Assembly: GCA_903862645.1 (NCBI GenBank)
Contig: CAIOZF010000003.1
Location: forward strand, 1-64,000
Origin: an uncultured Gammaproteobacteria bacterium
GTDB taxonomy: Bacteria > Pseudomonadota > Gammaproteobacteria > Pseudomonadales > Pseudohongiellaceae
Direction of reading: 5' to 3'
DNA length: 64,000 nucleotides
A program made the translations under genes and the position numbers. Under the pieces are notes generated by a model, which saw only the letters and a list, made by a program, of their open reading frames with translations, was not told where the DNA came from and made no database searches. The stretch's first letter is position 1. Each line of letters begins with the position of its first letter. Of this stretch, positions 1 to 64,000 are shown one piece after another.

Positions 1-905
1 ACAGCGACACCATCCTGCGGCTCGATCATTCGCCACACAAGGTCACCGTCATTGGCGCGGGTGTGATCGGATGTGAATATGCCTCCATTTTTGGAGGCCT
101 TGGCGCCAAGGTGGAGCTGATCAATCCGGCCGACACTCTGCTTTCCTTTCTCGACTGGGAGATTTCCGATGCGCTCAGTTACCACCTGCGTAATGCCGGT
201 GTCAGGAGCCGGCACAGCGAGGAATACGAGCAGCTGGAATATTTCGACACGCATGTCGTGACCCATCTTAAATCCGGCAAACGCATCAAGAGTGACATCG
301 TCCTGTGGGCCAACGGCCGCACTGGCAATACCGATCAGTTGAACCTGCAGGCTGTCGGGCTGCTGCCGAACTCGCGTGGTCAGTTGGAGGTCGATGAGCA
401 GTACCGTACTGCCGTCCATAATATCTACGCGGCTGGCGATGTGATCGGCTGGCCTTCGCTGGCAAGTGCGTCCTACGATCAGGGCCGGGCCGCCTCAAAC
501 GCCATCGTTGATCCTGCAGCCTGTCGGTGGATTGACCGGTTCGCGTCCGGCATCTATACCATTCCGGAGATCAGTACTCTGGGCAAGACCGAACGCGAGT
601 TGACCGCCGAAAAGATTCCCTACGAAGTGGGCAAGGCATTCTTCAAGAATACGGCCCGCGGGCAAATAACCGGAGAGCAGGTTGGCATGCTCAAGATACT
701 GTTCCACTTTGATAGCCTGGAAATTCTCGGCATCCACTGTTTTGGTGATCAGGCTTCCGAGATCGTCCACATAGGTCAAGCCATCATGTTGCAGGAAGGC
801 AAGGCGAACACCATGCAATACTTCCTCAATACCACTTTCAACTACCCGACGATGGCAGAAGCCTATCGTATTGCGGCCTTGGACGGATTGAACCGAGTGT
901 TTTGA
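1..905 (+). CDS. sthA: Soluble NAD(P)+ transhydrogenase, 5' end outside window
   Basis: FAD-containing soluble pyridine nucleotide transhydrogenase, which balances NADPH and NAD+ in the cytoplasm. The frame is already open at base 3. About 300 C-terminal residues are present of a protein usually near 465, so the FAD-binding N-terminus lies upstream. Visible are the NAD(P)-binding motif GAGVIG followed by CEYASIF (about bases 48-90), the second FAD motif in YAAGDVIGW (about 423-450), and the dimerisation domain with YTIPEIS. It lacks any sign of decay and ends in TGA 65 bases before gpsA. The family assignment rests on continuous similarity to SthA rather than to lipoamide dehydrogenase. Confidence 0.93.
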
Positions 906-970
906 CGCGGTGAGAGTCCTACAATCAGGCTCATCAACCAACAAGAATAAAAACAGGAGAGATTAGAGCC

Positions 971-2011
971 ATGCAGATGAGTACCGTTTCCGTTCTTGGC
1001 GGAGGCAGTTTTGGGACTGTCATCGCGAACATCATCGCGGAAAATGGCTATCGCGTGAATTTCTGGATGCGCAGCGAGGCTCTGGTTGCGGAGGTCAATC
1101 AGACGCATGAGAACTCCCAGTACCTGCCGGGTTACCGCCTACATGAGAATGTTGCTGCCAAACACAATATGCAGGAAGCGGTTGCTAATGCCGAGGTCAT
1201 TTTCGTAGCGGTGCCAAGTGCCTATTTTAGAGCCGTCGTCAGGGAAGTCGTGAAAGTCTGCCGCAACGATGCCATCCTGATCAGCACGACCAAGGGTATT
1301 GAAGCGGGTACCTTCAACCTCATGAGTGAAATCCTGCGCCAGGAATCTCCGAGTGCGCGTATTGGCGTATTGAGCGGGCCAAATCTTGCCAAGGAAATTG
1401 CAGCGAAAAATCTGACTGGGACGGTAATTGCCAGCGAGAACGCCTCCGTGCGGGAATTGGTACAGAAAGTACTCAAGTCCGAATATTTCCGCGTCTACAC
1501 GAATGATGATATGTTCGGTGTGGAGCTAGGCGGGGCACTGAAAAATATCTATGCCATCATTGCCGGATTGGCCTCGGCAATGGGAATGGGGCATAACACC
1601 AACAGCATGCTGGTGACCCGCAGCCTGACAGAGATGGCGCGTTTTGGCCGCAAGCTCGGTGCAGATCCCATGACCTTCCTAGGTCTGTCCGGCGTTGGCG
1701 ATCTGGTGGTGACCTGCTCATCACCACTGAGTCGTAACTTCCGGATCGGCGTTGCGCTGGGACAGGGGCTCACCATTGATCAAGCTGTCGCCGAAGTAGG
1801 GCAGGTCGCCGAGGGCGTGAATACCTTACGGCAGGTCAAGGAGAAGTCCGAGGAACTGGGAGTCTATATGCCCCTCGTGAAAGGGCTCTATCAGATCATT
1901 TATGGCAGCTCCTCGGTGAAGAACATCGTGGCGTCGCTAATGCTGGGCGAGCAGGCCCTGGATGTTGAATACGAAGCGAATCAGACCAAAACCCTTAACC
2001 CCAAGGAGTGA
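971..2011 (+). CDS. gpsA: Glycerol-3-phosphate dehydrogenase [NAD(P)+]
   Basis: Reduces dihydroxyacetone phosphate to sn-glycerol 3-phosphate, the backbone for phospholipid synthesis, in the cytoplasm. The 346-residue protein has the N-terminal dinucleotide-binding motif GGGSFGT (residues 10-16), the conserved block ISTTKGIE, and the catalytic-lysine segment GGALKNIYAI near residue 190, followed by the all-helical substrate domain with GLSGVGDLVVTCSS. The ATG at 971 is preceded by AGGAGA about 11 bases upstream. An ATG two codons downstream is also possible. Its stop region provides the ribosome site for the next gene, so the two are probably co-transcribed. Confidence 0.97.
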   Translation: MQMSTVSVLGGGSFGTVIANIIAENGYRVNFWMRSEALVAEVNQTHENSQYLPGYRLHENVAAKHNMQEAVANAEVIFVAVPSAYFRAVVREVVKVCRNDAILISTTKGIEAGTFNLMSEILRQESPSARIGVLSGPNLAKEIAAKNLTGTVIASENASVRELVQKVLKSEYFRVYTNDDMFGVELGGALKNIYAIIAGLASAMGMGHNTNSMLVTRSLTEMARFGRKLGADPMTFLGLSGVGDLVVTCSSPLSRNFRIGVALGQGLTIDQAVAEVGQVAEGVNTLRQVKEKSEELGVYMPLVKGLYQIIYGSSSVKNIVASLMLGEQALDVEYEANQTKTLNPKE

Positions 2012-2013
2012 AA

Positions 2014-2469
2014 ATGTCCGACGATATTGTAGAAAATCTGACCCAACCTTCGCAGTGGCTGCGAGTGCTGTTCATGATCGTAATGGTGGTGGCGCTGTAC
2101 GTCGTTGGCCTGATGCTGACGCTAGTGACAATAGGGCAGGTGGTGTTCAGTCTGGTAACCGGAGGCAACAACGACAATCTGCGCGCTCTGGGGAGGAGTC
2201 TGACTCTTTATGTGAAGCAGATTCTGGATTTTCTGACCTATAACAGTGAAGTCAAACCCTTTCCTTTTTCTGCCTACCCGGATGCCGCCACAGTTAATTC
2301 AGAATCAGACGCTGGGGTGGATGCCGACGACATGGGCGTGGAAGTGTGGGTAAGCGAAAGTGACAGCGCCTCTGCGGACGTCGTCTCGACACCGGCAAGG
2401 AAGCCCCGCAAGCGCGCCACCAGGAAAACGGATGCCACGCAGACACCGGCAGACTCTGAGGAGTCCTGA
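2014..2469 (+). CDS. DUF4389-type membrane protein
   Basis: Small inner-membrane protein of unknown function. Residues about 17-48 form one or two hydrophobic segments (LFMIVMVVALYVVGLMLTLV onward), followed by a conserved amphipathic stretch ending in YNSEVKPFPFS, typical of the DUF4389 family. The C-terminal half is acidic and low in complexity and ends in a basic KPRKRATRKT tail, which looks cytoplasmic. I chose ATG 2014 because AAGGAG (2003-2008) sits five bases upstream. A GTG at 2008 would give two more residues. It lies two bases after gpsA, an arrangement also seen in Pseudomonas relatives. Confidence 0.83.
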   Translation: MSDDIVENLTQPSQWLRVLFMIVMVVALYVVGLMLTLVTIGQVVFSLVTGGNNDNLRALGRSLTLYVKQILDFLTYNSEVKPFPFSAYPDAATVNSESDAGVDADDMGVEVWVSESDSASADVVSTPARKPRKRATRKTDATQTPADSEES

Positions 2470-2478
2470 GCTCTTGTT

Positions 2479-3414
2479 ATGGCGATGATGCTGCGCGGAT
2501 TACTGACTATTCTGCTTGCCGTGCTGCTGCAGGCCAATGCCTGGTCGCAGGGCGGTGCGGACGTGTTTGGCTCCGGGGATTTCCCAGGTATCAGCCGTTT
2601 TCCTGGCTCGCACATCGTCGACTACCGTTCCAGCGCTGACACTCAGTACAGTCTGGCACTCGGACGCCTGCAGCGGGCCAATGGGCGTGTCACTTCAGGT
2701 CGAGAAGAACGGATACAGGGGATACTGACCCGTATCACCTATGCGATTCCCTCTGGTTACTCCGGAGCTGACGTTTTTGAGCAGCTTTCCACGCAATTGC
2801 TGGCAGGCGGAGGCGCCGAATTGTTCCGCTGTCAGGGACGATCGTGCGGTAGCAGTAATTTCTGGGCTAATGACATCTTTGCGAACCGAATTCTGTATGG
2901 CCCGGAGACTGATCAGTTCTATCTAGCGAGTACCTCCGTTGCTGCATCGGCCGGGGCGGGCATTTACGCCGCCCTCTATGTCATAACGCGCGGCAACCGC
3001 AGTGTCTACGCCCATCTGGATATACTCGAATTGCCAGGTGACAGCTCGGAGCAATTGGTGGCGGCAACTCCCGCCGCTTTACTGGAAGGATTGCATCAGG
3101 ATGGCAGCGTCATAGTGCCGGGATTAACGTTTGATGAGAGAGATCAGCTGCTGAATGCAGCAGGAATTGAACTGTTGATTGACACCCTGCAAGCGAATCT
3201 GCAGATACGTGTGTATGTTGTTGCGCATCTGCGCGCTCCGGCGGAACTGGAGGCCTTGCTGGAACGATCACGATATCGTGCCGCTCTGATTGTCTCGCGC
3301 CTTGCCGCAGCAGGCATAGCCGCCGAACGACTCAGTGCGCAGGGCCTGGGGCCGCTGGCACCCGCCTGCAGCGGCAGTTCCTGTGCCGAGCGCATCGAAC
3401 TGGTACTTCAATAA
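2479..3414 (+). CDS. Exported DUF4892 protein with OmpA-like C-terminus
   Basis: A 311-residue exported protein of unknown function. The N-terminus is a clear signal peptide (MAMMLRGLLTILLAVLLQANAWS, then GGADVFG). The central part, from FPGSHIVDYRSSADTQYSLALG to the CRCQ-like cysteine region FRCQGRSCGSSNFWANDIF, matches the DUF4892 family. The last 100 residues (TFDERDQLLN, then a SRYRAALIVSRLAAAGI-AAERLSAQGLG block) resemble the OmpA/MotB fold, so peptidoglycan contact is possible but unproven. It starts nine bases after the DUF4389 stop, so the two are probably one transcript. Confidence 0.8.
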   Translation: MAMMLRGLLTILLAVLLQANAWSQGGADVFGSGDFPGISRFPGSHIVDYRSSADTQYSLALGRLQRANGRVTSGREERIQGILTRITYAIPSGYSGADVFEQLSTQLLAGGGAELFRCQGRSCGSSNFWANDIFANRILYGPETDQFYLASTSVAASAGAGIYAALYVITRGNRSVYAHLDILELPGDSSEQLVAATPAALLEGLHQDGSVIVPGLTFDERDQLLNAAGIELLIDTLQANLQIRVYVVAHLRAPAELEALLERSRYRAALIVSRLAAAGIAAERLSAQGLGPLAPACSGSSCAERIELVLQ

Positions 3415-3444
3415 TTACTAAGGTAAAAGAACTGGTTATTGATC

Positions 3445-3999
3445 TTACTTACTGATAAGTGAAAGAAATTCATTCCGGGTGCTTTGGCTGTTACGGAATG
3501 CACCCAGCATGCAGGACGTCGTCATTACCGAGTTCTGCTTTTCTACGCCACGCATCATCATGCACATGTGCTGTGCTTCGATGATTACCCCTGCTCCAGT
3601 CGCCCCCGTCTTGCTGATGATGGTTTCGGCGATTTCTTTGGTCAGATTTTCCTGAATCTGCATGCGCCTGGCAAACATGTCGACGATGCGCGCAATCTTG
3701 GACAGACCGATTACCTTGCCACGGGGAATATAGGCGACATGGCATTTACCTATGAACGGCAGCATGTGGTGTTCGCACATCGAGTACAATTCGATGTTCT
3801 TGACGATCACCATTTCATCGGAAGTTGATGGGAACAGGGCATCGTTGATCACTTCGTCGATATTCTGGCGATAGCCGCGCATGAGGAATTCCATGGCCTT
3901 GGCAGCGCGCCTTGGGGTGTCTGCAAGACCTGGACGAGTGAGATCCTCACCAATGGCGGTAATGATCTCCCGATAGGCATTTTCCATAGTAGGCGTCAT
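3445..3999 (-). CDS. folE: GTP cyclohydrolase I
   Basis: Converts GTP to 7,8-dihydroneopterin triphosphate, the first step of tetrahydrofolate synthesis. At 184 residues it is the short bacterial FolE type. The zinc ligands are visible as C75 and H78 in MCEHHMLPF and C146 in [10 protein letters not shown]. The substrate-binding block [15 protein letters not shown] and the C-terminal [14 protein letters not shown] are intact. It is transcribed toward the upstream plus-strand genes and lies head to head with prmB, so the 150-base gap at 4000-4151 must hold both promoters. It converges with the DUF4892 gene, with 30 bases between stops. Confidence 0.97.
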
Positions 4000-4151
4000 G
4001 AGTCAGCGGGTAATTCCTGAGTATTGATTGGGCGCTTACCGTACGATATCGGGTGGTGCGCGGTAAAGTAATTTTTTCGAAGCCGGGGGATGCCTGCCGT
4101 GCGACGGACATGAAGAGGCATAAGGTGATGGGTTTGAAGTATGGAGCGGGG

Positions 4152-5030
4152 ATGACTCTGGAGGACTGTCTGGAAAAGTTGAGTCAGCAATTTGAAGAGG
4201 CTGACCTGTTTTACGGACACGGGACTGACAATTCCTGGGATGAGGCAGTCTATCTGGTGTTCTGCGCCTTAGGCCTGTCCTTTGAGGAAGACGACACCAT
4301 CATGTCTCGTCCTGTGACTCAGAAGGAAGTGAGTCTGGTCGAATCACTGGCGCGGCGCCGCATAGAGGAATATGTGCCGGTTGCCTATCTGGTCGGTGAG
4401 GCATGGTTTGCCGGTCTGCCGTTCAAAGTAGACAGTCGCGTGTTGATTCCCCGCTCGCCAATCGCTGAACTTATTCTGGAGCAATTTGCGGGGCTTTTGC
4501 CTGCCCAGCCGCACAGGATTCTCGACCTGTGCACAGGCAGTGGTTGCATAGGTATTGCTTGTGCTCTCGCGTTCCCCGATACATTTGTTGATCTGGCAGA
4601 CATTTCCCTGGGAGCGTTGACCCTTGCATCTGAGAATGCAGCGAGACATGACTCACAGGATCGCATCTGTGTTATTCATTCGGATCTCTTCAATGGGGTA
4701 CAGGGAACCTACGATCTGATAGTCACCAATCCTCCGTATGTTTCCAAGGAGGAGGTTGATGCTTTGCCGCAGGAGTATCGGCATGAGCCGGAGTTGGGGC
4801 TGGTATCAGAGGAGGAGGGGTTGAAGATACCGCTGCAGATTCTCCGCGAGGCACCGAATTACCTGACCAGCGATGGGATTCTGGTGATGGAGGTGGGCCA
4901 TTCGTGGGAGGCATTGGCGGCGCGGCTCCCGCAGGTCCCGTTTCTCTGGCTGGAATTTGCCAACGGTGGTGAAGGAGTTTGCATGCTGACAGCTCGCCAG
5001 TTGCGAGAGGTTCATGCGCAATTGGTCTGA
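4152..5030 (+). CDS. prmB: Ribosomal protein uL3 glutamine methyltransferase
   Basis: SAM-dependent N5-glutamine methyltransferase that modifies ribosomal protein L3. Visible are the N-terminal substrate domain with YGHGTDNSWDEAVYLV, the linker VPVAYLVGEAWFAGLPF and RVLIPRSPIAELI, the SAM motif ILDLCTGSGCIGIA, and the catalytic NPPY tetrapeptide in IVTNPPYVSKEE. The frame is open back to 4053. I prefer ATG 4152 because GGAG lies five bases upstream and the N-terminus then matches PrmB homologues. ATG 4128 is the main alternative. The next gene is aroC, a common prmB-aroC pairing in gammaproteobacteria. Confidence 0.93.
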   Translation: MTLEDCLEKLSQQFEEADLFYGHGTDNSWDEAVYLVFCALGLSFEEDDTIMSRPVTQKEVSLVESLARRRIEEYVPVAYLVGEAWFAGLPFKVDSRVLIPRSPIAELILEQFAGLLPAQPHRILDLCTGSGCIGIACALAFPDTFVDLADISLGALTLASENAARHDSQDRICVIHSDLFNGVQGTYDLIVTNPPYVSKEEVDALPQEYRHEPELGLVSEEEGLKIPLQILREAPNYLTSDGILVMEVGHSWEALAARLPQVPFLWLEFANGGEGVCMLTARQLREVHAQLV

Positions 5031-5189
5031 AAAATGTATTCACAGGCTTAAAAGTGTGCAGATTCGTAACCAGAAATGCTTTGGTGTACAATTCGCCGCC
5101 CCTTACGGATGCCAGTTGCGACCGTAAACCGGGGCCACAGAAAGATTCCCCGAATGTTCAAGGCGTGCAGACAGCCACAGGATTGAGCG

Positions 5190-6290
5190 ATGTCCGGAAA
5201 CTCGATAGGCAAGCTATTTACGGTCACCAGCTTTGGTGAAAGTCACGGCGTCGCGCTGGGTTGCATCGTCGATGGCTGTCCTCCCGGAATGCTGCTGACA
5301 GAAGAGGATCTGCAGCGTGATCTGGATCGCCGCAAACCGGGCACGTCACGCTTCACCACGCAGCGCCAGGAAGCGGATCAGGTACGAATCCTCTCGGGTG
5401 TTTTCGAAGGCCGTACCACGGGTACCCCGATAGGCTTGCTGATCGAAAACACAGACCAGCGCTCTAAGGACTATGGCAAGATCAAGGATCAGTTTCGTCC
5501 TGCCCATGCTGACTATACCTACCAGCAAAAATTCGGCATTCGTGATTATCGTGGCGGGGGACGCTCGTCGGCCCGTGAGACTGCGATGCGAGTGGCTGCC
5601 GGTGCAATCGCGAAGAAGTATCTTTTTGAACAGTTTGGCATGCAGGTGCGCGGCTACATGAGCCAGCTTGGACCAATCCGCATTGACGCCTTCGAATGGG
5701 ACGAAGTGGACCGAAATCCCTTCTTCTGTCCGGATGCAAGCAAAGTGCCTGAGATGGAAGCCTACATGGCGGCATTGAACAAGGAGGGCAACTCGATAGG
5801 CGCTCGCATCAATGTCGTTGCTACGGGCGTACCCGTCGGACTCGGTGAACCGGTTTTCGATCGATTGGATGCCGACATTGCCCATGCATTGATGAGTATC
5901 AATGCAGTGAAAGGGGTGGAAATTGGCGCCGGTTTTGCGTGCATCGAACAGAAGGGCACGGAGCATCGCGACGAGATGACACCCGCAGGTTTCCTCTCTA
6001 ATCACTCTGGTGGTGTGCTCGGTGGTATCTCCTCGGGGCAGGATATTCTGGCCAGTATTGCGCTGAAACCGACTTCCAGCCTGCGTATTCCAGGTCGTTC
6101 CATCGATATCCGTGGCAATCCGACCGAAGTGGTTACCACAGGTCGTCATGATCCCTGTGTCGGCATCCGAGCGACACCCATTGCTGAAGCGATGATGGCC
6201 ATCGTACTGATGGATCACCTGTTGCGTCACCGCGGACAGAACTATGGTGTGCTATCGGAAACGCCAGTGATTGGAACTGCCCACGGCTGA
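5190..6290 (+). CDS. aroC: Chorismate synthase
   Basis: Last enzyme of the shikimate pathway: it eliminates phosphate from 5-enolpyruvylshikimate 3-phosphate to give chorismate, using reduced FMN. The 366-residue length is normal. Family signatures present are [10 protein letters not shown] near the start, the [20 protein letters not shown] block, [16 protein letters not shown], and the C-terminal [18 protein letters not shown] possible promoter for aroC is TACAAT at 5087-5092 in the 159-base gap after prmB, although its -35 region is poor. Chorismate made here feeds the Trp genes downstream. Confidence 0.98.
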
Positions 6291-6405
6291 AGTTTTCAAT
6301 CACTCACTTTTATACGATAGATAAAATAGTTTCATTTTGGTTATGCAAAGCGGGCGAGTATAGTTTTCCTACCTAATATCGCGACTGTTCAAGTGGTAAT
6401 TTCTT

Positions 6406-7842
6406 ATGACTGGTAAAACCTTGTACGACAAACTCTGGGACTCTCATCTGGTCAAACAGCGTGACGACGGCACTGCGCTTATATACATCGACCGCCAGCT
6501 GATTCACGAAGTGACCTCACCGCAGGCCTTTGACGGTTTGCGTCTGGCTGGCCGACGTCCATGGCGTGCGGAGTCCAATTTTGCGACCCCTGACCACAAC
6601 ATTCCCACAACCAAGGCAGAACGCAGTCAGGGCCTGGAAGGTATTCGCGATCCAATTTCCCGAATTCAAGTCACGACTCTTGATGACAACTGTCGCGAAT
6701 TCGGCATTTTCGAACTGGACATGAATGACATTAGGCAAGGCATTGTGCATGTCGTCGGACCAGAGCAGGGCGCGACACTGCCGGGCATGACCATCGTCTG
6801 TGGCGATTCGCACACTTCCACCCACGGTGCGTTGGGCGCGCTGGCCCACGGCATCGGTACTTCTGAGGTCGAGCACGTTATGGCGACCCAGTGCCTGCTG
6901 CAGACTAAGATGAAGAACATGCTCATCCGTGTCGATGGCCGCCTGAATCCAGGGGTCACCGCCAAGGATATCGTGCTGGCCATTATCGGTGACATCGGCA
7001 CTGCCGGCGGCACCGGTTATACGATTGAGTTCGGTGGTGAAGCTATCCGTTCTTTGAGTGTTGAAGGCCGCATGACTGTATGCAACATGGCGATTGAGGC
7101 GGGTGCCCGCGCTGGTCTGATCGCAGTGGACCAGACCACGCTGGATTACATCAAGGGTCGACCCTTTGCTCCGAAAGGCGATATGTGGGAGTGCGCCGCC
7201 GCCGCTTGGCGCGGCCTGATTAGCGATGCCGATGCGCATTTCGATAGGGTAGTAGTAATGGATGCCGCTGACATCATTCCGCAGGTCACCTGGGGAACTT
7301 CACCGGAAATGGTGGCACCGATTACCGGTGAAGTACCTGATCCGGAAAAGGAAACAGACCCAAGCCGCCGCGATAACATGCGTCAAGCGTTGAAGTACAT
7401 GGGGTTGACGCCTGGTACCCGTATAACCGACATCAAACTGGACTGCATCTTCATCGGATCGTGCACCAATTCCCGAATTGAAGATCTGCGTGCTGCAGCG
7501 GCCGTGGTCAAGGGCCGCAAAATTGCCGCCAATATCGAGATGGCGCTGGTGGTCCCCGGTTCGGGACTGGTCAAGAAGCAGGCAGAAGCCGAAGGGCTCG
7601 ACAAGATTTTCATCGATGCAGGGCTGGAATGGCGTGAGCCCGGGTGCTCCATGTGTCTGGCGATGAACGCCGACCAGTTGGGTGCCGGTAAGCACTGCGC
7701 CTCGACTTCCAACCGCAACTTCGAAGGCAGGCAAGGGTTCGGTGGGCGCACCCACCTAGTGAGCCCGGCCATGGCAGCGGCTGCAGCGGTGCATGGCCAC
7801 TTTGTAGACGTCCGGGACATCCTGCTCAATCTTAATAGATGA
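6406..7842 (+). CDS. leuC: 3-isopropylmalate dehydratase large subunit
   Basis: Catalytic subunit of isopropylmalate isomerase in leucine synthesis, an aconitase-family enzyme with a [4Fe-4S] cluster. The 478 residues include [20 protein letters not shown] and [12 protein letters not shown]. The three cluster cysteines are recognisable in IGSCTNSR and in [11 protein letters not shown]. It is followed 53 bases later by its partner leuD. The upstream gap (6291-6405) is AT-rich and contains a possible -10 TATAGT at 6359-6364 with a weak -35. No leader peptide or tRNA-Leu attenuator is evident. Confidence 0.98.
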
Positions 7843-7895
7843 GTTTGTGGTTAGTTCGTATTTAATTGAAATTAAACGAATACTGAGTATAGAAG

Positions 7896-8537
7896 ATGAG
7901 AAAATTTACAATGCAGTCCGGTTTGGTGATGCCTCTGGACAGGGCGAATGTCGATACCGATTTCATCATCCCGAAGCAGTTTCTGAAATCCATCAAGCGC
8001 AGTGGTTTTGGTGTGAATCTGTTCGATGAGCATCGTTACCTGGACAAGGGTGAGCCGGGTCGTGATAACAGTGGTCGTCCACTGAACACAAACTTCGTGA
8101 TGAACCAGCCTCGCTATAAAGGTGCCTCGGTGCTGTTGGCCCGCGAAAACTTCGGTTGTGGTTCCAGCCGTGAACACGCGCCTTGGGCACTCGATGATTA
8201 CGGTTTTCGTATCATCATCGCACCGAGTTATGCGGACATATTTTTCAATAACTGCTTTAAAAATGGAATATTACCTATTGTTATTGATAGGAAGTCTGTC
8301 GACGAAATGTTCGTCGAAGTGGAATCGCAGGAGGGCTATGCACTGACGGTTGATCTGGAAAAACAGATCATCATCCGTCCGTCCGGCACTACGATCGCCT
8401 TCAATGTCGACAGTTTCCGCAAGTATTGCCTGCTCAATGGCCTGGATGATATCGGGCTCACGTTGAAGGACGCGGGCGACATCACTGCATTCGAAAAACG
8501 CTGGAAGGAAGCGTCGCCTTGGTACTTCGGGGTTTGA
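7896..8537 (+). CDS. leuD: 3-isopropylmalate dehydratase small subunit
   Basis: Small (swivelling) subunit that completes the LeuCD isomerase. The 213 residues carry the family signature [19 protein letters not shown], the N-terminal [18 protein letters not shown], and the [12 protein letters not shown]-like block ([20 protein letters not shown]). A short poorly coding spacer of 53 bases separates it from leuC, consistent with one transcript. The gene that usually follows in this order, leuB, is absent: the next frame is asd. Confidence 0.97.
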
Positions 8538-8589
8538 TCGAACCGAAAATCAAGACAACAGATAAATGAATATGAATGGGAAGACAGAA

Positions 8590-9609
8590 ATGAAGACTTT
8601 TAATGTAGCGGTAGTGGGCGCAACAGGCGCAGTTGGTGAGGCGCTGATCAATATTTTGGAGGAGAGAAAATTTCCGGTCGGTCAGCTATTTCCTCTGGCG
8701 AGTGAGAGATCGGCAGGCAGTAAAGTCATGTTCAAGGGCAAGCCCATCACCGTCTTGAATCTGGCAGATTTCGACTTCAGCCAGGCTCAGATCGGGCTGT
8801 TCTCCGCTGGCGGCAGCGTGTCCGCCGAGTATGCAGAGAAGGCCGGCAGGGCAGGTTGCATCGTGATCGACAACACCTCCCATTTCCGCTATGAGGACGA
8901 TATTCCTTTGGTGGTGCCTGAAGTGAACCCGCACAAGATTGCCGAGTACACCAATCGCAACATTATCGCGAACCCGAACTGTTCAACAATCCAGATGCTG
9001 GTCGCTCTGAAGCCTATTCACGACAAAGTGGGGATTACCCGCATCAATGTCGCGACCTACCAAGCGGTTTCCGGTACCGGGAAAGAGGCGATTGAAGAAC
9101 TGGCCAAGCAGACTGCGGACTTGCTCAACGGTCGTCAGGTGACTTGCAACGTGTATCCCAAGCAAATCGCCTTCAATGTGCTGCCGCAGATTGACGTATT
9201 CATGGACAACGGCTATACCAAAGAGGAGATGAAAATGGTCTGGGAGACCAAGAAGATCCTCGGAGATGACAGCGTGCAGGTGAATGCCACCTGCGTGCGT
9301 GTGCCGGTGTTCTATTCGCACTCTGAGGCCATACACTTCGAGACGCGTACTCCCATAACAGTAGACGAGGTCCGGGCGCTGCTGGCGAATGCTCCTGGTG
9401 TCGTTCTGATGGACGAGCATAAGCCCGGTGGGTATCCGACTCCGGTGGGTGACTCTGCAGGCAAGGATCCTGTTCTGGTCGGTCGTATCCGCGCAGATAT
9501 CTCCCACCCAAATGGGATGAATATGTGGGTAGTATCGGACAACGTGCGCAAGGGTGCTGCGCTGAACTCTATCCAGATTGCCGAAGTGTTGATAAAAGAC
9601 TATTTATAA
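8590..9609 (+). CDS. asd: Aspartate-semialdehyde dehydrogenase
   Basis: Reduces aspartyl phosphate to aspartate semialdehyde, the branch point to lysine/diaminopimelate, threonine and methionine. The Rossmann motif VVGATGAVGEAL lies at the N-terminus, the catalytic cysteine in IIANPNCSTIQM, and the substrate-binding histidine region in CVRVPVFYSHSEAI. I set the start at ATG 8590, which gives the MKTFNVAVVGATG N-terminus seen in homologues and has a GGGAAGA stretch just upstream. An upstream ATG at 8566 would add eight unconserved residues. It sits between leuD and fimV, as in many Pseudomonas-like genomes, except that leuB is missing. Confidence 0.96.
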   Translation: MKTFNVAVVGATGAVGEALINILEERKFPVGQLFPLASERSAGSKVMFKGKPITVLNLADFDFSQAQIGLFSAGGSVSAEYAEKAGRAGCIVIDNTSHFRYEDDIPLVVPEVNPHKIAEYTNRNIIANPNCSTIQMLVALKPIHDKVGITRINVATYQAVSGTGKEAIEELAKQTADLLNGRQVTCNVYPKQIAFNVLPQIDVFMDNGYTKEEMKMVWETKKILGDDSVQVNATCVRVPVFYSHSEAIHFETRTPITVDEVRALLANAPGVVLMDEHKPGGYPTPVGDSAGKDPVLVGRIRADISHPNGMNMWVVSDNVRKGAALNSIQIAEVLIKDYL

Positions 9610-9643
9610 TGAATACTTGCGAGCAATATTGAAGCGTATTTCT

Positions 9644-9677
9644 GAGAGTTTTGCCGCCCTCCGATGGCAAGACTCTC
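9644..9677 (+). terminator. 12-bp stem between asd and fimV
   Basis: GAGAGTTTTGCC (9644-9655) pairs with GGCAAGACTCTC (9666-9677) through 12 base pairs including one G-U pair, with a 10-base loop. No T run follows, so it is not a textbook intrinsic terminator. It may still end or attenuate asd transcription, or stabilise its 3' end. The rest of the 150-base gap shows only a purine-rich AAGGA ahead of fimV. Confidence 0.45.
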
Positions 9678-9759
9678 GTGAAATTGCGCAGCGTCTCCCC
9701 TTTCCGGATGGTGGATTCAGGGCGTGACTGCGGAGAAGGCCATTTAAAAGGAATGGATT

Positions 9760-12402
9760 ATGGTAAGAAAGCTGGTGGTGATTTTTACCTCGGTGGTTCT
9801 ATTTGCTGCTGCGCATGCTAAAGCTCTGGGGTTGGGTGAGATCACTATCGACTCTGCCCTGAATCAGCCTCTAGCCGCCAGTATCGAGTTGCGGCAACTC
9901 GGTGGTGTAAGCCTCGATCAGATTACCGTACAGCTTGCTTCCGAGAACGACTTTGAGCGTTTCTCCATTGAAATGGAGAGCTTCCTGCGAGACATCCGCT
10001 TCGAGGTCGAAGCTGCCGGTGCTGACGCCTTTGTGCATATGACGACCGCTGATCCTGTGCGCGAGCCCTATCTCAGTTTTGTTCTGGAAACCAGCTGGCC
10101 CAGTGGTCGTCTGCTGAGTGAGCATACTGTTCTGCTCGATCTGCCCGCTTTTGCCAGCAATGCGAATGCCGTGGCGATACAGCAGCCTGTGCAGGAAGTT
10201 AAGAATAATTACGCGTCAAATCAGCAGTTTGATTCGCAATCTTCGAGTTCATCGGCAACTTCGGCAGCAACACCTGCAATGCGTCTGGCAGCCCCAGCAG
10301 ATCCCGCTTCAGAGCCGGTTGTCGACAGTGCTCTGACTACGAGCCCTGATTCATCTACGACCACGCAGCCAGCGGCAGGCGTACTGGCGGCACCAGCCCC
10401 AATTGATGCGGCAGCACAACCGCAAGCGCCGAGTCCTGCGCAGACTGGAGCGCCTACTCCGCTGGCCAATGCTGGCGTCAATGGCGCTGCGGAATCCAAC
10501 GAAACAGTCACGATCGGGGCTGATGATACCCTTTGGGATGTCGCCATGCAGGTGCGTCCGGACAGTTCTGTCTCCATTCAACAGACCATGCTGGCACTGC
10601 AGCGACTTAACAGCGAGTCTTTCATAGCCGACAATATCAACATAGTGCGTCGCGGGCAGGTGCTGCGCATTCCTGATATCGAGCAGATCAGGGCGTTGAG
10701 CTCACGTGAGGCCATGAGCGAGGTCTCACGTCAGAATCAACTGTTCAATAATAGACGCAATGTTCCCTTGAGTTCTCAGCCGATTTCCGCCGCCCCGACA
10801 CAAGTTCCAGCAGACGCCTCCGGCAGACGTGGCGAATTGAGTGTTGTCAGCGTGGACAATGCAGAACCGGCGACACGGTCGGCGTCTGGCGGGCAGAATG
10901 CCGAACTGGGTGCACGCATAATCGCTCTTGAGAACGAACTGGCCGTACAACTCGAAGAGGCGGACCGGGTGGCTCGTCAGAATGCCGAATTGCTGGCACG
11001 TCTGAACCTGCTTGAAGAGCAGATTGCGTCTGCCCAGGAAATCATTCGCCTGCGCGATCTGGAACTGGCCCAGTTGCAACAGTCTCTGGCCCAGGCGCCT
11101 GCCGCCGCAGAGCCAGTAGATCCTCCACCCGTAATCACCATGGCTCCTCCAAAGAGCTTTATCCAGACGGTGCTTGATACGCTGATCGCCAATACCTACG
11201 CGTTGCTGGCCGTGGTAGCCCTGTTGATCCTGATAATTGTGTATATGCTGCGGCGTCGCAACAAGGCAGCAGAGCTGGAAGACTTTCACGATCTCAAGGA
11301 ACTGCACGACGCTGTTCCTGCTTCAGCGGCGTCACTGTCAGCTGCGGCTGCAGCAATTAGATCCGATAAACCTGTAGTGCCAGTGATCGATCCGGATCTG
11401 CATGAAATATTCAATCTGGCAGAGTCTGATGTAGATGGACTGTCTGAAAACACCGCCGCCGGTGCTATCCATGTGACTGCGGTGGGAGAATTGCTTGAGG
11501 AAGTTGATGCATTGTTGGCATACGAACGCTACGACGAGGCTGTGAGTCTGCTGCAGGACGCTATCGTTGCGGAGCCAGGAAGAGCAGATCTGCGCCTGAA
11601 GCTGCTTGAGATTTGCGTGGCCAGACATGACGTCATCGGTTTCAAGTTGCAGGAGACGGAATTACTGGATCTGGGTGATGGCACTGTTGCACCGCGAGTT
11701 GCGGAATTGAAAGCGCAACTGCGTGGCGAGATCGATGATGAAATTCTTGAGGCGGGAGAAGGCGCTTTCCTGGATGAGTTCGACGCCACGGACGACATGG
11801 AATTAGCGCTGGATATGGAGGCGGCATCTTCGGTGGATAATGATCTAGTCCGCTCCGGTTACATTGTAGACGAGACTCCGATGTCGAGTGACGTCGGAAT
11901 CGCGACTGCGACCATAACAGTGGATCCAACGGCAGGCGAGGATGACCCCGAGCACAGCATCGAATTCGACTTTGCGGTGCTGGAAAATGAAGACCACAAA
12001 GCCGCCGCTTCAGCTGAAGCAACGGATGACTTGGATTTCAAATTCGACTCAAGTCAGTTCGCTCTTGATGAGGTTGAAAAAGGGAGCATTGAAGAAGAAA
12101 GTGCTGAAAAAGAAAGTCTCGAGCATAATTCCAACAGCGACGATCAGTTTGCTGACCTGCAGTTTGTTGATGACAGCCTGCTTACAGACAAACCGGCTGA
12201 TGAGTCTGACGACACTGAGGATGATGGCGATACACTGGAATTTTTCGCTGATACCGACGAGGCTGCCACCAAGCTCGATCTGGCGCAGGCTTACTATGAA
12301 ATGGGCGACTATGAAGGCGCCCGTGAGATACTCGAAGAAGTGGTCAACGAAGGTAACGAAGACCAGGTCAAGGATGCGCGACGTCTGCTTGCGAAAATCT
12401 GA
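9760..12402 (+). CDS. fimV: FimV-family peptidoglycan-binding hub protein
   Basis: Large bitopic inner-membrane protein of the FimV/TspA family. In Pseudomonas it organises the pole, the type IV pilus machinery and type II secretion. The 880 residues show a signal peptide (VVIFTSVVLFAAAHA), the conserved FimV N-domain starting LGLGEITIDSALNQPL, an Ala/Pro/Ser-rich linker, a LysM-like domain near 245-310 (DDTLWDVAMQV to GQVLRIPDIEQI), a coiled coil (about 380-440), one membrane helix near 475-495, a long acidic cytoplasmic region, and the C-terminal FimV/TPR motif LDLAQAYYEMGDYEGAREIL. Position between asd and truA is conserved. No pilus genes are in the window. Confidence 0.95.
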   Translation: MVRKLVVIFTSVVLFAAAHAKALGLGEITIDSALNQPLAASIELRQLGGVSLDQITVQLASENDFERFSIEMESFLRDIRFEVEAAGADAFVHMTTADPVREPYLSFVLETSWPSGRLLSEHTVLLDLPAFASNANAVAIQQPVQEVKNNYASNQQFDSQSSSSSATSAATPAMRLAAPADPASEPVVDSALTTSPDSSTTTQPAAGVLAAPAPIDAAAQPQAPSPAQTGAPTPLANAGVNGAAESNETVTIGADDTLWDVAMQVRPDSSVSIQQTMLALQRLNSESFIADNINIVRRGQVLRIPDIEQIRALSSREAMSEVSRQNQLFNNRRNVPLSSQPISAAPTQVPADASGRRGELSVVSVDNAEPATRSASGGQNAELGARIIALENELAVQLEEADRVARQNAELLARLNLLEEQIASAQEIIRLRDLELAQLQQSLAQAPAAAEPVDPPPVITMAPPKSFIQTVLDTLIANTYALLAVVALLILIIVYMLRRRNKAAELEDFHDLKELHDAVPASAASLSAAAAAIRSDKPVVPVIDPDLHEIFNLAESDVDGLSENTAAGAIHVTAVGELLEEVDALLAYERYDEAVSLLQDAIVAEPGRADLRLKLLEICVARHDVIGFKLQETELLDLGDGTVAPRVAELKAQLRGEIDDEILEAGEGAFLDEFDATDDMELALDMEAASSVDNDLVRSGYIVDETPMSSDVGIATATITVDPTAGEDDPEHSIEFDFAVLENEDHKAAASAEATDDLDFKFDSSQFALDEVEKGSIEEESAEKESLEHNSNSDDQFADLQFVDDSLLTDKPADESDDTEDDGDTLEFFADTDEAATKLDLAQAYYEMGDYEGAREILEEVVNEGNEDQVKDARRLLAKI

Positions 12403-12411
12403 GTCCTTTCC

Positions 12412-13233
12412 TTGAGTAACGACAAACCCCTCTTGCACCGTGTTGCTCTCGGTGTCGAATATGATGGCGCCGCCTTTCACGGCTGGCAGCGGCAGGGCGA
12501 CCCTGTCATGCCAACCGTACAGTCTTCCCTCGAAAAAGCATTGGCGGGTATATCCGCACACCCCGTAGGCCTGGTGTGCGCCGGTCGTACCGATACCGGT
12601 GTACATGCAACCGCGCAAGTAGTGCACTTCGATTGCCAGATTGATAGAGGTGAGCAGGCCTGGCTGCGCGGCACCAACAGCCTGCTTCCTCCTTCAGTGC
12701 GAGTGCGCTGGGCGCGCTCTGTCAACGATGATTTTCACGCCCGCTTCTCGGCGCAGTCGAGGCGCTACCACTATGTGATTCTCGATAGTGCTGTCGAACC
12801 CGCCATCCTTTCCCGTCAGCTGACCCACACCCGATTGACTCTGGATATTGAGCGTATGCATGAGGCCGGCCAGCACCTGCTCGGCGAGCATGACTTCACG
12901 TCATTCCGCGCAACCGGCTGTCAGTCAAAAACACCATTCCGCGAGGTCATGCGGCTGCAGGTTCACCGGCACCATCGCTTCATCGTACTGGATATAGAAG
13001 CGAATGCTTTTTTGCAGCATATGGTGAGAAATATTGCCGGAGTTTTGATGGAAATTGGCAGCGGCAAGCGGTCTCCGGATTGGGCTCGCGAAGTTCTTGA
13101 GAAGAAGGACCGCAAACTTGCCGCGATCACTGCACGCCCGTTTGGGCTCTATCTCGTGGCAGTGAGATACCCCGATCACTTCGGACTGCCAGTTGAGCCG
13201 GCAGGCCCTGCTTTTTTACAGCCTTTTACGTAG
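12412..13233 (+). CDS. truA: tRNA pseudouridine(38-40) synthase
   Basis: Isomerises uridines 38-40 of the tRNA anticodon arm. The catalytic aspartate is in CAGRTDTGVHATAQVVHFD. Other family blocks are ALGVEYDGAAFHGWQRQ, SRRYHYVI and NAFLQHMVRNIAGVLMEIG. At 273 residues it has the usual length. The only start that includes the conserved N-terminus is TTG 12412, nine bases after fimV. A GTG at 12442 would cut into conserved sequence. No strong ribosome site is visible, so translation may depend on fimV. Confidence 0.96.
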   Translation: MSNDKPLLHRVALGVEYDGAAFHGWQRQGDPVMPTVQSSLEKALAGISAHPVGLVCAGRTDTGVHATAQVVHFDCQIDRGEQAWLRGTNSLLPPSVRVRWARSVNDDFHARFSAQSRRYHYVILDSAVEPAILSRQLTHTRLTLDIERMHEAGQHLLGEHDFTSFRATGCQSKTPFREVMRLQVHRHHRFIVLDIEANAFLQHMVRNIAGVLMEIGSGKRSPDWAREVLEKKDRKLAAITARPFGLYLVAVRYPDHFGLPVEPAGPAFLQPFT

Positions 13234-13284
13234 GCTCCGCCATGGAACTTTGGTAGAATCCTTTGCTTTTGCAGACACCTGTTC

Positions 13285-13932
13285 ATGACACCTACTGCCA
13301 TGTTGCCAAGAACCCGAGTTAAGATTTGTGGGCTTACGAGTCCTGAGGATGCCCTGCAGGCTGTCGACTGTGGTGCCGACGGGATTGGTCTGGTTTTTTA
13401 CGGCAGAAGTGCCAGAGCAGTCACCGCAGCGCAGGCTCACAAGATCAGTCAGGCAATGCCAGTTTTCGTGAGCAGGGTTGGCCTCTTCGTGAATCCGACA
13501 GAGGGTGAAGTGAGAGCGGTATTGCAGCAGGTGCATCTGGATTGTCTGCAGTTTCATGGTGAAGAGTCAGCAGAGTTCTGCGCGTCATTCGCGGTGCCTT
13601 ACATGAAGGCCATTCGAGTGCGACCAGAGCTTGATGTTTTGAAAGAAATTTCCAAATATTCAACAAGTTCCGCAATACTTCTCGACAGTTATGACAAACA
13701 TTTTGCCGGTGGAACCGGTAGCGCTTTTGATTGGCGCATTGCACGGCACTGTGTCGAGGAAGCGGGTGTGAAGATTGTGTTGGCAGGAGGGCTGTCGGCG
13801 GCCAATGTTGCCGAGGCCATTCGTCTGGTAGCCCCCTATGCGGTTGATGTCAGCAGTGGGGTTGAGTCGGAGCCAGGGCTCAAGAGTAGGGAGCGAATGA
13901 GTAGTTTTTTCAATGAGGTGTACAGTGTCTAA
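13285..13932 (+). CDS. trpF: Phosphoribosylanthranilate isomerase
   Basis: Catalyses the Amadori rearrangement in tryptophan synthesis. It is a TIM barrel of 215 residues with the N-terminal [55 protein letters not shown], and the phosphate-binding [14 protein letters not shown] and DVSSGVE. It is a stand-alone TrpF, not fused to TrpC. A TAGAAT -10-like hexamer at about 13253 lies 32 bases before the start, without a convincing -35. The end overlaps trpB by eight bases. Confidence 0.97.
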
Positions 13933-15193
13933 GTTTTCAGGATCAAAGTCTCCAAGCGTGGATATAGTCAGCAGTTTAGATACCAATCAGCCGAACGATC
14001 AATTCAGCGGCCCCGACCTGCACGGCCACTTTGGGCGCTATGGTGGTGCATTTGTCGGTGAGACATTAGTCGCAGCAGTCGAGGAGCTCGACCGGATCTA
14101 TAGGAAGCTCTCCAAAGATCCTGCCTTCTGGGCCGAGTACGACAGGGATCTCAAGCATTACGTGGGGCGGCCGTCCCCCCTGTATTTCGCGGAGCGCCTT
14201 ACGGCGCGCTACGGCGGTGCCAGAATTATTCTCAAGCGTGAGGACCTAAACCACACCGGCGCGCACAAGATCAACAGTACAATTGGCCACGCACTAATTG
14301 CCAAGTTCATGGGCAAGCCGCGTATCATCGCGGAAACCGGCGCAGGACAGCATGGCGTTGCCAGCGCCACGGTGGCGGCGCGTCTTGGGCTGGAGTGTCA
14401 TGTGTACATGGGGGCGGAAGACATCAAGCGGCAGTCTGCCAACGTTTACCGCATGAAACTGCTTGGAGCCAACGTGATTTCCGTGGAATCCGGATCGCGG
14501 ACTTTAAAAGATGCGCTCAACGAGGCGCTGCGCGACTGGGCAGCCAATGTCGATAACACCTATTACATCATCGGCACTGCGGCAGGGCCGCATCCCTACC
14601 CCATGATGGTGCGCGACTTCCAGTCTATCATCGGTCGTGAGGCCCGCGCTCAGTCGCTGGAAGAGTATGGACGTCTGCCCGACGCGCTGGTGGCATGTGT
14701 GGGTGGCGGCTCTAATGCCATTGGGCTGTTTCATCCCTTCCTTCGTGACGAAGGCGTCGCCATGTACGGTGCGGAAGCCGGCGGTGAGGGCTTAGAGACT
14801 GGCCGTCATGCGGCATCTCTGACCGCAGGACGCCCCGGCGTCCTGCATGGCAACAGGACCTATCTGATGACCGATGATGCGGGACAGATCCTCGAAACCC
14901 ATTCCGTGTCCGCAGGACTGGATTACCCTGGTGTCGGCCCCGAGCACGCTTGGTTGAAGGACATCGGACGCGTGACCTACGTGCCGGTCAACGACAAGGA
15001 GGCGCTCGCGTCTTTCAGGGAATTGACGAGACTGGAGGGAATCATTCCGGCGATCGAATCCAGTCACGCTGTTGCCTGCGCCTGCAAACTGGCCGCTGGC
15101 ATGTCGCCTGATCAATTCGTCGTGGTGAATCTTTCCGGGCGTGGTGACAAAGATATCGACACAGTCGCCGCCATTGATGGCATTACGATTTAA
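13925..15193 (+). CDS. trpB: Tryptophan synthase beta chain
   Basis: PLP enzyme that condenses indole with serine. The lysine Schiff-base segment is [21 protein letters not shown], the PLP-phosphate loop is [10 protein letters not shown], and the block [19 protein letters not shown] is typical. I chose the GTG at 13925, inside the last codons of trpF, because GAGGTG (13915-13920) lies at ideal distance. ATG 13913 would add four residues and has no ribosome site. The N-terminus has about 20 extra residues before the conserved [16 protein letters not shown]. It forms the TrpAB complex with the gene 58 bases downstream. Confidence 0.97.
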
Positions 15194-15251
15194 AGACAGG
15201 CAACCCTACACAGGCAATCATTATTGCTGCAGAAACTAAGGTCAGAAACTC

Positions 15252-16064
15252 ATGAGCCGTATCAGTCAGACCATTGCCGGGTTGAAGGCGCAGAACAAGA
15301 AGCTGGTTATTCCTTATCTGGTGGCGGGTGATCCACAGAGAGGACTTACCGTGCCCCTCATGCACGCCCTGGTGCGTGCCGGCGCCCATATAATTGAGCT
15401 GGGCATTCCGTTCAGTGACCCGTCGTCCGATGGCACCGTCATTCAACTGGGCGCTGAGCGGGCATTGCGTCAAAGGACGTCCCTGATCGACGTACTGGCC
15501 ATGGTGAGTGAGTTCCGGCGCACTGATAAACAGACCCCGGTGGTGTTGATGGGCTACCTCAACCCGATCGAGATCATGGGCTATGAGCCGTTCGCAGCCG
15601 CGGCAAGCGCCGCTGATGTGGATGGTGTACTGATCGTGGATCTGCCTGCTTATGAGTGTGAAGAGTTGTTCAGTGCCGTGCGTCCACGCGGGATCGATAC
15701 CATTTTTCTGATTGCGCCAACCACCACAGAGGACCGTACTGCGGCTATCTGCGCAAACTCCAGTGGTTACCTGTATTACGTTTCCCTGAAAGGAGTGACG
15801 GGCGCCGCCATTGGTGACAAGAGCGAGATTCGTGACAAGATTACCCGCCTGCGCGCTATTACCAATCTTCCGATCGTGGTCGGTTTCGGCATCAAGGATG
15901 CTCAATCCGCGAGTGAAATGGCGGCCATCAGTGACGGTGTTATAGTGGGCAGCGCTGTGGTGGAGAGGATCGGTCTGCTGCCATCACAAGGCTCCTGTTC
16001 CGGCGCTCAGCTGGATGACGCCGTCGCGGTAATTGCGGCCATCAGCAAATCGCTGAACAACTGA
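15252..16064 (+). CDS. trpA: Tryptophan synthase alpha chain
   Basis: Cleaves indole-3-glycerol phosphate to indole, which is channelled to TrpB. The 270-residue TIM barrel has the catalytic glutamate in IIELGIPFSDPSSDG, the catalytic aspartate in VDGVLIVDLPAYECEEL, and the phosphate-binding loop in VVGFGIKDAQSASEMAAISDGVIVGSA. It is followed by 75 AT-rich bases before accD that contain a weak AT stem (AATTTATT/AATAAATT). The trpFBA group directly ahead of accD-folC differs from Pseudomonas, where trpBA are elsewhere. Confidence 0.97.
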   Translation: MSRISQTIAGLKAQNKKLVIPYLVAGDPQRGLTVPLMHALVRAGAHIIELGIPFSDPSSDGTVIQLGAERALRQRTSLIDVLAMVSEFRRTDKQTPVVLMGYLNPIEIMGYEPFAAAASAADVDGVLIVDLPAYECEELFSAVRPRGIDTIFLIAPTTTEDRTAAICANSSGYLYYVSLKGVTGAAIGDKSEIRDKITRLRAITNLPIVVGFGIKDAQSASEMAAISDGVIVGSAVVERIGLLPSQGSCSGAQLDDAVAVIAAISKSLNN

Positions 16065-16139
16065 AAAATTTATTCGTAATTATTTGATTGAAATAAATTA
16101 GTGCCGATTGTAGGCATCCCAATTTAACAGGAACGTGCT

Positions 16140-17003
16140 ATGAGCTGGATTAACAAAATCCTCCCTTCCATTCGCAGCAGTGCTGATACGACGACCACCA
16201 AGCAACGCGCTAGTGTGCCTGAGGGGCTTTGGAAAAAGTGCCCACGTTGTGAAGCAGTTCTGTACAGGCCTGATCTGGAGCGTAATCTGGAGGTGTGCCC
16301 GAAGTGTGATCACCACCTGCGTATCACCGCCAGACGCCGAATCGAGTTGTTCCTGGACCCGGATGGGCAGGTGGAGCTCAACAAGGACATGGAGCCGGTA
16401 GACCTGCTCAAATTTCGTGATCTGAAGAAATACAAGGATCGTCTTTCTGCCGCCCAGAAGAGTACCGGCGAGAAAGATGCGCTGATCGTGGTGCAGGGGC
16501 GCGTGAACGGCTTGGAAATGGTGGTGGCGGCCTTCGAATTCGGTTTCATCGGCGGCTCAATGGGCGCCGTGGTCGGGGAGAAATTCACGCGGGCAGTCAA
16601 CACGTGTATCGCCAACAAACTGCCACTTGTCTGCTTCTCCACCAGTGGCGGTGCCCGCATGCAGGAAGCGTTGATCTCCCTCATGCAGATGGCCAAGACT
16701 TCTGCTGCGCTGGCAAGACTTCGCGAAAGCGGCTATCCCTATATCTCTGTGCTGGTGGACCCTGTTTATGGCGGCGTGTCTGCCAGTCTTGCCATGCTGG
16801 GTGATATCAATATTGCTGAACCCAATGCTCTGGTAGGGTTTACAGGCCCGGACGTGATTCGTCAGACGGTACGCGTGAAACTTCCGGAAGGCTTCCAACG
16901 CAGTGAATTCCTGCTGGAACATGGCGCCATCGATATGATCGTGCATCGCAAGGATATGCGGGAGCGCATAGCCTCGCTGGCAGCTAAACTTACCAATCGT
17001 TGA
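16140..17003 (+). CDS. accD: Acetyl-CoA carboxylase carboxyltransferase subunit beta
   Basis: Beta half of the carboxyltransferase that makes malonyl-CoA for fatty acid synthesis. The N-terminal zinc ribbon is [20 protein letters not shown] followed by VCPKCDHH. The crotonase-like core shows [40 protein letters not shown] and [32 protein letters not shown]. The 287-residue length is normal. The order accD-folC-SPOR-cvpA-purF continues downstream as in E. coli and Pseudomonas. Confidence 0.98.
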
Positions 17004-17081
17004 GCGCCCGCCATTGATTTTTTACAGCCGCATTAAGGCCAATTCGAGACCAGGCCGGGCCTGTTCGGGTAGGCTTTCAGC

Positions 17082-18368
17082 GTGAATTTGTCCCAGTGGC
17101 TTGACACTATTCAGGCCTTGCATCCCAACGAGATTGATCTAGGCCTGCAGCGCGTAAAAGCTGTGGCAGCCAGACTCGGTCTGACCAGACCGGCGCCCGT
17201 AGTCATTACAGTCGCTGGCACCAACGGCAAAGGCTCCACGGTCGCCATGCTGGATGCCATTCTGAGCGCGGCAGGTTACCGTGTCGGGACCTATACCTCT
17301 CCGCATCTGCTGGAGTTCAACGAGCGCATCCGCATTCGCGGAGACATGGCGAGCGATCTGCAACTGTGCGACTGCTTCGCCTTGATCGAGGCGCGTCGTG
17401 GTGAGATTTCACTGACCTATTTCGAGTTCAGCACTCTGGCAGGACTGCTGCTGATGGAGCAGGCGGCACTGGATGTTGCCGTGCTGGAGGTAGGGCTGGG
17501 CGGCCGCTTGGATGCGGTGAACATGATCGATCCCGATCTGGCAATTGTCACCAGCATCGGCCTGGATCATCAAGACTGGCTAGGCGACAACCGTGAAGAT
17601 ATAGGTCGTGAGAAGGCGGGCATTTTTCGGGCTGGAGTACTTGCCGTCAGTGGCGATGCAGATACCCCGCAGAGCATTGTGCAGCATGCTGAGCGACTAG
17701 GTGCACCCTTGCTCATGCAGGGCAAGGAATTCGGATTCTCCGTTCGGGCTGCAGACTGGGACTGGTGGGGCCTGGACAGGCTGGGTCACAAGCTGTCCCT
17801 GCCGGTGTTGCCAAGGCCGCCTCTGGACGTGGTTAATGCTGCTACTGTCCTGCAGGCCATTGCTCTGCAACCATTGTCGGTGTCGCGCGACGCCATCGAG
17901 ATAGGCCTGCGAACAGTAACGCTCCAAGGACGTTTTCAGGCGCTCCGGGATCCTCACTCCGATGTGGCGGTTCGAGTCGATGTGGCCCACAATCCGCACG
18001 CCGGCAGTCTGTTGGCAGAAAAGATTGCTGAGCTGCGGGCGACGGGAGAGTTGAAAGGCAGGGTTCTGGCAGTTCTGGCGATGATGGCTGACAAGGATCA
18101 GGCCGGCTTTTACGGCGTCTTAGAATCTGCGGTCGACATTTGGTATATTGCGGCATTCGCGCAACCCCGCTGCCTGGATGCACAGAGCCTGCATGATCGA
18201 CTGGGCAATGCAGGCGCCAATGTCAGAGGCCCTTACGCAACCGTTGCTGCTGCTTATACCCAGGCATGCGGGGATGCGAACGGTGATGATCTGGTACTGG
18301 TGACCGGGTCGTTTGGCACAGTAGCCGATGTGTTGAAGTACGTCGCGAATACAGGGAAAAATTCATAA
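17082..18368 (+). CDS. folC: Folylpolyglutamate / dihydrofolate synthase
   Basis: Mur-ligase-family enzyme that adds glutamate to dihydropteroate and to folates. The ATP-binding P-loop is TVAGTNGKGSTVAMLDAIL, followed by GTYTSPHLLEFNERIRI, VAVLEVGLGGRLDAVNMIDPDLA and SIGLDHQDWLGDN. The C-terminal Mur ligase domain has RVDVAHNPHAGSLL. Start is GTG 17082, without a strong ribosome site. The protein has 428 residues, near the 422 of E. coli FolC. The next gene begins 54 bases later. Confidence 0.96.
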   Translation: MNLSQWLDTIQALHPNEIDLGLQRVKAVAARLGLTRPAPVVITVAGTNGKGSTVAMLDAILSAAGYRVGTYTSPHLLEFNERIRIRGDMASDLQLCDCFALIEARRGEISLTYFEFSTLAGLLLMEQAALDVAVLEVGLGGRLDAVNMIDPDLAIVTSIGLDHQDWLGDNREDIGREKAGIFRAGVLAVSGDADTPQSIVQHAERLGAPLLMQGKEFGFSVRAADWDWWGLDRLGHKLSLPVLPRPPLDVVNAATVLQAIALQPLSVSRDAIEIGLRTVTLQGRFQALRDPHSDVAVRVDVAHNPHAGSLLAEKIAELRATGELKGRVLAVLAMMADKDQAGFYGVLESAVDIWYIAAFAQPRCLDAQSLHDRLGNAGANVRGPYATVAAAYTQACGDANGDDLVLVTGSFGTVADVLKYVANTGKNS

Positions 18369-18422
18369 TGGACGTCGAGGACTCAAATCCGCTGACGGAC
18401 TGCACACAGGGGCATCACTGGC

Positions 18423-19070
18423 TTGGATCAGAATACTAAACAGAGAATTGTGGGCAGTCTGGTGATTGTAGCCGCCGCCGGTATTCTGCTATCGGCGCTG
18501 TTTGATGGCCAGGGCAGTTACGACCTGCCGCTGGAGAGTCGTATTCCTCAACCCGTCGCCTTTCCAAAACCTCCCAGTATCGTGCCCGATCGCCCCGTGG
18601 TGATTGCCGATACTGATGCAATTCGTCTGGACACTTCTTCCACAACGCCACTTCAGATCGAAGCACCGATCGTTGAACCTGCCGTCACTGCAGGCGGCAC
18701 CGCTGCAATCGCTTCTGATAGCAGTGCTATATCAGCCAGTGTGAACGAACAGCCACCGGTGGCGACCGTGACAGTCGCCACCGCGCAGATTGAACCGCCA
18801 AAACTAGACAGCGTAGGGCTGCCTGAGGGCTGGAGCGTCCGCCTGGGGTCTTTCTCCAGTCAGGCGAACGCCCGCAGTCTGGTGGAACGCTTGCAGGAGC
18901 GTGGGCATCGCGCTTATACACGTGCAGTCACCTCAGATCAGGGAACGCTGACTGCTGTGTTTGTGGGGCCGGGTGTTGATAGGGCCGCAGTGCAGCAGTT
19001 GCAGCGGCAATTGTTCGATGAGTTTCAACTCTCGGGTATCGTTGTGCGCTACGAGATTGAGGAATTATGA
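18423..19070 (+). CDS. SPOR-domain (DedD-like) cell division protein
   Basis: Bitopic inner-membrane protein with one N-terminal membrane helix (IVGSLVIVAAAGILLSALF), a Pro/Ala/Thr-rich periplasmic linker, and a C-terminal SPOR domain (about 135-215) starting PEGWSVRLGSFSSQANARSLVERLQERGHRAYTR. SPOR domains bind denuded septal glycan, so a role at the division site like DedD is expected. It starts with TTG 18423; AGGGG lies about 11 bases upstream and no better in-frame start exists. Its position between folC and cvpA is exactly that of dedD in enterobacteria. Confidence 0.88.
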   Translation: MDQNTKQRIVGSLVIVAAAGILLSALFDGQGSYDLPLESRIPQPVAFPKPPSIVPDRPVVIADTDAIRLDTSSTTPLQIEAPIVEPAVTAGGTAAIASDSSAISASVNEQPPVATVTVATAQIEPPKLDSVGLPEGWSVRLGSFSSQANARSLVERLQERGHRAYTRAVTSDQGTLTAVFVGPGVDRAAVQQLQRQLFDEFQLSGIVVRYEIEEL

Positions 19071-19152
19071 AGACTCGTGTCTCCATGAGAGTCAGGGCTC
19101 TGCCTGAGCCGTCCGTAGCCCGAAGGCCCATACATAGGAGTGTGAAGCTCTG

Positions 19153-19644
19153 ATGCATTGGGTAGATGTGACAATTTTGTTGATTACAGGTGTTTCCTGC
19201 ATCTTCGGTCTGTGGCGTGGCTTTGTCAGGGAAGTATTGTCATTGCTGGCGTGGATTGGGGCATTGCTGCTGGCCCGCGTCTACAGCCAGGATCTGGCAC
19301 CGATGCTGGGTAATTGGATTGACGGCGCTGCGATGCGTCAGGTGTTTGCGTTTGCATTGCTATTCATTGCGACGCTCCTGTTGGGTGCGCTGCTCAATCA
19401 CCTGGTAGCCAAGCTGATCAATATCAGCGGACTTAAACTCACGGACAGACTGTTGGGCGGATTGTTCGGCATTGCCCGGGGTGTGGTCATTGTGACGGTG
19501 CTCGTCTATTTAAGCGGCAGCTTCTTCGCCACCGAACCGTGGTGGCGGGCGTCGCGTTTCATTCCCTCTGGAGGTGAGCTGATAGAAATGTCACGGATGT
19601 TTGTGACCGACCTGCCGTTGCCGGCCACCTTCCCGCCACTGTAG
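19153..19644 (+). CDS. cvpA: CvpA family membrane protein
   Basis: Four-helix inner-membrane protein. In E. coli it is needed for colicin V production and affects envelope and purF expression. The 163 residues match the family from WVDVTILLITGVSCIFGLWRG and FVREVLSLLAWIGALLLAR through LLGGLFGIARGVVIVTVLV. Membrane segments lie at about 5-22, 27-45, 62-85 and 103-122. It is followed 80 bases later by purF, the classical cvpA-purF pair. Confidence 0.94.
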   Translation: MHWVDVTILLITGVSCIFGLWRGFVREVLSLLAWIGALLLARVYSQDLAPMLGNWIDGAAMRQVFAFALLFIATLLLGALLNHLVAKLINISGLKLTDRLLGGLFGIARGVVIVTVLVYLSGSFFATEPWWRASRFIPSGGELIEMSRMFVTDLPLPATFPPL

Positions 19645-19724
19645 AAGAGCATGTCGCTGGGTTTATTTGTTGTGTTCCTGTGTTCCTTGATTGTCAAATT
19701 GCGAGTCTTTACGGAGTGTGCTGA

Positions 19725-21197
19725 ATGTGCGGTTTAGTAGGTGTCGTTGGCAAATCTGATGTTGCTGTTTGTTTATATGACACATTGACGGTGTTGCAGC
19801 ACAGGGGGCAGGATGCGGCAGGCATCGCCACCAGTGACAAGGGACGACTGAATCTGCGCAAAGACAATGGACTGGTCAAGGATGTATTTCGTACCCGGCA
19901 CATGGAGCGTCTGGCTGGTAATATGGGGATCGGTCATGTGCGTTACCCAACGGCCGGCAGCTCCAGCCCGTCACTCGCACAGCCTTTTTATGTGAATTCT
20001 CCCTATGGCCTGAGCCTGGCCCACAACGGCAAGCTCACCAACTCCGCCGAGCTTAGCCGCGATCTGTTCAAGGAAGACCTGCGTCATATCAATACTGATT
20101 CTGATTCCGAAGTCCTGCTCAACGTCTTTGCGCATGAGCTGCAGCAGCTGGCCAAGATGGAACCCGCCGCCGAGGACGTTTTCACTGCAGTGCGCGGCGT
20201 GCATCGTCGCTGTCGTGGTGGCTACGCAGCCCTGGTGATGCTGGGCGGCTACGGCATTGTGGGCTTCCGTGACAAGCACGGTATTCGCCCTCTGGTGTTC
20301 GGCAAGCGCGAACGCAATGGTTTCACCGAGTACATGCTGGCTTCGGAAAGTGTCGCTCTGAATTCCCAGGGTTTCACGCTGATACGCGACGTGGCACCCG
20401 GAGAAGCGGTCTATGTGGATGTGCACGGCCATCTGCACACCCGTGTCTGTGCTGGCCCCGCCGAATACACCCCTTGCATCTTCGAACACGTTTACTTCGC
20501 ACGCCCGGATTCGTTGATGGACGGAATCTCTGTCTACAAGGCACGTCTGCGCATGGGCGAAAAACTGGCGGACAAGGTCAAGCGCCTGCGTCCTGAACAC
20601 GATATCGATGTGGTTATTCCGATTCCGGACACCAGTCGAACCTCGGCGCTGGAGCTGGCCAATCGCCTGGGGGTGAAATATCGCGAGGGCTTCGTCAAAA
20701 ATCGCTATATCGGCCGTACCTTCATCATGCCCGGGCAGAGTCAGCGCAAAAAGTCCGTGCGTCAGAAACTCAATGCCATCGATCTGGAGTTCAGGGGCAA
20801 GACGGTCTTGTTGGTGGATGACTCCATCGTGCGCGGCACGACCTGTCGCCAGATCATTCAGATGGCCCGTGATGCCGGTGCCGCCAAGGTTTATTTTGCT
20901 TCTGCCGCACCCGCCGTGCGCTATCCCAACGTCTATGGTATCGATATGCCGGCAGCCAGCGAGCTTATTGCCCATGGCCGAACCGATGAAGAAGTGCAGG
21001 AGTTGATAGGTGCCGACTGGCTGATTTTCCAAGACCTGGAGGATCTCATCGCGGCATCGTCCGAAGGCAACCCAAACATTCATCGCTTTGAATGTTCCGT
21101 TTTTGATGGCAAGTATGTCACCGGTGACGTGGATGCTGCCTATCTGAAGAAACTGGAAGACAGCCGCAGTGATGCGGTCAAGAACGCCAGCAAATAA
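19725..21197 (+). CDS. purF: Amidophosphoribosyltransferase
   Basis: First committed enzyme of purine synthesis, making phosphoribosylamine from PRPP and glutamine. The mature N-terminus is encoded directly as MCGLVGVVG, with Cys2 as the glutaminase nucleophile and no propeptide. Other motifs are [17 protein letters not shown], the glutaminase block [10 protein letters not shown], and the PRPP loop [15 protein letters not shown] near residue 365. At 490 residues it is slightly shorter than the E. coli enzyme (505). A PurR-type operator was not obvious upstream. Confidence 0.97.
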
Positions 21198-21282
21198 GCA
21201 GCAGCTGGCAAGGCAGAGGAACACAAAATCAGTCAGACTGGCAGGTAATAGCATCCGATAACGACAGCCGGGGACTTAATCG

Positions 21283-22200
21283 ATGGAGCAGAGAATTCAG
21301 GCGGCTGTGGATGAAGTTGGCACTGTGCTGCTGGGCAAGGAGCGGCAGATCAAGCTGGCCATGTGCTGCCTGATCGCTGGCGGACATCTGCTGATCGAAG
21401 ATATGCCAGGCATGGGTAAGACGACTCTGGCCCACGCCTTGGCCCGCGTGTTCGGCCTGGACTTCAGCCGCATCCAGTTCACCAGTGATCTGCTGCCTGC
21501 CGACATTCTCGGCGTGTCGATCTTCGACCAGCAGTCCGGCCGCTTCAACTTCCATCCCGGTCCAATCTTTCGTCAGCTGATTCTGGCTGACGAAATCAAT
21601 CGCACGACACCAAAGACTCAGAGTGCACTACTCGAGGCAATGGAAGAGGGACAGGTGTCTGTCGAGGGCGAAACACGGCGGCTGCCATCGCCTTTCTTTG
21701 TAATTGCGACCCAGAATCCGGTCAGCCTGGCTGGAACGTTTCCACTGCCGGAGTCCCAGCTCGATCGCTTCCTGATGCGGATCGGTATCGGCTATCCGGA
21801 TCCGCGAGCTGAACGCCAGTTGCTGGAAAGTGCGGGAGTCCGGGATCGCGGTGAACTGCTGCGCCAGCACCTTGATGTGAACGATCTAATCGAATTGCGC
21901 AAGGCGGCGGCCGCAGTGCATCTCAGCCCCCAGCTGCTCGACTATATTCAACGCCTGATTGCACGCACCCGCGATAGCGAGGAATTCCATTTCGGACTCT
22001 CACCGCGCGGCGGCATCGCGGTGGTTCGTGCCACCCGCACCTGGGCGTTGCTGGAAGGGCGTCAGCATGCTGTTCCGGAGGATGTGCAGGCGGTGTTGCC
22101 AGCCGTGGTCGAACATCGATTGCGATCGGGCAGCAACGGGGAAGGACGCGCCGGCACTGCACTGGCCCAGCGCCTGCTCAGCGAGGTCGATGTTTTCTGA
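21283..22200 (+). CDS. MoxR-family AAA+ ATPase (module 1)
   Basis: Cytoplasmic AAA+ ATPase of the MoxR group, thought to act as a chaperone for VWA or DUF58 partner proteins. Walker A is IEDMPGMGKTTLAHALA, Walker B LILADEINRTTPKTQSALLEAM, sensor 1 VIATQNPVSLAGTFPLPESQLDRF, and the lid domain follows with FGLSPRGGIAVVRATRTWALLEGR. The 305-residue length is usual. The stop overlaps the DUF58 start by 11 bases. With the next two genes it forms a moxR-DUF58-tgpA operon like that known in Pseudomonas aeruginosa. Confidence 0.94.
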   Translation: MEQRIQAAVDEVGTVLLGKERQIKLAMCCLIAGGHLLIEDMPGMGKTTLAHALARVFGLDFSRIQFTSDLLPADILGVSIFDQQSGRFNFHPGPIFRQLILADEINRTTPKTQSALLEAMEEGQVSVEGETRRLPSPFFVIATQNPVSLAGTFPLPESQLDRFLMRIGIGYPDPRAERQLLESAGVRDRGELLRQHLDVNDLIELRKAAAAVHLSPQLLDYIQRLIARTRDSEEFHFGLSPRGGIAVVRATRTWALLEGRQHAVPEDVQAVLPAVVEHRLRSGSNGEGRAGTALAQRLLSEVDVF

Positions 22201-23215
22201 ACCGATCATGAGCCCTGTCAGCGCAGTCAATTTCTGGTTTGCAAATCGAGTTCAACGCTGGCTCGCCAGAAACGTGCCTGCCGTGAGCAGTGTCTCCCTG
22301 CACCGTCGCAACATCTTCATCCTCCCCACTACCCATGGCCTCTTGTACGTTGCCGCAACCACGTTGATTTTCGTCACGGCCATCAATTACGTGCTTAGTC
22401 TGGCCTTTGGACTGGCGTTTCTGATGGTCAGCCTGTTCATTCTGAGTATTCTGCATACCTTCCGCAATCTGCACCATCTGGCGGTCAAAGGCGTGGGTGG
22501 AGATGCTGTCTTCGCTGGAGAGGATGCATGTTTCACTGTCCTGCTGCAGCGCCATGCCGAGCGCCTGCACGAGGCTCTGGAACTCAGCTTTCCCAAGAGC
22601 CTGATCAGCCGGGCCGATCTTATCGAGGGCGAGCAGCAGCGCGTCAATATCTACCTGCCTACGCGTCGCAGAGGCGTCCTTAAGGCGCCGCGACTGAAAG
22701 TGCAGACGCGCTTTCCGCTCGGGCTCTGGCGTGCCTGGTCGATGCTCGATCTGGACATGCGCTGCATGGTCTACCCAGCCCCCGTGCCGGGTCCACTTCC
22801 GGGCGCCGACAGCACAGCCGGCTCCGGCAAAGGACAGAGCACCCAGCCTGGAGGCGACGATTTTCATGGCCTGCGAAATTATCAGCCAGGGGATTCGCCG
22901 AAGCAGGTGGCCTGGAAAAATCTCGCACGAGGGCAAGGCCTGAAGGTGAAACAGTTTGTCGACAGCAGTGGTGATCGCTTCATGCTGGACTGGGAAATGT
23001 TTGCTGGGCTCGATGCCGAGGCGCGCCTGTCGCGCCTCTGTTTCTGGGTACTGGAGCTGGCGCGCAGCGATGTGGACTATGGTCTCAATATGCCTGGGGT
23101 ACGGATTGCCCCCGGCAGAGGCGATGCGCATCGCAACCGCCTGTTGAGTGCGCTGGCACAGTGGCAGCAGACCCAGGAGCTGGATCCGGCAGGAAATTCC
23201 GGGGAGGCAGGATAA
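22190..23215 (+). CDS. DUF58 membrane protein (module 1)
   Basis: Membrane-anchored DUF58 protein of about 341 residues. Two adjacent membrane helices (HGLLYVAATTLIFVTAINYV and LAFGLAFLMVSLFILSIL) precede a beta-rich region and the DUF58 signature DDFHGLRNYQPGDSPKQVAW followed by KNLARGQGLKVKQF. No MIDAS DxSxS is seen after it, unlike the module 2 homologue. The frame is open much further upstream. I set the start at ATG 22190, which has GAGGT just ahead and overlaps moxR slightly; ATG 22208 is the alternative. The stop overlaps the tgpA start (TAATG). Confidence 0.87.
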   Translation: MFSEPIMSPVSAVNFWFANRVQRWLARNVPAVSSVSLHRRNIFILPTTHGLLYVAATTLIFVTAINYVLSLAFGLAFLMVSLFILSILHTFRNLHHLAVKGVGGDAVFAGEDACFTVLLQRHAERLHEALELSFPKSLISRADLIEGEQQRVNIYLPTRRRGVLKAPRLKVQTRFPLGLWRAWSMLDLDMRCMVYPAPVPGPLPGADSTAGSGKGQSTQPGGDDFHGLRNYQPGDSPKQVAWKNLARGQGLKVKQFVDSSGDRFMLDWEMFAGLDAEARLSRLCFWVLELARSDVDYGLNMPGVRIAPGRGDAHRNRLLSALAQWQQTQELDPAGNSGEAG

Positions 23216-25284
23216 TGGACATCAATTACCAGATTCCAAGTCTTGCTCTGCTTTGGGTGCTGGCAGCGTTGCTGCTGGTCATCCTGCCGGGTGCACTGCG
23301 ACTGCCCCCCTGGATACTTTTGATGGCACTAGCCTGCATGAGCTGGCGCCTGCTGATATTCCAGGGCCGTGTCAGTTACCCTGGCATACTGGTGAAGATG
23401 GTGATCGTCTTTACTGCTCTACCGTTGACCGTCTTGCAGTATCGGGCGCAGGGTGTCGGTCTGGATGCGGCGGTGTGTCTGCTAATTCTCGGGGTGGTGT
23501 TCAAGCTGCTGGAGATGCAGCACAAGCGTGACATTGTGATAGTCATAATTCTCGCTTATGTCCTTATCATGATCGGGTTCATCTATTCGCAGACCATCCC
23601 GGCCGGTCTGCACGCCCTGCTGTCGGTCATGGTGACTACCGGTGCTCTAGTAGCGTTGAATCGTGACAATGCCCGTAACAACTTTGCCGACACTTCCCTG
23701 CTGGCGGTGCAGCTGGTGCTGCAGAGTATTCCTCTGACGCTGATATTGTTTGTGCTGGTCCCCAGGATCGGGCCGCTGTGGACAATGCCGCTGCCGGTTT
23801 CATCGACCAAGACTGGCGTCACTGACGAAATGACCCCCGGTGATATCAGCAGTCTCGGACGTTCCGGCGAGCTGGCTTTCCGAGTCAGTTTCGAGGGGGA
23901 AGCGCCATCCCATGAGCGACTCTACTGGCGCGGGCTGGTGCTGGATTTCTTTGACGGTCAGACCTGGCGGCGTGCGGGGAACACACTGCTCGACTATGGG
24001 ATGATCCGACGCTACCCTAGCGAATTTCGCGGCGTGGCACTGGGAGAGCCGATGGACTACGACGTGATTCTGGAGCCTACCCAGCAGACCTGGGTCTACG
24101 GCATGCAACTGGCCGCAGTGGCCTCCGGTGATATCGTCCAGGATCGCAATTATTCCCTGCACACTGCGAAACCGATTACGCAGCGCATGCGATACCAGCT
24201 TCGCTCCTGGTCTGACTATCAGGTCGATCTGCAACTTCCAGGGGCATTGCGCGCCCGCGCGCTGCAACTACCCCAGAATGACAGCAACACACGCAGTGCC
24301 GCACTGGCACAGGAGCTGCGCGCAGCCTCTTCCGATGAGCGCGACTATGTCAATCGTGTCATGCGGCACTTTCGGGAGCAGCCGTTTTACTACACGTTGA
24401 GTCCGCCCTTGCTCGGGGAATCAAGCATTGATGATTTTTTGTTCGAGACCCGTGAAGGTTTCTGTGGCCACTATGCCGGGAGTTTTGTCTATCTGTTGCG
24501 TGCGGTCGGGATTCCCGCGCGAGTCGTGGTCGGGTATCAGGGGGGCGAATACAACCCCTTCGAGAATTACACCATGGTCTACCAGTACAATGCCCATGCC
24601 TGGGCAGAGGTTTGGCTGGAGGGAGAGGGCTGGGTGCGTTTTGACCCAACAGGAGCCGTAGCTCCTGAGCGCATCAGTCAGGGAGTAGAGGCCGTGTTTG
24701 CCGATCAGCCCGGTTTCATGGAGGATGCGGGTTTCTCAATGATGCGCTTTCGCGATACTCAATGGCTAAATACTCTGCGCCTGCGTCTTGATGCCATCGA
24801 CTATGCCTGGAATCGCTGGGTGGTGAGTTACGACGAGGACCTGCAACTGGCATTTCTCGAGGAGATGTTTGGGGAGAACGCCCGTTCTTACGTGGTGCTG
24901 GCGCTGAGTACGTCGACTGCCTTGATTTTTACTGTCGCAGCATACTTCCTGCTGCGAGGAGGGCGAGGGCAAAGACGCGACCCGATGACGCGCAGTTTTC
25001 TGGCGCTGGCCGCTGATCTCGAAGCGTCTGGTCTACCTCGTCGCAAGAGCGAAGCCCCTATGGACTATTGTGCCAGGGTGAGTATCGAACGTCCGGAGCT
25101 GGCGAGCGCGATGCAGACTGTTACGCGAATGTATGTGCAGTTGTGTTATGCGACTCCGGAAGCGGATAGCGAGCAGTTGCGCAGGGAGTTCACTCTTGCT
25201 TTGCAGGCGCTACGGCGGCGTGTGCTGTCACGCGCCCGTCGGGCAGGGCTGGTAGCTGTCTCCACGTTCAGTCGGCAACGCTAA
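23215..25284 (+). CDS. tgpA: TgpA-type transglutaminase membrane protein
   Basis: Inner-membrane protein of about 689 residues. Five or six N-terminal helices are followed by a periplasmic transglutaminase-like domain with the Cys-His-Asp triad visible in REGFCGHYAGSFVYLLRAVG, YNAHAWAEVWLEGEGW and RFDPTGAVAPERI. A further helix near residue 565 (VVLALSTSTALIFTVAAYFLL) precedes a C-terminal DUF4129 cytoplasmic domain. TgpA is essential in P. aeruginosa; its substrate is unknown. Start ATG 23215 has GGGGAGGCAGGA upstream and overlaps the DUF58 stop. Its stop lies five bases from the convergent yciH stop. Confidence 0.92.
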   Translation: MDINYQIPSLALLWVLAALLLVILPGALRLPPWILLMALACMSWRLLIFQGRVSYPGILVKMVIVFTALPLTVLQYRAQGVGLDAAVCLLILGVVFKLLEMQHKRDIVIVIILAYVLIMIGFIYSQTIPAGLHALLSVMVTTGALVALNRDNARNNFADTSLLAVQLVLQSIPLTLILFVLVPRIGPLWTMPLPVSSTKTGVTDEMTPGDISSLGRSGELAFRVSFEGEAPSHERLYWRGLVLDFFDGQTWRRAGNTLLDYGMIRRYPSEFRGVALGEPMDYDVILEPTQQTWVYGMQLAAVASGDIVQDRNYSLHTAKPITQRMRYQLRSWSDYQVDLQLPGALRARALQLPQNDSNTRSAALAQELRAASSDERDYVNRVMRHFREQPFYYTLSPPLLGESSIDDFLFETREGFCGHYAGSFVYLLRAVGIPARVVVGYQGGEYNPFENYTMVYQYNAHAWAEVWLEGEGWVRFDPTGAVAPERISQGVEAVFADQPGFMEDAGFSMMRFRDTQWLNTLRLRLDAIDYAWNRWVVSYDEDLQLAFLEEMFGENARSYVVLALSTSTALIFTVAAYFLLRGGRGQRRDPMTRSFLALAADLEASGLPRRKSEAPMDYCARVSIERPELASAMQTVTRMYVQLCYATPEADSEQLRREFTLALQALRRRVLSRARRAGLVAVSTFSRQR

Positions 25285-25289
25285 GGGAT

Positions 25290-25664
25290 TCAACCTCCGG
25301 CGAGTTTGACCTTGTAGCCGCCTTGCTGAAGTTGTTGTTGCAGAAGTTCACGGTGATCGCCTTGAATTTCGATCACACCGTCCTTCACAGTACCGCCGCT
25401 GCCACAGCGAGCCTTGAGGATTTTGGCGAGAGCGTTGAGCTCTTCTGCCGCGAGTGGCAACCCATCTATCAATGTTACTGCTTTACCATTGCGCCCCTTG
25501 GTCTCGCGGCGAATCCTGACGATTCCATCTTTGGTCGGAATTCCTGCCTGCTGGCGCTTGCACTGGCAGGCGACGGCCGTGTGTCCACAACCTGGACAGA
25601 GACGGCCTGATTCAGTGGAATAGACCCGGACGGAGACTTTGTTCGTGGTCAATTTGAGGCTCAT
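25290..25664 (-). CDS. yciH: SUI1-family translation factor-like protein
   Basis: YciH/SUI1 protein, the bacterial relative of eukaryotic initiation factor 1. E. coli YciH has been linked to fidelity of translation initiation. The 124 residues begin with an extra zinc-binding-like N-terminus (CPGCGHTAVACQC) and then the SUI1 core IVRIRRETKGRNGKAVTLIDGLP to LKARCGSGGTVKDGVIEIQGDHRELL. The start overlaps the batD stop as ATGA (25661-25664), so it is translationally coupled to the last gene of the Bat operon. That context is unusual for a translation factor. Confidence 0.93.
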   Translation of the reverse strand: MSLKLTTNKVSVRVYSTESGRLCPGCGHTAVACQCKRQQAGIPTKDGIVRIRRETKGRNGKAVTLIDGLPLAAEELNALAKILKARCGSGGTVKDGVIEIQGDHRELLQQQLQQGGYKVKLAGG

Positions 25665-27430
25665 GCCTTGTACAGTGGTGGCAGGGTATATTCCAGCTCC
25701 TTGGCCGCAGTGGCCAGCGATCGGTTGCGCTGGGTGCGCAGTTCCGTGATCAGAGCCAACAGGTGCTTGATATCAGCTCTCAACGGGTCACCCAAAGGGG
25801 CTTCCTGACCGTATAGGACCTGCTGAAGTCGCAGGCAGACGCGGTGAATCTCCGGATTGCCGGTGCGTTGTGCCATATCATCCAGGTTGTGCAGGTCGGG
25901 TGCAGAGAAATACTGACGCCCCCAGCCGATCAAAGCGAGCCGCAACGCAGGCAGATGGTTCTGTTCGCCGGCGCGGATCAGTTCTTTGAAGGCAACGGCC
26001 TCTGCAGCCGGTGCGATCTCCTGTCGATACATGGGAGCGCTGACCACTGGCGGCTTTTTCGCGACTACTTTTTGGGCAGGACGACGCTTGCTGACGAAAT
26101 ACGTGAGCACGCCGAGCAGGGCTGTCAGAGCGGCCGCCAGAGCAATGACCCAAAGGGGAGTGGAGGGCATTATCACCAGAGAATTCTCATCTGCGTCCTG
26201 CAGACTGGAAGCCTCCCCGAACACCGGCTCATCCTCTTCCTCGAAGGTCATCAGTGGTGGCTCGTCCGCTGAAGTCCGTACCGGGCCGACGCGAATGGCG
26301 GTGTCTGCCAGTGTGGCGTACTTGATTTCCTCGGTATCAGTGTCGTACCAGGCAATCGTGACGCCGGGGATGCGGACGGTTCCGGTCTCGGTCATCAGAA
26401 ACTGGTTGGACTCAATGCGGCTGCCGACCATGTTGCCATCGACGTACGTGCGCTCTATCGACGGGTTCTCCGGGTAGACATTAACCGTGTCGATAACTGG
26501 CAATTCCAGGGGCGGCAATGCCGCACCATCCAAACCAAAGGCCTTGATGGTGACGATGCGGCTAGCGGCATCGCCTACGCGGACATTGGTGAAATCGTTG
26601 TCCCAGCTCTCATCGATGGTCAGCTCACTGGCGGGCAGCCAAGTGGCATCTGCTGGGAAATCTGCCGGCTTCTCGCGTACTTCAATGTCAAAGCCTTCCG
26701 AGAAGGAGGTGATAGTGCGGGTATTCAGATTGCGGAACACATAGTTGCTCGAACCGTCGGTGACCTCACCTCTGAACATGATGTCGGGTATCTCCAGAGC
26801 GCCGCTGCGTTGTGGGAAAATAGCGTACTGCTTTTCGTAAACACCGTAGCGTACGCCTTCCACCAACTTCTCGTACTGGTTGGGCGTCCCTATCATCTGG
26901 ATCACTGTGTCCGGCAATTCCAGGTCGGTGAAGATGGGATTGCGGATACCGTTGATCGTGTAATAGAGGCGAAGGCTGAACAGAAGCTGTTCCTGAACGT
27001 AGACGCTTTGCTTGTTGACCACCATCTCCATGTACAAGTCTTGTCCGACAACACTGTTCTGAGTCTTCGGCAGCACATTGACCGACAAGGCCTGGGTGTA
27101 GGAGCCGGCGACGAGCAGGGCGGGGATTTCCAGCGGGCCCTCGCGGAGAGGGAATAGCGTCAGGTGATAATCGATCCAGGATTCGACGCGGTTATTGGTA
27201 CTGCGCATCTGGCTGGAGGTACGGGTAGAGACCACCTGGAAGTCTGTTTCCAGTGGTGTCAGATCCATCTCCACGCCACCTTGCTGACCGTCTACCCTCA
27301 GAGTCAGAGTGACTGTTTCGCCCCGGGTGAGTTCATTGCGGTCCAATGTAGCCGTCACCGGCTGTGCGTAGCTCAGGGAGGAGAACAGAGTAAGTGCCGC
27401 CGTGAGCAGGCATGCCAACAGGTTTACCAT
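25661..27430 (-). CDS. batD: BatD-like protein, oxygen tolerance family
   Basis: Periplasmic membrane-anchored BatD homologue of 589 residues. A signal peptide (LLACLLTAALTLFSSLSYAQP) is followed by the beta-rich BatD domain (TATLDRNELTRGETVTLTLRVDG; LFPLREGPLEIPALLV; AIFPQRSGALEIPDI). A membrane helix follows near residue 430 (PLWVIALAAALTALLGVLTYFV), then a helical cytoplasmic tail. Bat proteins were named for aerotolerance in Bacteroides; in proteobacteria they are implicated in envelope stress resistance. The start overlaps the batB end by seven bases, and its stop is shared with yciH. Confidence 0.9.
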   Translation of the reverse strand: MVNLLACLLTAALTLFSSLSYAQPVTATLDRNELTRGETVTLTLRVDGQQGGVEMDLTPLETDFQVVSTRTSSQMRSTNNRVESWIDYHLTLFPLREGPLEIPALLVAGSYTQALSVNVLPKTQNSVVGQDLYMEMVVNKQSVYVQEQLLFSLRLYYTINGIRNPIFTDLELPDTVIQMIGTPNQYEKLVEGVRYGVYEKQYAIFPQRSGALEIPDIMFRGEVTDGSSNYVFRNLNTRTITSFSEGFDIEVREKPADFPADATWLPASELTIDESWDNDFTNVRVGDAASRIVTIKAFGLDGAALPPLELPVIDTVNVYPENPSIERTYVDGNMVGSRIESNQFLMTETGTVRIPGVTIAWYDTDTEEIKYATLADTAIRVGPVRTSADEPPLMTFEEEDEPVFGEASSLQDADENSLVIMPSTPLWVIALAAALTALLGVLTYFVSKRRPAQKVVAKKPPVVSAPMYRQEIAPAAEAVAFKELIRAGEQNHLPALRLALIGWGRQYFSAPDLHNLDDMAQRTGNPEIHRVCLRLQQVLYGQEAPLGDPLRADIKHLLALITELRTQRNRSLATAAKELEYTLPPLYKA

Positions 27431-29223
27431 ATTTGCGTTTCCACGGACTGGTTGCTGGAGCGGCTGTCCACTTGGCGCCGCCGATACTCGAACTGAAACT
27501 TGCGCTGCAGCAGTTCGCCCGGATCATCGTCAATTCTGCGCAGCCACTGTTCCAGGGACTCCTGACTCTCGTTCTCGGCATTGCTCAACTGAGGTTCTTC
27601 GCCTTGGTTCTCTTCTTCACTTTCCTTCTGTTCGCCGTCCTGCGGTTCGTTCTCTTCCTGCTCCTCTTCGTCGCCGCCTTCCTGCTGCTCCTGCTGTTCT
27701 TCCTCCTGCTGTTCGGCTTCCTCTTCCTTAGGTTCGTTCTCTTCCTGCTGCTCCTGTTCCTCCTCGTCGGTCATCTGCTCTTCCTGCGACTGTTCCTCTT
27801 CCTGCTGCTGTTGCTCCTCCAGCAGTTTCTGAACGATGTCGCGGTTGTGAATCGCATCTTCGTGATCAGGTTGGAGCGCGATAGCTACATTGTAGGAGGA
27901 GATCGCCTGTTCGAAGTTGGCCGACTTGGCGTAGGCATTGCCGAGGTTGTAATGACTGTTTGCGCTCTCTGTGCTCAAGGCAGCAGCAAAGGCCTGTGCC
28001 GCAGCCGGATAGTCGCCCGCATGATAGGCGGCCGAGCCTTGCCATTGAGGATCCGTAAACAATCCTGCGGCACCGATTGGGTCTTGATTGGCATAGGCAT
28101 CTGCGCCGCGTTGATCTCGGGTCTTCCACAGATCAGCCCACTCGGCGGCCTCAGCGGGTGCGCTGGGGGTGAGCGCGGAAATAGCTGCTGTGGCTAGGGC
28201 TGCCGAGAGAATCCAGCCACGGCGGAATACCAGTGCACTGAGCGGCAGGATCAACAGCAGGAACCATGGACCGACCTCGTACCAGATGTCAAAATTCTGG
28301 TCGACGTCCTCAAGCTCGTCTTCACTGAAGAAGTCATCGTCGGCAAGCAGGTAATTGACATCATCGGCAGATATCTGCATGTCGACATAGCGGCCATTAA
28401 CCAGGGCCGCGAGATCCTGAAGGCTCGCTCTGTCCAGACGAGGGACGACGATTTCTCCCGTTTCCGTCCGCAGGAATTCTCCACCTCCGGCCGGAATGGG
28501 CGCGCCTTCCTCGGTGCCTACACCAAGAATGGAAAGCCGATAGCCAGTCTGCTGCAGCATCTCGCCAATCGCAGCATGATCCCTGCGTTCTATACCGTCG
28601 GTAACCAGTAATATGGTGCCGGAAGCGGCGCCTGCGTCAATCAGCAACCCTTTCGCACGCTCGACTGCGGCAATTGTATTGCTCCCGAAGGAGGGCATGA
28701 TGTTGGGGTTGATCGATGGCACCAGTGCCCTGATGGTGACGGAATCTTCGGTAAGAGGCGTAACGGTATGGGCATCTCCGGCGTAGACGACCAGCGCGGT
28801 CTGTCCCTCGGTGCGCATGTCCAGCACATCCAGCACCTTGCGCTTGCTCACAGTCAGGCGGTTCGGGTCAAAGTCGGCCGCATACATCGACAGTGACTGG
28901 TCATAAACAATGACCAATGCATCTTGTCGCTGCTGCACTGGCTGCGCTATTTTCTCCCAGACTGGTCCGGCGAGAGCCAGGATCGCCAGCGACCACAGTG
29001 TCAGCAGCAATACCAGAGGAGTGCGCTCTGCGACACTCTTGGTATTGTCCAGAAGGTAGGGGAGCAGGTCCTTGTCGATGGCGCGGTCCCAGGAACTGGC
29101 TGACTCATTGATGCGCCACAGGTAAGCCACCAGCAACAAAGCCGGGATCAGGGCCAGCAGCCAGAGCGGGCGCAGGAAATGGAAGTTCTGTGCGAGCAGC
29201 ATGTACAGCGATGGTTCGGTCAT
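27424..29223 (-). CDS. batB: BatB/BatC fusion: VWA and TPR protein
   Basis: Membrane protein of 599 residues joining two Bat functions. Two N-terminal helices (LWLLALIPALLLVAYLW; PLVLLLTLWSLAILALAG) precede a VWA domain whose MIDAS begins VIVYDQSLSMYAADFD, with TEGQTALVVYAGDAHTVTPL and LVTDGIERRDHA. Further helices lie near 320-350. Two or three TPR-like repeats follow (SAAYHAGDYPAAAQAFAAAL; SHYNLGNAYAKSANFEQAI). Residues about 465-555 are almost pure Glu/Gln, and a basic end QRKFQFEYRRRQ closes the protein. Its start overlaps the batA stop as ATGA. Confidence 0.91.
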   Translation of the reverse strand: MTEPSLYMLLAQNFHFLRPLWLLALIPALLLVAYLWRINESASSWDRAIDKDLLPYLLDNTKSVAERTPLVLLLTLWSLAILALAGPVWEKIAQPVQQRQDALVIVYDQSLSMYAADFDPNRLTVSKRKVLDVLDMRTEGQTALVVYAGDAHTVTPLTEDSVTIRALVPSINPNIMPSFGSNTIAAVERAKGLLIDAGAASGTILLVTDGIERRDHAAIGEMLQQTGYRLSILGVGTEEGAPIPAGGGEFLRTETGEIVVPRLDRASLQDLAALVNGRYVDMQISADDVNYLLADDDFFSEDELEDVDQNFDIWYEVGPWFLLLILPLSALVFRRGWILSAALATAAISALTPSAPAEAAEWADLWKTRDQRGADAYANQDPIGAAGLFTDPQWQGSAAYHAGDYPAAAQAFAAALSTESANSHYNLGNAYAKSANFEQAISSYNVAIALQPDHEDAIHNRDIVQKLLEEQQQQEEEQSQEEQMTDEEEQEQQEENEPKEEEAEQQEEEQQEQQEGGDEEEQEENEPQDGEQKESEEENQGEEPQLSNAENESQESLEQWLRRIDDDPGELLQRKFQFEYRRRQVDSRSSNQSVETQIW

Positions 29224-30281
29224 GATTGACCTCCGGTCATCGCAGGGGTGTCTGTGACGTCATCATCGACCCTGCGTTCAGCGCGTTGCAGGATGGTGCT
29301 CCAGGGCAGAGTGGCCAGTGCCAGCAAGAAGCTGAGCAGCACTGCTGTGCCCAGCGGCCAGTAGAAGAGGACATTGATGGGACGGAAAGTCTGCTCGTCC
29401 TGTTCAATTGCCTCCAGAGTATCGAGTTCCGCATAAATATCCACGAGATCTTCGACATCACGGGCACGGAAGTAACGGCCACCGGTCGATTCTGCGATCA
29501 GCGTGAGATTCTCCTCGTCCAGTTCGGCAGATGGGTTGATGGCACGCGCGCCCTGGAAGGAGCGCTGCACCAGCGTGTCGGCACCCATGCCGATGGTGTA
29601 GATCTTGATCTTTTCGGTCTGTGCGAGCTGTCCAGCCTGCACCGGAGTGATCGCCCCGGCGTTGTTGACGCCGTCGGTCAGCAGCACGAGTACACGGCTG
29701 TTCTCTGGCCGTTCGCGCAAATGTTTGACCGCCAATCCGATGGCGTCGCCGATGGCAGTGGCAGACTCCTCGATCATGCCGATTTCGAGTTCAGTAATCA
29801 GTTTGGCGACGGTTGTACGATCGAAGGTCATCGGGGTCTGGATATAGGCGTGGGCAGCGAACAGGATCAGTCCCAGACGATCGCCCTCGCGGCGCTCCGC
29901 GAAATCGCTGACCACGACCTTCATTACCTCGAAGCGTGACAGCTGCACGTTGTTAATGACCATATCCCGCGCCTCCATACTGCCCGAGATATCCACGGCG
30001 AGCATCAGGTCGCGGCCATTGGATGGCAACAGGATGGGCTCGCCAACCCACTGCGGACGGCTGGCAGCAATTACAACGCACACCCAGATCAGCGCACAGC
30101 AGATGATTTTCAGAAGACGGTAGGTGTCAATCCGGTTGGCATCGGTTTGCAATTGGGAGAGTCGCTGGTAGAAAGGCACAAACAATGCCGCTTCCTGTCT
30201 GGCCGCCCGGGAAAAGAAGCGGTAGACCAACAGGGGAAGTGGAAGGGCGGCGAAGGCCCAAGGCCAGGTAAACTCAAGCAT
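29220..30281 (-). CDS. batA: BatA-like VWA-domain membrane protein
   Basis: A 353-residue inner-membrane protein with helices near residues 7-20 and 58-75, a VWA domain, and a C-terminal helix near 310-330. The MIDAS metal site is seen in DLMLAVDISGSMEARDM, with GDRLGLILFAAHAYIQTPMTFDRTTV and RVLVLLTDGVNNAGAITPVQA. VWA proteins of this type are the usual partners of MoxR ATPases. The start overlaps DUF4381 by eight bases and its stop overlaps the batB start by four, so the genes are likely translationally coupled. Confidence 0.93.
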   Translation of the reverse strand: MLEFTWPWAFAALPLPLLVYRFFSRAARQEAALFVPFYQRLSQLQTDANRIDTYRLLKIICCALIWVCVVIAASRPQWVGEPILLPSNGRDLMLAVDISGSMEARDMVINNVQLSRFEVMKVVVSDFAERREGDRLGLILFAAHAYIQTPMTFDRTTVAKLITELEIGMIEESATAIGDAIGLAVKHLRERPENSRVLVLLTDGVNNAGAITPVQAGQLAQTEKIKIYTIGMGADTLVQRSFQGARAINPSAELDEENLTLIAESTGGRYFRARDVEDLVDIYAELDTLEAIEQDEQTFRPINVLFYWPLGTAVLLSFLLALATLPWSTILQRAERRVDDDVTDTPAMTGGQS

Positions 30282-30846
30282 GGTCGGAAACCGGTGTTGA
30301 AGTGGATGTGTCTGCAGGCACTTTACCTGAGCCGATTTTAGCCAAAAAGAGGCTGGTTATCCATTGATGTGCCATGCGGTACAGGTGCTCGTCATCGACC
30401 TCCCAGCGGCGCGCGAAACGGCCCTGATTCAGGGTCGTGGCGAGGGCATCATCGAGCAGCGATGCATCACCGCTGTCGCGCAGGAAGGCAATCCACTGCT
30501 CGCCACTGAGGCTCGCCGGCAGTGCGTCCGGGAAATGCTTCAGGGCCACTCGTCTGAGTACCGCATTGACCTCATTCACGAAATTCAATTTCAACTGGTC
30601 CACATCTGCCCGGGTGTCGGCCGCCTTCTCCGCGCGGTACTCGCTAACGCATTTATCCAGTTCGCGCACTGCGAAACTGCAAATACGTCGTTGCTTCCAG
30701 CCGGCATAGTAGCTGCGCAGGAACAGGAACGCCGCAATCAAGATGGTGATCAGCAGAATCCACCAGCCCGGTGCCAGAGGCCAGAGGCCCACCGGTTCGG
30801 GCAGGTGGATATCTCGCAATAGGCTTAAAGGGTCTGTGCTGTCCAT
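30274..30846 (-). CDS. DUF4381 membrane protein
   Basis: A 190-residue protein with one N-terminal membrane helix (APGWWILLITILIAAFLFL) preceded by the family motif PLSLLRDIHLPEPVGLWPLAPGWW. The cytoplasmic region is helical and includes LRRVALKHFPDALPASLSGEQWIAFL. Function is unknown. DUF4381 genes recur between DUF58 and batA genes in Bat operons, as here. It overlaps its upstream DUF58 neighbour by 22 bases, the largest same-strand overlap in the cluster. Confidence 0.88.
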   Translation of the reverse strand: MDSTDPLSLLRDIHLPEPVGLWPLAPGWWILLITILIAAFLFLRSYYAGWKQRRICSFAVRELDKCVSEYRAEKAADTRADVDQLKLNFVNEVNAVLRRVALKHFPDALPASLSGEQWIAFLRDSGDASLLDDALATTLNQGRFARRWEVDDEHLYRMAHQWITSLFLAKIGSGKVPADTSTSTPVSDHA

Positions 30847-31802
30847 TGTCTTATCTGCTCGACAACCAATTGGTTGGTTCGTAATTTGAGGAAGGGGATC
30901 TGCAGTTTTATCAGTTCCGCCTGCAGTGCGCTCATGCGCTCCTGGAAATTCTGCTGATAAGCACGTCGGGCCGTCTGGCTGTAAGAGTTCAACGTGCCTT
31001 TCCGCTGTCCGTCGGTAATGCTGTAAAAACCGGGAACCGGCAGGTTCTCTTCCAGAGCGTCATAGATAAAGCAGCACACCACGTTATTGTGGCGGGACAA
31101 CTGATAGAGGTACTGCATGGCGGTGTCGTCCAGCGTCGTGAAGTCGCTGAGAATATAGAGCGTACTGCCGGGCTTGGTAATGCGACGGATCTGTCCCAGG
31201 GCACCGAAAAGCCCGCGCTGATTGGCCGGCAGAGTCGGCGCTGCCTGCCTGTTGGCCAGATCTTTGAGCCGGTTGTTGTAAATGTGGATCTGATTCAGCA
31301 GGTGCAGGGCAGAGCGACGACTGCGCTTGGGTCGGACCAGCGAGTGTCCGCTTTCCGCATATACCAGTCCGCCTACCCGGTCGCCATTGTCGATTGCCAT
31401 CCAGCAGAATATGGCTGCTGCCTGTGCGGCAATCACGGATTTGAAGGCCACCTGACTGCCGAAAAACATGCTGCTGGATTGATCCACCGCGATGATCACA
31501 GGGCGCTCGCGCTCTTCCCGGAACACCTTGGTAAAAGGCTTGCCGGTTCGGGCAGTCACGCGCCAATCGATGGTGCGGATATCGTCGCCCTGCTGGTAGG
31601 GACGAAATTCTTCGAAGTCAATGCCACGACCGCGCATCTTGGAAGTGTGCAGACCGGAGATGCCGGCAATGGAGCGGTTGTAGGGCACATACTCGACGAT
31701 CTTTGCTGCGTGGCGCTGGATCAGCAACTGCTGCAGACTGATAACTGCCCCTTTGCTCTGATAGAGCGCCATCTGTGAGTCAATCTGCGGAATCATGGAC
31801 AT
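30825..31802 (-). CDS. DUF58 protein with VWA-like MIDAS (module 2)
   Basis: A 325-residue DUF58 protein without a membrane helix, so probably cytoplasmic, unlike the module 1 homologue. It shows LHTSKMRGRGIDFEEFRPYQ, then QGDDIRTIDWRVTARTGKPF, then a VWA-like strand with the metal site IIAVDQSSSMFFGSQ, and GDRVGGLVYAE. It is the probable direct client or partner of the adjacent MoxR. The 134-base gap to moxR is larger than elsewhere in the operon and shows no clear promoter or terminator. Confidence 0.92.
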   Translation of the reverse strand: MSMIPQIDSQMALYQSKGAVISLQQLLIQRHAAKIVEYVPYNRSIAGISGLHTSKMRGRGIDFEEFRPYQQGDDIRTIDWRVTARTGKPFTKVFREERERPVIIAVDQSSSMFFGSQVAFKSVIAAQAAAIFCWMAIDNGDRVGGLVYAESGHSLVRPKRSRRSALHLLNQIHIYNNRLKDLANRQAAPTLPANQRGLFGALGQIRRITKPGSTLYILSDFTTLDDTAMQYLYQLSRHNNVVCCFIYDALEENLPVPGFYSITDGQRKGTLNSYSQTARRAYQQNFQERMSALQAELIKLQIPFLKLRTNQLVVEQIRQWTAQTL

Positions 31803-31936
31803 AAAGGTTCTGGTTCACTTCCGGACACTCGCAGTGTCCTGTTATACGTTGCAGAGCCAAACTACTGGCGCTGTCCGCGAGCCCGCCCAGACTGCGCTGG
31901 CGGTGACTCGTTATCCCTGGCTTGGCTGCGACTGAC

Positions 31937-32896
31937 TCAGGCAGCAGGGACCCGTTCGAGGATAGTGGTCAGCACTGTGTCCGGGGTGACGCCGCTGGCC
32001 TCGGCCTCGAAACTGAGCAGAATGCGGTGACGCAGGACATCGAAGAACACGGCCTGAATGTCATCCGGACTCACGAAGTCCTTGCCCTGAATCCAGGCAT
32101 GGGCACGGGCGCAACGATCGAGAGAGATCGTGCCACGGGGGCTGGCGCCGTACTCGAGCCAGGACGCTAGATCGTCGCCGTACAGAGCGGGGTGACGGGT
32201 CGCCATGATCAATTGAATGATGTATTCCTCGACTGCGGGTGCCATGTGCATCTCGAGAATTTCCTGGCGGGCGGCAAACAGGACTTCCTGGCTGATGACT
32301 TTAGGGGCCTCTGGCACCTTGTTCCGGGCCTCGTTACGTACCAACTGCAGAATTCGGCGCTCGGCCTCTGCGGATGGGTAGCCAATCGAAACGTGCATAA
32401 GGAAGCGGTCAAGCTGTGCCTCGGGCAGAGGATAAGTACCTTCCTGCTCGATCGGGTTCTGGGTCGCCATCACCAGAAACAGCGGAGGCAGCTGGAATGA
32501 TTCACGGCCCACGCTGACTTGATGTTCTGCCATTGCCTCTAACAATGCTGATTGCACCTTCGCCGGCGCCCGGTTGATTTCATCGGCAAGCACCAGGTTG
32601 TGAAATATCGGGCCTGGCTGGAAACGGAAAGAACCGTCTTCCGGGCGGAAAATTTCTGTGCCGGTGATGTCGCTTGGCAACAGATCCGGCGTGAACTGAA
32701 TACGGTGAAAATCTCCTTCAATTGCGCGCGACAAGTCTTTGATTGCCTTTGTCTTTGCAAGGCCGGGAGCGCCCTCTACCAGAAGATGGCCATCTGCCAG
32801 CAAAGCGATCAGCAAGCGGTCTACCAGACGCTCCTGCCCTATGATCTGTTGAGAAAGCCAAGTCTTGAGATCGGTGATTATTGCGTGGTGACTCAT
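31937..32896 (-). CDS. MoxR-family AAA+ ATPase (module 2)
   Basis: First gene of the minus-strand Bat operon. At 319 residues it has Walker A LLVEGAPGLAKTKAIKDLS (GAPGLAKT), Walker B LVLADEINRAPAKVQSALLEAM, sensor 1 VMATQNPIEQEGTYPLPEAQLDRF, and the C-terminal lid ending YGASPRGTISLDRCARAHAWIQGKD. Its Walker A (GLAKT) and lid differ clearly from module 1 (GMGKT), so the two are not recent duplicates. It is divergent from the DUF2835-pyrD transcript, with 216 bases between starts. Confidence 0.95.
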   Translation of the reverse strand: MSHHAIITDLKTWLSQQIIGQERLVDRLLIALLADGHLLVEGAPGLAKTKAIKDLSRAIEGDFHRIQFTPDLLPSDITGTEIFRPEDGSFRFQPGPIFHNLVLADEINRAPAKVQSALLEAMAEHQVSVGRESFQLPPLFLVMATQNPIEQEGTYPLPEAQLDRFLMHVSIGYPSAEAERRILQLVRNEARNKVPEAPKVISQEVLFAARQEILEMHMAPAVEEYIIQLIMATRHPALYGDDLASWLEYGASPRGTISLDRCARAHAWIQGKDFVSPDDIQAVFFDVLRHRILLSFEAEASGVTPDTVLTTILERVPAA

Positions 32897-33112
32897 AATT
32901 ATTTCTCTGATTCTTTTTAGTTAAATGCTTGATCTATTAGGGCGAAAGTCAGCGATTGTAACCGTTTTACTTGCGATGTCTAGGGAGGATTTGTCGCAGA
33001 GTGTGGCGGTAAGACCTGGCACCACGGACTTGGTTTTGGCGCAGACTTGATGGGCCGATTCACCTATAATCTTACCCCTACAAGACTCACCCGGAAGGCA
33101 GGGCACTACACC

Positions 33113-33334
33113 ATGAAGCGATTGACACTGGATCTGAATATTCCTGCGGAGCAATATCAGGCTCTTTATGGAGGCACTGTGCGGGATGTACAGGCGCTCG
33201 CCCGAGAAGGGCTCCGAGTGCGCTTTCCGGGGCGGATACTGCAGCGTTTCGTTGATCACAAGGGGATATCCGGCACTTTTGTCATAGAGTTCGACGACTC
33301 CCACAAATTCAGAGCGATCACTAAAATTGTATAA
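33113..33334 (+). CDS. DUF2835 family protein
   Basis: Small protein of 73 residues and unknown function. It matches the gammaproteobacterial DUF2835 family along its length ([20 protein letters not shown], then [18 protein letters not shown], then SGTFVIEFD). The frame is open from 33047, but I use ATG 33113, which gives the family N-terminus and has AAGGCAGGG upstream. It overlaps the TTG start of pyrD by eight bases. The family is often adjacent to pyrD in related bacteria. Confidence 0.85.
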
Positions 33335-34352
33335 CCTGTTGCGTAAGCTGCTGTTCTGCCTCCCTGCCGAGGCCTCACATACTCTGACCCTGCCCCTGCT
33401 GGATGCAGCACGCGCCACCGGATTGATCGGACTGATTGCGGCGCGGCCCACCGATGTTGCTCCGGTCACTGTGATGGGGTTGAATTTCCCCAACCCTGTT
33501 GGGTTGGCGGCAGGATTGGATAAGAATGCCGATCATATCGACGCACTGGCGGCGCTGGGATTCGGTTTTCTGGAGGTGGGCACGCTAACACCGCGCCCGC
33601 AATCGGGCAATCCGAAACCCCGTCTGTTTCGGCTGCGCGAAGAGCGCGCCATCATTAATCGCATGGGCTTCAACAACAAAGGCATCGATCACGCGCTGAC
33701 GAGTATCACGCGCAGCAAGTATAGAGGTGTGCTCGGAATCAATATCGGCAAGAACTTTGATACCCCCGTAGAGAAGGCGGCACAGGACTATCTGATCTGC
33801 ATGCGCAAGTGTTATGGCGCGGCCAGTTATATCGTCGTCAATCTGTCCTCTCCCAACACGCCGGGGTTGCGCAGTCTGCAATTCGGTGATGATCTGCGTC
33901 GACTGCTGGCCGTGCTCAAGGAGGAGCAGGCAATGCTCACGCTCAGTCATGGTCGCAAAGTGCCATTGGCGGTGAAAATTGCACCCGATCTGGACGATCA
34001 CGAAATTCGCCTGATCGCTGCGGCGTTGCTGGAGAACGATATTGAGTGCGCCATTGCGACCAACACGACATTGGATCGCGGTGCAGTGCAGGGCAGCCCC
34101 TTCCGTGATCAGGCCGGTGGTTTGAGCGGTGCTCCATTGCTGGCAAAATCTAGTCATGTGATAAATGTGCTGGCTGACGCCCTGCAGAGGCAACTGCCGA
34201 TTATAGGCGTCGGTGGAATCATGAACGGTGCGGATGCTGCAGCCAAGATCGAGGCAGGGGCATCACTGGTGCAGCTATACAGCGGCTTCATCTATCGTGG
34301 GCCAGAGCTGATCAGTGAATCCGTGGCGGCGATCGCCAGGTTGCAAAAGTGA
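33327..34352 (+). CDS. pyrD: Dihydroorotate dehydrogenase (quinone)
   Basis: Class 2, membrane-associated flavoenzyme that oxidises dihydroorotate to orotate with quinone as acceptor, in pyrimidine synthesis. The 341 residues include the N-terminal membrane-binding helix, [48 protein letters not shown], the catalytic-serine segment [22 protein letters not shown] and [31 protein letters not shown]. Start is TTG 33327 inside the end of the DUF2835 gene, with no visible ribosome site, so coupling is likely. It overlaps the next gene by four bases. Confidence 0.97.
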
Positions 34353-34630
34353 TCGAGTTGCTAATCTTCGGTACCGCCGGCTGCCATTTATGTGAGCAGG
34401 CGGAGCAGGTTCTGCAGCCAGTCCTCGTTCATATCAACGATCAATTGGTCAAAGCGGGAGTAGATAACGCCGTGGTGACGCGCGTCGTGGATATCACCGA
34501 CAGCGCAGAGCTCATGGAACTTTATGCAATCCGCATCCCCGTAATCAGGCTCAGGGCTGACGAAGAAGAGTTGGGCTGGCCTTTTGATGAAGCCCAAGCC
34601 TATGCATTTCTCGTCGCTCAACTTTCCTGA
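34349..34630 (+). CDS. DUF836 glutaredoxin-like protein
   Basis: Small thioredoxin-fold protein of 93 residues with a redox motif CHLC in [17 protein letters not shown] and the cis-proline segment IRIPVIRL. It matches the DUF836 glutaredoxin-like family, whose partner is unknown. It starts with GTG 34349 (GTGA with the pyrD stop). Its 3' end runs 13 bases into the end of the convergent tatD gene, so the two reading frames share DNA on opposite strands. Confidence 0.88.
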
Positions 34631-35496
34631 ACACTGGAGGACTGAACCGGGCTGTCCGATATAGTCAGCAAGCTCGTCAAGCCGAACAGGCGTCGAGCGT
34701 TCTCGGTGGTTTGATGTGCCAACTCGCTTGCAGAGCGTCCAGTTGTCAGTGCGACCACGCGCAACACTTCGGTGAGGTAGGCGGGCTCGTTGCGACGACT
34801 TTTGGGACGCGGGCGTAGGGTTCGCGGTAACAGGTAGGGGGCGTCGGTTTCCAGAAGCAGGCGATTGGAGGGAATGTCGTTGAGTAATTCCAGGAGCTGG
34901 CGGCCTCTTCGTTCATCGCATGCCCAGCCGGTGACGCCGATGTACATATCCAGATCAAGGTAGTCATACAGCTCGTGTTTCTGTCCCGTGAAACAGTGCA
35001 CGACACCACCGGCTGTCAGATTGTCCCGAAATTTGCGCAGAATTGGGAAAAAATGCGCATGCGCATCACGCTGGTGCAGGAATACGGGCTTGTTGATTTC
35101 AGATGCCAGTTGCAGATGCTGCTGAAAGACCTCTTCCTGAATCGGACGAGGGGAAAAGTCACGATTGAAGTCCAACCCTGTTTCACCAACCGCGCGCACG
35201 TTATCCAGCCTTGCCAGCGTGCTGATACGGGCGAAGTTTTCCGGGGTGCAGGCCTGGGCTTCGTGCGGATGGTAACCGGCGGTCAATGACAGGAATTCCG
35301 GGTGGGCTGTGGCAATCGTCAGCGCTCGTTCGGTTGATGACAGGCTGGTGCCGGTCACAAGCATGTGCACGATGCCGCAGGTGCGCGCACGAAAGATAAC
35401 GGAGTCGAGGTCATGCTCGAATGATTCATGGCCGAGGTTGGCGCCGATATCGATCAACGGCACATCAGGATGGAGATTGCTATCAGGCATTTCCAA
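34618..35496 (-). CDS. tatD: TatD-family metal-dependent DNase
   Basis: TIM-barrel amidohydrolase-type 3'-5' exonuclease. The N-terminus LIDIGANLGHESFEHD matches TatD proper, where the usual HxH metal motif is GxN. Later blocks are AGYHPHEAQACTPENF, VRAVGETGLDFNRDFSPRPIQ, VFLHQRDAHAHFFPILRKF, VVHCFTG and LLLETDAPYLLPRTLRPRPK. The 292 residues include a short unconserved C-terminal extension. The start is within the last 14 bases of the EAL-HDOD gene upstream, suggesting co-transcription. The 3' end overlaps the DUF836 gene. Confidence 0.94.
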   Translation of the reverse strand: MEMPDSNLHPDVPLIDIGANLGHESFEHDLDSVIFRARTCGIVHMLVTGTSLSSTERALTIATAHPEFLSLTAGYHPHEAQACTPENFARISTLARLDNVRAVGETGLDFNRDFSPRPIQEEVFQQHLQLASEINKPVFLHQRDAHAHFFPILRKFRDNLTAGGVVHCFTGQKHELYDYLDLDMYIGVTGWACDERRGRQLLELLNDIPSNRLLLETDAPYLLPRTLRPRPKSRRNEPAYLTEVLRVVALTTGRSASELAHQTTENARRLFGLTSLLTISDSPVQSSSVQES

Positions 35497-36745
35497 CTAC
35501 TGAACACATTTGTCCAGCCCAGCGAATGCTTTCCAGATAGGCTTCTTCAAATTCCCGCTCGCCTACATTCAGCTCTGTCAGGCGATTCCAGTCGATCTCA
35601 TTCCATTGCGCTCGTTCATTGGCAATGACGGAAGTGAGTATCAGGCCAATCTTGCCCTGGCCGGTCAGCAAGCCATCCATGACGTCCCTGGATAACGGCA
35701 TTGTGGTCAGAATCTCAGGCAACTCCATGTCGAAAAATGCGTCCAAATTGGACAGCAGTCCGCTCATGAAATAGGCATCGCTTTCCGAGGGCGATGCAAA
35801 GCTTCCAGCAACCAGTTGACACATCTTGGCCCTGGTAGTGGCCAGCAAAGATAGCGCGTGTGGCTTGTCTGACAAACTGCTCAGGGACAACAGGGTCGCC
35901 CAGCTTTTCACCTGACGCAGCCCCAGCAGCGACACCGCTTGTTGCAGCGAGGTGATTTCGCGTCGCGCCGAAAAAGCAGCAGAGTTCACGAGACGGATGA
36001 GTTTCACGCTCAGGATGGGGTCCTTGGCAATCACGCCGGCGATCTCCGCCAGTTCAGCTTCCGGATTCTGAATCTGAGCGAGCAGACTCATGACCACCAG
36101 TTTACTGGCGGGCACCTGACGACCCTTGATGTGTTCCGGTCTACTCAGGAAGTATCCCTGAAAAAGCGTGAATCCCATCCCCCTGCAAGCGTGAAAAATT
36201 TCGTGGGTCTCGACTTTTTCTGCCAGCAACTGGACGGTAAACGGCTTCAGAATCTGGACATGCCTTTCCAGCTCCGACAGGTTAAGTGCCAGGACATCCA
36301 GCTTGACGATATCGGCAAATTTCAACACCGGGGCCCAGCGGGGATCGTAGACAAAGTCATCCAGCGCGATGGTATAACCACTTTCCTTTAGTCCTTTCAA
36401 ATGCTGGATTAACTCGTCATCTACCTCGACAGTCTCCAACACCTCGATCACAAAGCGCTTACGGTCGAACGGCGGGGGGTTGAAAATAAGATTACGTGTG
36501 AAATTTATATACGCTGGATGGTGTTGCACTACCTCCCGTAAATCGAGTTCATTAAAAGCATTGAGCATGACCTGGGAAGTGGCGGAGTCACCATCCAAGA
36601 AAATTGCCTGATTATTGGCGTCGGAGCGAAATAGGAGTTCGTAAGCGGAAATATTGAGATCCCTGTCGAAGATTGGTTGCCTGGCCAAGAGGGTACGCTG
36701 ATTCGGCATGACGACGTCGATGGGTTCATTATTGTAGTGGGTCAT
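35483..36745 (-). CDS. EAL-HDOD signalling protein (YuxH type)
   Basis: Cytoplasmic regulator of 420 residues joining an N-terminal EAL-like domain (about 15-215) to a C-terminal HDOD domain (about 215-410). In the EAL part the motif is ELLFR at 36-40, DDF is kept but its Gly is lost (ALDDFVYDP), KLD replaces KID, and ExVE (AEKVETHE) remains. Phosphodiesterase activity is therefore doubtful. The HDOD part has IAGVIAKDPILSVKLIRLVNSAAF and ISSLQQAVSLLGLRQV-like sequence. Such proteins tie c-di-GMP signalling to motility or attachment. tatD follows with a 14-base overlap. Confidence 0.92.
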   Translation of the reverse strand: MTHYNNEPIDVVMPNQRTLLARQPIFDRDLNISAYELLFRSDANNQAIFLDGDSATSQVMLNAFNELDLREVVQHHPAYINFTRNLIFNPPPFDRKRFVIEVLETVEVDDELIQHLKGLKESGYTIALDDFVYDPRWAPVLKFADIVKLDVLALNLSELERHVQILKPFTVQLLAEKVETHEIFHACRGMGFTLFQGYFLSRPEHIKGRQVPASKLVVMSLLAQIQNPEAELAEIAGVIAKDPILSVKLIRLVNSAAFSARREITSLQQAVSLLGLRQVKSWATLLSLSSLSDKPHALSLLATTRAKMCQLVAGSFASPSESDAYFMSGLLSNLDAFFDMELPEILTTMPLSRDVMDGLLTGQGKIGLILTSVIANERAQWNEIDWNRLTELNVGEREFEEAYLESIRWAGQMCSVVGNA

Positions 36746-36808
36746 TGTAACTCAGGCAGCGCTGATTAGTAGGGGCCATTTCTCCTCTGTGAAGAGGAAT
36801 CTCCCGTC

Positions 36809-36837
36809 TAGACCTGCGTAGCCTTATCCACCATAAT
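36809..36837 (+). promoter_or_regulatory. Candidate ilvE promoter
   Basis: TAGACC (36809-36814) and CATAAT (36832-36837) are spaced by 17 bases, giving a sigma70-like promoter with four and five matches to consensus. Transcription would start near 36844, leaving a leader of about 60 bases before the GTG of ilvE. Confidence 0.45.
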
Positions 36838-36842
36838 AGCCC

Positions 36843-36854
36843 GCCATTAATGGC
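36843..36854. promoter_or_regulatory. 12-bp palindrome at predicted ilvE start point
   Basis: GCCATTAATGGC is a perfect palindrome lying just downstream of the candidate -10, at the predicted start of transcription. It could be an operator for a dimeric repressor, for example one sensing branched-chain amino acids. No regulator gene is nearby. Confidence 0.35.
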
Positions 36855-36902
36855 CTGGTTCAAGGCGGTCATATCAAGCAACTGCGAAATTGAAGGTGCG
36901 AA

Positions 36903-37952
36903 GTGGCTACAGCAACGGAAAAGAAAGAGCTCAACTGGGCCGATCTGGGATTCCAGTATCGTCAGACCGACTTCCGATTCAGTGCGAAGTTTACAGACGG
37001 CGTCTGGTCGCAGGGAGAACTGGTGAGTTCACCGGTAATTGCTGTCCATGAAGGGGCACCGGCTCTGCATTATGCCCAGCAGTGTTTCGAAGGCATGAAG
37101 GCGCAGACAGCGCCCGATGGGCGTGTCCTGCTGTTTCGTCCCGATCTGAATAGCGAACGCATGAATCAGGCAGCCGAACGTCTTCTGATGCCGGAGGTGC
37201 CCAATGAATTGTTTATGCGCGGCGTGGAAGCAACTGTGCGTGCCAATTACGCCTGGATTCCACCCCATGGCTCCGGTGCCTCACTGTACATTCGACCCAT
37301 GCTGATTGGAGTGGGAGAAAATCTGGGGCTGCGCACGGCGAAGTCTTTCGAGTTTCGTGTGTTCTGTTCTCCTGTCGGGCCTTACTACAAGAGTGCAGGC
37401 CTGGCGGTGATTTCTCTGGCAGTCTCGGATATTGATCGTGCTGCGCCTGCCGGGACAGGAGCATTCAAGGTCGGTGCCAATTATGCGGGCGGCCTTCTGG
37501 CTACCCGTCAGGCGCAAGCCTTGGGCGCCAATGAAGCCTTGTATCTGGACTCTGTCACCAGGACCTTCATTGATGAGGCTGGCTCAGCCAACATCATCGT
37601 GGCGATGACAGGCAACCGTCTGGTTTCTCCGAAGTCCAATGCCATTCTGCCAAGTGTGACGCGGCGTTCAGTCATGACCTTAGCCGAGCAGTATCTGCAC
37701 ATGCAGGTCGAGAACAGGCCGATCAACCTGCGGGAGGAAATTGGTGAGTTTGAGGAAGTCGCTGCCTGTGGTACCGCTGCAGTTCTATCCCCGGTCGGCA
37801 AAATCTGGGTCGATGGCGAATGGCAGCGATTTTATGGTAATGGCGAGAAGGTCGGTCCGGTAATGCAGAAAATTTATGACCTGTTGGTGGGTATTCAGCG
37901 CGGCGAACTGGCCGACAAGAATGGCTGGACCCATGAGGTGAGGATAGACTGA
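36903..37952 (+). CDS. ilvE: Branched-chain amino acid aminotransferase
   Basis: Fold-type IV PLP transaminase for the last step of Leu, Ile and Val synthesis, of the longer (about 350 residue) BCAT II type. It shows LNWADLGFQYRQTDFRF, ALHYAQQCFEGMKA, ASLYIRPMLIGVGENLG, the PLP-lysine segment AFKVGANYAGGLLA, and EALYLDSVTRTFIDEAGSAN. Start is GTG 36903 with GAAGGTG upstream. It is divergent from the EAL-HDOD gene and is followed by a small stem and the topA promoter. Confidence 0.95.
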   Translation: MATATEKKELNWADLGFQYRQTDFRFSAKFTDGVWSQGELVSSPVIAVHEGAPALHYAQQCFEGMKAQTAPDGRVLLFRPDLNSERMNQAAERLLMPEVPNELFMRGVEATVRANYAWIPPHGSGASLYIRPMLIGVGENLGLRTAKSFEFRVFCSPVGPYYKSAGLAVISLAVSDIDRAAPAGTGAFKVGANYAGGLLATRQAQALGANEALYLDSVTRTFIDEAGSANIIVAMTGNRLVSPKSNAILPSVTRRSVMTLAEQYLHMQVENRPINLREEIGEFEEVAACGTAAVLSPVGKIWVDGEWQRFYGNGEKVGPVMQKIYDLLVGIQRGELADKNGWTHEVRID

Positions 37953-37991
37953 AAAACCCCTTCGTCATGTTGTTCTGATGGCGAGGTTTAT

Positions 37992-38018
37992 CTGGCTTGT
38001 CCCTACCGGTCAAGCCAG
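37992..38018 (+). terminator. 8-bp stem after ilvE
   Basis: CTGGCTTG (37992-37999) pairs with CAAGCCAG (38011-38018) across an 11-base loop, 40 bases after the ilvE stop. It is followed by GTTCCTTCCTG, a weak T-rich tail, so it may be a partly effective intrinsic terminator. Confidence 0.4.
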
Positions 38019-38070
38019 GTTCCTTCCTGTGGGCCTTTCATCATCTGATTAATCTCCATACAACAAACGC

Positions 38071-38099
38071 TTGACCCTCGGGCGCCGAGCACTTATATA
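38071..38099 (+). promoter_or_regulatory. Candidate topA promoter
   Basis: TTGACC (38071-38076) and TATATA (38094-38099) are separated by exactly 17 bases, a strong sigma70-type promoter about 90 bases before the topA ATG. The spacer is GC-rich and followed by a G/C-rich discriminator (GTCGGC), features that make promoters sensitive to supercoiling. That would suit homeostatic control of topoisomerase I, though this is inference. Confidence 0.65.
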
Positions 38100-38189
38100 T
38101 GTCGGCTCTTTTTTGTCTCGGCAGCTTACAAGGCTGATATGCCGGGCTTGCTCATGACTCGCAGCTGTATTCAGGAAACGTTCAAAACA

Positions 38190-40817
38190 ATGAGTAAATC
38201 GTTGGTGATAGTGGAATCGCCCGCCAAGGCGAAAACCATTAACAAGTACCTTGGCAAGGAGTTTGTCGTCAAGTCCAGCGTGGGTCACATCCGTGATCTG
38301 CCGGTCAGTGGCAATGGAGTTGCAGTCTATACCAAGGAGCGGGCAAAAGCTGCCGCAATTACTCGCAAGCTCAGTGCCGATGAAAAATTCGAGCACAAGA
38401 AATCCAAGGCTAGGGAACAGCTGATTGCCCGTATGGGCGTTGACCCCGAGCATGACTGGCGCGCCCATTACGAAATCCTGCCGGGCAAAGAAAAAGTCGT
38501 CTCCGAATTGAAGCGTCTGGCCAAGACCGCTGACACCATCTATCTCGCAACCGACCTTGACCGCGAAGGAGAAGCCATCGCCTGGCACCTCAAGGAAGCG
38601 ATCGGTGGGGACGAGAGTCGCTATAAGCGTGTCGTTTTCAATGAGATCACCAAGAAGGCGATCAACGAGGCTTTCTCCAATCCTGGCGAGCTGGACATGA
38701 AATATGTGCAGGCGCAGCAGGCACGCCGTTTTCTAGATCGCGTCGTGGGCTTCATGGTCTCGCCGCTGCTATGGACGAAAGTAGCCCGCGGCCTGTCAGC
38801 AGGACGTGTGCAGTCGGTGGCGGTCCGCTTGGTGGTCGAGCGCGAGCGCGAGATCCGTGTCTTTATTCCGGAAGAATACTGGGAAGTCTTTGCCGATCTA
38901 AAAGCCGCCAAGCGTGACGAATTGCGCTTTCAGGTAGCCAAACAGTCAGGCGAGAATTTCCGTCCCCCCGATAAGGCGACGACCGACAAGGCGCTAGCTA
39001 AGCTGCACAATGCGACCTATCTGGTCAGCAAGCGTGAAGACAAGCCGACGTCCTCTAAACCCAAAGCTCCATTGATTACTTCCACCCTTCAGCAGGCGGC
39101 CAGTACGCGTCTGGGTTTCGGGGTGAAAAAGACCATGACTCTCGCCCAGCGTCTGTACGAGGCGGGCTATATCACCTATATGCGCACCGACTCGACGCAT
39201 CTGAGCGAAGACGCGGTGACGATGTGCAGAGACTATATTGGCAAGAAATTCGGCAAGCGTTATCTGCCCGAAGAGCCGTTGCGGTACAGCGCCCGCGAGG
39301 GAGCGCAAGAGGCGCACGAGGCCATTCGTCCAACCGAGGTGAATACGGCGGCTACCGACCTGCAGAACATGGAACGCGACGCCGAGCGTCTGTATGCACT
39401 TATCTGGCAGCACTTCGTAGCTTGTCAGATGCCACCGGCACAATATTTGAGCAGCCTCATCTCCGTCACTGCAGGCGAATTCGAGCTGCGCACCAAGGGC
39501 CGCATCATGCAGTTCGATGGCTACATGCGCGTGCTGCCGACCAAGGAAGAAGATGTCGTTCTGCCTGCAGTCGAAGTTGGAGAGACTCTGGCCTTGCAAA
39601 AACTCGACCCAAACCAGCATTTCACCAGGCCGTCGCCGCGCTACACCGAGGCGAGCCTGGTTAAAGAGCTTGAGAAGCGCGGCATAGGTCGACCTTCGAC
39701 CTATGCCGCGATCATCTCCACCATCCAGGAGCGGGGCTATGTGAATGTCGAGAATCGTCGCTTCTATGCCCAAAAGATGGGTGATATCGTGGCCGAACGG
39801 CTGGTCGAGAGTTTCTCGGACCTCATGGACTACGACTTCACTGCCAAGATGGAAGACGAACTGGATCAGGTAGCCGCTGGCAGCCTAGACTGGAAACAGG
39901 TGCTCAATACCTTCTACAAAGGTTTTTCCAGCCAGCTTGATGCGGCGTCTGCAGACGACACTGGCATGCGTGAGAACAAGCCAACGGATACCGATATCCC
40001 CTGTCCCAAGTGCGGGCGTCATATGCAGATTCGCACGGCCTCCACGGGCGTTTTCCTCGGCTGCTCAGGCTATTCGCTGCCACCCAAAGAGCGCTGCAAA
40101 TCCACCATCAATCTGACGCCGGGCGAAGAGGCCATCAGTACCGATGACGCCGAGGAGGCCGAAGAAGCCGAAAACCAGCTGCTGCGTAAGCGTAAACGTT
40201 GCGGTCTGTGCAATTCCGCTATGGACAGTTATCTGATTGATGACAAGCGCAAGCTGCATATCTGCGGGAATAACCCGGATTGCGCGGGGTATGAAGTGGA
40301 AGATGGGGGCTTCAAGATTCGTGGCTACGAAGGCCCACTGATCGAGTGCGACAAGTGTGCCTCCGACATGCAGTTGAAGTCAGGGCGCTTTGGCAAATAT
40401 TTCGGATGCACCAATGAGACCTGCAAGAACACGCGTAAACTGCTGCGCAGTGGCCAGGCGGCGCCACCCAAGGTGCCGCCGGTCGTAATGGCGGAGCTGC
40501 GTTGTGAGAAGGTCGATGACCACTATGTGCTGCGTGATGGGGCCGGCGGCCTGTTCCTGGCAGCGAGCAAATTTCCAAAGAATCGTGAGACCCGAGCACC
40601 ACTGGTGGCCGAACTAGTGGCACATAAGGATGAGCTGGATCCCAAGTATCAGTTCATGGTAGGCGCACCGCAGACCGATGCTGCCGGCAACAAGTCAGTG
40701 ATCCGTTACAGCCGCAAATCGGCTGAGCAGTATGTGCAGACTGAAGTTGACGGCAAACCCACAGGCTGGAAGGCGTTCTACAGGAATGGCCGCTGGGTTG
40801 TGGATCAGCCGAAGTAA
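38190..40817 (+). CDS. topA: DNA topoisomerase I
   Basis: Type IA topoisomerase that relaxes negative supercoils. The N-terminal TOPRIM domain has [17 protein letters not shown] and [18 protein letters not shown]. The active-site tyrosine is in [16 protein letters not shown] near residue 330. [21 protein letters not shown] follows. The C-terminus carries three four-cysteine zinc ribbons ([36 protein letters not shown]), then a basic domain ending [15 protein letters not shown]. The frame is open to 38139, but ATG 38190 gives the universal [15 protein letters not shown] start. The gene converges with lexA. Confidence 0.97.
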
Positions 40818-40827
40818 AGGGAGAGTG

Positions 40828-40858
40828 GCGGCGATGAGGAGTCCTTTCTGATCGCCGC
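40828..40858. terminator. Stem between converging topA and lexA
   Basis: GCGGCGAT (40828-40835) and ATCGCCGC (40851-40858) form a perfect 8-bp GC-rich stem with a 15-base loop in the 49-base gap between the topA and lexA stops. There is no T run on either strand. A role as bidirectional 3'-end structure is likely but unproven. Confidence 0.45.
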
Positions 40859-40866
40859 GCAGTTCG

Positions 40867-41475
40867 TCAGAGGCTGCGTCGTATAACCCCGACACTGATC
40901 CCTTCAATCGTGAATTGCTGATAGCGCAAATCTACCTCTATCGGGGCGAAATCATCATTCTCAGCGATGAGTTGCAGCTTGAACTTGTTGCGTCCTTTCA
41001 AGAGACGTTTCACCGTGACGTCCTCGTCAATCCGAGCGACTACGATGTCCCCCGAGTCGGCTTCAGTCGTCTTGTGCACGGCCAGAAGGTCGCCATCATT
41101 AATCCCGATCTTGATCATGCTATTGCCCTTTACGGTCAGCAGAAAGTCGGCACGGGGACGGAAGAAGTTTGGTGGAATGTCACAGTAGTCATCGATCGAC
41201 TCGATCGCCAGAATCGGACTGCCGGCAGCGACCTGCCCGATGATAGGCAGACCGGCATGTTCCACGGCCGGGAGGCGAATGCCGCGTGACGTGCCTGGAA
41301 TCATCTCAATGGCCTGTTTCTTCTCCAGCGCACGAAGGTGTTCCTCCGCAGCGTTGGGAGATTTGAATCCCATCTTTTTGGCAATTTCCGAGCGAGTCGG
41401 CGGGAAGCCGGTTTCCTGCTGGTAGTCTTTGATATAAGCAAGTATCTCGGCTTGACGCGGGGTAAGGTTGATCAT
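40867..41475 (-). CDS. lexA: LexA SOS repressor
   Basis: Autoproteolytic repressor of the SOS regulon, 203 residues. The N-terminal winged helix ([46 protein letters not shown]) is followed by the cleavage site Ala84-Gly85 in QVAAGSP and the Ser119/Lys156 dyad in KGNSMIK and VTVKRLLKG. Numbering is the same as in E. coli LexA. The frame is open to 41586, but ATG 41475 gives the family N-terminus MINLTPRQ. A perfect SOS box lies 41 bases upstream, showing autoregulation. Neither sulA nor psrA, common neighbours in Pseudomonas, is present. Confidence 0.97.
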
Positions 41476-41515
41476 GGTGTCATGGCCTGTCGACTGTGGA
41501 GGTGCGGATGGAATG

Positions 41516-41531
41516 CTGTAATTATATACAG
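41516..41531. promoter_or_regulatory. LexA operator (SOS box)
   Basis: CTGTAATTATATACAG fits the gammaproteobacterial LexA consensus CTGT-N8-ACAG exactly. It overlaps the -10 hexamer of the lexA promoter on the minus strand, so bound LexA would block RNA polymerase. It lies 127 bases ahead of the divergent nagZ, which may or may not respond. Confidence 0.9.
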
Positions 41532-41548
41532 CTATCTGCGGATGACAA
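41521..41548 (-). promoter_or_regulatory. lexA promoter
   Basis: On the minus strand TTGTCA (41548-41543) and a consensus TATAAT (41526-41521) are spaced by 16 bases. The -10 is embedded in the SOS box. Transcription would start near 41514, leaving a leader of roughly 40 bases. Confidence 0.75.
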
Positions 41549-41657
41549 GTGCTTTGCTCGTCCAACCCGAATTTGTGATAATCCACCGTGCTGATCGACG
41601 CGCCGATCCTATTGCTTCAACCGCCCCGCACCGGCCCAGGAGGCCGCGCAATTCGCC

Positions 41658-42722
41658 ATGACAACGACAATCAGTCACAACCTTCCATCTTCCTCGACTC
41701 GTGCCCATGGAGTCCTCATGCTCGATCTCCATGGCCTGCAGTTACAGGCGGCAGAGCGCGATCTTTTGAATGCGGCACAGGTGGGCGGGGTCATCCTGTT
41801 TGCACGCAACTATACCGATCCGCAGCAATTGCAGGCGCTGACAGCAGAAATCAGGGCTTGCAATCCCGAACTATTGATCGCCGTGGACCAGGAGGGCGGC
41901 AGGGTGCAGCGCCTGCAGAAGGGCTTCACGCGACTGCCGCCGATGTTGGAGTTTTCGCGCTGCTGGGACGAAGATCCCGGCCTGGCGATCGAACAGGCGA
42001 TGCAATGCGGTTGGCTCATGGCTGCCGAGGTGCTGGCCAGTGGCATCGATTTCAGTTTTGCCCCCGTACTGGACCTGCACAGCGGTCTGAGTCAGATAAT
42101 TGGCAATCGCGCCTTCGCCAGTGATCCGCAGCGCGTCAGCATCCTGGCCGGCGCCTTCATGAGTGGAATGCACGATGCCGGCATGGCGACCACGGGAAAA
42201 CACTTTCCCGGTCATGGCAATGTCGTGGCGGATTCCCACACCGATATCCCAATAGATTCCCGGAGCCTTGTCCAGATTCGCGAGCAGGATCTGCAACCTT
42301 TTGCCCGCTGTGTTGAGCGGCTCGACGCCGTCATGCCCGCACATGTGATCTACCAACAGGTAGACCCTGCCTGTGCCGGTTTTTCCAAGTACTGGCTGCA
42401 GACTGTCCTGCGTGGCGAGTTGGGCTTCGACGGCGTGATCTTCAGTGATGATCTGGTGATGGCGGGCGCTGCCGCAGCAGGTGGTATGGAGCAGCGCATC
42501 GATGCCGCACTGAGCGCAGGATGTGACATGATTCTGGTCTGCAATGACCGCAACCAGGCGCTAAGGGCATTGGCGCATCTGGAACACCTGGCGGTGCCGG
42601 GAAATCCGCGCTTGAAACGCATGCAGCGACGTCAGCACTGGACCCCGGCACTGCTGCAGCAATCCGAGCAATGGGGCAGGGCCAGAACCATGGTGGAAGA
42701 ATTGACCCGGGAGGCATCATGA
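41658..42722 (+). CDS. nagZ: Beta-N-acetylhexosaminidase
   Basis: Cytoplasmic glycoside hydrolase family 3 enzyme that removes GlcNAc from anhydromuropeptides in peptidoglycan recycling; it affects AmpC induction in bacteria that have AmpR. Visible are GVLMLDLHGLQL, VGGVILFARNYTDP, LLIAVDQEGGRVQRLQKGFTRLP, the catalytic loop TGKHFPGHGNVVADSHTD with its histidine, and the nucleophile aspartate in GVIFSDDLVMAGA. The 354 residues include about 15 extra at the N-terminus; AGGAGG lies 14 bases before ATG 41658, a long spacing. Its stop overlaps the hpt start as ATGA. Confidence 0.95.
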   Translation: MTTTISHNLPSSSTRAHGVLMLDLHGLQLQAAERDLLNAAQVGGVILFARNYTDPQQLQALTAEIRACNPELLIAVDQEGGRVQRLQKGFTRLPPMLEFSRCWDEDPGLAIEQAMQCGWLMAAEVLASGIDFSFAPVLDLHSGLSQIIGNRAFASDPQRVSILAGAFMSGMHDAGMATTGKHFPGHGNVVADSHTDIPIDSRSLVQIREQDLQPFARCVERLDAVMPAHVIYQQVDPACAGFSKYWLQTVLRGELGFDGVIFSDDLVMAGAAAAGGMEQRIDAALSAGCDMILVCNDRNQALRALAHLEHLAVPGNPRLKRMQRRQHWTPALLQQSEQWGRARTMVEELTREAS

Positions 42723-43267
42723 TCGAAGAATTGCAACGTGTCCTGCAGGAAGCGCGCTGTTTGTACACTGAACAAGAGGTGGAAGCCGCGCTGGACCGCA
42801 TGGCGGAGGCCATTACCCATGAGCTGGCAGATAGTAATCCCCTGGTGTTGAGTGTCATGACGGGAGCGATAGTCGTCACGGGGAAGCTGTTGGCCCGGCT
42901 GGTATTCCCCCTACAGGTTGATTATCTGCATGCGAGTCGCTATCGGGAGAGACTCACCGGCACCGACGTGCATTGGAAGGCGTATCCATCGATTCCGTTG
43001 CGCGGGCGCACGGTGCTGATCGTCGATGACATTCTCGATGAGGGTGACACCCTGGCGGCTATCGTCAACTATTGCCTGCAACAACGGGCTGCATCTGTCA
43101 GGTGCGCGGTATTGGTGGATAAACAGCACGATCGCCGTACCCCGGTCATGCCAAAGGCCGATTTCACTGCTCTGGTGGCTCCTGACAGCTACCTGTTCGG
43201 ATACGGGATGGATTACAAGGGCTACCTGCGCAATGCCGCTGGCATCTATGCCGTGGCAGGAACCTGA
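42719..43267 (+). CDS. hpt: Hypoxanthine-guanine phosphoribosyltransferase
   Basis: Purine salvage enzyme of 182 residues. The PRPP-binding signature is TVLIVDDILDEGDTLAAIV, preceded by LSVMTGAIVVTGKLLARL and the flexible loop region LHASRYRERL. The base-binding part is DSYLFGYGMDYKGYLRN. ATG 42719 has GGGAGG just upstream and overlaps the nagZ stop. The same pairing with nagZ is found in several marine gammaproteobacteria. The last 22 bases overlap the end of the convergent mnmH gene. Confidence 0.92.
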   Translation: MIEELQRVLQEARCLYTEQEVEAALDRMAEAITHELADSNPLVLSVMTGAIVVTGKLLARLVFPLQVDYLHASRYRERLTGTDVHWKAYPSIPLRGRTVLIVDDILDEGDTLAAIVNYCLQQRAASVRCAVLVDKQHDRRTPVMPKADFTALVAPDSYLFGYGMDYKGYLRNAAGIYAVAGT

Positions 43268-44331
43268 GCCCAGGCCAGGAACTCGTCGGGGCTGCCCTCG
43301 AAGACAGTTACGGCCTGCCGCTTCGACAGCTGGTAGGCATACATCGGGTCGTAATAGTGCTGCAGCAGCTTGACGATCCACATGGCGTGGGCCTCGGTGC
43401 TGCCAGACTGCGACTGCACGCGCAGAGCCTCCTGCATATCCCCAACCACTTCCTGATAGCGATCTCCTCCCAGGCGTCTTTGAATGCGCGCCAGGCTGCC
43501 CAGCAGGTATTGTGAAAATTGCACAAAGCCCAGGTCCGGATCGAGTCGTTGAAATTCGCGAAGATTCTCACAGATGTAGTCATTCAGAATGGTATTGGTG
43601 CGGGCTTCCAGTGGGGCGCGAATCAGTGCCAGCGGGGCTTGCCTCATGCTGTCGTAGAGTTGGTGCGGTAGTGACAACGAGCCAATCGCCTTACTCTCAT
43701 CTTCCAGATACCAGACGCCTGCGCCAAGCAATGACAACTTCAGAAAGCGCAGCGCCAGCGCATTCTCAAAATCTATCTGTGCCGGCTGGCCGCTCAACTG
43801 ACTGCCGAAGGCGGAACCTCGATGTCCCGCCAGGCCCTCCAGATCTGCCGATGCGGCAAGCTTGTTGAGCAGCGCTGTCTTACCGGATCCAGTTGGTCCT
43901 GCCACCACGACAAAGCGCTGTATTGCGCAGGTTTCCTCCATTGTTTCCAGCAAATAGTGCCGCAAGGCCTTGTAGCCTCCGGGGACGCGTGCAATCTGCA
44001 CTCCGACGTCTGCCAGCCATTGCTGCACAATCTGCGAACGTAAACCCCCTCTGAAACAATAGAGCCAACCTCGCGGATGTTCCTTGTGCCATACCTGCCA
44101 TGCTGCGAGGCGTTCTTCTTTGGTGGAACCACTGACCAGGCGGTGCCCCAGCTCGATCGCGGCCTGCTGTCCCAACTGCTGGTATGCGGAACCAACGCGG
44201 CGTCTTTCGTCATCGTTCAACAGCGGCAGATTGGTGGCCAAAGGAAAGGCGCCTTTGATGAATTCGGCCGGCGCGCGGACGTCCAGCACTGGAATATCGT
44301 CGAGAAAGAGTGAGCGGTAAAGACTGCGCAT
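43246..44331 (-). CDS. mnmH: tRNA 2-selenouridine/geranyl-2-thiouridine synthase
   Basis: Replaces sulfur by selenium at the wobble 2-thiouridine of Lys, Glu and Gln tRNAs, via a geranylated intermediate. The rhodanese domain holds the catalytic Cys92 in YCFRGGLRSQIVQQW. The P-loop GPTGSGKT lies at about 145-152, followed by DLEGLAGHRGSAFG and a C-terminal HYYDPMYAYQL block. The frame is open to 44439, but ATG 44331 gives the family N-terminus and has GAGGA at good distance. The enzyme needs selenophosphate, so selD should be elsewhere in the genome. Confidence 0.94.
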   Translation of the reverse strand: MRSLYRSLFLDDIPVLDVRAPAEFIKGAFPLATNLPLLNDDERRRVGSAYQQLGQQAAIELGHRLVSGSTKEERLAAWQVWHKEHPRGWLYCFRGGLRSQIVQQWLADVGVQIARVPGGYKALRHYLLETMEETCAIQRFVVVAGPTGSGKTALLNKLAASADLEGLAGHRGSAFGSQLSGQPAQIDFENALALRFLKLSLLGAGVWYLEDESKAIGSLSLPHQLYDSMRQAPLALIRAPLEARTNTILNDYICENLREFQRLDPDLGFVQFSQYLLGSLARIQRRLGGDRYQEVVGDMQEALRVQSQSGSTEAHAMWIVKLLQHYYDPMYAYQLSKRQAVTVFEGSPDEFLAWAQVPATA

Positions 44332-44457
44332 TGCGTCCTCTGAGCGTTCAAGCTCTGTAAAAGGCGGTCGATATATCACGGATAGAAGCACAGCGACAAG
44401 GAGAATCCACGACATGACGAATGTCAGGATAACAAGCACACGCGCAAAGGGCCGAAT

Positions 44458-46056
44458 ATGAGGGGTGTTTCCTATTCAGCGCGCGCACCGGGCTGGTGGT
44501 GGCCGTTGCGCCACCATCGAAGGTCGCTGCTGTGGGGCGGTATGCCTGCTGCTGTTGCTGTCGCTATTCTGTTTGCCTTGCTGGAACCGGTGTTCGAATC
44601 GAGAGCCTTAATTGAGGTCAAGGTACCGAGCCAGATCCAGAACGCCGTACTCGCCCAACCCACCTCTCTTGGTGCTGCACCGCTGCAGCACAGCGCTCAG
44701 TTACTGCACGCCGAGTTCATGAACACGCAGCGCGAGATTGTGGCGTCTTCCGCGGTCGCGGGTGTCTGGCGTGAGTCCCTGCGTGTCGAGGTGGTACCAC
44801 AGACACATATTCTAGCCGTGCACTATCAGGCACATGGTCCCCAATTGGCGCGCCAGGGGGCAGACTCCATCGTCAATGCGTATGTCGACTTTACCGCCCG
44901 CAGCCAGGTTGAGCAGATCTCCGAGGCTACCGCCTTACTGATGAAGAAACTGGACTGGGTGGTCGGTGCACCGGCATTGCGACTGCGGGACGTCGGTATT
45001 GTCGAAGAGCCCTTTACGGGCCTGCCAGACAGCGCTGAACTACCCCTGGTCGCGCTGGAGGACTCCGGCTCGCTTAGTAGACTGCTCGGTACCACGCTCG
45101 TGCAGACAGCGGTGGAGAGTTACGATCAGTCGTTTGCCAATCTGACTTCGGCGCGCGTCATTGATCCGGCAAACCTACCACAACAACCATTGCAGGGCCC
45201 GCATCCGTTCTGGATTCTACTCGGCTATTTCATCGCGGTGGCGGTACCGGCGGGCGTGCTGGTTGCCAGATTCCACTGGCGCAACACGCTGGACTTTGAC
45301 CAGGATGTGCCGCGGCAGCTAGGGCTGCCTTGTCTCGGCAGCCTCCCATTTGTTCAGATTGGCCCAGAGCAGCCGGCTGGCACAGATGACGCCTTCACCG
45401 GAGCCATAAATGGCTTGCGGAACGCTGTTCAATTGCTGCGTCCGCCTCGGGAGACATTGGAGCAATTTCCCCGGGGCAGAATCATCCTTGTAACCTCTGG
45501 TAGCAAGGGGGAGGGCAAAACGATGTTGGCGGTCAACCTCGCACTGGCGCTGGGGCGAATGGAGAAAGTATTACTGATAGATGCGGACATGCGCGCCAAC
45601 CGCAGCTGTGCAGGGTTGCCGATTGGTGCGCCGGGTTTGTCGCATCTGATTGCTGGCGCCGCTCAGCTCAGGGATTGTGTCCACAGCCAGGTCGACAAGG
45701 GTATCGATGTTATTCCCGCCGGAATCATGCCTCCCCATCCACATGAACTGCTGGCTAGCAAACGCTTTCGCAGGGTGCTCGACACGCTTGAGCGACGCTA
45801 TGGCGCCATCGTGATCGATGCCCCTGCACTGGATGACGCCAGGGATACTCTGCAACTGGCTCGCCACTGCAGTGACCTCCTCTTCGTTGCCGCTGCTGGG
45901 ACTACTACTGTCGCCGATGCCAGAGGCCATCTCGCGCAAATGCGGGAGAATGGTGTGCAGGTCAGCGGAGTGGTCCTCAACAGAATGTCGTTTAACTCAG
46001 AGACACTTGCCTACATGGCCAAGGCATCTCTACCGAATCTCACCCATGGCATGTAA
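44458..46056 (+). CDS. Wzz/Wzc-like chain-length and BY-kinase protein
   Basis: A 532-residue inner-membrane protein resembling polysaccharide co-polymerases fused to a bacterial tyrosine kinase domain. A helix near 28-45 and another near 245-265 (PFWILLGYFIAVAVPAGVLVA) bound a short periplasmic Wzz region. The cytoplasmic part has Walker A VTSGSKGEGKTMLAVNLALAL, Walker A' VLLIDADMRANRS and Walker B AIVIDAPALDDA. The tyrosine-rich C-terminal cluster of Wzc is absent, ending SLPNLTHGM, so autophosphorylation there is impossible. No glycosyltransferase or export gene is adjacent. Confidence 0.84.
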   Translation: MRGVSYSARAPGWWWPLRHHRRSLLWGGMPAAVAVAILFALLEPVFESRALIEVKVPSQIQNAVLAQPTSLGAAPLQHSAQLLHAEFMNTQREIVASSAVAGVWRESLRVEVVPQTHILAVHYQAHGPQLARQGADSIVNAYVDFTARSQVEQISEATALLMKKLDWVVGAPALRLRDVGIVEEPFTGLPDSAELPLVALEDSGSLSRLLGTTLVQTAVESYDQSFANLTSARVIDPANLPQQPLQGPHPFWILLGYFIAVAVPAGVLVARFHWRNTLDFDQDVPRQLGLPCLGSLPFVQIGPEQPAGTDDAFTGAINGLRNAVQLLRPPRETLEQFPRGRIILVTSGSKGEGKTMLAVNLALALGRMEKVLLIDADMRANRSCAGLPIGAPGLSHLIAGAAQLRDCVHSQVDKGIDVIPAGIMPPHPHELLASKRFRRVLDTLERRYGAIVIDAPALDDARDTLQLARHCSDLLFVAAAGTTTVADARGHLAQMRENGVQVSGVVLNRMSFNSETLAYMAKASLPNLTHGM

Positions 46057-46118
46057 CAAGGGTTTTTCAATAACCGGCAGGGCAGCAGCTCGAACGCTGC
46101 AGGGGTAAGGGTTTTCGC

Positions 46119-46493
46119 ATGAATCTGGATGAATTGCAGGCAATGCTCGATACCGTTGGCAATGCCACGCAGAGGCAATCAGCCAGGGCTGTTGGTGTCA
46201 CTGCGTCCGTCGCTTCCCCGGTCGTCCCCTCGGTCGTAACTTCGGCGGCCGCCAGTGTTGCACGCACTCAGTCCACCGTCAGGCTAGTTCCAAAGCCTGC
46301 ACCGGGTGATTTAAGCGAATCAGTGGGAGTCTCAGCACCGCTCTCACTGCATGAACGAATGCAGGAGATCGAGATGGCACAGAAGTTGGGTTACCTGTTG
46401 TGTAGATGCAGCTGGCCTCCCCAGATCATGGTGCTCACGGGTGCCGATCATGTTTACCGTTGTCGGCGTTGCTCCCGAGTGCGGGAGATGTAG
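46119..46493 (+). CDS. Small protein with C-terminal four-cysteine motif
   Basis: Unrecognised protein of 124 residues. It has a short helical start (MNLDELQAMLDTVGNA), an Ala/Val/Ser-rich middle of low complexity, then a helix (LSLHERMQEIEMAQKLGY). The C-terminus has two close cysteine pairs, LCRCSW and YRCRRCSRVREM, spaced by about 18 residues, which suggests a small zinc ribbon. No signal peptide is seen. It starts 62 bases after the kinase-like gene and may be co-transcribed. ATG 46119 has only a weak purine-rich GGGTAAGGG upstream. Codon pattern and length support a real gene. Confidence 0.6.
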   Translation: MNLDELQAMLDTVGNATQRQSARAVGVTASVASPVVPSVVTSAAASVARTQSTVRLVPKPAPGDLSESVGVSAPLSLHERMQEIEMAQKLGYLLCRCSWPPQIMVLTGADHVYRCRRCSRVREM

Positions 46494-46581
46494 GGTTGGC
46501 AAGTAAAATGCTTGGATCGGGTGCCCAGTGTTTTACCGGCAGTGTCTTGCCGGGCACAGAATGACGAGAGGTTGCGCGATC

Positions 46582-47250
46582 ATGTTGAAATTTTCCTTGC
46601 TGGCTGTCGGTGTGATTCCGCTGCTTTCCTGCACCGGGATACAGATGCTCTATAACGACGGACTGGCCATCTCCGGACAGGTCGGCCTAAGCACAGAGCA
46701 TCATGTTGAGCGGAACGGCCACTGGGTCCTGCCACCGGACACCAGCTTCTACGTGGCGATGAGCGGGATCAATGAGCTGTTGATTCAGAGCCCCCCTGTC
46801 GTTGCTGCCGGAGAACTATCGACAGAAGCTATGGACCCAAGTACGCCGCCTGATCACGTCAGTGACCTGCTTATGAACGAGATCGGCCTGCGCTTTCCAA
46901 GAGTGATGCGGGCGGGGCAGGCGGAGTCACTCTACGATGCCCGTCAGAGCGCCCTCAATATTGGTCTGGACTACGTGGTGTATCCGCGCCTGCTGCTGTG
47001 GGAAGACACTGCCGGCACCTGGTCGGAAATCGCCGACACCTTGCGCTATACAGAGGCGCCCGTCCTGTTGAATGGATTCGGTCTCGACCGTGCCCGCCTG
47101 CAGCTTACTGTGCTGGAAACCACCAGCGGCCGCATCATGGATGTAGTTGCCATTGACAGCCGGGGAGGGGTGTTGACCCTCTACGAAGAAACCCCTCAGC
47201 GCCTGCTTGCTTCCGCACTTGGCCGTTATGTTGACAGTCTGGTACCTTGA
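46582..47250 (+). CDS. DUF4823 lipoprotein
   Basis: Predicted lipoprotein. From ATG 46582 the signal peptide is MLKFSLLAVGVIPLLSC, with the lipobox cysteine at residue 17. The body matches the DUF4823 family, chiefly ALNIGLDYVVYPRLLLWEDTAGTWSEIADT and a C-terminal RARLQLTVLETTSGRIMDVVAIDS. Function is unknown. The frame is open to 46528. I prefer 46582 because GAGGT sits nine bases upstream and the signal peptide is then typical; ATG 46561 would add seven residues. Confidence 0.78.
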   Translation: MLKFSLLAVGVIPLLSCTGIQMLYNDGLAISGQVGLSTEHHVERNGHWVLPPDTSFYVAMSGINELLIQSPPVVAAGELSTEAMDPSTPPDHVSDLLMNEIGLRFPRVMRAGQAESLYDARQSALNIGLDYVVYPRLLLWEDTAGTWSEIADTLRYTEAPVLLNGFGLDRARLQLTVLETTSGRIMDVVAIDSRGGVLTLYEETPQRLLASALGRYVDSLVP

Positions 47251-47304
47251 TTCCGCGCATGTGGCCCTTCCGGGCTGACACGCAATGCGGAAATCTCTCA
47301 GGCC

Positions 47305-47877
47305 ATGACCACAGAACCGACACAAACTCCATTCCATGAACCCGCGCGACTCCTGCGTGCCCTGGACTCCGTTCCGGGGCCCGCGCCCGTGCATCTTTGG
47401 CATCCTCCCTATTGTGGGGAGATCGATATAAGAATTTCCCGCAATGGCCGCTGGTTTCACGAGGGAAATCCCATTCGTCGCCATGGCCTGGTGCAACTGT
47501 TTTCCTCGCTGTTGCGACTGGAGCCAGACGGTCGCCATGTTCTGGTCACCCCGTTGGAAATGCTGGGAATTGTTGTCGAGGACTGTCCATTTGTCGCACA
47601 GCTGCTGGAAGTGTCCAATCCGGGCGGGCAACAGGAATTACAGTTTATCCTCAACACCGGGGAGCGCGTCAGCGCAGGCGCAGACCACGCTATTGTGGTA
47701 GAGGGTGGGGCTGAAGAACCACATCCAGTGCTGATGGTACGCGACGGACTCAAGGCGCTGATAACGCGCAGTGTGTTCTATGAACTGGTGCAGCTTGCGA
47801 AGGAATCTGAGTTAAAGGGGCGTAGAGTCCTCACCGTCGCAAGCCAGGGCAGCAGGTTTGAACTGGGGCAATTCTGA
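47305..47877 (+). CDS. DUF1285 family protein
   Basis: A 190-residue cytoplasmic protein of unknown function. It matches the proteobacterial DUF1285 family, with the signature PAPVHLWHPPYCGEIDIRIS, then NGRWFHEGNPIRRHGLVQLF and VTPLEMLGIVVEDCPFVA. C-terminal residues (LMVRDGLKALITRSVFYELV) fit the second DUF1285 domain. The start ATG 47305 lies 54 bases after the lipoprotein gene. No terminator is seen before the convergent small lipoprotein gene at 47918. Confidence 0.88.
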   Translation: MTTEPTQTPFHEPARLLRALDSVPGPAPVHLWHPPYCGEIDIRISRNGRWFHEGNPIRRHGLVQLFSSLLRLEPDGRHVLVTPLEMLGIVVEDCPFVAQLLEVSNPGGQQELQFILNTGERVSAGADHAIVVEGGAEEPHPVLMVRDGLKALITRSVFYELVQLAKESELKGRRVLTVASQGSRFELGQF

Positions 47878-47917
47878 AGACTTAGAGCACTTGCTGCCTG
47901 GCAAGCCCTGACATCCC

Positions 47918-48211
47918 TCATTGGGGGGTTCTGGTAATAGGCCCCGGTTGTCGTTCGCTGTGAGTGGCACGGACGGCGCTGGGTTTCAAGCCGTTAATTG
48001 CCGCCTGCGTCGCGGATATTGCCGACTGTGCGACAATTTTGGCCGCCATCTTGCCATGATCTATGCCGGTGTCCGCTCCTTTGACGCTCAGTTGCGCCGC
48101 CCTTGCCACGCCATGCTGTGCGGGGGCAATGACGAAACCGCAGCCGGATAACCCGCAGCACAGGCCCGCGCTTAGTCCTAGTGACAGCAGCAGTGTTGTA
48201 GTTCTTCCCAT
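47918..48211 (-). CDS. Putative small lipoprotein
   Basis: A 97-residue frame with a good lipoprotein signal peptide (TTTLLLSLGLSAGLCCGLSGC, shown here in part) whose lipobox is LSGC at about residues 21-24. The rest is short and polar (QLSVKGADTGIDHGKMAAKI). On the minus strand GAGGGG lies about eight bases before the ATG, supporting translation. I do not recognise the family. It is transcribed away from etfB and converges on the DUF1285 gene. The alternative is a chance frame in a non-coding region. Confidence 0.55.
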   Translation of the reverse strand: MGRTTTLLLSLGLSAGLCCGLSGCGFVIAPAQHGVARAAQLSVKGADTGIDHGKMAAKIVAQSAISATQAAINGLKPSAVRATHSERQPGPITRTPQ

Positions 48212-48336
48212 TAACGTATCCCCTCATAAATTCAAGAAACTTCGTCTCAGTCATTTTCGATGCTGGCGCAATGTCGTTCAGTAATTCCTGTGCCGGGTAT
48301 TTGAAAATAGCGCGGAATGGTATCCGTTTTTGGTGG

Positions 48337-48352
48337 CGACAATATATTGTCG
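48337..48352. promoter_or_regulatory. Perfect 16-bp palindrome upstream of etfBA
   Basis: CGACAATATATTGTCG is its own reverse complement over all 16 bases. It lies in the 329-base gap between the small lipoprotein gene (minus) and etfB (plus), 50 bases upstream of the candidate etfB -35. The form is that of an operator for a dimeric helix-turn-helix regulator. The remaining gap holds no credible gene. Confidence 0.5.
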
Positions 48353-48401
48353 AATCAGCGTCCAGAGCTCTGTCTTCAGGGACCAAAACCGCCCCCTTTT
48401 G

Positions 48402-48430
48402 TTGACGCATGAGGACAAACCCGGCATCAT
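48402..48430 (+). promoter_or_regulatory. Candidate etfBA promoter
   Basis: TTGACG (48402-48407) and CATCAT (48425-48430) are spaced by 17 bases. The -35 is near consensus and the -10 is moderate. It would give a leader of about 100 bases before the etfB ATG at 48541. Confidence 0.4.
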
Positions 48431-48540
48431 TACCAGCCTTTTACGGACCACCCGGCGCAGCACGAAGACAAGGGAAATGCCAGTCTGCAGCGTGAGTTAC
48501 GTAGTACCCAATTCCTTACATCATCAATTTTGGAGAATCC

Positions 48541-49290
48541 ATGAAGATTCTTGTGGCTGTCAAACGTGTTGTCGACGCGAATGTAAAAGTGCGCGTCAAG
48601 GCAGATAACAGCGGGGTCGAGTTGACCAATGCCAAGATGGCTATCAACCCGTTCTGCGAGATTGCCGTCGAAGAGGCAATCCGTATCAAGGAGAAGGGGC
48701 TAGCCGAAGAGGTGATAGTGGTTTCGATAGGCGATAAGGCCTGTCAGGATCAGATTCGTACCGCGCTGGCGCTGGGTGCTGATCGTGGGATTCATGTTGA
48801 CACTGCTGATAGCCTGCAGCCACTCGCCGTCGCTAAACTGCTGCACAGTCTGATCAAAAAAGAGGGTATCGATCTGGTCATCGTGGGAAAGCAGTCCATC
48901 GACTCTGATAACAATCAGGTTGCCCAGATGCTGGCAGGTCTCGGTGGCATGCCGCAGGGCACCTTCGCCTGCGCAGTGGAGATCGCCGATGGCAAGGTGC
49001 GGGTGACGCGCGAGATTGATGGCGGCGAACAGACGGTGTTGTTGAGTCTGCCTGCAGTGATTTCGTCTGATCTGCGCCTCAATGAGCCTCGCTATGCATC
49101 GCTTCCCAATATCATGAAGTCAAAGAAAAAGCCGATCGATACCCTGACTCCGGAGGATCTGGGTGTGGATGTCAGCTCGAGGCTGCGCATCGTTAGTGTG
49201 GAGGCGCCACCTTCACGTACCGCAGGGATTCGTGTCGGCAGTGTCGACGAACTGATCAGCAAACTCAAAACCGAAGCCAAAGTCATCTGA
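48541..49290 (+). CDS. etfB: Electron transfer flavoprotein subunit beta
   Basis: Beta subunit of the soluble ETF that carries electrons from acyl-CoA and other dehydrogenases to ETF-ubiquinone oxidoreductase. The 249 residues show [38 protein letters not shown], the AMP-binding region [24 protein letters not shown], and the recognition loop [21 protein letters not shown] 48541 has TTGGAG at ideal distance. etfA follows 52 bases later. ETF dehydrogenase itself is not in the window. Confidence 0.97.
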
Positions 49291-49342
49291 GCAGCGCGAT
49301 TTCCCTCGCAAACTCCTTTTGCTTGAACATATAGGTCAACTC

Positions 49343-50272
49343 ATGAGCGTATTAGTCATTGCAGAACACGATAATGCCGCGTTGAAACCGGCGACCCTGA
49401 ATGCCATTACAGCGGCCCAGGCCATTGGACAAGATATTGTCATACTCGTTGCCGGTGCTGGTTGTGCGTCTGTCGCCGCCACAGTGGCAGGCGTGGCGGG
49501 AGTCAGAAAGGTGCTGCTGGCAGACAGTCCGGTTTATGAACATCAGTTACCGGAGGCAGTGGCGGCGCTGGTAGCCGAATGTGGCAAGAGTTATTCGCAT
49601 ATTCTGGCTGCTGCAACGACTACTGGGAAAAATCTGCTGCCGCGTGTGGCGGCACTGCTGGATGTCGCTCAGATCTCCGACATCATTGCCGTGAATAGCG
49701 CAGATACCTTCGTGCGCCCGATCTACGCTGGTAGTGCTCTGGCGACCGTGCAGTCCTCCGATCCTGTCAAGGTGATAACTGTGCGCGGCACTGCGTTCGC
49801 CGAGGCGGAAACTGGTACAGGCGCCGCCCCCATTATCGCGCTGGATATCGTCAAGATCCAGACGCTGTCAAGTTTTGTGGGCCAGCACCTAGCTGTTTCC
49901 GCGCGGCCGGAGTTGACCGCAGCGTCCATCGTTATCTCCGGCGGGCGTGGCATGCAGAGCGGTGAGAACTTTGTGTTGATCGAACGCGTGGCTGACAAGC
50001 TGGGTGCGGCAATTGGTGCCTCACGGGCTGCCGTAGATGCTGGTTTTGTTCCCAATGACATGCAGGTAGGTCAAACTGGCAAGATCGTTGCGCCGGATCT
50101 CTATATTGCGGTGGGAATCTCCGGTGCGATTCAGCATCTGGCTGGCATGAAGGATAGCAAGGTGATTGTCGCCATCAACAAGGACGAAGAGGCGCCGATT
50201 TTCCAGGTCGCGGACTATGGTCTGGTGGATGACCTTTTCAAGGTCTTGCCGGAGCTTGCCGAGAAACTCTGA
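49343..50272 (+). CDS. etfA: Electron transfer flavoprotein subunit alpha
   Basis: FAD-binding alpha subunit, 309 residues. The C-terminal FAD domain is complete: [51 protein letters not shown], with [28 protein letters not shown] after it (motifs read in parts). The frame is open to 49319. I use ATG 49343, which gives the family start [10 protein letters not shown] and has AGGT eight bases upstream. The gene ends 66 bases before a large stem that separates it from the convergent rne. Confidence 0.96.
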
Positions 50273-50338
50273 TCCTGTGTACGTATGCACTTTCCCGTTG
50301 CTGCGAGCAAGGTTTAGTAGACAGCTATAAACTGGCAC

Positions 50339-50394
50339 CCCCAAACAAGAACGCCCCGTGACACGTTAATGTCACGGGGCGTTCTTGTTTGGGG
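50339..50394. terminator. Bidirectional terminator with 25-bp perfect stem
   Basis: Bases 50339-50363 are exactly complementary to 50370-50394, leaving a six-base loop CGTTAA. The core GCCCCGTGACA/TGTCACGGGGC is flanked by an A-rich side (AAACAAGAAC) and a T-rich side (GTTCTTGTTT), the pattern of an intrinsic terminator that works in both directions. It lies between the convergent etfA and rne stops. Confidence 0.85.
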
Positions 50395-50419
50395 AGCCTG
50401 ATGCCTCGCCTGGACGGAA

Positions 50420-53398
50420 TTACTCGCTCTTCTCAGAATTCGCGGCAGTTGCCGCAGCAAGTATTTGCTGCCGACGCTTGATCTCGCGTGGATCGTTAGG
50501 TGCGCGACCGGCCAGGGTCGGGATGGCAACCTCAGCAGGGGCGGGCGCTTCTACTACTACTGCTGCTACAGGCACCTCAGCCGATTGCGGACGAGGCTCT
50601 TGGGCTACTACGACTTCAAGCGATTCAGCGGCAACAGCCGGTGCTGCGACTGACTGCTCGTCCACAGGTTCTGTTGTAGCCTCCTCGACGATGGCGATGT
50701 CGAAAGATTCCTGCACCATCACCTTGGCTACAGCATTTCTGCGTCGTACCGGTGCTACTTTGACCGCCGTTTCCAAGACCGCCTCCGCTATTGTCGCAAG
50801 TGAAGTCTCCGATACTGCAGCGGATTCCGCTACCGAAGCAGCCACTTCTTGCTGCGCGGTCTCGGAGACGGCTTCAGCCACGTGCCCGGCATCTTTTATT
50901 ACGGTCCCATCCTCATTTCCTGCGCTTGCTGTACTTTTAGCGCGGCTGCGGCGGCGATCAGACGGACGACGGTTGCGGCGTGAAGATCGACCACCTTCGG
51001 ACTGCGTGCCGTCAGTCGCGGCGTCTTCCTGGCTTCCTCCCTCGACAGACTCAATCGCGGCATCGATTGACTCTACGGTGTCAACATCAATGGCTCGGGT
51101 GCTGCGTTCGCTTGGCTTTTGATCAGCGCTATCCTGATCTCCTAGGGCTCCGATGTCAGCTCTCGACTCTTCATTTACCTCGCCGCCTTCCGCTTCACCT
51201 GAGCGTGGGCCACGACGTCGCTGACTGGTGTTCTTTGGACGACGATTACCAGTACGGCGCTGGGCGTTGCGCGCCTCCTCATCCACACCTGCTTCAGCGC
51301 TTTCTTCACGAAGTGGTTCGTCAGTGCGAGCCTCATCGCGACGGGCACCATCGCGACGCGGCTCGTCTCTGCGTCCATCGCGTTTCTCATCTTTGCGTTC
51401 TTCTCGGTTGCCGGGCTGAACAGCGGCGCCGTCAGCATTGCGGCTACGGTCTCTGCCACCGCGTTTGCGGCCTTGGCCACCCTCGTGTGATGGGGCTGCG
51501 GCTTCACCACCGACGCTTTGCTCAGGCTTGCTTTCCGCCTTTGGCTCCTGGCCATCGCGACGACTGGCGGGTTTGCCGCCACGACGCTGATCGCGGTCTC
51601 GTTCACGACGGGGATCACGATCACGAGGGCGATTGGCTTTGTTCTGTGTCTCGTCCTTCTTTGCTTCCTCTTCTTCATCGTCACCGAAGATACTGCTGAC
51701 AGCGGCAATCAGCGTGCCAAACAGGCCTTTCTTTTTCTTCTCAGTTTTCTGGCTCTTGCCACCTGAGTCAGTCGAAGATAGAACCGGCGCAGGTGGCATG
51801 GACAAGGAAGGGGCCTGAACAGCTGCCTGTTGTTGCACTGGCGCGGGCTTCACATTCTTGTGGTGGTGATGTTCGGGTGAGTCAACATGGATTTCGATTT
51901 CATAGCTGGCAGTGGCCACGCCATCCGCCTGATTGACACCCTGAATTTCGTAATGCGGAGTTTCCAGGGCTGCGTTGGCAACGATCACAAGCCTGGTACC
52001 GCTCTGTGCTTCGATGGCCGCAACTGCGGCACGCTTCTCGTTGAGCAGATAAGAGGCTACGGTAATGGGCACGATAGCCCGAATTTCGTTGTTCTTGCGC
52101 TTGTTGGCTTCTTCCTGCAGAACACGCAGGATGGAGAGAGCCTGGGACTTTACGTCACGGATGGCGCCTTGACCGTTGCAGCGCGGACAGACGATGGTAC
52201 TGGTCTCTTCCAGGGAAGGACGCAGACGCTGACGGGACATTTCCAGCAGACCAAAACGGGAAATACGGCCAACCTGCACACGGGCACGGTCCGCTTCCAG
52301 CGCATCGCGCATGCGGTTTTCTACTTCCTTCTGATTACGGGCGGAGCTCATGTCGATGAAGTCGATCACGATCAGGCCACCCATGTCGCGCAGGCGCAAC
52401 TGGCGGGCGATCTCGTCGGCCGCTTCGAGGTTGGTATTCAATGCGGTTTCTTCAATGTCGGAGCCACGTGTCGCACGGGAGGAGTTGATGTCAATTGACA
52501 CCAGTGCCTCGGTCGGGTCGATCACGATTGAGCCACCGGACGGAAGCTTTACTTCGCGTTGGAATGCGGTCTCGATCTGGCCTTCGATCTGGTAACGATT
52601 GAACAGCGGCAGCGATTCCTGATACAGCTTGATGCGGGCTTCATAATGCGGCATCACCTGACGCACGAAGGTGATCGCTTCGTCGAAGGCTTCCTTTGTA
52701 TCAAAGAGCACTTCGCCGATGTCCTGACGCAAGTAGTCACGGATGGTACGGATGATGACATTGCTTTCCTGATAGATCAGGAAAGGGGCGGCTTTCTGGG
52801 TAGAGGCTTCAGTGACGGAGTTCCAGAGAGACAGCAGGTAATCCAGGTCCCACTGCAGCTCCTGCTGCTGTTTGCCCACTCCAGCGGTGCGGACGATCAT
52901 GCCCATGCCATCGGGAATATCCAGGCCACTGAGAGCTTCGCGGATTTCGGAGCGCTCGTCGCCTTCAATGCGGCGGGAGATACCACCAGCGCGGGGATTG
53001 TTCGGCATCAGCACCAGATAGCGCCCGGCGAGGCTGACGAAGGTGGTCAGTGCTGCGCCCTTGTTGCCGCGCTCTTCTTTTTCCACCTGCACAATGACTT
53101 CAGTGCCTTCGGCAACGGAATCCTTGATGTTGACGCGACCGCCATCGCCACCACCACGCTTGGTGAAGTACTGCGGAGAGATTTCCTTGAGGGGCAGAAA
53201 GCCATGACGCTCAGCACCGAAGTCGACGAAAGCGGCTTCCAGACTGGGTTCGACACGGGTAATACGGCCTTTGTAAATACTGGCCTTTTTCTGGACTCTG
53301 GAGCGGTTTTCGATGTCTAGGTCGTAAAGACGCTGACCATCAACCAGTGCTACACGCAACTCCTCTTCTTGAGTCGCATTGATTAACATTCTTTTCAT
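50420..53398 (-). CDS. rne: Ribonuclease E
   Basis: Endoribonuclease and scaffold of the RNA degradosome, essential for rRNA, tRNA and mRNA processing. The catalytic half begins [26 protein letters not shown]-type sequence (residues 1 on), with the S1 domain, [13 protein letters not shown], catalytic aspartates in [20 protein letters not shown] and [14 protein letters not shown], and the Zn-link [10 protein letters not shown]. From about residue 515 it is disordered: an Arg/Asp/Glu-rich RNA-binding region, then an Ala/Val/Glu-rich tail ending [11 protein letters not shown]. About 992 residues. ATG 53398 is the conserved start; 53410 would add four residues. A 5' leader of up to 570 bases precedes it. 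Confidence 0.97.
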
Positions 53399-53970
53399 GA
53401 TTAGGTTCACTTTTCTGTTGAGCCAGAACGGTAAACCCGGGGTACATCAAACCTGCAGGCAGCGCATTACTGAAAGCGGATTTGCTTTCCTTTCAACAGA
53501 ACCATGGCGAGATATTAAACGCATTGCTAACCTTGGCGACCTGGGAACTGAAATCCGATAGCGAAAATCTCTGACTTTGGTGCTGCGCAGCATTGCGACG
53601 GAACACTGACAAAGAGGGGCGTGTGTTGCCTTGCTCTGTCGGAAAGTCAATTCATGTAAACCTGACTGCTTCAAGTGCAACCTCATCTGTTAATGGCGTG
53701 AGGTTTCACTTTCCTAAATTTGATACGACCCGAATTTATCTGGCTGTATTTTCTTTTCGTACCGGCGTTAAGTGCCGATACTCCGTATGTTTTCAACACC
53801 GTGTTTCCGGTGCTTTGTTCACTGCTTCGGTCTTGCTGAAATCTTGTCTCGGCACAGCGCCTGCCTAGCCTCTAATGACTGATTGACATGGAGTCGGAAG
53901 GTCAGAGATTTCGCATGTCGGCCAGCTGGCCAACCGGAATGGTGTTCCCCATACTCTGCGACGCCGCGGC
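53399..53970 (-). promoter_or_regulatory. Structured 5' leader of rne, no gene seen
   Basis: This gene-free stretch precedes rne. Read on the minus strand it has several stems. A long-range pairing joins 53898-53914 with 53561-53578 (14 pairs plus one bulge and one mismatch). Inside it, 53673-53685 pairs with 53699-53711 (AAGTG-C-AACCTCA against TGAGGTT-T-CACTT, 12 pairs with one mismatch). A smaller hairpin GAAAGC/GCTTTC lies at 53472-53489, and a palindrome TGCTGCGCAGCA at 53581-53592. E. coli rne has a structured leader that RNase E itself cleaves for autoregulation; this is probably the counterpart. Confidence 0.55.
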
Positions 53971-54000
53971 AATATACCAGTAAATACTTTTTAATTCAAA
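53971..54000 (-). promoter_or_regulatory. Candidate rne promoter
   Basis: On the minus strand TTTGAA (54000-53995) and TATATT (53976-53971) are spaced by 18 bases. Start of transcription would be near 53964, giving a leader of about 566 bases that contains the stems described for the rne leader. Divergent from, and only 12 bases away from, the candidate promoter for the recombinase-lol operon. Confidence 0.4.
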
Positions 54001-54012
54001 CACCTGGAGAAC

Positions 54013-54042
54013 TTGCTCTGAGTTTGATGGAAGGCCTAGAAT
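54013..54042 (+). promoter_or_regulatory. Candidate promoter of recombinase-lolCDE operon
   Basis: TTGCTC (54013-54018) and TAGAAT (54037-54042) are spaced by 18 bases, 40 bases ahead of the recombinase-like gene. Both hexamers are moderate matches. Because the next four genes overlap or nearly touch, this could drive lolC, lolD and lolE as well. Confidence 0.4.
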
Positions 54043-54081
54043 GCCCCTCATCGTGGCATTGCACAAGCAAGGACACAGCCG

Positions 54082-54765
54082 ATGACTATTTATCTGTATG
54101 TTCGCACGTCCGAGTTCGAAACACAGGCTGATCCTCAGGAAAATCCTTTGGCGTCGAGCGGACCACTGGCAGACGAGTGGGAGAGCATTAGTCGGTATTG
54201 TGAGAGCCTGGGGTGGCACACAGCAGAACGTATGGCTGACTTTGGCGCTGCCTGGAACACGGACTTTGGTGCACGTGAACGGGGTGGGGGCCTGCTGGAG
54301 AAACTGCAGGAGGGGGATGTGCTGGTGGTGTATACCTTGGAGCGGTTATTCAGCTCCTGCTATGATGCCGTCGCGATCCTGGAACGACTCACAGCGGCCG
54401 GAGTGGGGCTCCATGTGGTAGAACTGGGTGGGGATGCGACCGATCCTGCCCTGCGATTTGACCTGGTCAACGCCGCGCGGCTGTTCGCCGCACTGGAACG
54501 GCGGCGCTCAGCAGAGCGCATCAAGAAGATCAAGAAAAATCAACGTGGCAAAGGCCGCTTCTTGGGAGGGAGCCGTCCGCTTGGCTACATGATCCATTCC
54601 AACGGCCGGCTCATCGAGAGTCCCATGGAGCAAAAGGTGTTGAAGAAAATCATGCAGTTGCGCGAGCAGGGGCTGTCGTTGCGCAGTATTGCGGCGGAAG
54701 TCAGTACGCCGGTTGCGCCTGTGAGTTTCAAGACCGTACAAAGGGTACTGCGACGCAATGTTTAA
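54082..54765 (+). CDS. Serine-recombinase-like protein with altered active site
   Basis: A 227-residue protein with the fold order of small serine recombinases. The N-terminal strand YLYVRTSE keeps the motif arginine R8 and the candidate nucleophile S10. A later strand and helix, GDVLVVYTLERLFSSCYDAVAIL, corresponds to the usual DRLGR motif but reads E87-R88-L-F-S91, so the conserved aspartate and second arginine are changed. A long helix (AERIKKIKKNQRGKGR) leads to a C-terminal helix-turn-helix (LSLRSIAAEV and VSFKTVQRVLRR). It has no flanking repeats of a mobile element and overlaps lolC by eight bases. It may be a domesticated DNA-binding protein. Confidence 0.8.
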   Translation: MTIYLYVRTSEFETQADPQENPLASSGPLADEWESISRYCESLGWHTAERMADFGAAWNTDFGARERGGGLLEKLQEGDVLVVYTLERLFSSCYDAVAILERLTAAGVGLHVVELGGDATDPALRFDLVNAARLFAALERRRSAERIKKIKKNQRGKGRFLGGSRPLGYMIHSNGRLIESPMEQKVLKKIMQLREQGLSLRSIAAEVSTPVAPVSFKTVQRVLRRNV

Positions 54766-56029
54766 ACCCGCCGCACTCTTCATTGGCTTGCGCTACACGC
54801 GAACGCGCAAGAACAGTCAAATCATTTCCTTCGTTTCGATTGTCTCCACTCTGGGCATTACGGTGGGTGTGCTGGCGCTCATCGTGGTGTTGTCAGTCAT
54901 CAATGGCTCCACCAGCACCATGCGCGACGAGACACTCAAATCGGTTCCTCACGCCAGCATTGCTGACAGTGACGGCATGGCCGCGCAGTGGTCCGAGCTA
55001 CTAGCGGCGGTGCAGGAGCATCCACAGGTTCTCGGCGCAGCTCCCTATATTGAGGGCGAAGGCTGGTTGCGCTACGACGGCGGCGGGGAGTTCCTGCAGA
55101 TACGAGGTGTCGATCCGGTGCATGAATCAGAGGTGCTGCAGGTCGAGAGTCCGGGCTTTGAAACTCTGCTGGCAAGGCTGGCGCAGACCGAGAACGGCAT
55201 TATCCTCGGATTGAGCATGGCGAATCGGCTCGGTCTATATCAGGACGATGAGGTTTCACTGATGTCCCTGACCAGCCTCATCAGTCGCGATCTTCGCGAT
55301 GTGATGAAGTTTCGCGTCGTGGGCGCTGCCGATTTTGGATTTTACGGCAACAACGATACCGTGATGATTGGTTTGCCGGCCGCCCAGACCCTTTTTAGTC
55401 AGGGTGGCGGTGTCATGAATGCTGCCCAGGATGTCCATTTGCGTTTGCGCGTGACAGACGTTTTCAATGCCGGCGTCATAGCTCAAGACGCTCTCGACAC
55501 GCTGCCGCCTGCCCTCGCCAGTGGACAGCTCAATGCAAGCAGCTGGAGTGAGACGCAAAGCAGCCTGTTTGATGCGCTGCGACTGGAGAAGACGTTGACT
55601 GGATTCATGCTGCTGATGATCGTGGTCATTGGAGCGGTCAACATCGTCTCTACCCTTGTGATGGTAGTGGCTGACAAGAGTGCCGACATTGCGATTCTGC
55701 GCACCATGGGGGCTAGTCGCGCCACCATCATGACCGTGTTTGTGACTCAAGGAATCACGGTGGGAGTGTTCGGCACTGCCCTGGGCGCCGTGCTGGGGGT
55801 GCTGCTGTCGCTCAATCTGACCCGCGTCATGCAGGGGATCGAGTCGATGCTCAACGCTGCGTTTTCGCCGAATGACGTCTACATGATTTCCTATTTGCGC
55901 GCCGAGCTGCGCGCCGAGGACGTGGTGCAGATCTGCATCAGCGCCCTGGTGGTGAGTTTCCTAGCCACTCTTTATCCTGCTTACCGGGCAACGCGCATTC
56001 AGCCCGCCGAAGTGCTGAGGTATGAATAA
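54758..56029 (+). CDS. lolC: Lipoprotein-releasing ABC transporter permease LolC
   Basis: Inner-membrane permease of the LolCDE complex, which extracts outer-membrane lipoproteins and passes them to LolA. The 423 residues have the N-terminal helix in SIVSTLGITVGVLALIVVLSVING, a large periplasmic MacB-like domain, and three C-terminal FtsX-type helices ([60 protein letters not shown]). LolC and LolE are assigned here by order, as both permeases are alike. The start lies inside the end of the recombinase-like gene. Confidence 0.9.
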   Translation: MFKPAALFIGLRYTRTRKNSQIISFVSIVSTLGITVGVLALIVVLSVINGSTSTMRDETLKSVPHASIADSDGMAAQWSELLAAVQEHPQVLGAAPYIEGEGWLRYDGGGEFLQIRGVDPVHESEVLQVESPGFETLLARLAQTENGIILGLSMANRLGLYQDDEVSLMSLTSLISRDLRDVMKFRVVGAADFGFYGNNDTVMIGLPAAQTLFSQGGGVMNAAQDVHLRLRVTDVFNAGVIAQDALDTLPPALASGQLNASSWSETQSSLFDALRLEKTLTGFMLLMIVVIGAVNIVSTLVMVVADKSADIAILRTMGASRATIMTVFVTQGITVGVFGTALGAVLGVLLSLNLTRVMQGIESMLNAAFSPNDVYMISYLRAELRAEDVVQICISALVVSFLATLYPAYRATRIQPAEVLRYE

Positions 56030-56032
56030 GCC

Positions 56033-56806
56033 ATGAACCCAGATCCAATATCGCCTGCGACCGCTCCAGCAAGTGGTGCTGTGAAACCAGTGCTGGAACC
56101 CGAATTGATGCTCGAATGCCGACATATTGGCAAGACCTATTACCAAGGGCCGGAGGATGTCAAGGTGCTGGAGGATGTCAACCTGCAGGTCTACGCTGGC
56201 GAGCGCATCGCCATCGTGGGCAGTTCGGGGTCAGGCAAGACGACCTTGTTGAATCTCCTGGGGGGGCTCGACTTGCCAACCAACGGTGATGTGCTGGTTG
56301 CAGGCATGAACCTGGCATCTCTCAATGAGACCCAGCGCGGCCAGATGCGCAATCGCTATCTTGGGTTCGTCTATCAGTTCCATCACCTGCTCGGAGAGTT
56401 CACCGCGCTGGAGAATGTCTGCATGCCCTTGTTGATCGCCGGACTCGATGTCAAGCGAGCGGCTCAGCGAGGCGAAGCCATCCTGACACGTGTCGGCCTG
56501 GGTCACCGTCTGGAGCACAAACCTTCGGAGCTGTCCGGGGGGGAGCGTCAGCGTGTCGCCATTGCTCGCGCGCTGGTGACAGAGCCGCGCTGCGTCCTGC
56601 TCGATGAACCTACCGGCAACCTTGATCGGCATACTGCCCGCGAAATTCATCTGTTGATGGCGGAATTGAATACGCAGCTGGCAACCAGCTTCATTGTCGT
56701 CACGCACGACGAGGAGTTTGCCCGTTCGCTCGACAAGGTACTATTGCTGCGCAACGGTCGTCTCGAGCCTCAGGCTGCTGCTGACGGAGTTGCCCATGGC
56801 CGCTGA
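56033..56806 (+). CDS. lolD: Lipoprotein-releasing ABC transporter ATPase LolD
   Basis: Cytoplasmic ATPase of LolCDE. The 257 residues show Walker [21 protein letters not shown], the LolD-typical Q-loop region [23 protein letters not shown], the ABC signature [16 protein letters not shown], and Walker [17 protein letters not shown]. The N-terminus carries about 25 residues before the conserved [15 protein letters not shown], slightly longer than usual; a start at a later ATG (56108) is possible. It lies three bases after lolC and overlaps lolE by 11. Confidence 0.95.
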
Positions 56807-58088
56807 CGGGCGCAGCACTTCTGTCATAGGTTCCCTGGCTGCCAGTTCATTTTCGGCCTGGATGGCGCTGCGCTATGTCAGTGTGGGTCGTCGCAGCCAG
56901 CTGGTCTCCTTTATGTCGCTGCTGACCATCAGCGGGCTGGCGCTCGGCATCACCATTCTGATAACTGTCTTGTCGGTGATGAACGGGTTTGACCGCGAGG
57001 TACGCGAGAACATTCTGGGGATTCTGCCGCACGCCACCATCAAGGCACAGGAGCGTCAGACCCCCGAGCAGTGGCGGCCGATTCAAGCGCTGCTGGATGC
57101 CCATCCAAGGGTGCTGGCAACGGCGCCGCTGATCGAGGCTACCGGGGTGCTGGCGGTACCGGGCTATGCCAAAGGCGTTCTCGTTAATGGTGTCGATCCG
57201 GAGCAGGAGGGACGCATCTCCATTATCGATCGCTTCATGCTTAGTGGCAGTCTCGCTGGCCTTGATGAGGGTCGTTTCAACATCGTGCTAGGGGCGACCC
57301 TGGCTGCGAATCTCGGCGTCGGCTTGGGCGACAAGGTCAGTCTCTATTCCCTGAACGTGTCAGTCAATCCGCTGGTGCCGTTGCCGACCCAGCGCCAATT
57401 CACTGTCGCCGGAATTTACCGGGTTGGCACGCTGGAGCTGGACAGTGCCATGGCGATGATCACGCTTCAGGACGCACAGGCCTTGTATCGCTATCGCGAC
57501 AGTTATACCGGAGTGCGTTTCCGGATTGACGATTTGTTTGCAGTGCGGGAATTGAGCGCCGAGTTGCAGGAGCAATTGCCTCTGGATTTCGAGGTGCAGA
57601 CCTGGACGCAGCTCTTCGGCAACATCTACGAAAATATCCAGTTCTCGCGCACTATTGTCAGCTTCCTGCTGTGGCTGCTGGTAGGCGTGGCGGCCTTCAA
57701 TCTGGTAGTGAGCCTCATAATGATAGTACGCGACAAACGTGGTGACATCGCGATTTTGCGTACCCTCGGGGCGAGCCCGCAGATGATCGGACGCATCTTC
57801 ATGGCACAGGGGTGTGTCGTGGGGTTTATCGGCACTGGTCTGGGCGTTGCACTCGGGGTCTTCTTCTCGCTGACAATCAGCGACATAGCCGCGCTGATCG
57901 AGTCTGTTTTCGACGTCAAACTGCTGAGCGCAGAAGTGTACCCAGTGGATTTCCTGCCCTCGCAGATTCGCTTCGCTGACATTGTCGGCGTGAGTATCGG
58001 CGTGTTCCTGCTGTCAGTACTGGCGACACTTTATCCCGCCTATCGCGCATCGCGCGTGCAACCAGCCGAGGCGTTGCGCTTCGAGTAG
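56796..58088 (+). CDS. lolE: Lipoprotein-releasing ABC transporter permease LolE
   Basis: Second LolCDE permease, 430 residues. It has the conserved [20 protein letters not shown] stretch and a helix [22 protein letters not shown], a periplasmic domain with [14 protein letters not shown], and C-terminal helices ([58 protein letters not shown]). The frame is open from 56694, but ATG 56796, inside the end of lolD with CGGAG seven bases upstream, gives a normal N-terminus. Having two different permeases means a LolC/E heterodimer, not a LolF homodimer. Confidence 0.92.
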
Positions 58089-58148
58089 TTGATATGTGGT
58101 GCTGATTCGCCATGACTGCCACCCTGGTGATATCGGAGAACAGATAAA

Positions 58149-58171
58149 TCGCGGGCGGGCCCGCTCCCACA
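58149..58171. repeat. Pseudomonas-type REP hairpin
   Basis: The segment starts TCGCGGGC and ends GCCCGCTCCCACA with GG between, forming a GC-rich stem (GCGGG/CCCGC). It differs at two positions from the common Pseudomonas REP core TCGCGGGCAAGCCCGC followed by TCCCACA. It sits in the 129-base gap between lolE and comEC, where REP elements usually lie. A weaker partial resemblance (CGCTCCCAC) occurs at about 61873-61881. Confidence 0.6.
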
Positions 58172-58217
58172 ATTACTTCTATACTTGACGTGAGTTTTCT
58201 AATTGGACTGCTGAACC

Positions 58218-60710
58218 ATGCGCTCACGGATGATCGCGTTCTGCTGCGGCATTGCCGCTGTCTCTCGTTTTTCCGATCTGCCGCCCATACACCTCTTCTG
58301 GCTGGTGGCCCTGGCCGCGCCGTTGTGCGTGACGGTGTATCGTGCTCCAGTATCCGTCGCAATCATCGGAACCTTCCTGCTCGGACTCGGCTGGGCGATC
58401 GCGGCAGGCAACGCCCGCCTGGCTGCACTGTTGCCCGCGGATTTGGAAGGGGAAGACTTTTGGGTCATCGGTGAGGTTCTTGGTCTGCCTCAGTCCAGTG
58501 AACGTTCCCAGCAGTTCACACTGTTTGTAGAACGCAGCTGCTTCACTCTGTTGCCTCAGGACTGTGACGCTCAACCTGCGCAATTCAATACTCGTTTCAA
58601 GGGCCACAGGATATTGCTCAACCACTACGGTGAAGTCGAGCTCGTCCCTGATCAGCGCTGGCTGCTGCGCGTGCGCTTGAATCTGCCCCATGGCTTCGCC
58701 AATCCGGGCGGTTTTGACTATGAGGGCTGGCTGTTTCAGCAGGGCTATGCGGCGAAAGGTTACGTGAGGGACAACCCCTTCAACGCCCGGCTGCCCGACA
58801 GCGCTGCGTCCATCTCGTTGCTGCGTTTTCGTTTGCGCGAACAATTGTTGGACGCAATGCAGGGTATGCCGCATGCCAGCGTCATTCTGGCGCTGGTGAT
58901 GGGAGATCAGGAGCAGATCAGTGCGGAGAGCTGGTCGCTGTTCACGGCGACGGGAACCAGCCATCTGATCGTGATTTCCGGGATGCATGTGGCCTTCATT
59001 GCCTTGCTCTGTTACGGGTTGTGCAGCCGCCTGGCGCGGCTGAGTACCTGGTTGTTGCTGCACTTGCCTGCGCAGAAGTGCGGCGCCTTGAGTGCGGTAC
59101 TTGGTGCTTTCCTGTATAGCATACTCGCAGGGTTTTCGGTGCCGACCCAGCGATCTTGCATCATGGTGCTGGTGTTCATGAGTGGCCAGATACTGGGCAG
59201 GCGGTTTCCACCGTCTTTCAACTTCCTGCTGGCGATGACGTTGGTGCTGCTTATCAATCCATTGAGTCTGACTGGCGCCGGATTCTGGCTGTCATTCGGA
59301 GCAGTGGGCACGCTGTTACTGGCATTTGCGGGGCTCAAGCGCCTGCATGTCTCCGTGCATCGCGACAAAGCGAGTGTCCTCTCAGCCAGTGCTGCTGCCG
59401 AGACTCGCACGCGCTGGTCCTGGCGGCATATGTGGCAGCAGCACATTCAGCCACAGTATGTCGTCTTCATCGGCATGATCGTGCCGCTGGCAATCTTAAT
59501 GCAGCAGCTCTCGTTACTCTCGCCGCTGGCCAACGTGCTGGCGATTCCTCTGGTGAATGTGCTGGTGGTGCCGGTGGCCCTGCTGGGGACGATGCTGCTG
59601 ATGGTGCACGCTCCTCTTGGCACACTTTTACTGGGATTCGCTGACCGTGTACTAGGTGTGGTGATGTGGTTGCTGCAGGCGCTGACCAGCTATGCGTCGG
59701 GGTTGGTGTTGTGGCAGTTCTTCGGGCTGACGACCGCCGCGCTGGTGCTTTCCGGTCTCGGCTCTCTCTTGCTGCTGATGCCGCGCGGGTGGCCTTCCAG
59801 ATGGCTGGGAGTGTTGATGTTTCTGCCATTGCTGTTTCCGCTACGCCCACGCCTTGCAGAAGGTGTAGCCGAGATCACTTTACTGGATGTCGGGCAGGGG
59901 CTGGCGCTGGTGGTGCAGACCGCAGACCATGTGTTGGTATATGACACTGGGCCGCGCTTGAGCGAAAACTTTGATACTGGCAGTGCAGTGATATTTCCGT
60001 TCCTGCGGAGCAGCGGTCTGCGCCGTGTGGACAGGGTCATTGTGAGTCACGCCGACAACGATCATGCCGGTGGTCTGGCGTCAGTCCTGAGCTTAATAGA
60101 GGTACAACATATAGCGGGCAGTACATGGCCGGGGCTGGGCGCCGCACCCGCGCAATTCACCCACTGCGAACGCGGTGAAAGCTGGGACTGGAACGGGGTC
60201 CAGTTTGCCATCCTTCATCCTCCGGGCGCGATGGCATACAGCGGTAACGACAGCTCCTGCGTACTGCGCATTGCCGCAGGCGGGCATAGCATTCTGGTGC
60301 CTGGAGACATCGAAGCGGGCGCCGAAAAAATGTTGTTGCGGAGCAGCGGCGCCGCGCTGACGAGCGATGTGCTGGTCGCGCCTCATCATGGCAGCAGCAC
60401 GTCTTCCTCCGCAGCGTTGCTGGCAGCCGTGCAGCCGCGCATAGTGTTGTACTCTGCCGGGTATCGCAGTCAGTTTGGACACCCGACGCCTGCGGTCGTG
60501 GCGCGCTACGATGCCTTGGGTGCGGAGCCGTACAACACGGCACTGTCTGGCGCCCTTTCTCTGCGGCTGGGAGGCGTCAGTGGTTTGGAGCTGCCACAGG
60601 AATTTCGCAGTAGACATCGCCGTTACTGGTTCAGCAGACCAACGCCAGCGACTGCGGTCCTGCATGGCATTGGCACTCGCCAGGCAGAGACATCGACTGC
60701 AGTCCGCTAG
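58218..60710 (+). CDS. comEC: DNA internalisation competence protein ComEC/Rec2
   Basis: Inner-membrane channel for uptake of single-stranded DNA in natural transformation. The 830 residues have a DUF4131-type N-terminus with two helices and an OB-like region, the multi-helix ComEC core (SLFTATGTSHLIVISGMHVA, GFSVPTQRSCIMVLVFMSGQ, LTGAGFWLSFGAVGTLLLAF), and a C-terminal metallo-beta-lactamase domain with LLDVGQGLALVV, YDTGPR and the metal motif SHADNDHAGG, then PHHGSSTSSS. It is full length and looks functional. Other uptake genes are not in the window. Confidence 0.95.
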   Translation: MRSRMIAFCCGIAAVSRFSDLPPIHLFWLVALAAPLCVTVYRAPVSVAIIGTFLLGLGWAIAAGNARLAALLPADLEGEDFWVIGEVLGLPQSSERSQQFTLFVERSCFTLLPQDCDAQPAQFNTRFKGHRILLNHYGEVELVPDQRWLLRVRLNLPHGFANPGGFDYEGWLFQQGYAAKGYVRDNPFNARLPDSAASISLLRFRLREQLLDAMQGMPHASVILALVMGDQEQISAESWSLFTATGTSHLIVISGMHVAFIALLCYGLCSRLARLSTWLLLHLPAQKCGALSAVLGAFLYSILAGFSVPTQRSCIMVLVFMSGQILGRRFPPSFNFLLAMTLVLLINPLSLTGAGFWLSFGAVGTLLLAFAGLKRLHVSVHRDKASVLSASAAAETRTRWSWRHMWQQHIQPQYVVFIGMIVPLAILMQQLSLLSPLANVLAIPLVNVLVVPVALLGTMLLMVHAPLGTLLLGFADRVLGVVMWLLQALTSYASGLVLWQFFGLTTAALVLSGLGSLLLLMPRGWPSRWLGVLMFLPLLFPLRPRLAEGVAEITLLDVGQGLALVVQTADHVLVYDTGPRLSENFDTGSAVIFPFLRSSGLRRVDRVIVSHADNDHAGGLASVLSLIEVQHIAGSTWPGLGAAPAQFTHCERGESWDWNGVQFAILHPPGAMAYSGNDSSCVLRIAAGGHSILVPGDIEAGAEKMLLRSSGAALTSDVLVAPHHGSSTSSSAALLAAVQPRIVLYSAGYRSQFGHPTPAVVARYDALGAEPYNTALSGALSLRLGGVSGLELPQEFRSRHRRYWFSRPTPATAVLHGIGTRQAETSTAVR

Positions 60711-60797
60711 TCGCCAGAGGCCGGGGTGGTCACGTCGCGCTCACGGGCCGGTGACCGAGTGTGATAAAGTATTGGGCGTCATCACCGGAGGTAAATT

Positions 60798-61433
60798 GTG
60801 GTTGAGATAATTAAGGCAGGCGGATGGTTGATGCTTCCCATCATTCTTAGTTCGATTGTGGCGATTGCCATTGTCATCGAGCGTTTCTGGACTCTCAGCG
60901 CGACACGGATTTCACCCCGTTATACTCTTGGCCAGGTCTGGACCAGGATCAAGAACAACGAACTGGACGCCGCTCATCTGCGCGAACTGCGCCTCGCTTC
61001 CCCTCTCGGACAGATCCTCGCCGCCGGTTTGGTCAACGCCAAGTACGGACGCAGTGCGATGACCGAGAGCATCGAACAGGCCGCGAGCCTGGTGGTGCAC
61101 GATCTCGAACGTTACCTCAATACACTTGGCATCATCGCCGCTATCACTCCCTTGCTGGGTCTGCTGGGCACCGTATTCGGCATGATTCAAGTCTTCAGTG
61201 AGATCATGGTGCAGGGCACCGGCGACCCCGGAGCCCTGGCGGGCGGTATTTCTCAGGCGCTGATCACGACGGCTGCGGGCCTGTGTGTCGCCATTCCTGC
61301 CTATATGTTCCACCGCATGTTCATGCGGCGTGTCGATACACTGGTGCTCAATCTTGAACAGGAGTCCATCAGACTGGTGGATGCCCTGCACAGTGATCGC
61401 CGCGTCGAAATAAAAGAGATCGGAAACCCTTGA
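60798..61433 (+). CDS. exbB: MotA/TolQ/ExbB proton channel protein
   Basis: A 211-residue inner-membrane protein of the ExbB/TolQ family, which with ExbD turns the proton gradient into mechanical work, for example for TonB transport. Three helices lie near 8-28, 108-130 and 150-172, with the signature LGIIAAITPLLGLLGTVFGMIQVF and ALITTAAGLCVAIPAYMFHRMF. GTG 60798 has a perfect GGAGG seven bases upstream. The comEC-exbB-exbD-msbA-lpxK order is widely conserved, and a role in lipid A or envelope traffic has been suggested from it. It overlaps exbD by four bases. Confidence 0.94.
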   Translation: MVEIIKAGGWLMLPIILSSIVAIAIVIERFWTLSATRISPRYTLGQVWTRIKNNELDAAHLRELRLASPLGQILAAGLVNAKYGRSAMTESIEQAASLVVHDLERYLNTLGIIAAITPLLGLLGTVFGMIQVFSEIMVQGTGDPGALAGGISQALITTAAGLCVAIPAYMFHRMFMRRVDTLVLNLEQESIRLVDALHSDRRVEIKEIGNP

Positions 61434-61852
61434 AGTTTCAGCGTCGCATCACACAAGATCTGGAGATCAATCTGACGCCGCTGATTGACGTGGTCTTCCT
61501 GCTACTGATTTTCTTCATGGTCTCTACAACGTTCTCGCGGGAGACGCGCTTGTCTGTCAACCTTCCGGAAGCGGACGGCGAGACTGCACAAGAGCCTGCC
61601 AACGCGATCGAGATCTCCGTCAGTCAGGGAGGCGCTTACGCGATTAATGGGCGCGCTCTGGTGAATTCAGAACTCAGCACACTCATGCAGGGGCTGGAGG
61701 AGGTAGCGCTGGGAGACCTGAATGTGGCGCTGATTCTGATCGCCGACGCTGAGGCTTCGCACCAGTCCGTAGTCACAGCGATGGATGCAATTGGCAGGTC
61801 CGGCTTCAGCAAGCTCAGTATTGCCACGCGCCAGCCGGATGAAAATAACTAG
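61430..61852 (+). CDS. exbD: ExbD/TolR biopolymer transport protein
   Basis: Partner of the preceding ExbB. The 140 residues have one N-terminal helix carrying the conserved proton-path aspartate in INLTPLIDVVFLLLIFFMVS, then a periplasmic domain (RLSVNLPEADGETAQEP to SIATRQPDENN). It starts with TTG 61430 (TTGA overlapping the exbB stop), the only start that retains the conserved N-terminus. The 55-base gap before msbA contains GGAG/CTCC complementarity but no strong stem. Confidence 0.94.
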   Translation: MKFQRRITQDLEINLTPLIDVVFLLLIFFMVSTTFSRETRLSVNLPEADGETAQEPANAIEISVSQGGAYAINGRALVNSELSTLMQGLEEVALGDLNVALILIADAEASHQSVVTAMDAIGRSGFSKLSIATRQPDENN

Positions 61853-61907
61853 CCCCCCTGCGGAGAGGCGAGCGCTCCCACTTCCAACGAACAGACGACA
61901 TCAAAGC

Positions 61908-63668
61908 ATGGCAAAACAAAAGATGGATCAGAAGGGCTGGGAGCTTTACAAGCGCCTGCTTACCTACGTGAAACCACACCGCTTGGTATTTGCCATCAGC
62001 GTGCTGGGGTACATCATTTTCTCGATTACCGGTGTGGCTACTGCAGAGTGGCTGGGCTGGACCATCGATCAGGTTACCGCGAAGAATCCAGATGCCCGCA
62101 TCATTAGCCCTCTGGTGTGTGTGGCGATTGTAGTCGTGCGGGGTATCGGTGGTTTCATGGGTGGCTATTCGCTGGAGTATATTGCCAACCATATCGTGCA
62201 TAAGTTGCGCTGCGACATCATGGACAAGATGCAGGAGTTGCCGGTGCGCTATTACGACAACAGCACTGCTGGGCGTCTGGTCTCCAAGGTGACTTACGAT
62301 GTGTCCCAGATCAGTGGTGCCGCGACCAATGCCGTCACGGTGATCTTTCGGGAAGGGCTTACAGTAGTAGGGTTGCTCATCGCCCTGTTCTGGAGCAACT
62401 GGCAACTGAGTATGGTATTCCTGCTGGTCGCCCCCTGTGTGGCTGCCGTAGTGAGTTTTGCCTCCGGCAAGTTCCGCAAATACAGCGCCCAGATGCAGAA
62501 CTCCATGGGCGATGTGACGCAGATCACCAACGAGTCGATCAAAGGGCAGCGCGTGGTCAGGACCTTCAACGCTGGAGATTTCGTTCTGGATCGCTTTCGC
62601 TATGCCAGTGAACGCAATCGCCGCCAGAATATGAAGATGGTGGGTACGCAGTCTGTGGCAATTCCAACCATTCAGTTTCTGGTCAGCGTAGCCATGGCCG
62701 TGCTGATCTGGTTTGCGATGTCCCCGGAGTTGTTCGCCAGTGCCACTGCTGGCGAGTTTGTGACCTTCCTGACCGTCGCGGGCCTTCTTGCCAAACCCAT
62801 TCGTCAGCTGTCCCAGGTCAATTCGGTGGTGCAGCGTGGCATATCCGCTGCGGAGAGCATTTTCTCGCTGTTGGATGAGCCGCCTGAACAGGATACCGGC
62901 ACTCATGAAGTGGCAAGTGTGCAGGGTGACGTGAGCTTCAAAGATGTCAGCTTCGGCTACAAGGACGGAGAACCGGTTCTGTCCAACATCAATATCCATG
63001 TGCGACCCGGCCAGAGCGTTGCGCTGGTGGGGCGATCCGGCAGCGGCAAATCCACACTGGTGAGTCTGTTGCCAAGGTTTTATAACGTCGATTCGGGTGT
63101 GCTGAAGATTGATGGTGTACCAGTGCAGGATTACACGTTGAGCAACCTGCGTCAGCAGATTGCCGTGGTCAGTCAGGACGTGGTGTTGTTCGAGGGCACC
63201 GTGGCGGACAACATCGCTTATGGCAGTGACGGCAGTATCACCGACGAGGCCATCATCGCCGTTGCGAAGAATGCCCATGCGATGGAGTTCATCGAGAAGC
63301 TGGACAATGGCATTCATTCTATCGTCGGTGACTCCGGCCTGATGCTATCCGGTGGACAGCGCCAACGTGTGGCCATTGCCCGGGCCTTTCTGAAGAACGC
63401 CCCAATCCTGGTGCTCGATGAGGCGACCTCGGCACTGGACTCCGAATCCGAACAGTACATCCAGCAAGCGCTCAGCACCTTGATGCAGGGACGTACTACC
63501 TTCGTGATTGCGCACCGACTTTCCACGATCGAGAACGCCGATCTCATCATTGTGATGGACAAGGGTCAGATCGTGGAATCTGGCACCCACCAGGAATTAT
63601 TGGCCCTGAAGGGACACTACGCCAGTCTGCACAAGATCCAGTTCACAGAACCGGCGCAGGGTGATTGA
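61908..63668 (+). CDS. msbA: Lipid A flippase MsbA
   Basis: ABC exporter that flips lipid A-core across the inner membrane, 586 residues in half-transporter form. Six helices occupy residues about 20-310 with the coupling segment RLVSKVTYDVSQISGAATNAV. The nucleotide domain has Walker A LVGRSGSGKSTLVSLLPRF, signature [19 protein letters not shown] and Walker B ILVLDEATSALDSESEQYI. The frame is open from 61785; ATG 61908 gives the MsbA-like N-terminus WELYKRLLTYVKPHR. Its stop overlaps the lpxK start (TGATG). Confidence 0.95.
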   Translation: MAKQKMDQKGWELYKRLLTYVKPHRLVFAISVLGYIIFSITGVATAEWLGWTIDQVTAKNPDARIISPLVCVAIVVVRGIGGFMGGYSLEYIANHIVHKLRCDIMDKMQELPVRYYDNSTAGRLVSKVTYDVSQISGAATNAVTVIFREGLTVVGLLIALFWSNWQLSMVFLLVAPCVAAVVSFASGKFRKYSAQMQNSMGDVTQITNESIKGQRVVRTFNAGDFVLDRFRYASERNRRQNMKMVGTQSVAIPTIQFLVSVAMAVLIWFAMSPELFASATAGEFVTFLTVAGLLAKPIRQLSQVNSVVQRGISAAESIFSLLDEPPEQDTGTHEVASVQGDVSFKDVSFGYKDGEPVLSNINIHVRPGQSVALVGRSGSGKSTLVSLLPRFYNVDSGVLKIDGVPVQDYTLSNLRQQIAVVSQDVVLFEGTVADNIAYGSDGSITDEAIIAVAKNAHAMEFIEKLDNGIHSIVGDSGLMLSGGQRQRVAIARAFLKNAPILVLDEATSALDSESEQYIQQALSTLMQGRTTFVIAHRLSTIENADLIIVMDKGQIVESGTHQELLALKGHYASLHKIQFTEPAQGD

Positions 63669-64000
63669 TGACGATTGTTGATGCCTGGTACAAGAAGCAC
63701 GCCTGGCTCTGGCTACTGTGGCCACTCTCCGTTCTGTTCACCTTTCTGGCCCGCCGTCGCCGTGTGCGTCTGCAAGGCCGTCGTCCGGCAGTTTCCGATG
63801 CTCTGCCGGTAGTGGTAGTAGGCAATATTACGGTTGGCGGCACGGGCAAGTCGCCCTTCGTGATCGCACTGGTCAAACAACTGCAGGCGATTGGTGTGCG
63901 TCCCGCCGTTGTCAGCCGTGGCTTTGGGGGGCGTGCGCCGCGTTACCCATGTGTTGTTGATGCGGCCACCACGGTGGAGGAGGCTGGGGACGAGGCGATC
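63668..64000 (+). CDS. lpxK: Tetraacyldisaccharide 4'-kinase, 3' end outside window
   Basis: Phosphorylates the 4' position of the lipid A disaccharide at the inner membrane. The first 111 residues are present: an N-terminal membrane helix (HAWLWLLWPLSVLFTFLAR), then the P-loop VVVVGNITVGGTGKSPFVIAL, then GVRPAVVSRGFGGRAPRYP. The usual protein is about 330 residues, so two thirds lie beyond the window. Coupled to msbA by an overlapping start. Confidence 0.95.
   Translation, partial: MTIVDAWYKKHAWLWLLWPLSVLFTFLARRRRVRLQGRRPAVSDALPVVVVGNITVGGTGKSPFVIALVKQLQAIGVRPAVVSRGFGGRAPRYPCVVDAATTVEEAGDEAI

Follow-up and report, generated by a model that had tools for sequence, protein, structure and literature searches.

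The stretch directly before rne in the window (the whole 64,000-nucleotide piece of DNA that was analyzed) is a genuine, evolutionarily conserved folded leader RNA. By analogy with the rne genes of other bacteria we consider it, with a probability of roughly 70%, to be a lineage-specific RNase E autoregulatory leader through which the level of the enzyme would be adjusted in cis. The MFE fold of 53964-53399 had a z of -3.36 against dinucleotide shuffles, and values between -2.7 and -4.9 were obtained in all 11 genus members tested, the window's own included. A long structured rne leader had already been proposed in an initial annotation of this DNA, and it is borne out by the fold z as well as by a conserved promoter.

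The rne locus and its promoter

The rne gene starts with an ATG at 53398 on the minus strand, and the most similar RNase E proteins among named relatives include those of Pseudohongiella and of uncultured Gammaproteobacteria, from which the window probably belongs to the family Pseudohongiellaceae of the order Pseudomonadales. As the initial annotation had noted (a gap of about 680 bases without a gene), 683 nt without any known gene separate rne from a divergent resolvase-like gene at 54082, and the two open reading frames in this gap (91 and 105 aa) had no match in Pfam. The divergent neighbor (54082-54765, plus strand) encodes a resolvase-like serine recombinase (Pfam PF00239). It was found at the same position in every genus locus examined, with 56-74% identity within the genus, and two other genera of the family also carry it there in many of their members; because of this fixed position across relatives it looks vertically inherited and fixed, not mobile.

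The promoter predicted for rne has the form TTTGAA (54000-53995)-N14-extended -10 CTGGTATATT (53980-53971), and this extended -10 promoter is kept in 13 of the 13 genus genomes that hold the region, with a variable length between promoter and rne. From it, the transcript start is predicted near 53964, 7 nt past CTGTTATAGT, in agreement with the start point suggested earlier, and a start downstream of 53898, which would remove one arm of the long-range stem discussed below, is unlikely given the conservation of the promoter from which the position is read. Two features expected of a structured rne leader were present, i.e., a long untranslated leader directly 5' of rne with a promoter of its own (the start being that given by the promoter) and a conserved RNA structure; 53964-53399 is probably transcribed and left untranslated. 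The coordinates of all elements are collected in Table 1.

When the promoter scan was extended to the order, 61 of 87 groups reached the cut-off, compared with 2.7% of the shuffles (the groups are approximate, as some genera were merged manually and a few close relatives entered as separate groups), and the rne leaders deduced from these promoters measured 342-1084 nt, with a median of 552. A near-fixed rne promoter with an extended -10, WTTGAA-N14-CTGNTATAKT, was observed in very different Pseudomonadales families (e.g., L077, L093, L107, and L131).

Table 1. Elements of the rne locus and its leader, in coordinates of the window
Feature	Coordinates	Strand	Evidence
rne, RNase E	50420..53398	-	Pfam RNase_E_G, RNase_E_G_Thio and S1 domains
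Probable 5' leader of rne (RNA of about 566 nt)	53399..53964	-	Fold z -3.36; no Rfam match
Predicted rne promoter	53971..54000	-	Consensus scan; sigma-70-type; conserved in genus
5' arm of long-range stem	53901..53914	-	Pairs with 53561-53575 in MFE fold and RNAalifold
3' arm of long-range stem	53561..53575	-	Retained in 6/13 genomes at best; no clade-specific compensation
Hairpin H2	53794..53815	-	Both sides changed in 5/6 pairs, pairing in 98% of cells; arm-swap p 0.0014
Hairpin H3, preceded by invariant ACGGAG	53759..53781	-	Both sides changed in 5/8 pairs, pairing in 95.5% of cells; arm-swap p 0.008
Core hairpin H4 (53749-53723) and unpaired AUCAAAUU after it	53715..53750	-	Nearly invariant in 13 genus genomes
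Hairpin H5 (12-pair hairpin of the initial annotation)	53674..53710	-	P 1.0 in 9/13 genomes; arm-swap p 0.0014
Hairpin H6	53646..53666	-	RNAalifold, 91% canonical cells; no co-variation signal
Hairpin H7 (absent from three genus members)	53608..53640	-	RNAalifold; arm-swap p 0.006
Hairpin H9, GAAAGC-AAAUCC-GCUUUC	53472..53489	-	Hairpin in 13/13 genomes
Start-codon-proximal (RBS) hairpin, ends 4 nt before ATG	53403..53438	-	99% canonical cells in genus

Conserved hairpins in the middle of the leader and at the start codon

Four hairpins of the genus leaders, H2, H3, H5, and H7, keep their pairing through compensating changes. In each of them the own arms paired better than arms exchanged between genomes (arm-swap test, for which the smallest possible p among the genus helices is 0.0014), and H5 gives good support to the 12-pair hairpin that had been placed at 53673-53711 in the initial annotation. 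Covariation was evident in H2 and H3: the three-helix structure had 96.7% of its cells paired in the genus, 29 cells carried changes on both sides compared with 11.9 for the shuffles (none of 500 was as high), and this covariation signal was abolished when the partner was slid by one to three columns. The genus alignment used here was made with genafpair, since another alignment misplaced the 5' arm of the long-range stem in L007/L011/L013. When covariation was scanned over all pairs of positions against a tree-based null, no credible base pair emerged, as the 13 genus leaders offer too little power for such a scan.

Within the middle of the leader, conservation is highest in H4 and the AUCAAAUU that follows it. 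As H4 hardly varies, its pairing is beyond the reach of the covariation test; we consider H4 and AUCAAAUU a candidate element for recognition and cleavage by RNase E. The H4 core element was not found outside the genus elsewhere in the order, and a covariance model built on the middle domain of the genus retrieved nothing from 94 other family and order leaders, E. coli included, so that the middle domain appears genus-specific as far as this can be detected. Closer to the gene, the H9 loop AAAUCC (53483-53478) is complementary to CGGAUUU at 53557-53551, some 70 nt further upstream. In all 13 genomes the GGAU/AUCC core of this pairing is invariant, and the L007/L011/L013 clade has one further pair with both partners changed, which suggests a possible pseudoknot.

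The best-supported structural feature shared among these leaders is the hairpin at the start codon. Its halves were compared by an alignment-free arm-swap, as MAFFT misaligned the start-codon hairpins by register and RNAalifold consequently returned no pair. In the family (64 distinct sequences), own halves gave -12.99 kcal/mol vs. -9.11 ± 0.35 kcal/mol for halves swapped among species, and no permutation out of 2000 came up to the value of the own halves. In the 87 order groups, the last 50 nt before rne had a mean z of -1.66, with 63% of the groups below -1, compared with a z of -0.03 to -0.75 and 14-38% below -1 in control windows of the same upstream regions.

This widely supported hairpin, with its co-variation in the family and excess folding across the order, is also the main argument for an explanation in which rne is controlled chiefly at translation, i.e., an sRNA, temperature or an RNA-binding protein would open the start-codon hairpin, and cleavage of the leader by RNase E would not serve as the sensor. 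The ACGGAG between H2 and H3 (53786-53781), which is invariant in all genus members, points in the same direction, as it resembles the GGA core bound by proteins of the CsrA/RsmA type. Translational control of this kind would, however, leave some 500 further nucleotides with conserved hairpins unexplained and would not account for the precedents in E. coli and Pseudomonas, and we regard it as unlikely, albeit the strongest of the alternatives.

The long-range stem

In the initial annotation the leader was described as closed by a long-range stem, and this layout was thought to mark a possible new leader class. When 53399-53964 was folded, both the arms of this stem, GCGAAAUCUCUGAC (53914-53901) and GUCAGAGAUUUUCGC (53575-53561), and the 12-pair hairpin were present and paired in the MFE fold, and RNAalifold also selected the stem on the genus alignment. 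As a conserved element the stem fares worse. The best long-range duplex of the window's leader reached -28.1 kcal/mol vs. -23.5 ± 2.4 kcal/mol in shuffles, but 10 of 200 shuffles had a duplex just as strong, which is borderline. Of the 13 genus genomes, the four nearest species had a pair probability close to 1 and the other nine had at most 0.23. At orthologous positions, pairing was retained in two clades (6 genomes, of which the 5 tested had p ≤ 0.009 against shuffled arms), so complementarity is kept in one clade besides that of the nearest species, while it was weak or marginal in three clades (p 0.045-0.15) and absent in the L011/L013 clade (p 0.4-0.8). Compensating changes in the stem were not found across the genus, and its arm-swap p of 0.046 precedes correction for the 11 helices tested, with several arms swapped between clades pairing better than the own ones.

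An autoregulatory leader defined strictly by the stem 53914-53901/53575-53561 is thus very unlikely, in spite of the near-certain pairing in the four nearest species. The arms exist and can pair, but they are neither conserved throughout the genus nor accompanied by compensating evolution, which the annotation itself had named as grounds for giving up the stem as a general element; it may be at most a lineage-specific addition in the nearest species. Nor would a closing stem set this leader apart as a new class, because the consensus of E. coli rne5 already holds a long-range closing helix.

Probable RNase E control and the rne leaders of Pseudomonadales

Two Rfam families of rne leader RNA turned up in this work, rne5 and rne-II, and the search for the RNase E 5' UTR family recommended by the initial annotation matched neither of them here at either gathering or permissive thresholds, while both models recognized their controls. 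The rne5 model (RF00040; gathering threshold 180 bits) gave no match in the window even at E-values up to 5 and none in the genome (3.1 Mb in 254 contigs), vs. 260 bits on the E. coli control. The rne-II model (RF01756; gathering threshold 50 bits) had no match in the window, the genome or the relatives, vs. 212-220 bits on Pseudomonas-type controls; in the order it matched only three Pseudomonas-type genomes (family f21) of 116, and a class-level search matched nothing, controls included, whereas the order-level search did match the controls. Judged by these models, the leader is outside both described Rfam families.

The likeness to these families lies in the layout. As in E. coli rne5, a long structured leader with several hairpins is found directly before rne, but it has no covariance-model match, no shared hp2-type motif above chance, and a length of about 566 nt vs. 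361 nt in rne5. A motif similar to E. coli hp2 (AGC..GACGUWUY) looked suggestive by eye and was rejected, as it occurred in 4 groups vs. 1.5 expected and in up to 5 in shuffles. With rne-II of Pseudomonas it shares the order, the long leader, a hairpin just before the start codon, and the same kind of promoter (WTTGAA-N14-CTGNTATA), but not the family itself, which has no match in the window's genome or family. In the cyanobacterium Synechocystis, RNase E cleaves the 5' UTR of its own mRNA in a negative feedback (PMC10989929), which there involves a U-rich cleavage stretch and premature termination. An intrinsic terminator that could serve attenuation was sought on the rne strand of our leader and none was found, which differs from the Synechocystis case and counts against simple attenuation.

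Autoregulation fits here because the rne gene of E. coli and, by indirect evidence, that of P. aeruginosa are controlled in this way. E. coli RNase E binds to the 5' UTR of rne, 361 nt in length, and cuts the mRNA that encodes the enzyme itself (PMC6850036). In P. aeruginosa, RNA of the rne 5' UTR and coding sequence rises when the C-terminal domain of RNase E is removed (PMC11964227), and a 5' fragment of rne was attributed to cleavage at rne-II (PMC8545117). That rne5, rne-II, and the leader described here are all found at the same position upstream of rne speaks for autoregulation; that no sequence elements common to this leader and either rne5 or rne-II could be detected speaks against it, and the conservation of structure, taken alone, also fits other forms of control in cis.

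In the mechanism that we propose, the folded middle domain (H2-H5) would be the sensor recognized by RNase E, and the enzyme would cut unpaired AU-rich stretches such as the AUCAAAUU after H4. With RNase E in excess, the rne mRNA would be cut and decay, while with RNase E busy or scarce intact rne mRNA would survive and be translated. The last hairpin probably limits the loading of ribosomes, which would leave the leader bare and accessible to RNase E. That the leader is instead simply a long UTR with incidental folding, whose hairpins reflect, e.g., a processed small RNA derived from the 5' UTR, would agree with a middle domain not common beyond the genus but hardly with the compensating changes in several hairpins and with a long leader and excess start-codon folding retained throughout the order, and we consider it the least likely of all readings.

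Taken together, the data from the order suggest that rne is generally preceded by a long structured leader in the whole of Pseudomonadales, with a common promoter and start-codon hairpin and very different middles. A further generalization, which we offer tentatively and consider possible rather than probable, is that rne in this order has a fixed frame (one promoter, a leader of 350-1100 nt and a start-codon hairpin) in which lineages have exchanged one middle domain for another; on this view, RNase E sensors would have arisen more than once at this position, rne-II and the leader described here would be two independent solutions, and the start-codon hairpin would be their common gate. The leader is of interest mainly because its frame seems to be repeated throughout the order with middles that differ. 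This raises the question whether feedback can persist when the sensor RNA has changed so far that it is no longer recognizable, and the varied rne leaders provide a natural set of sequences in which to ask what RNase E needs in order to recognize its own mRNA.
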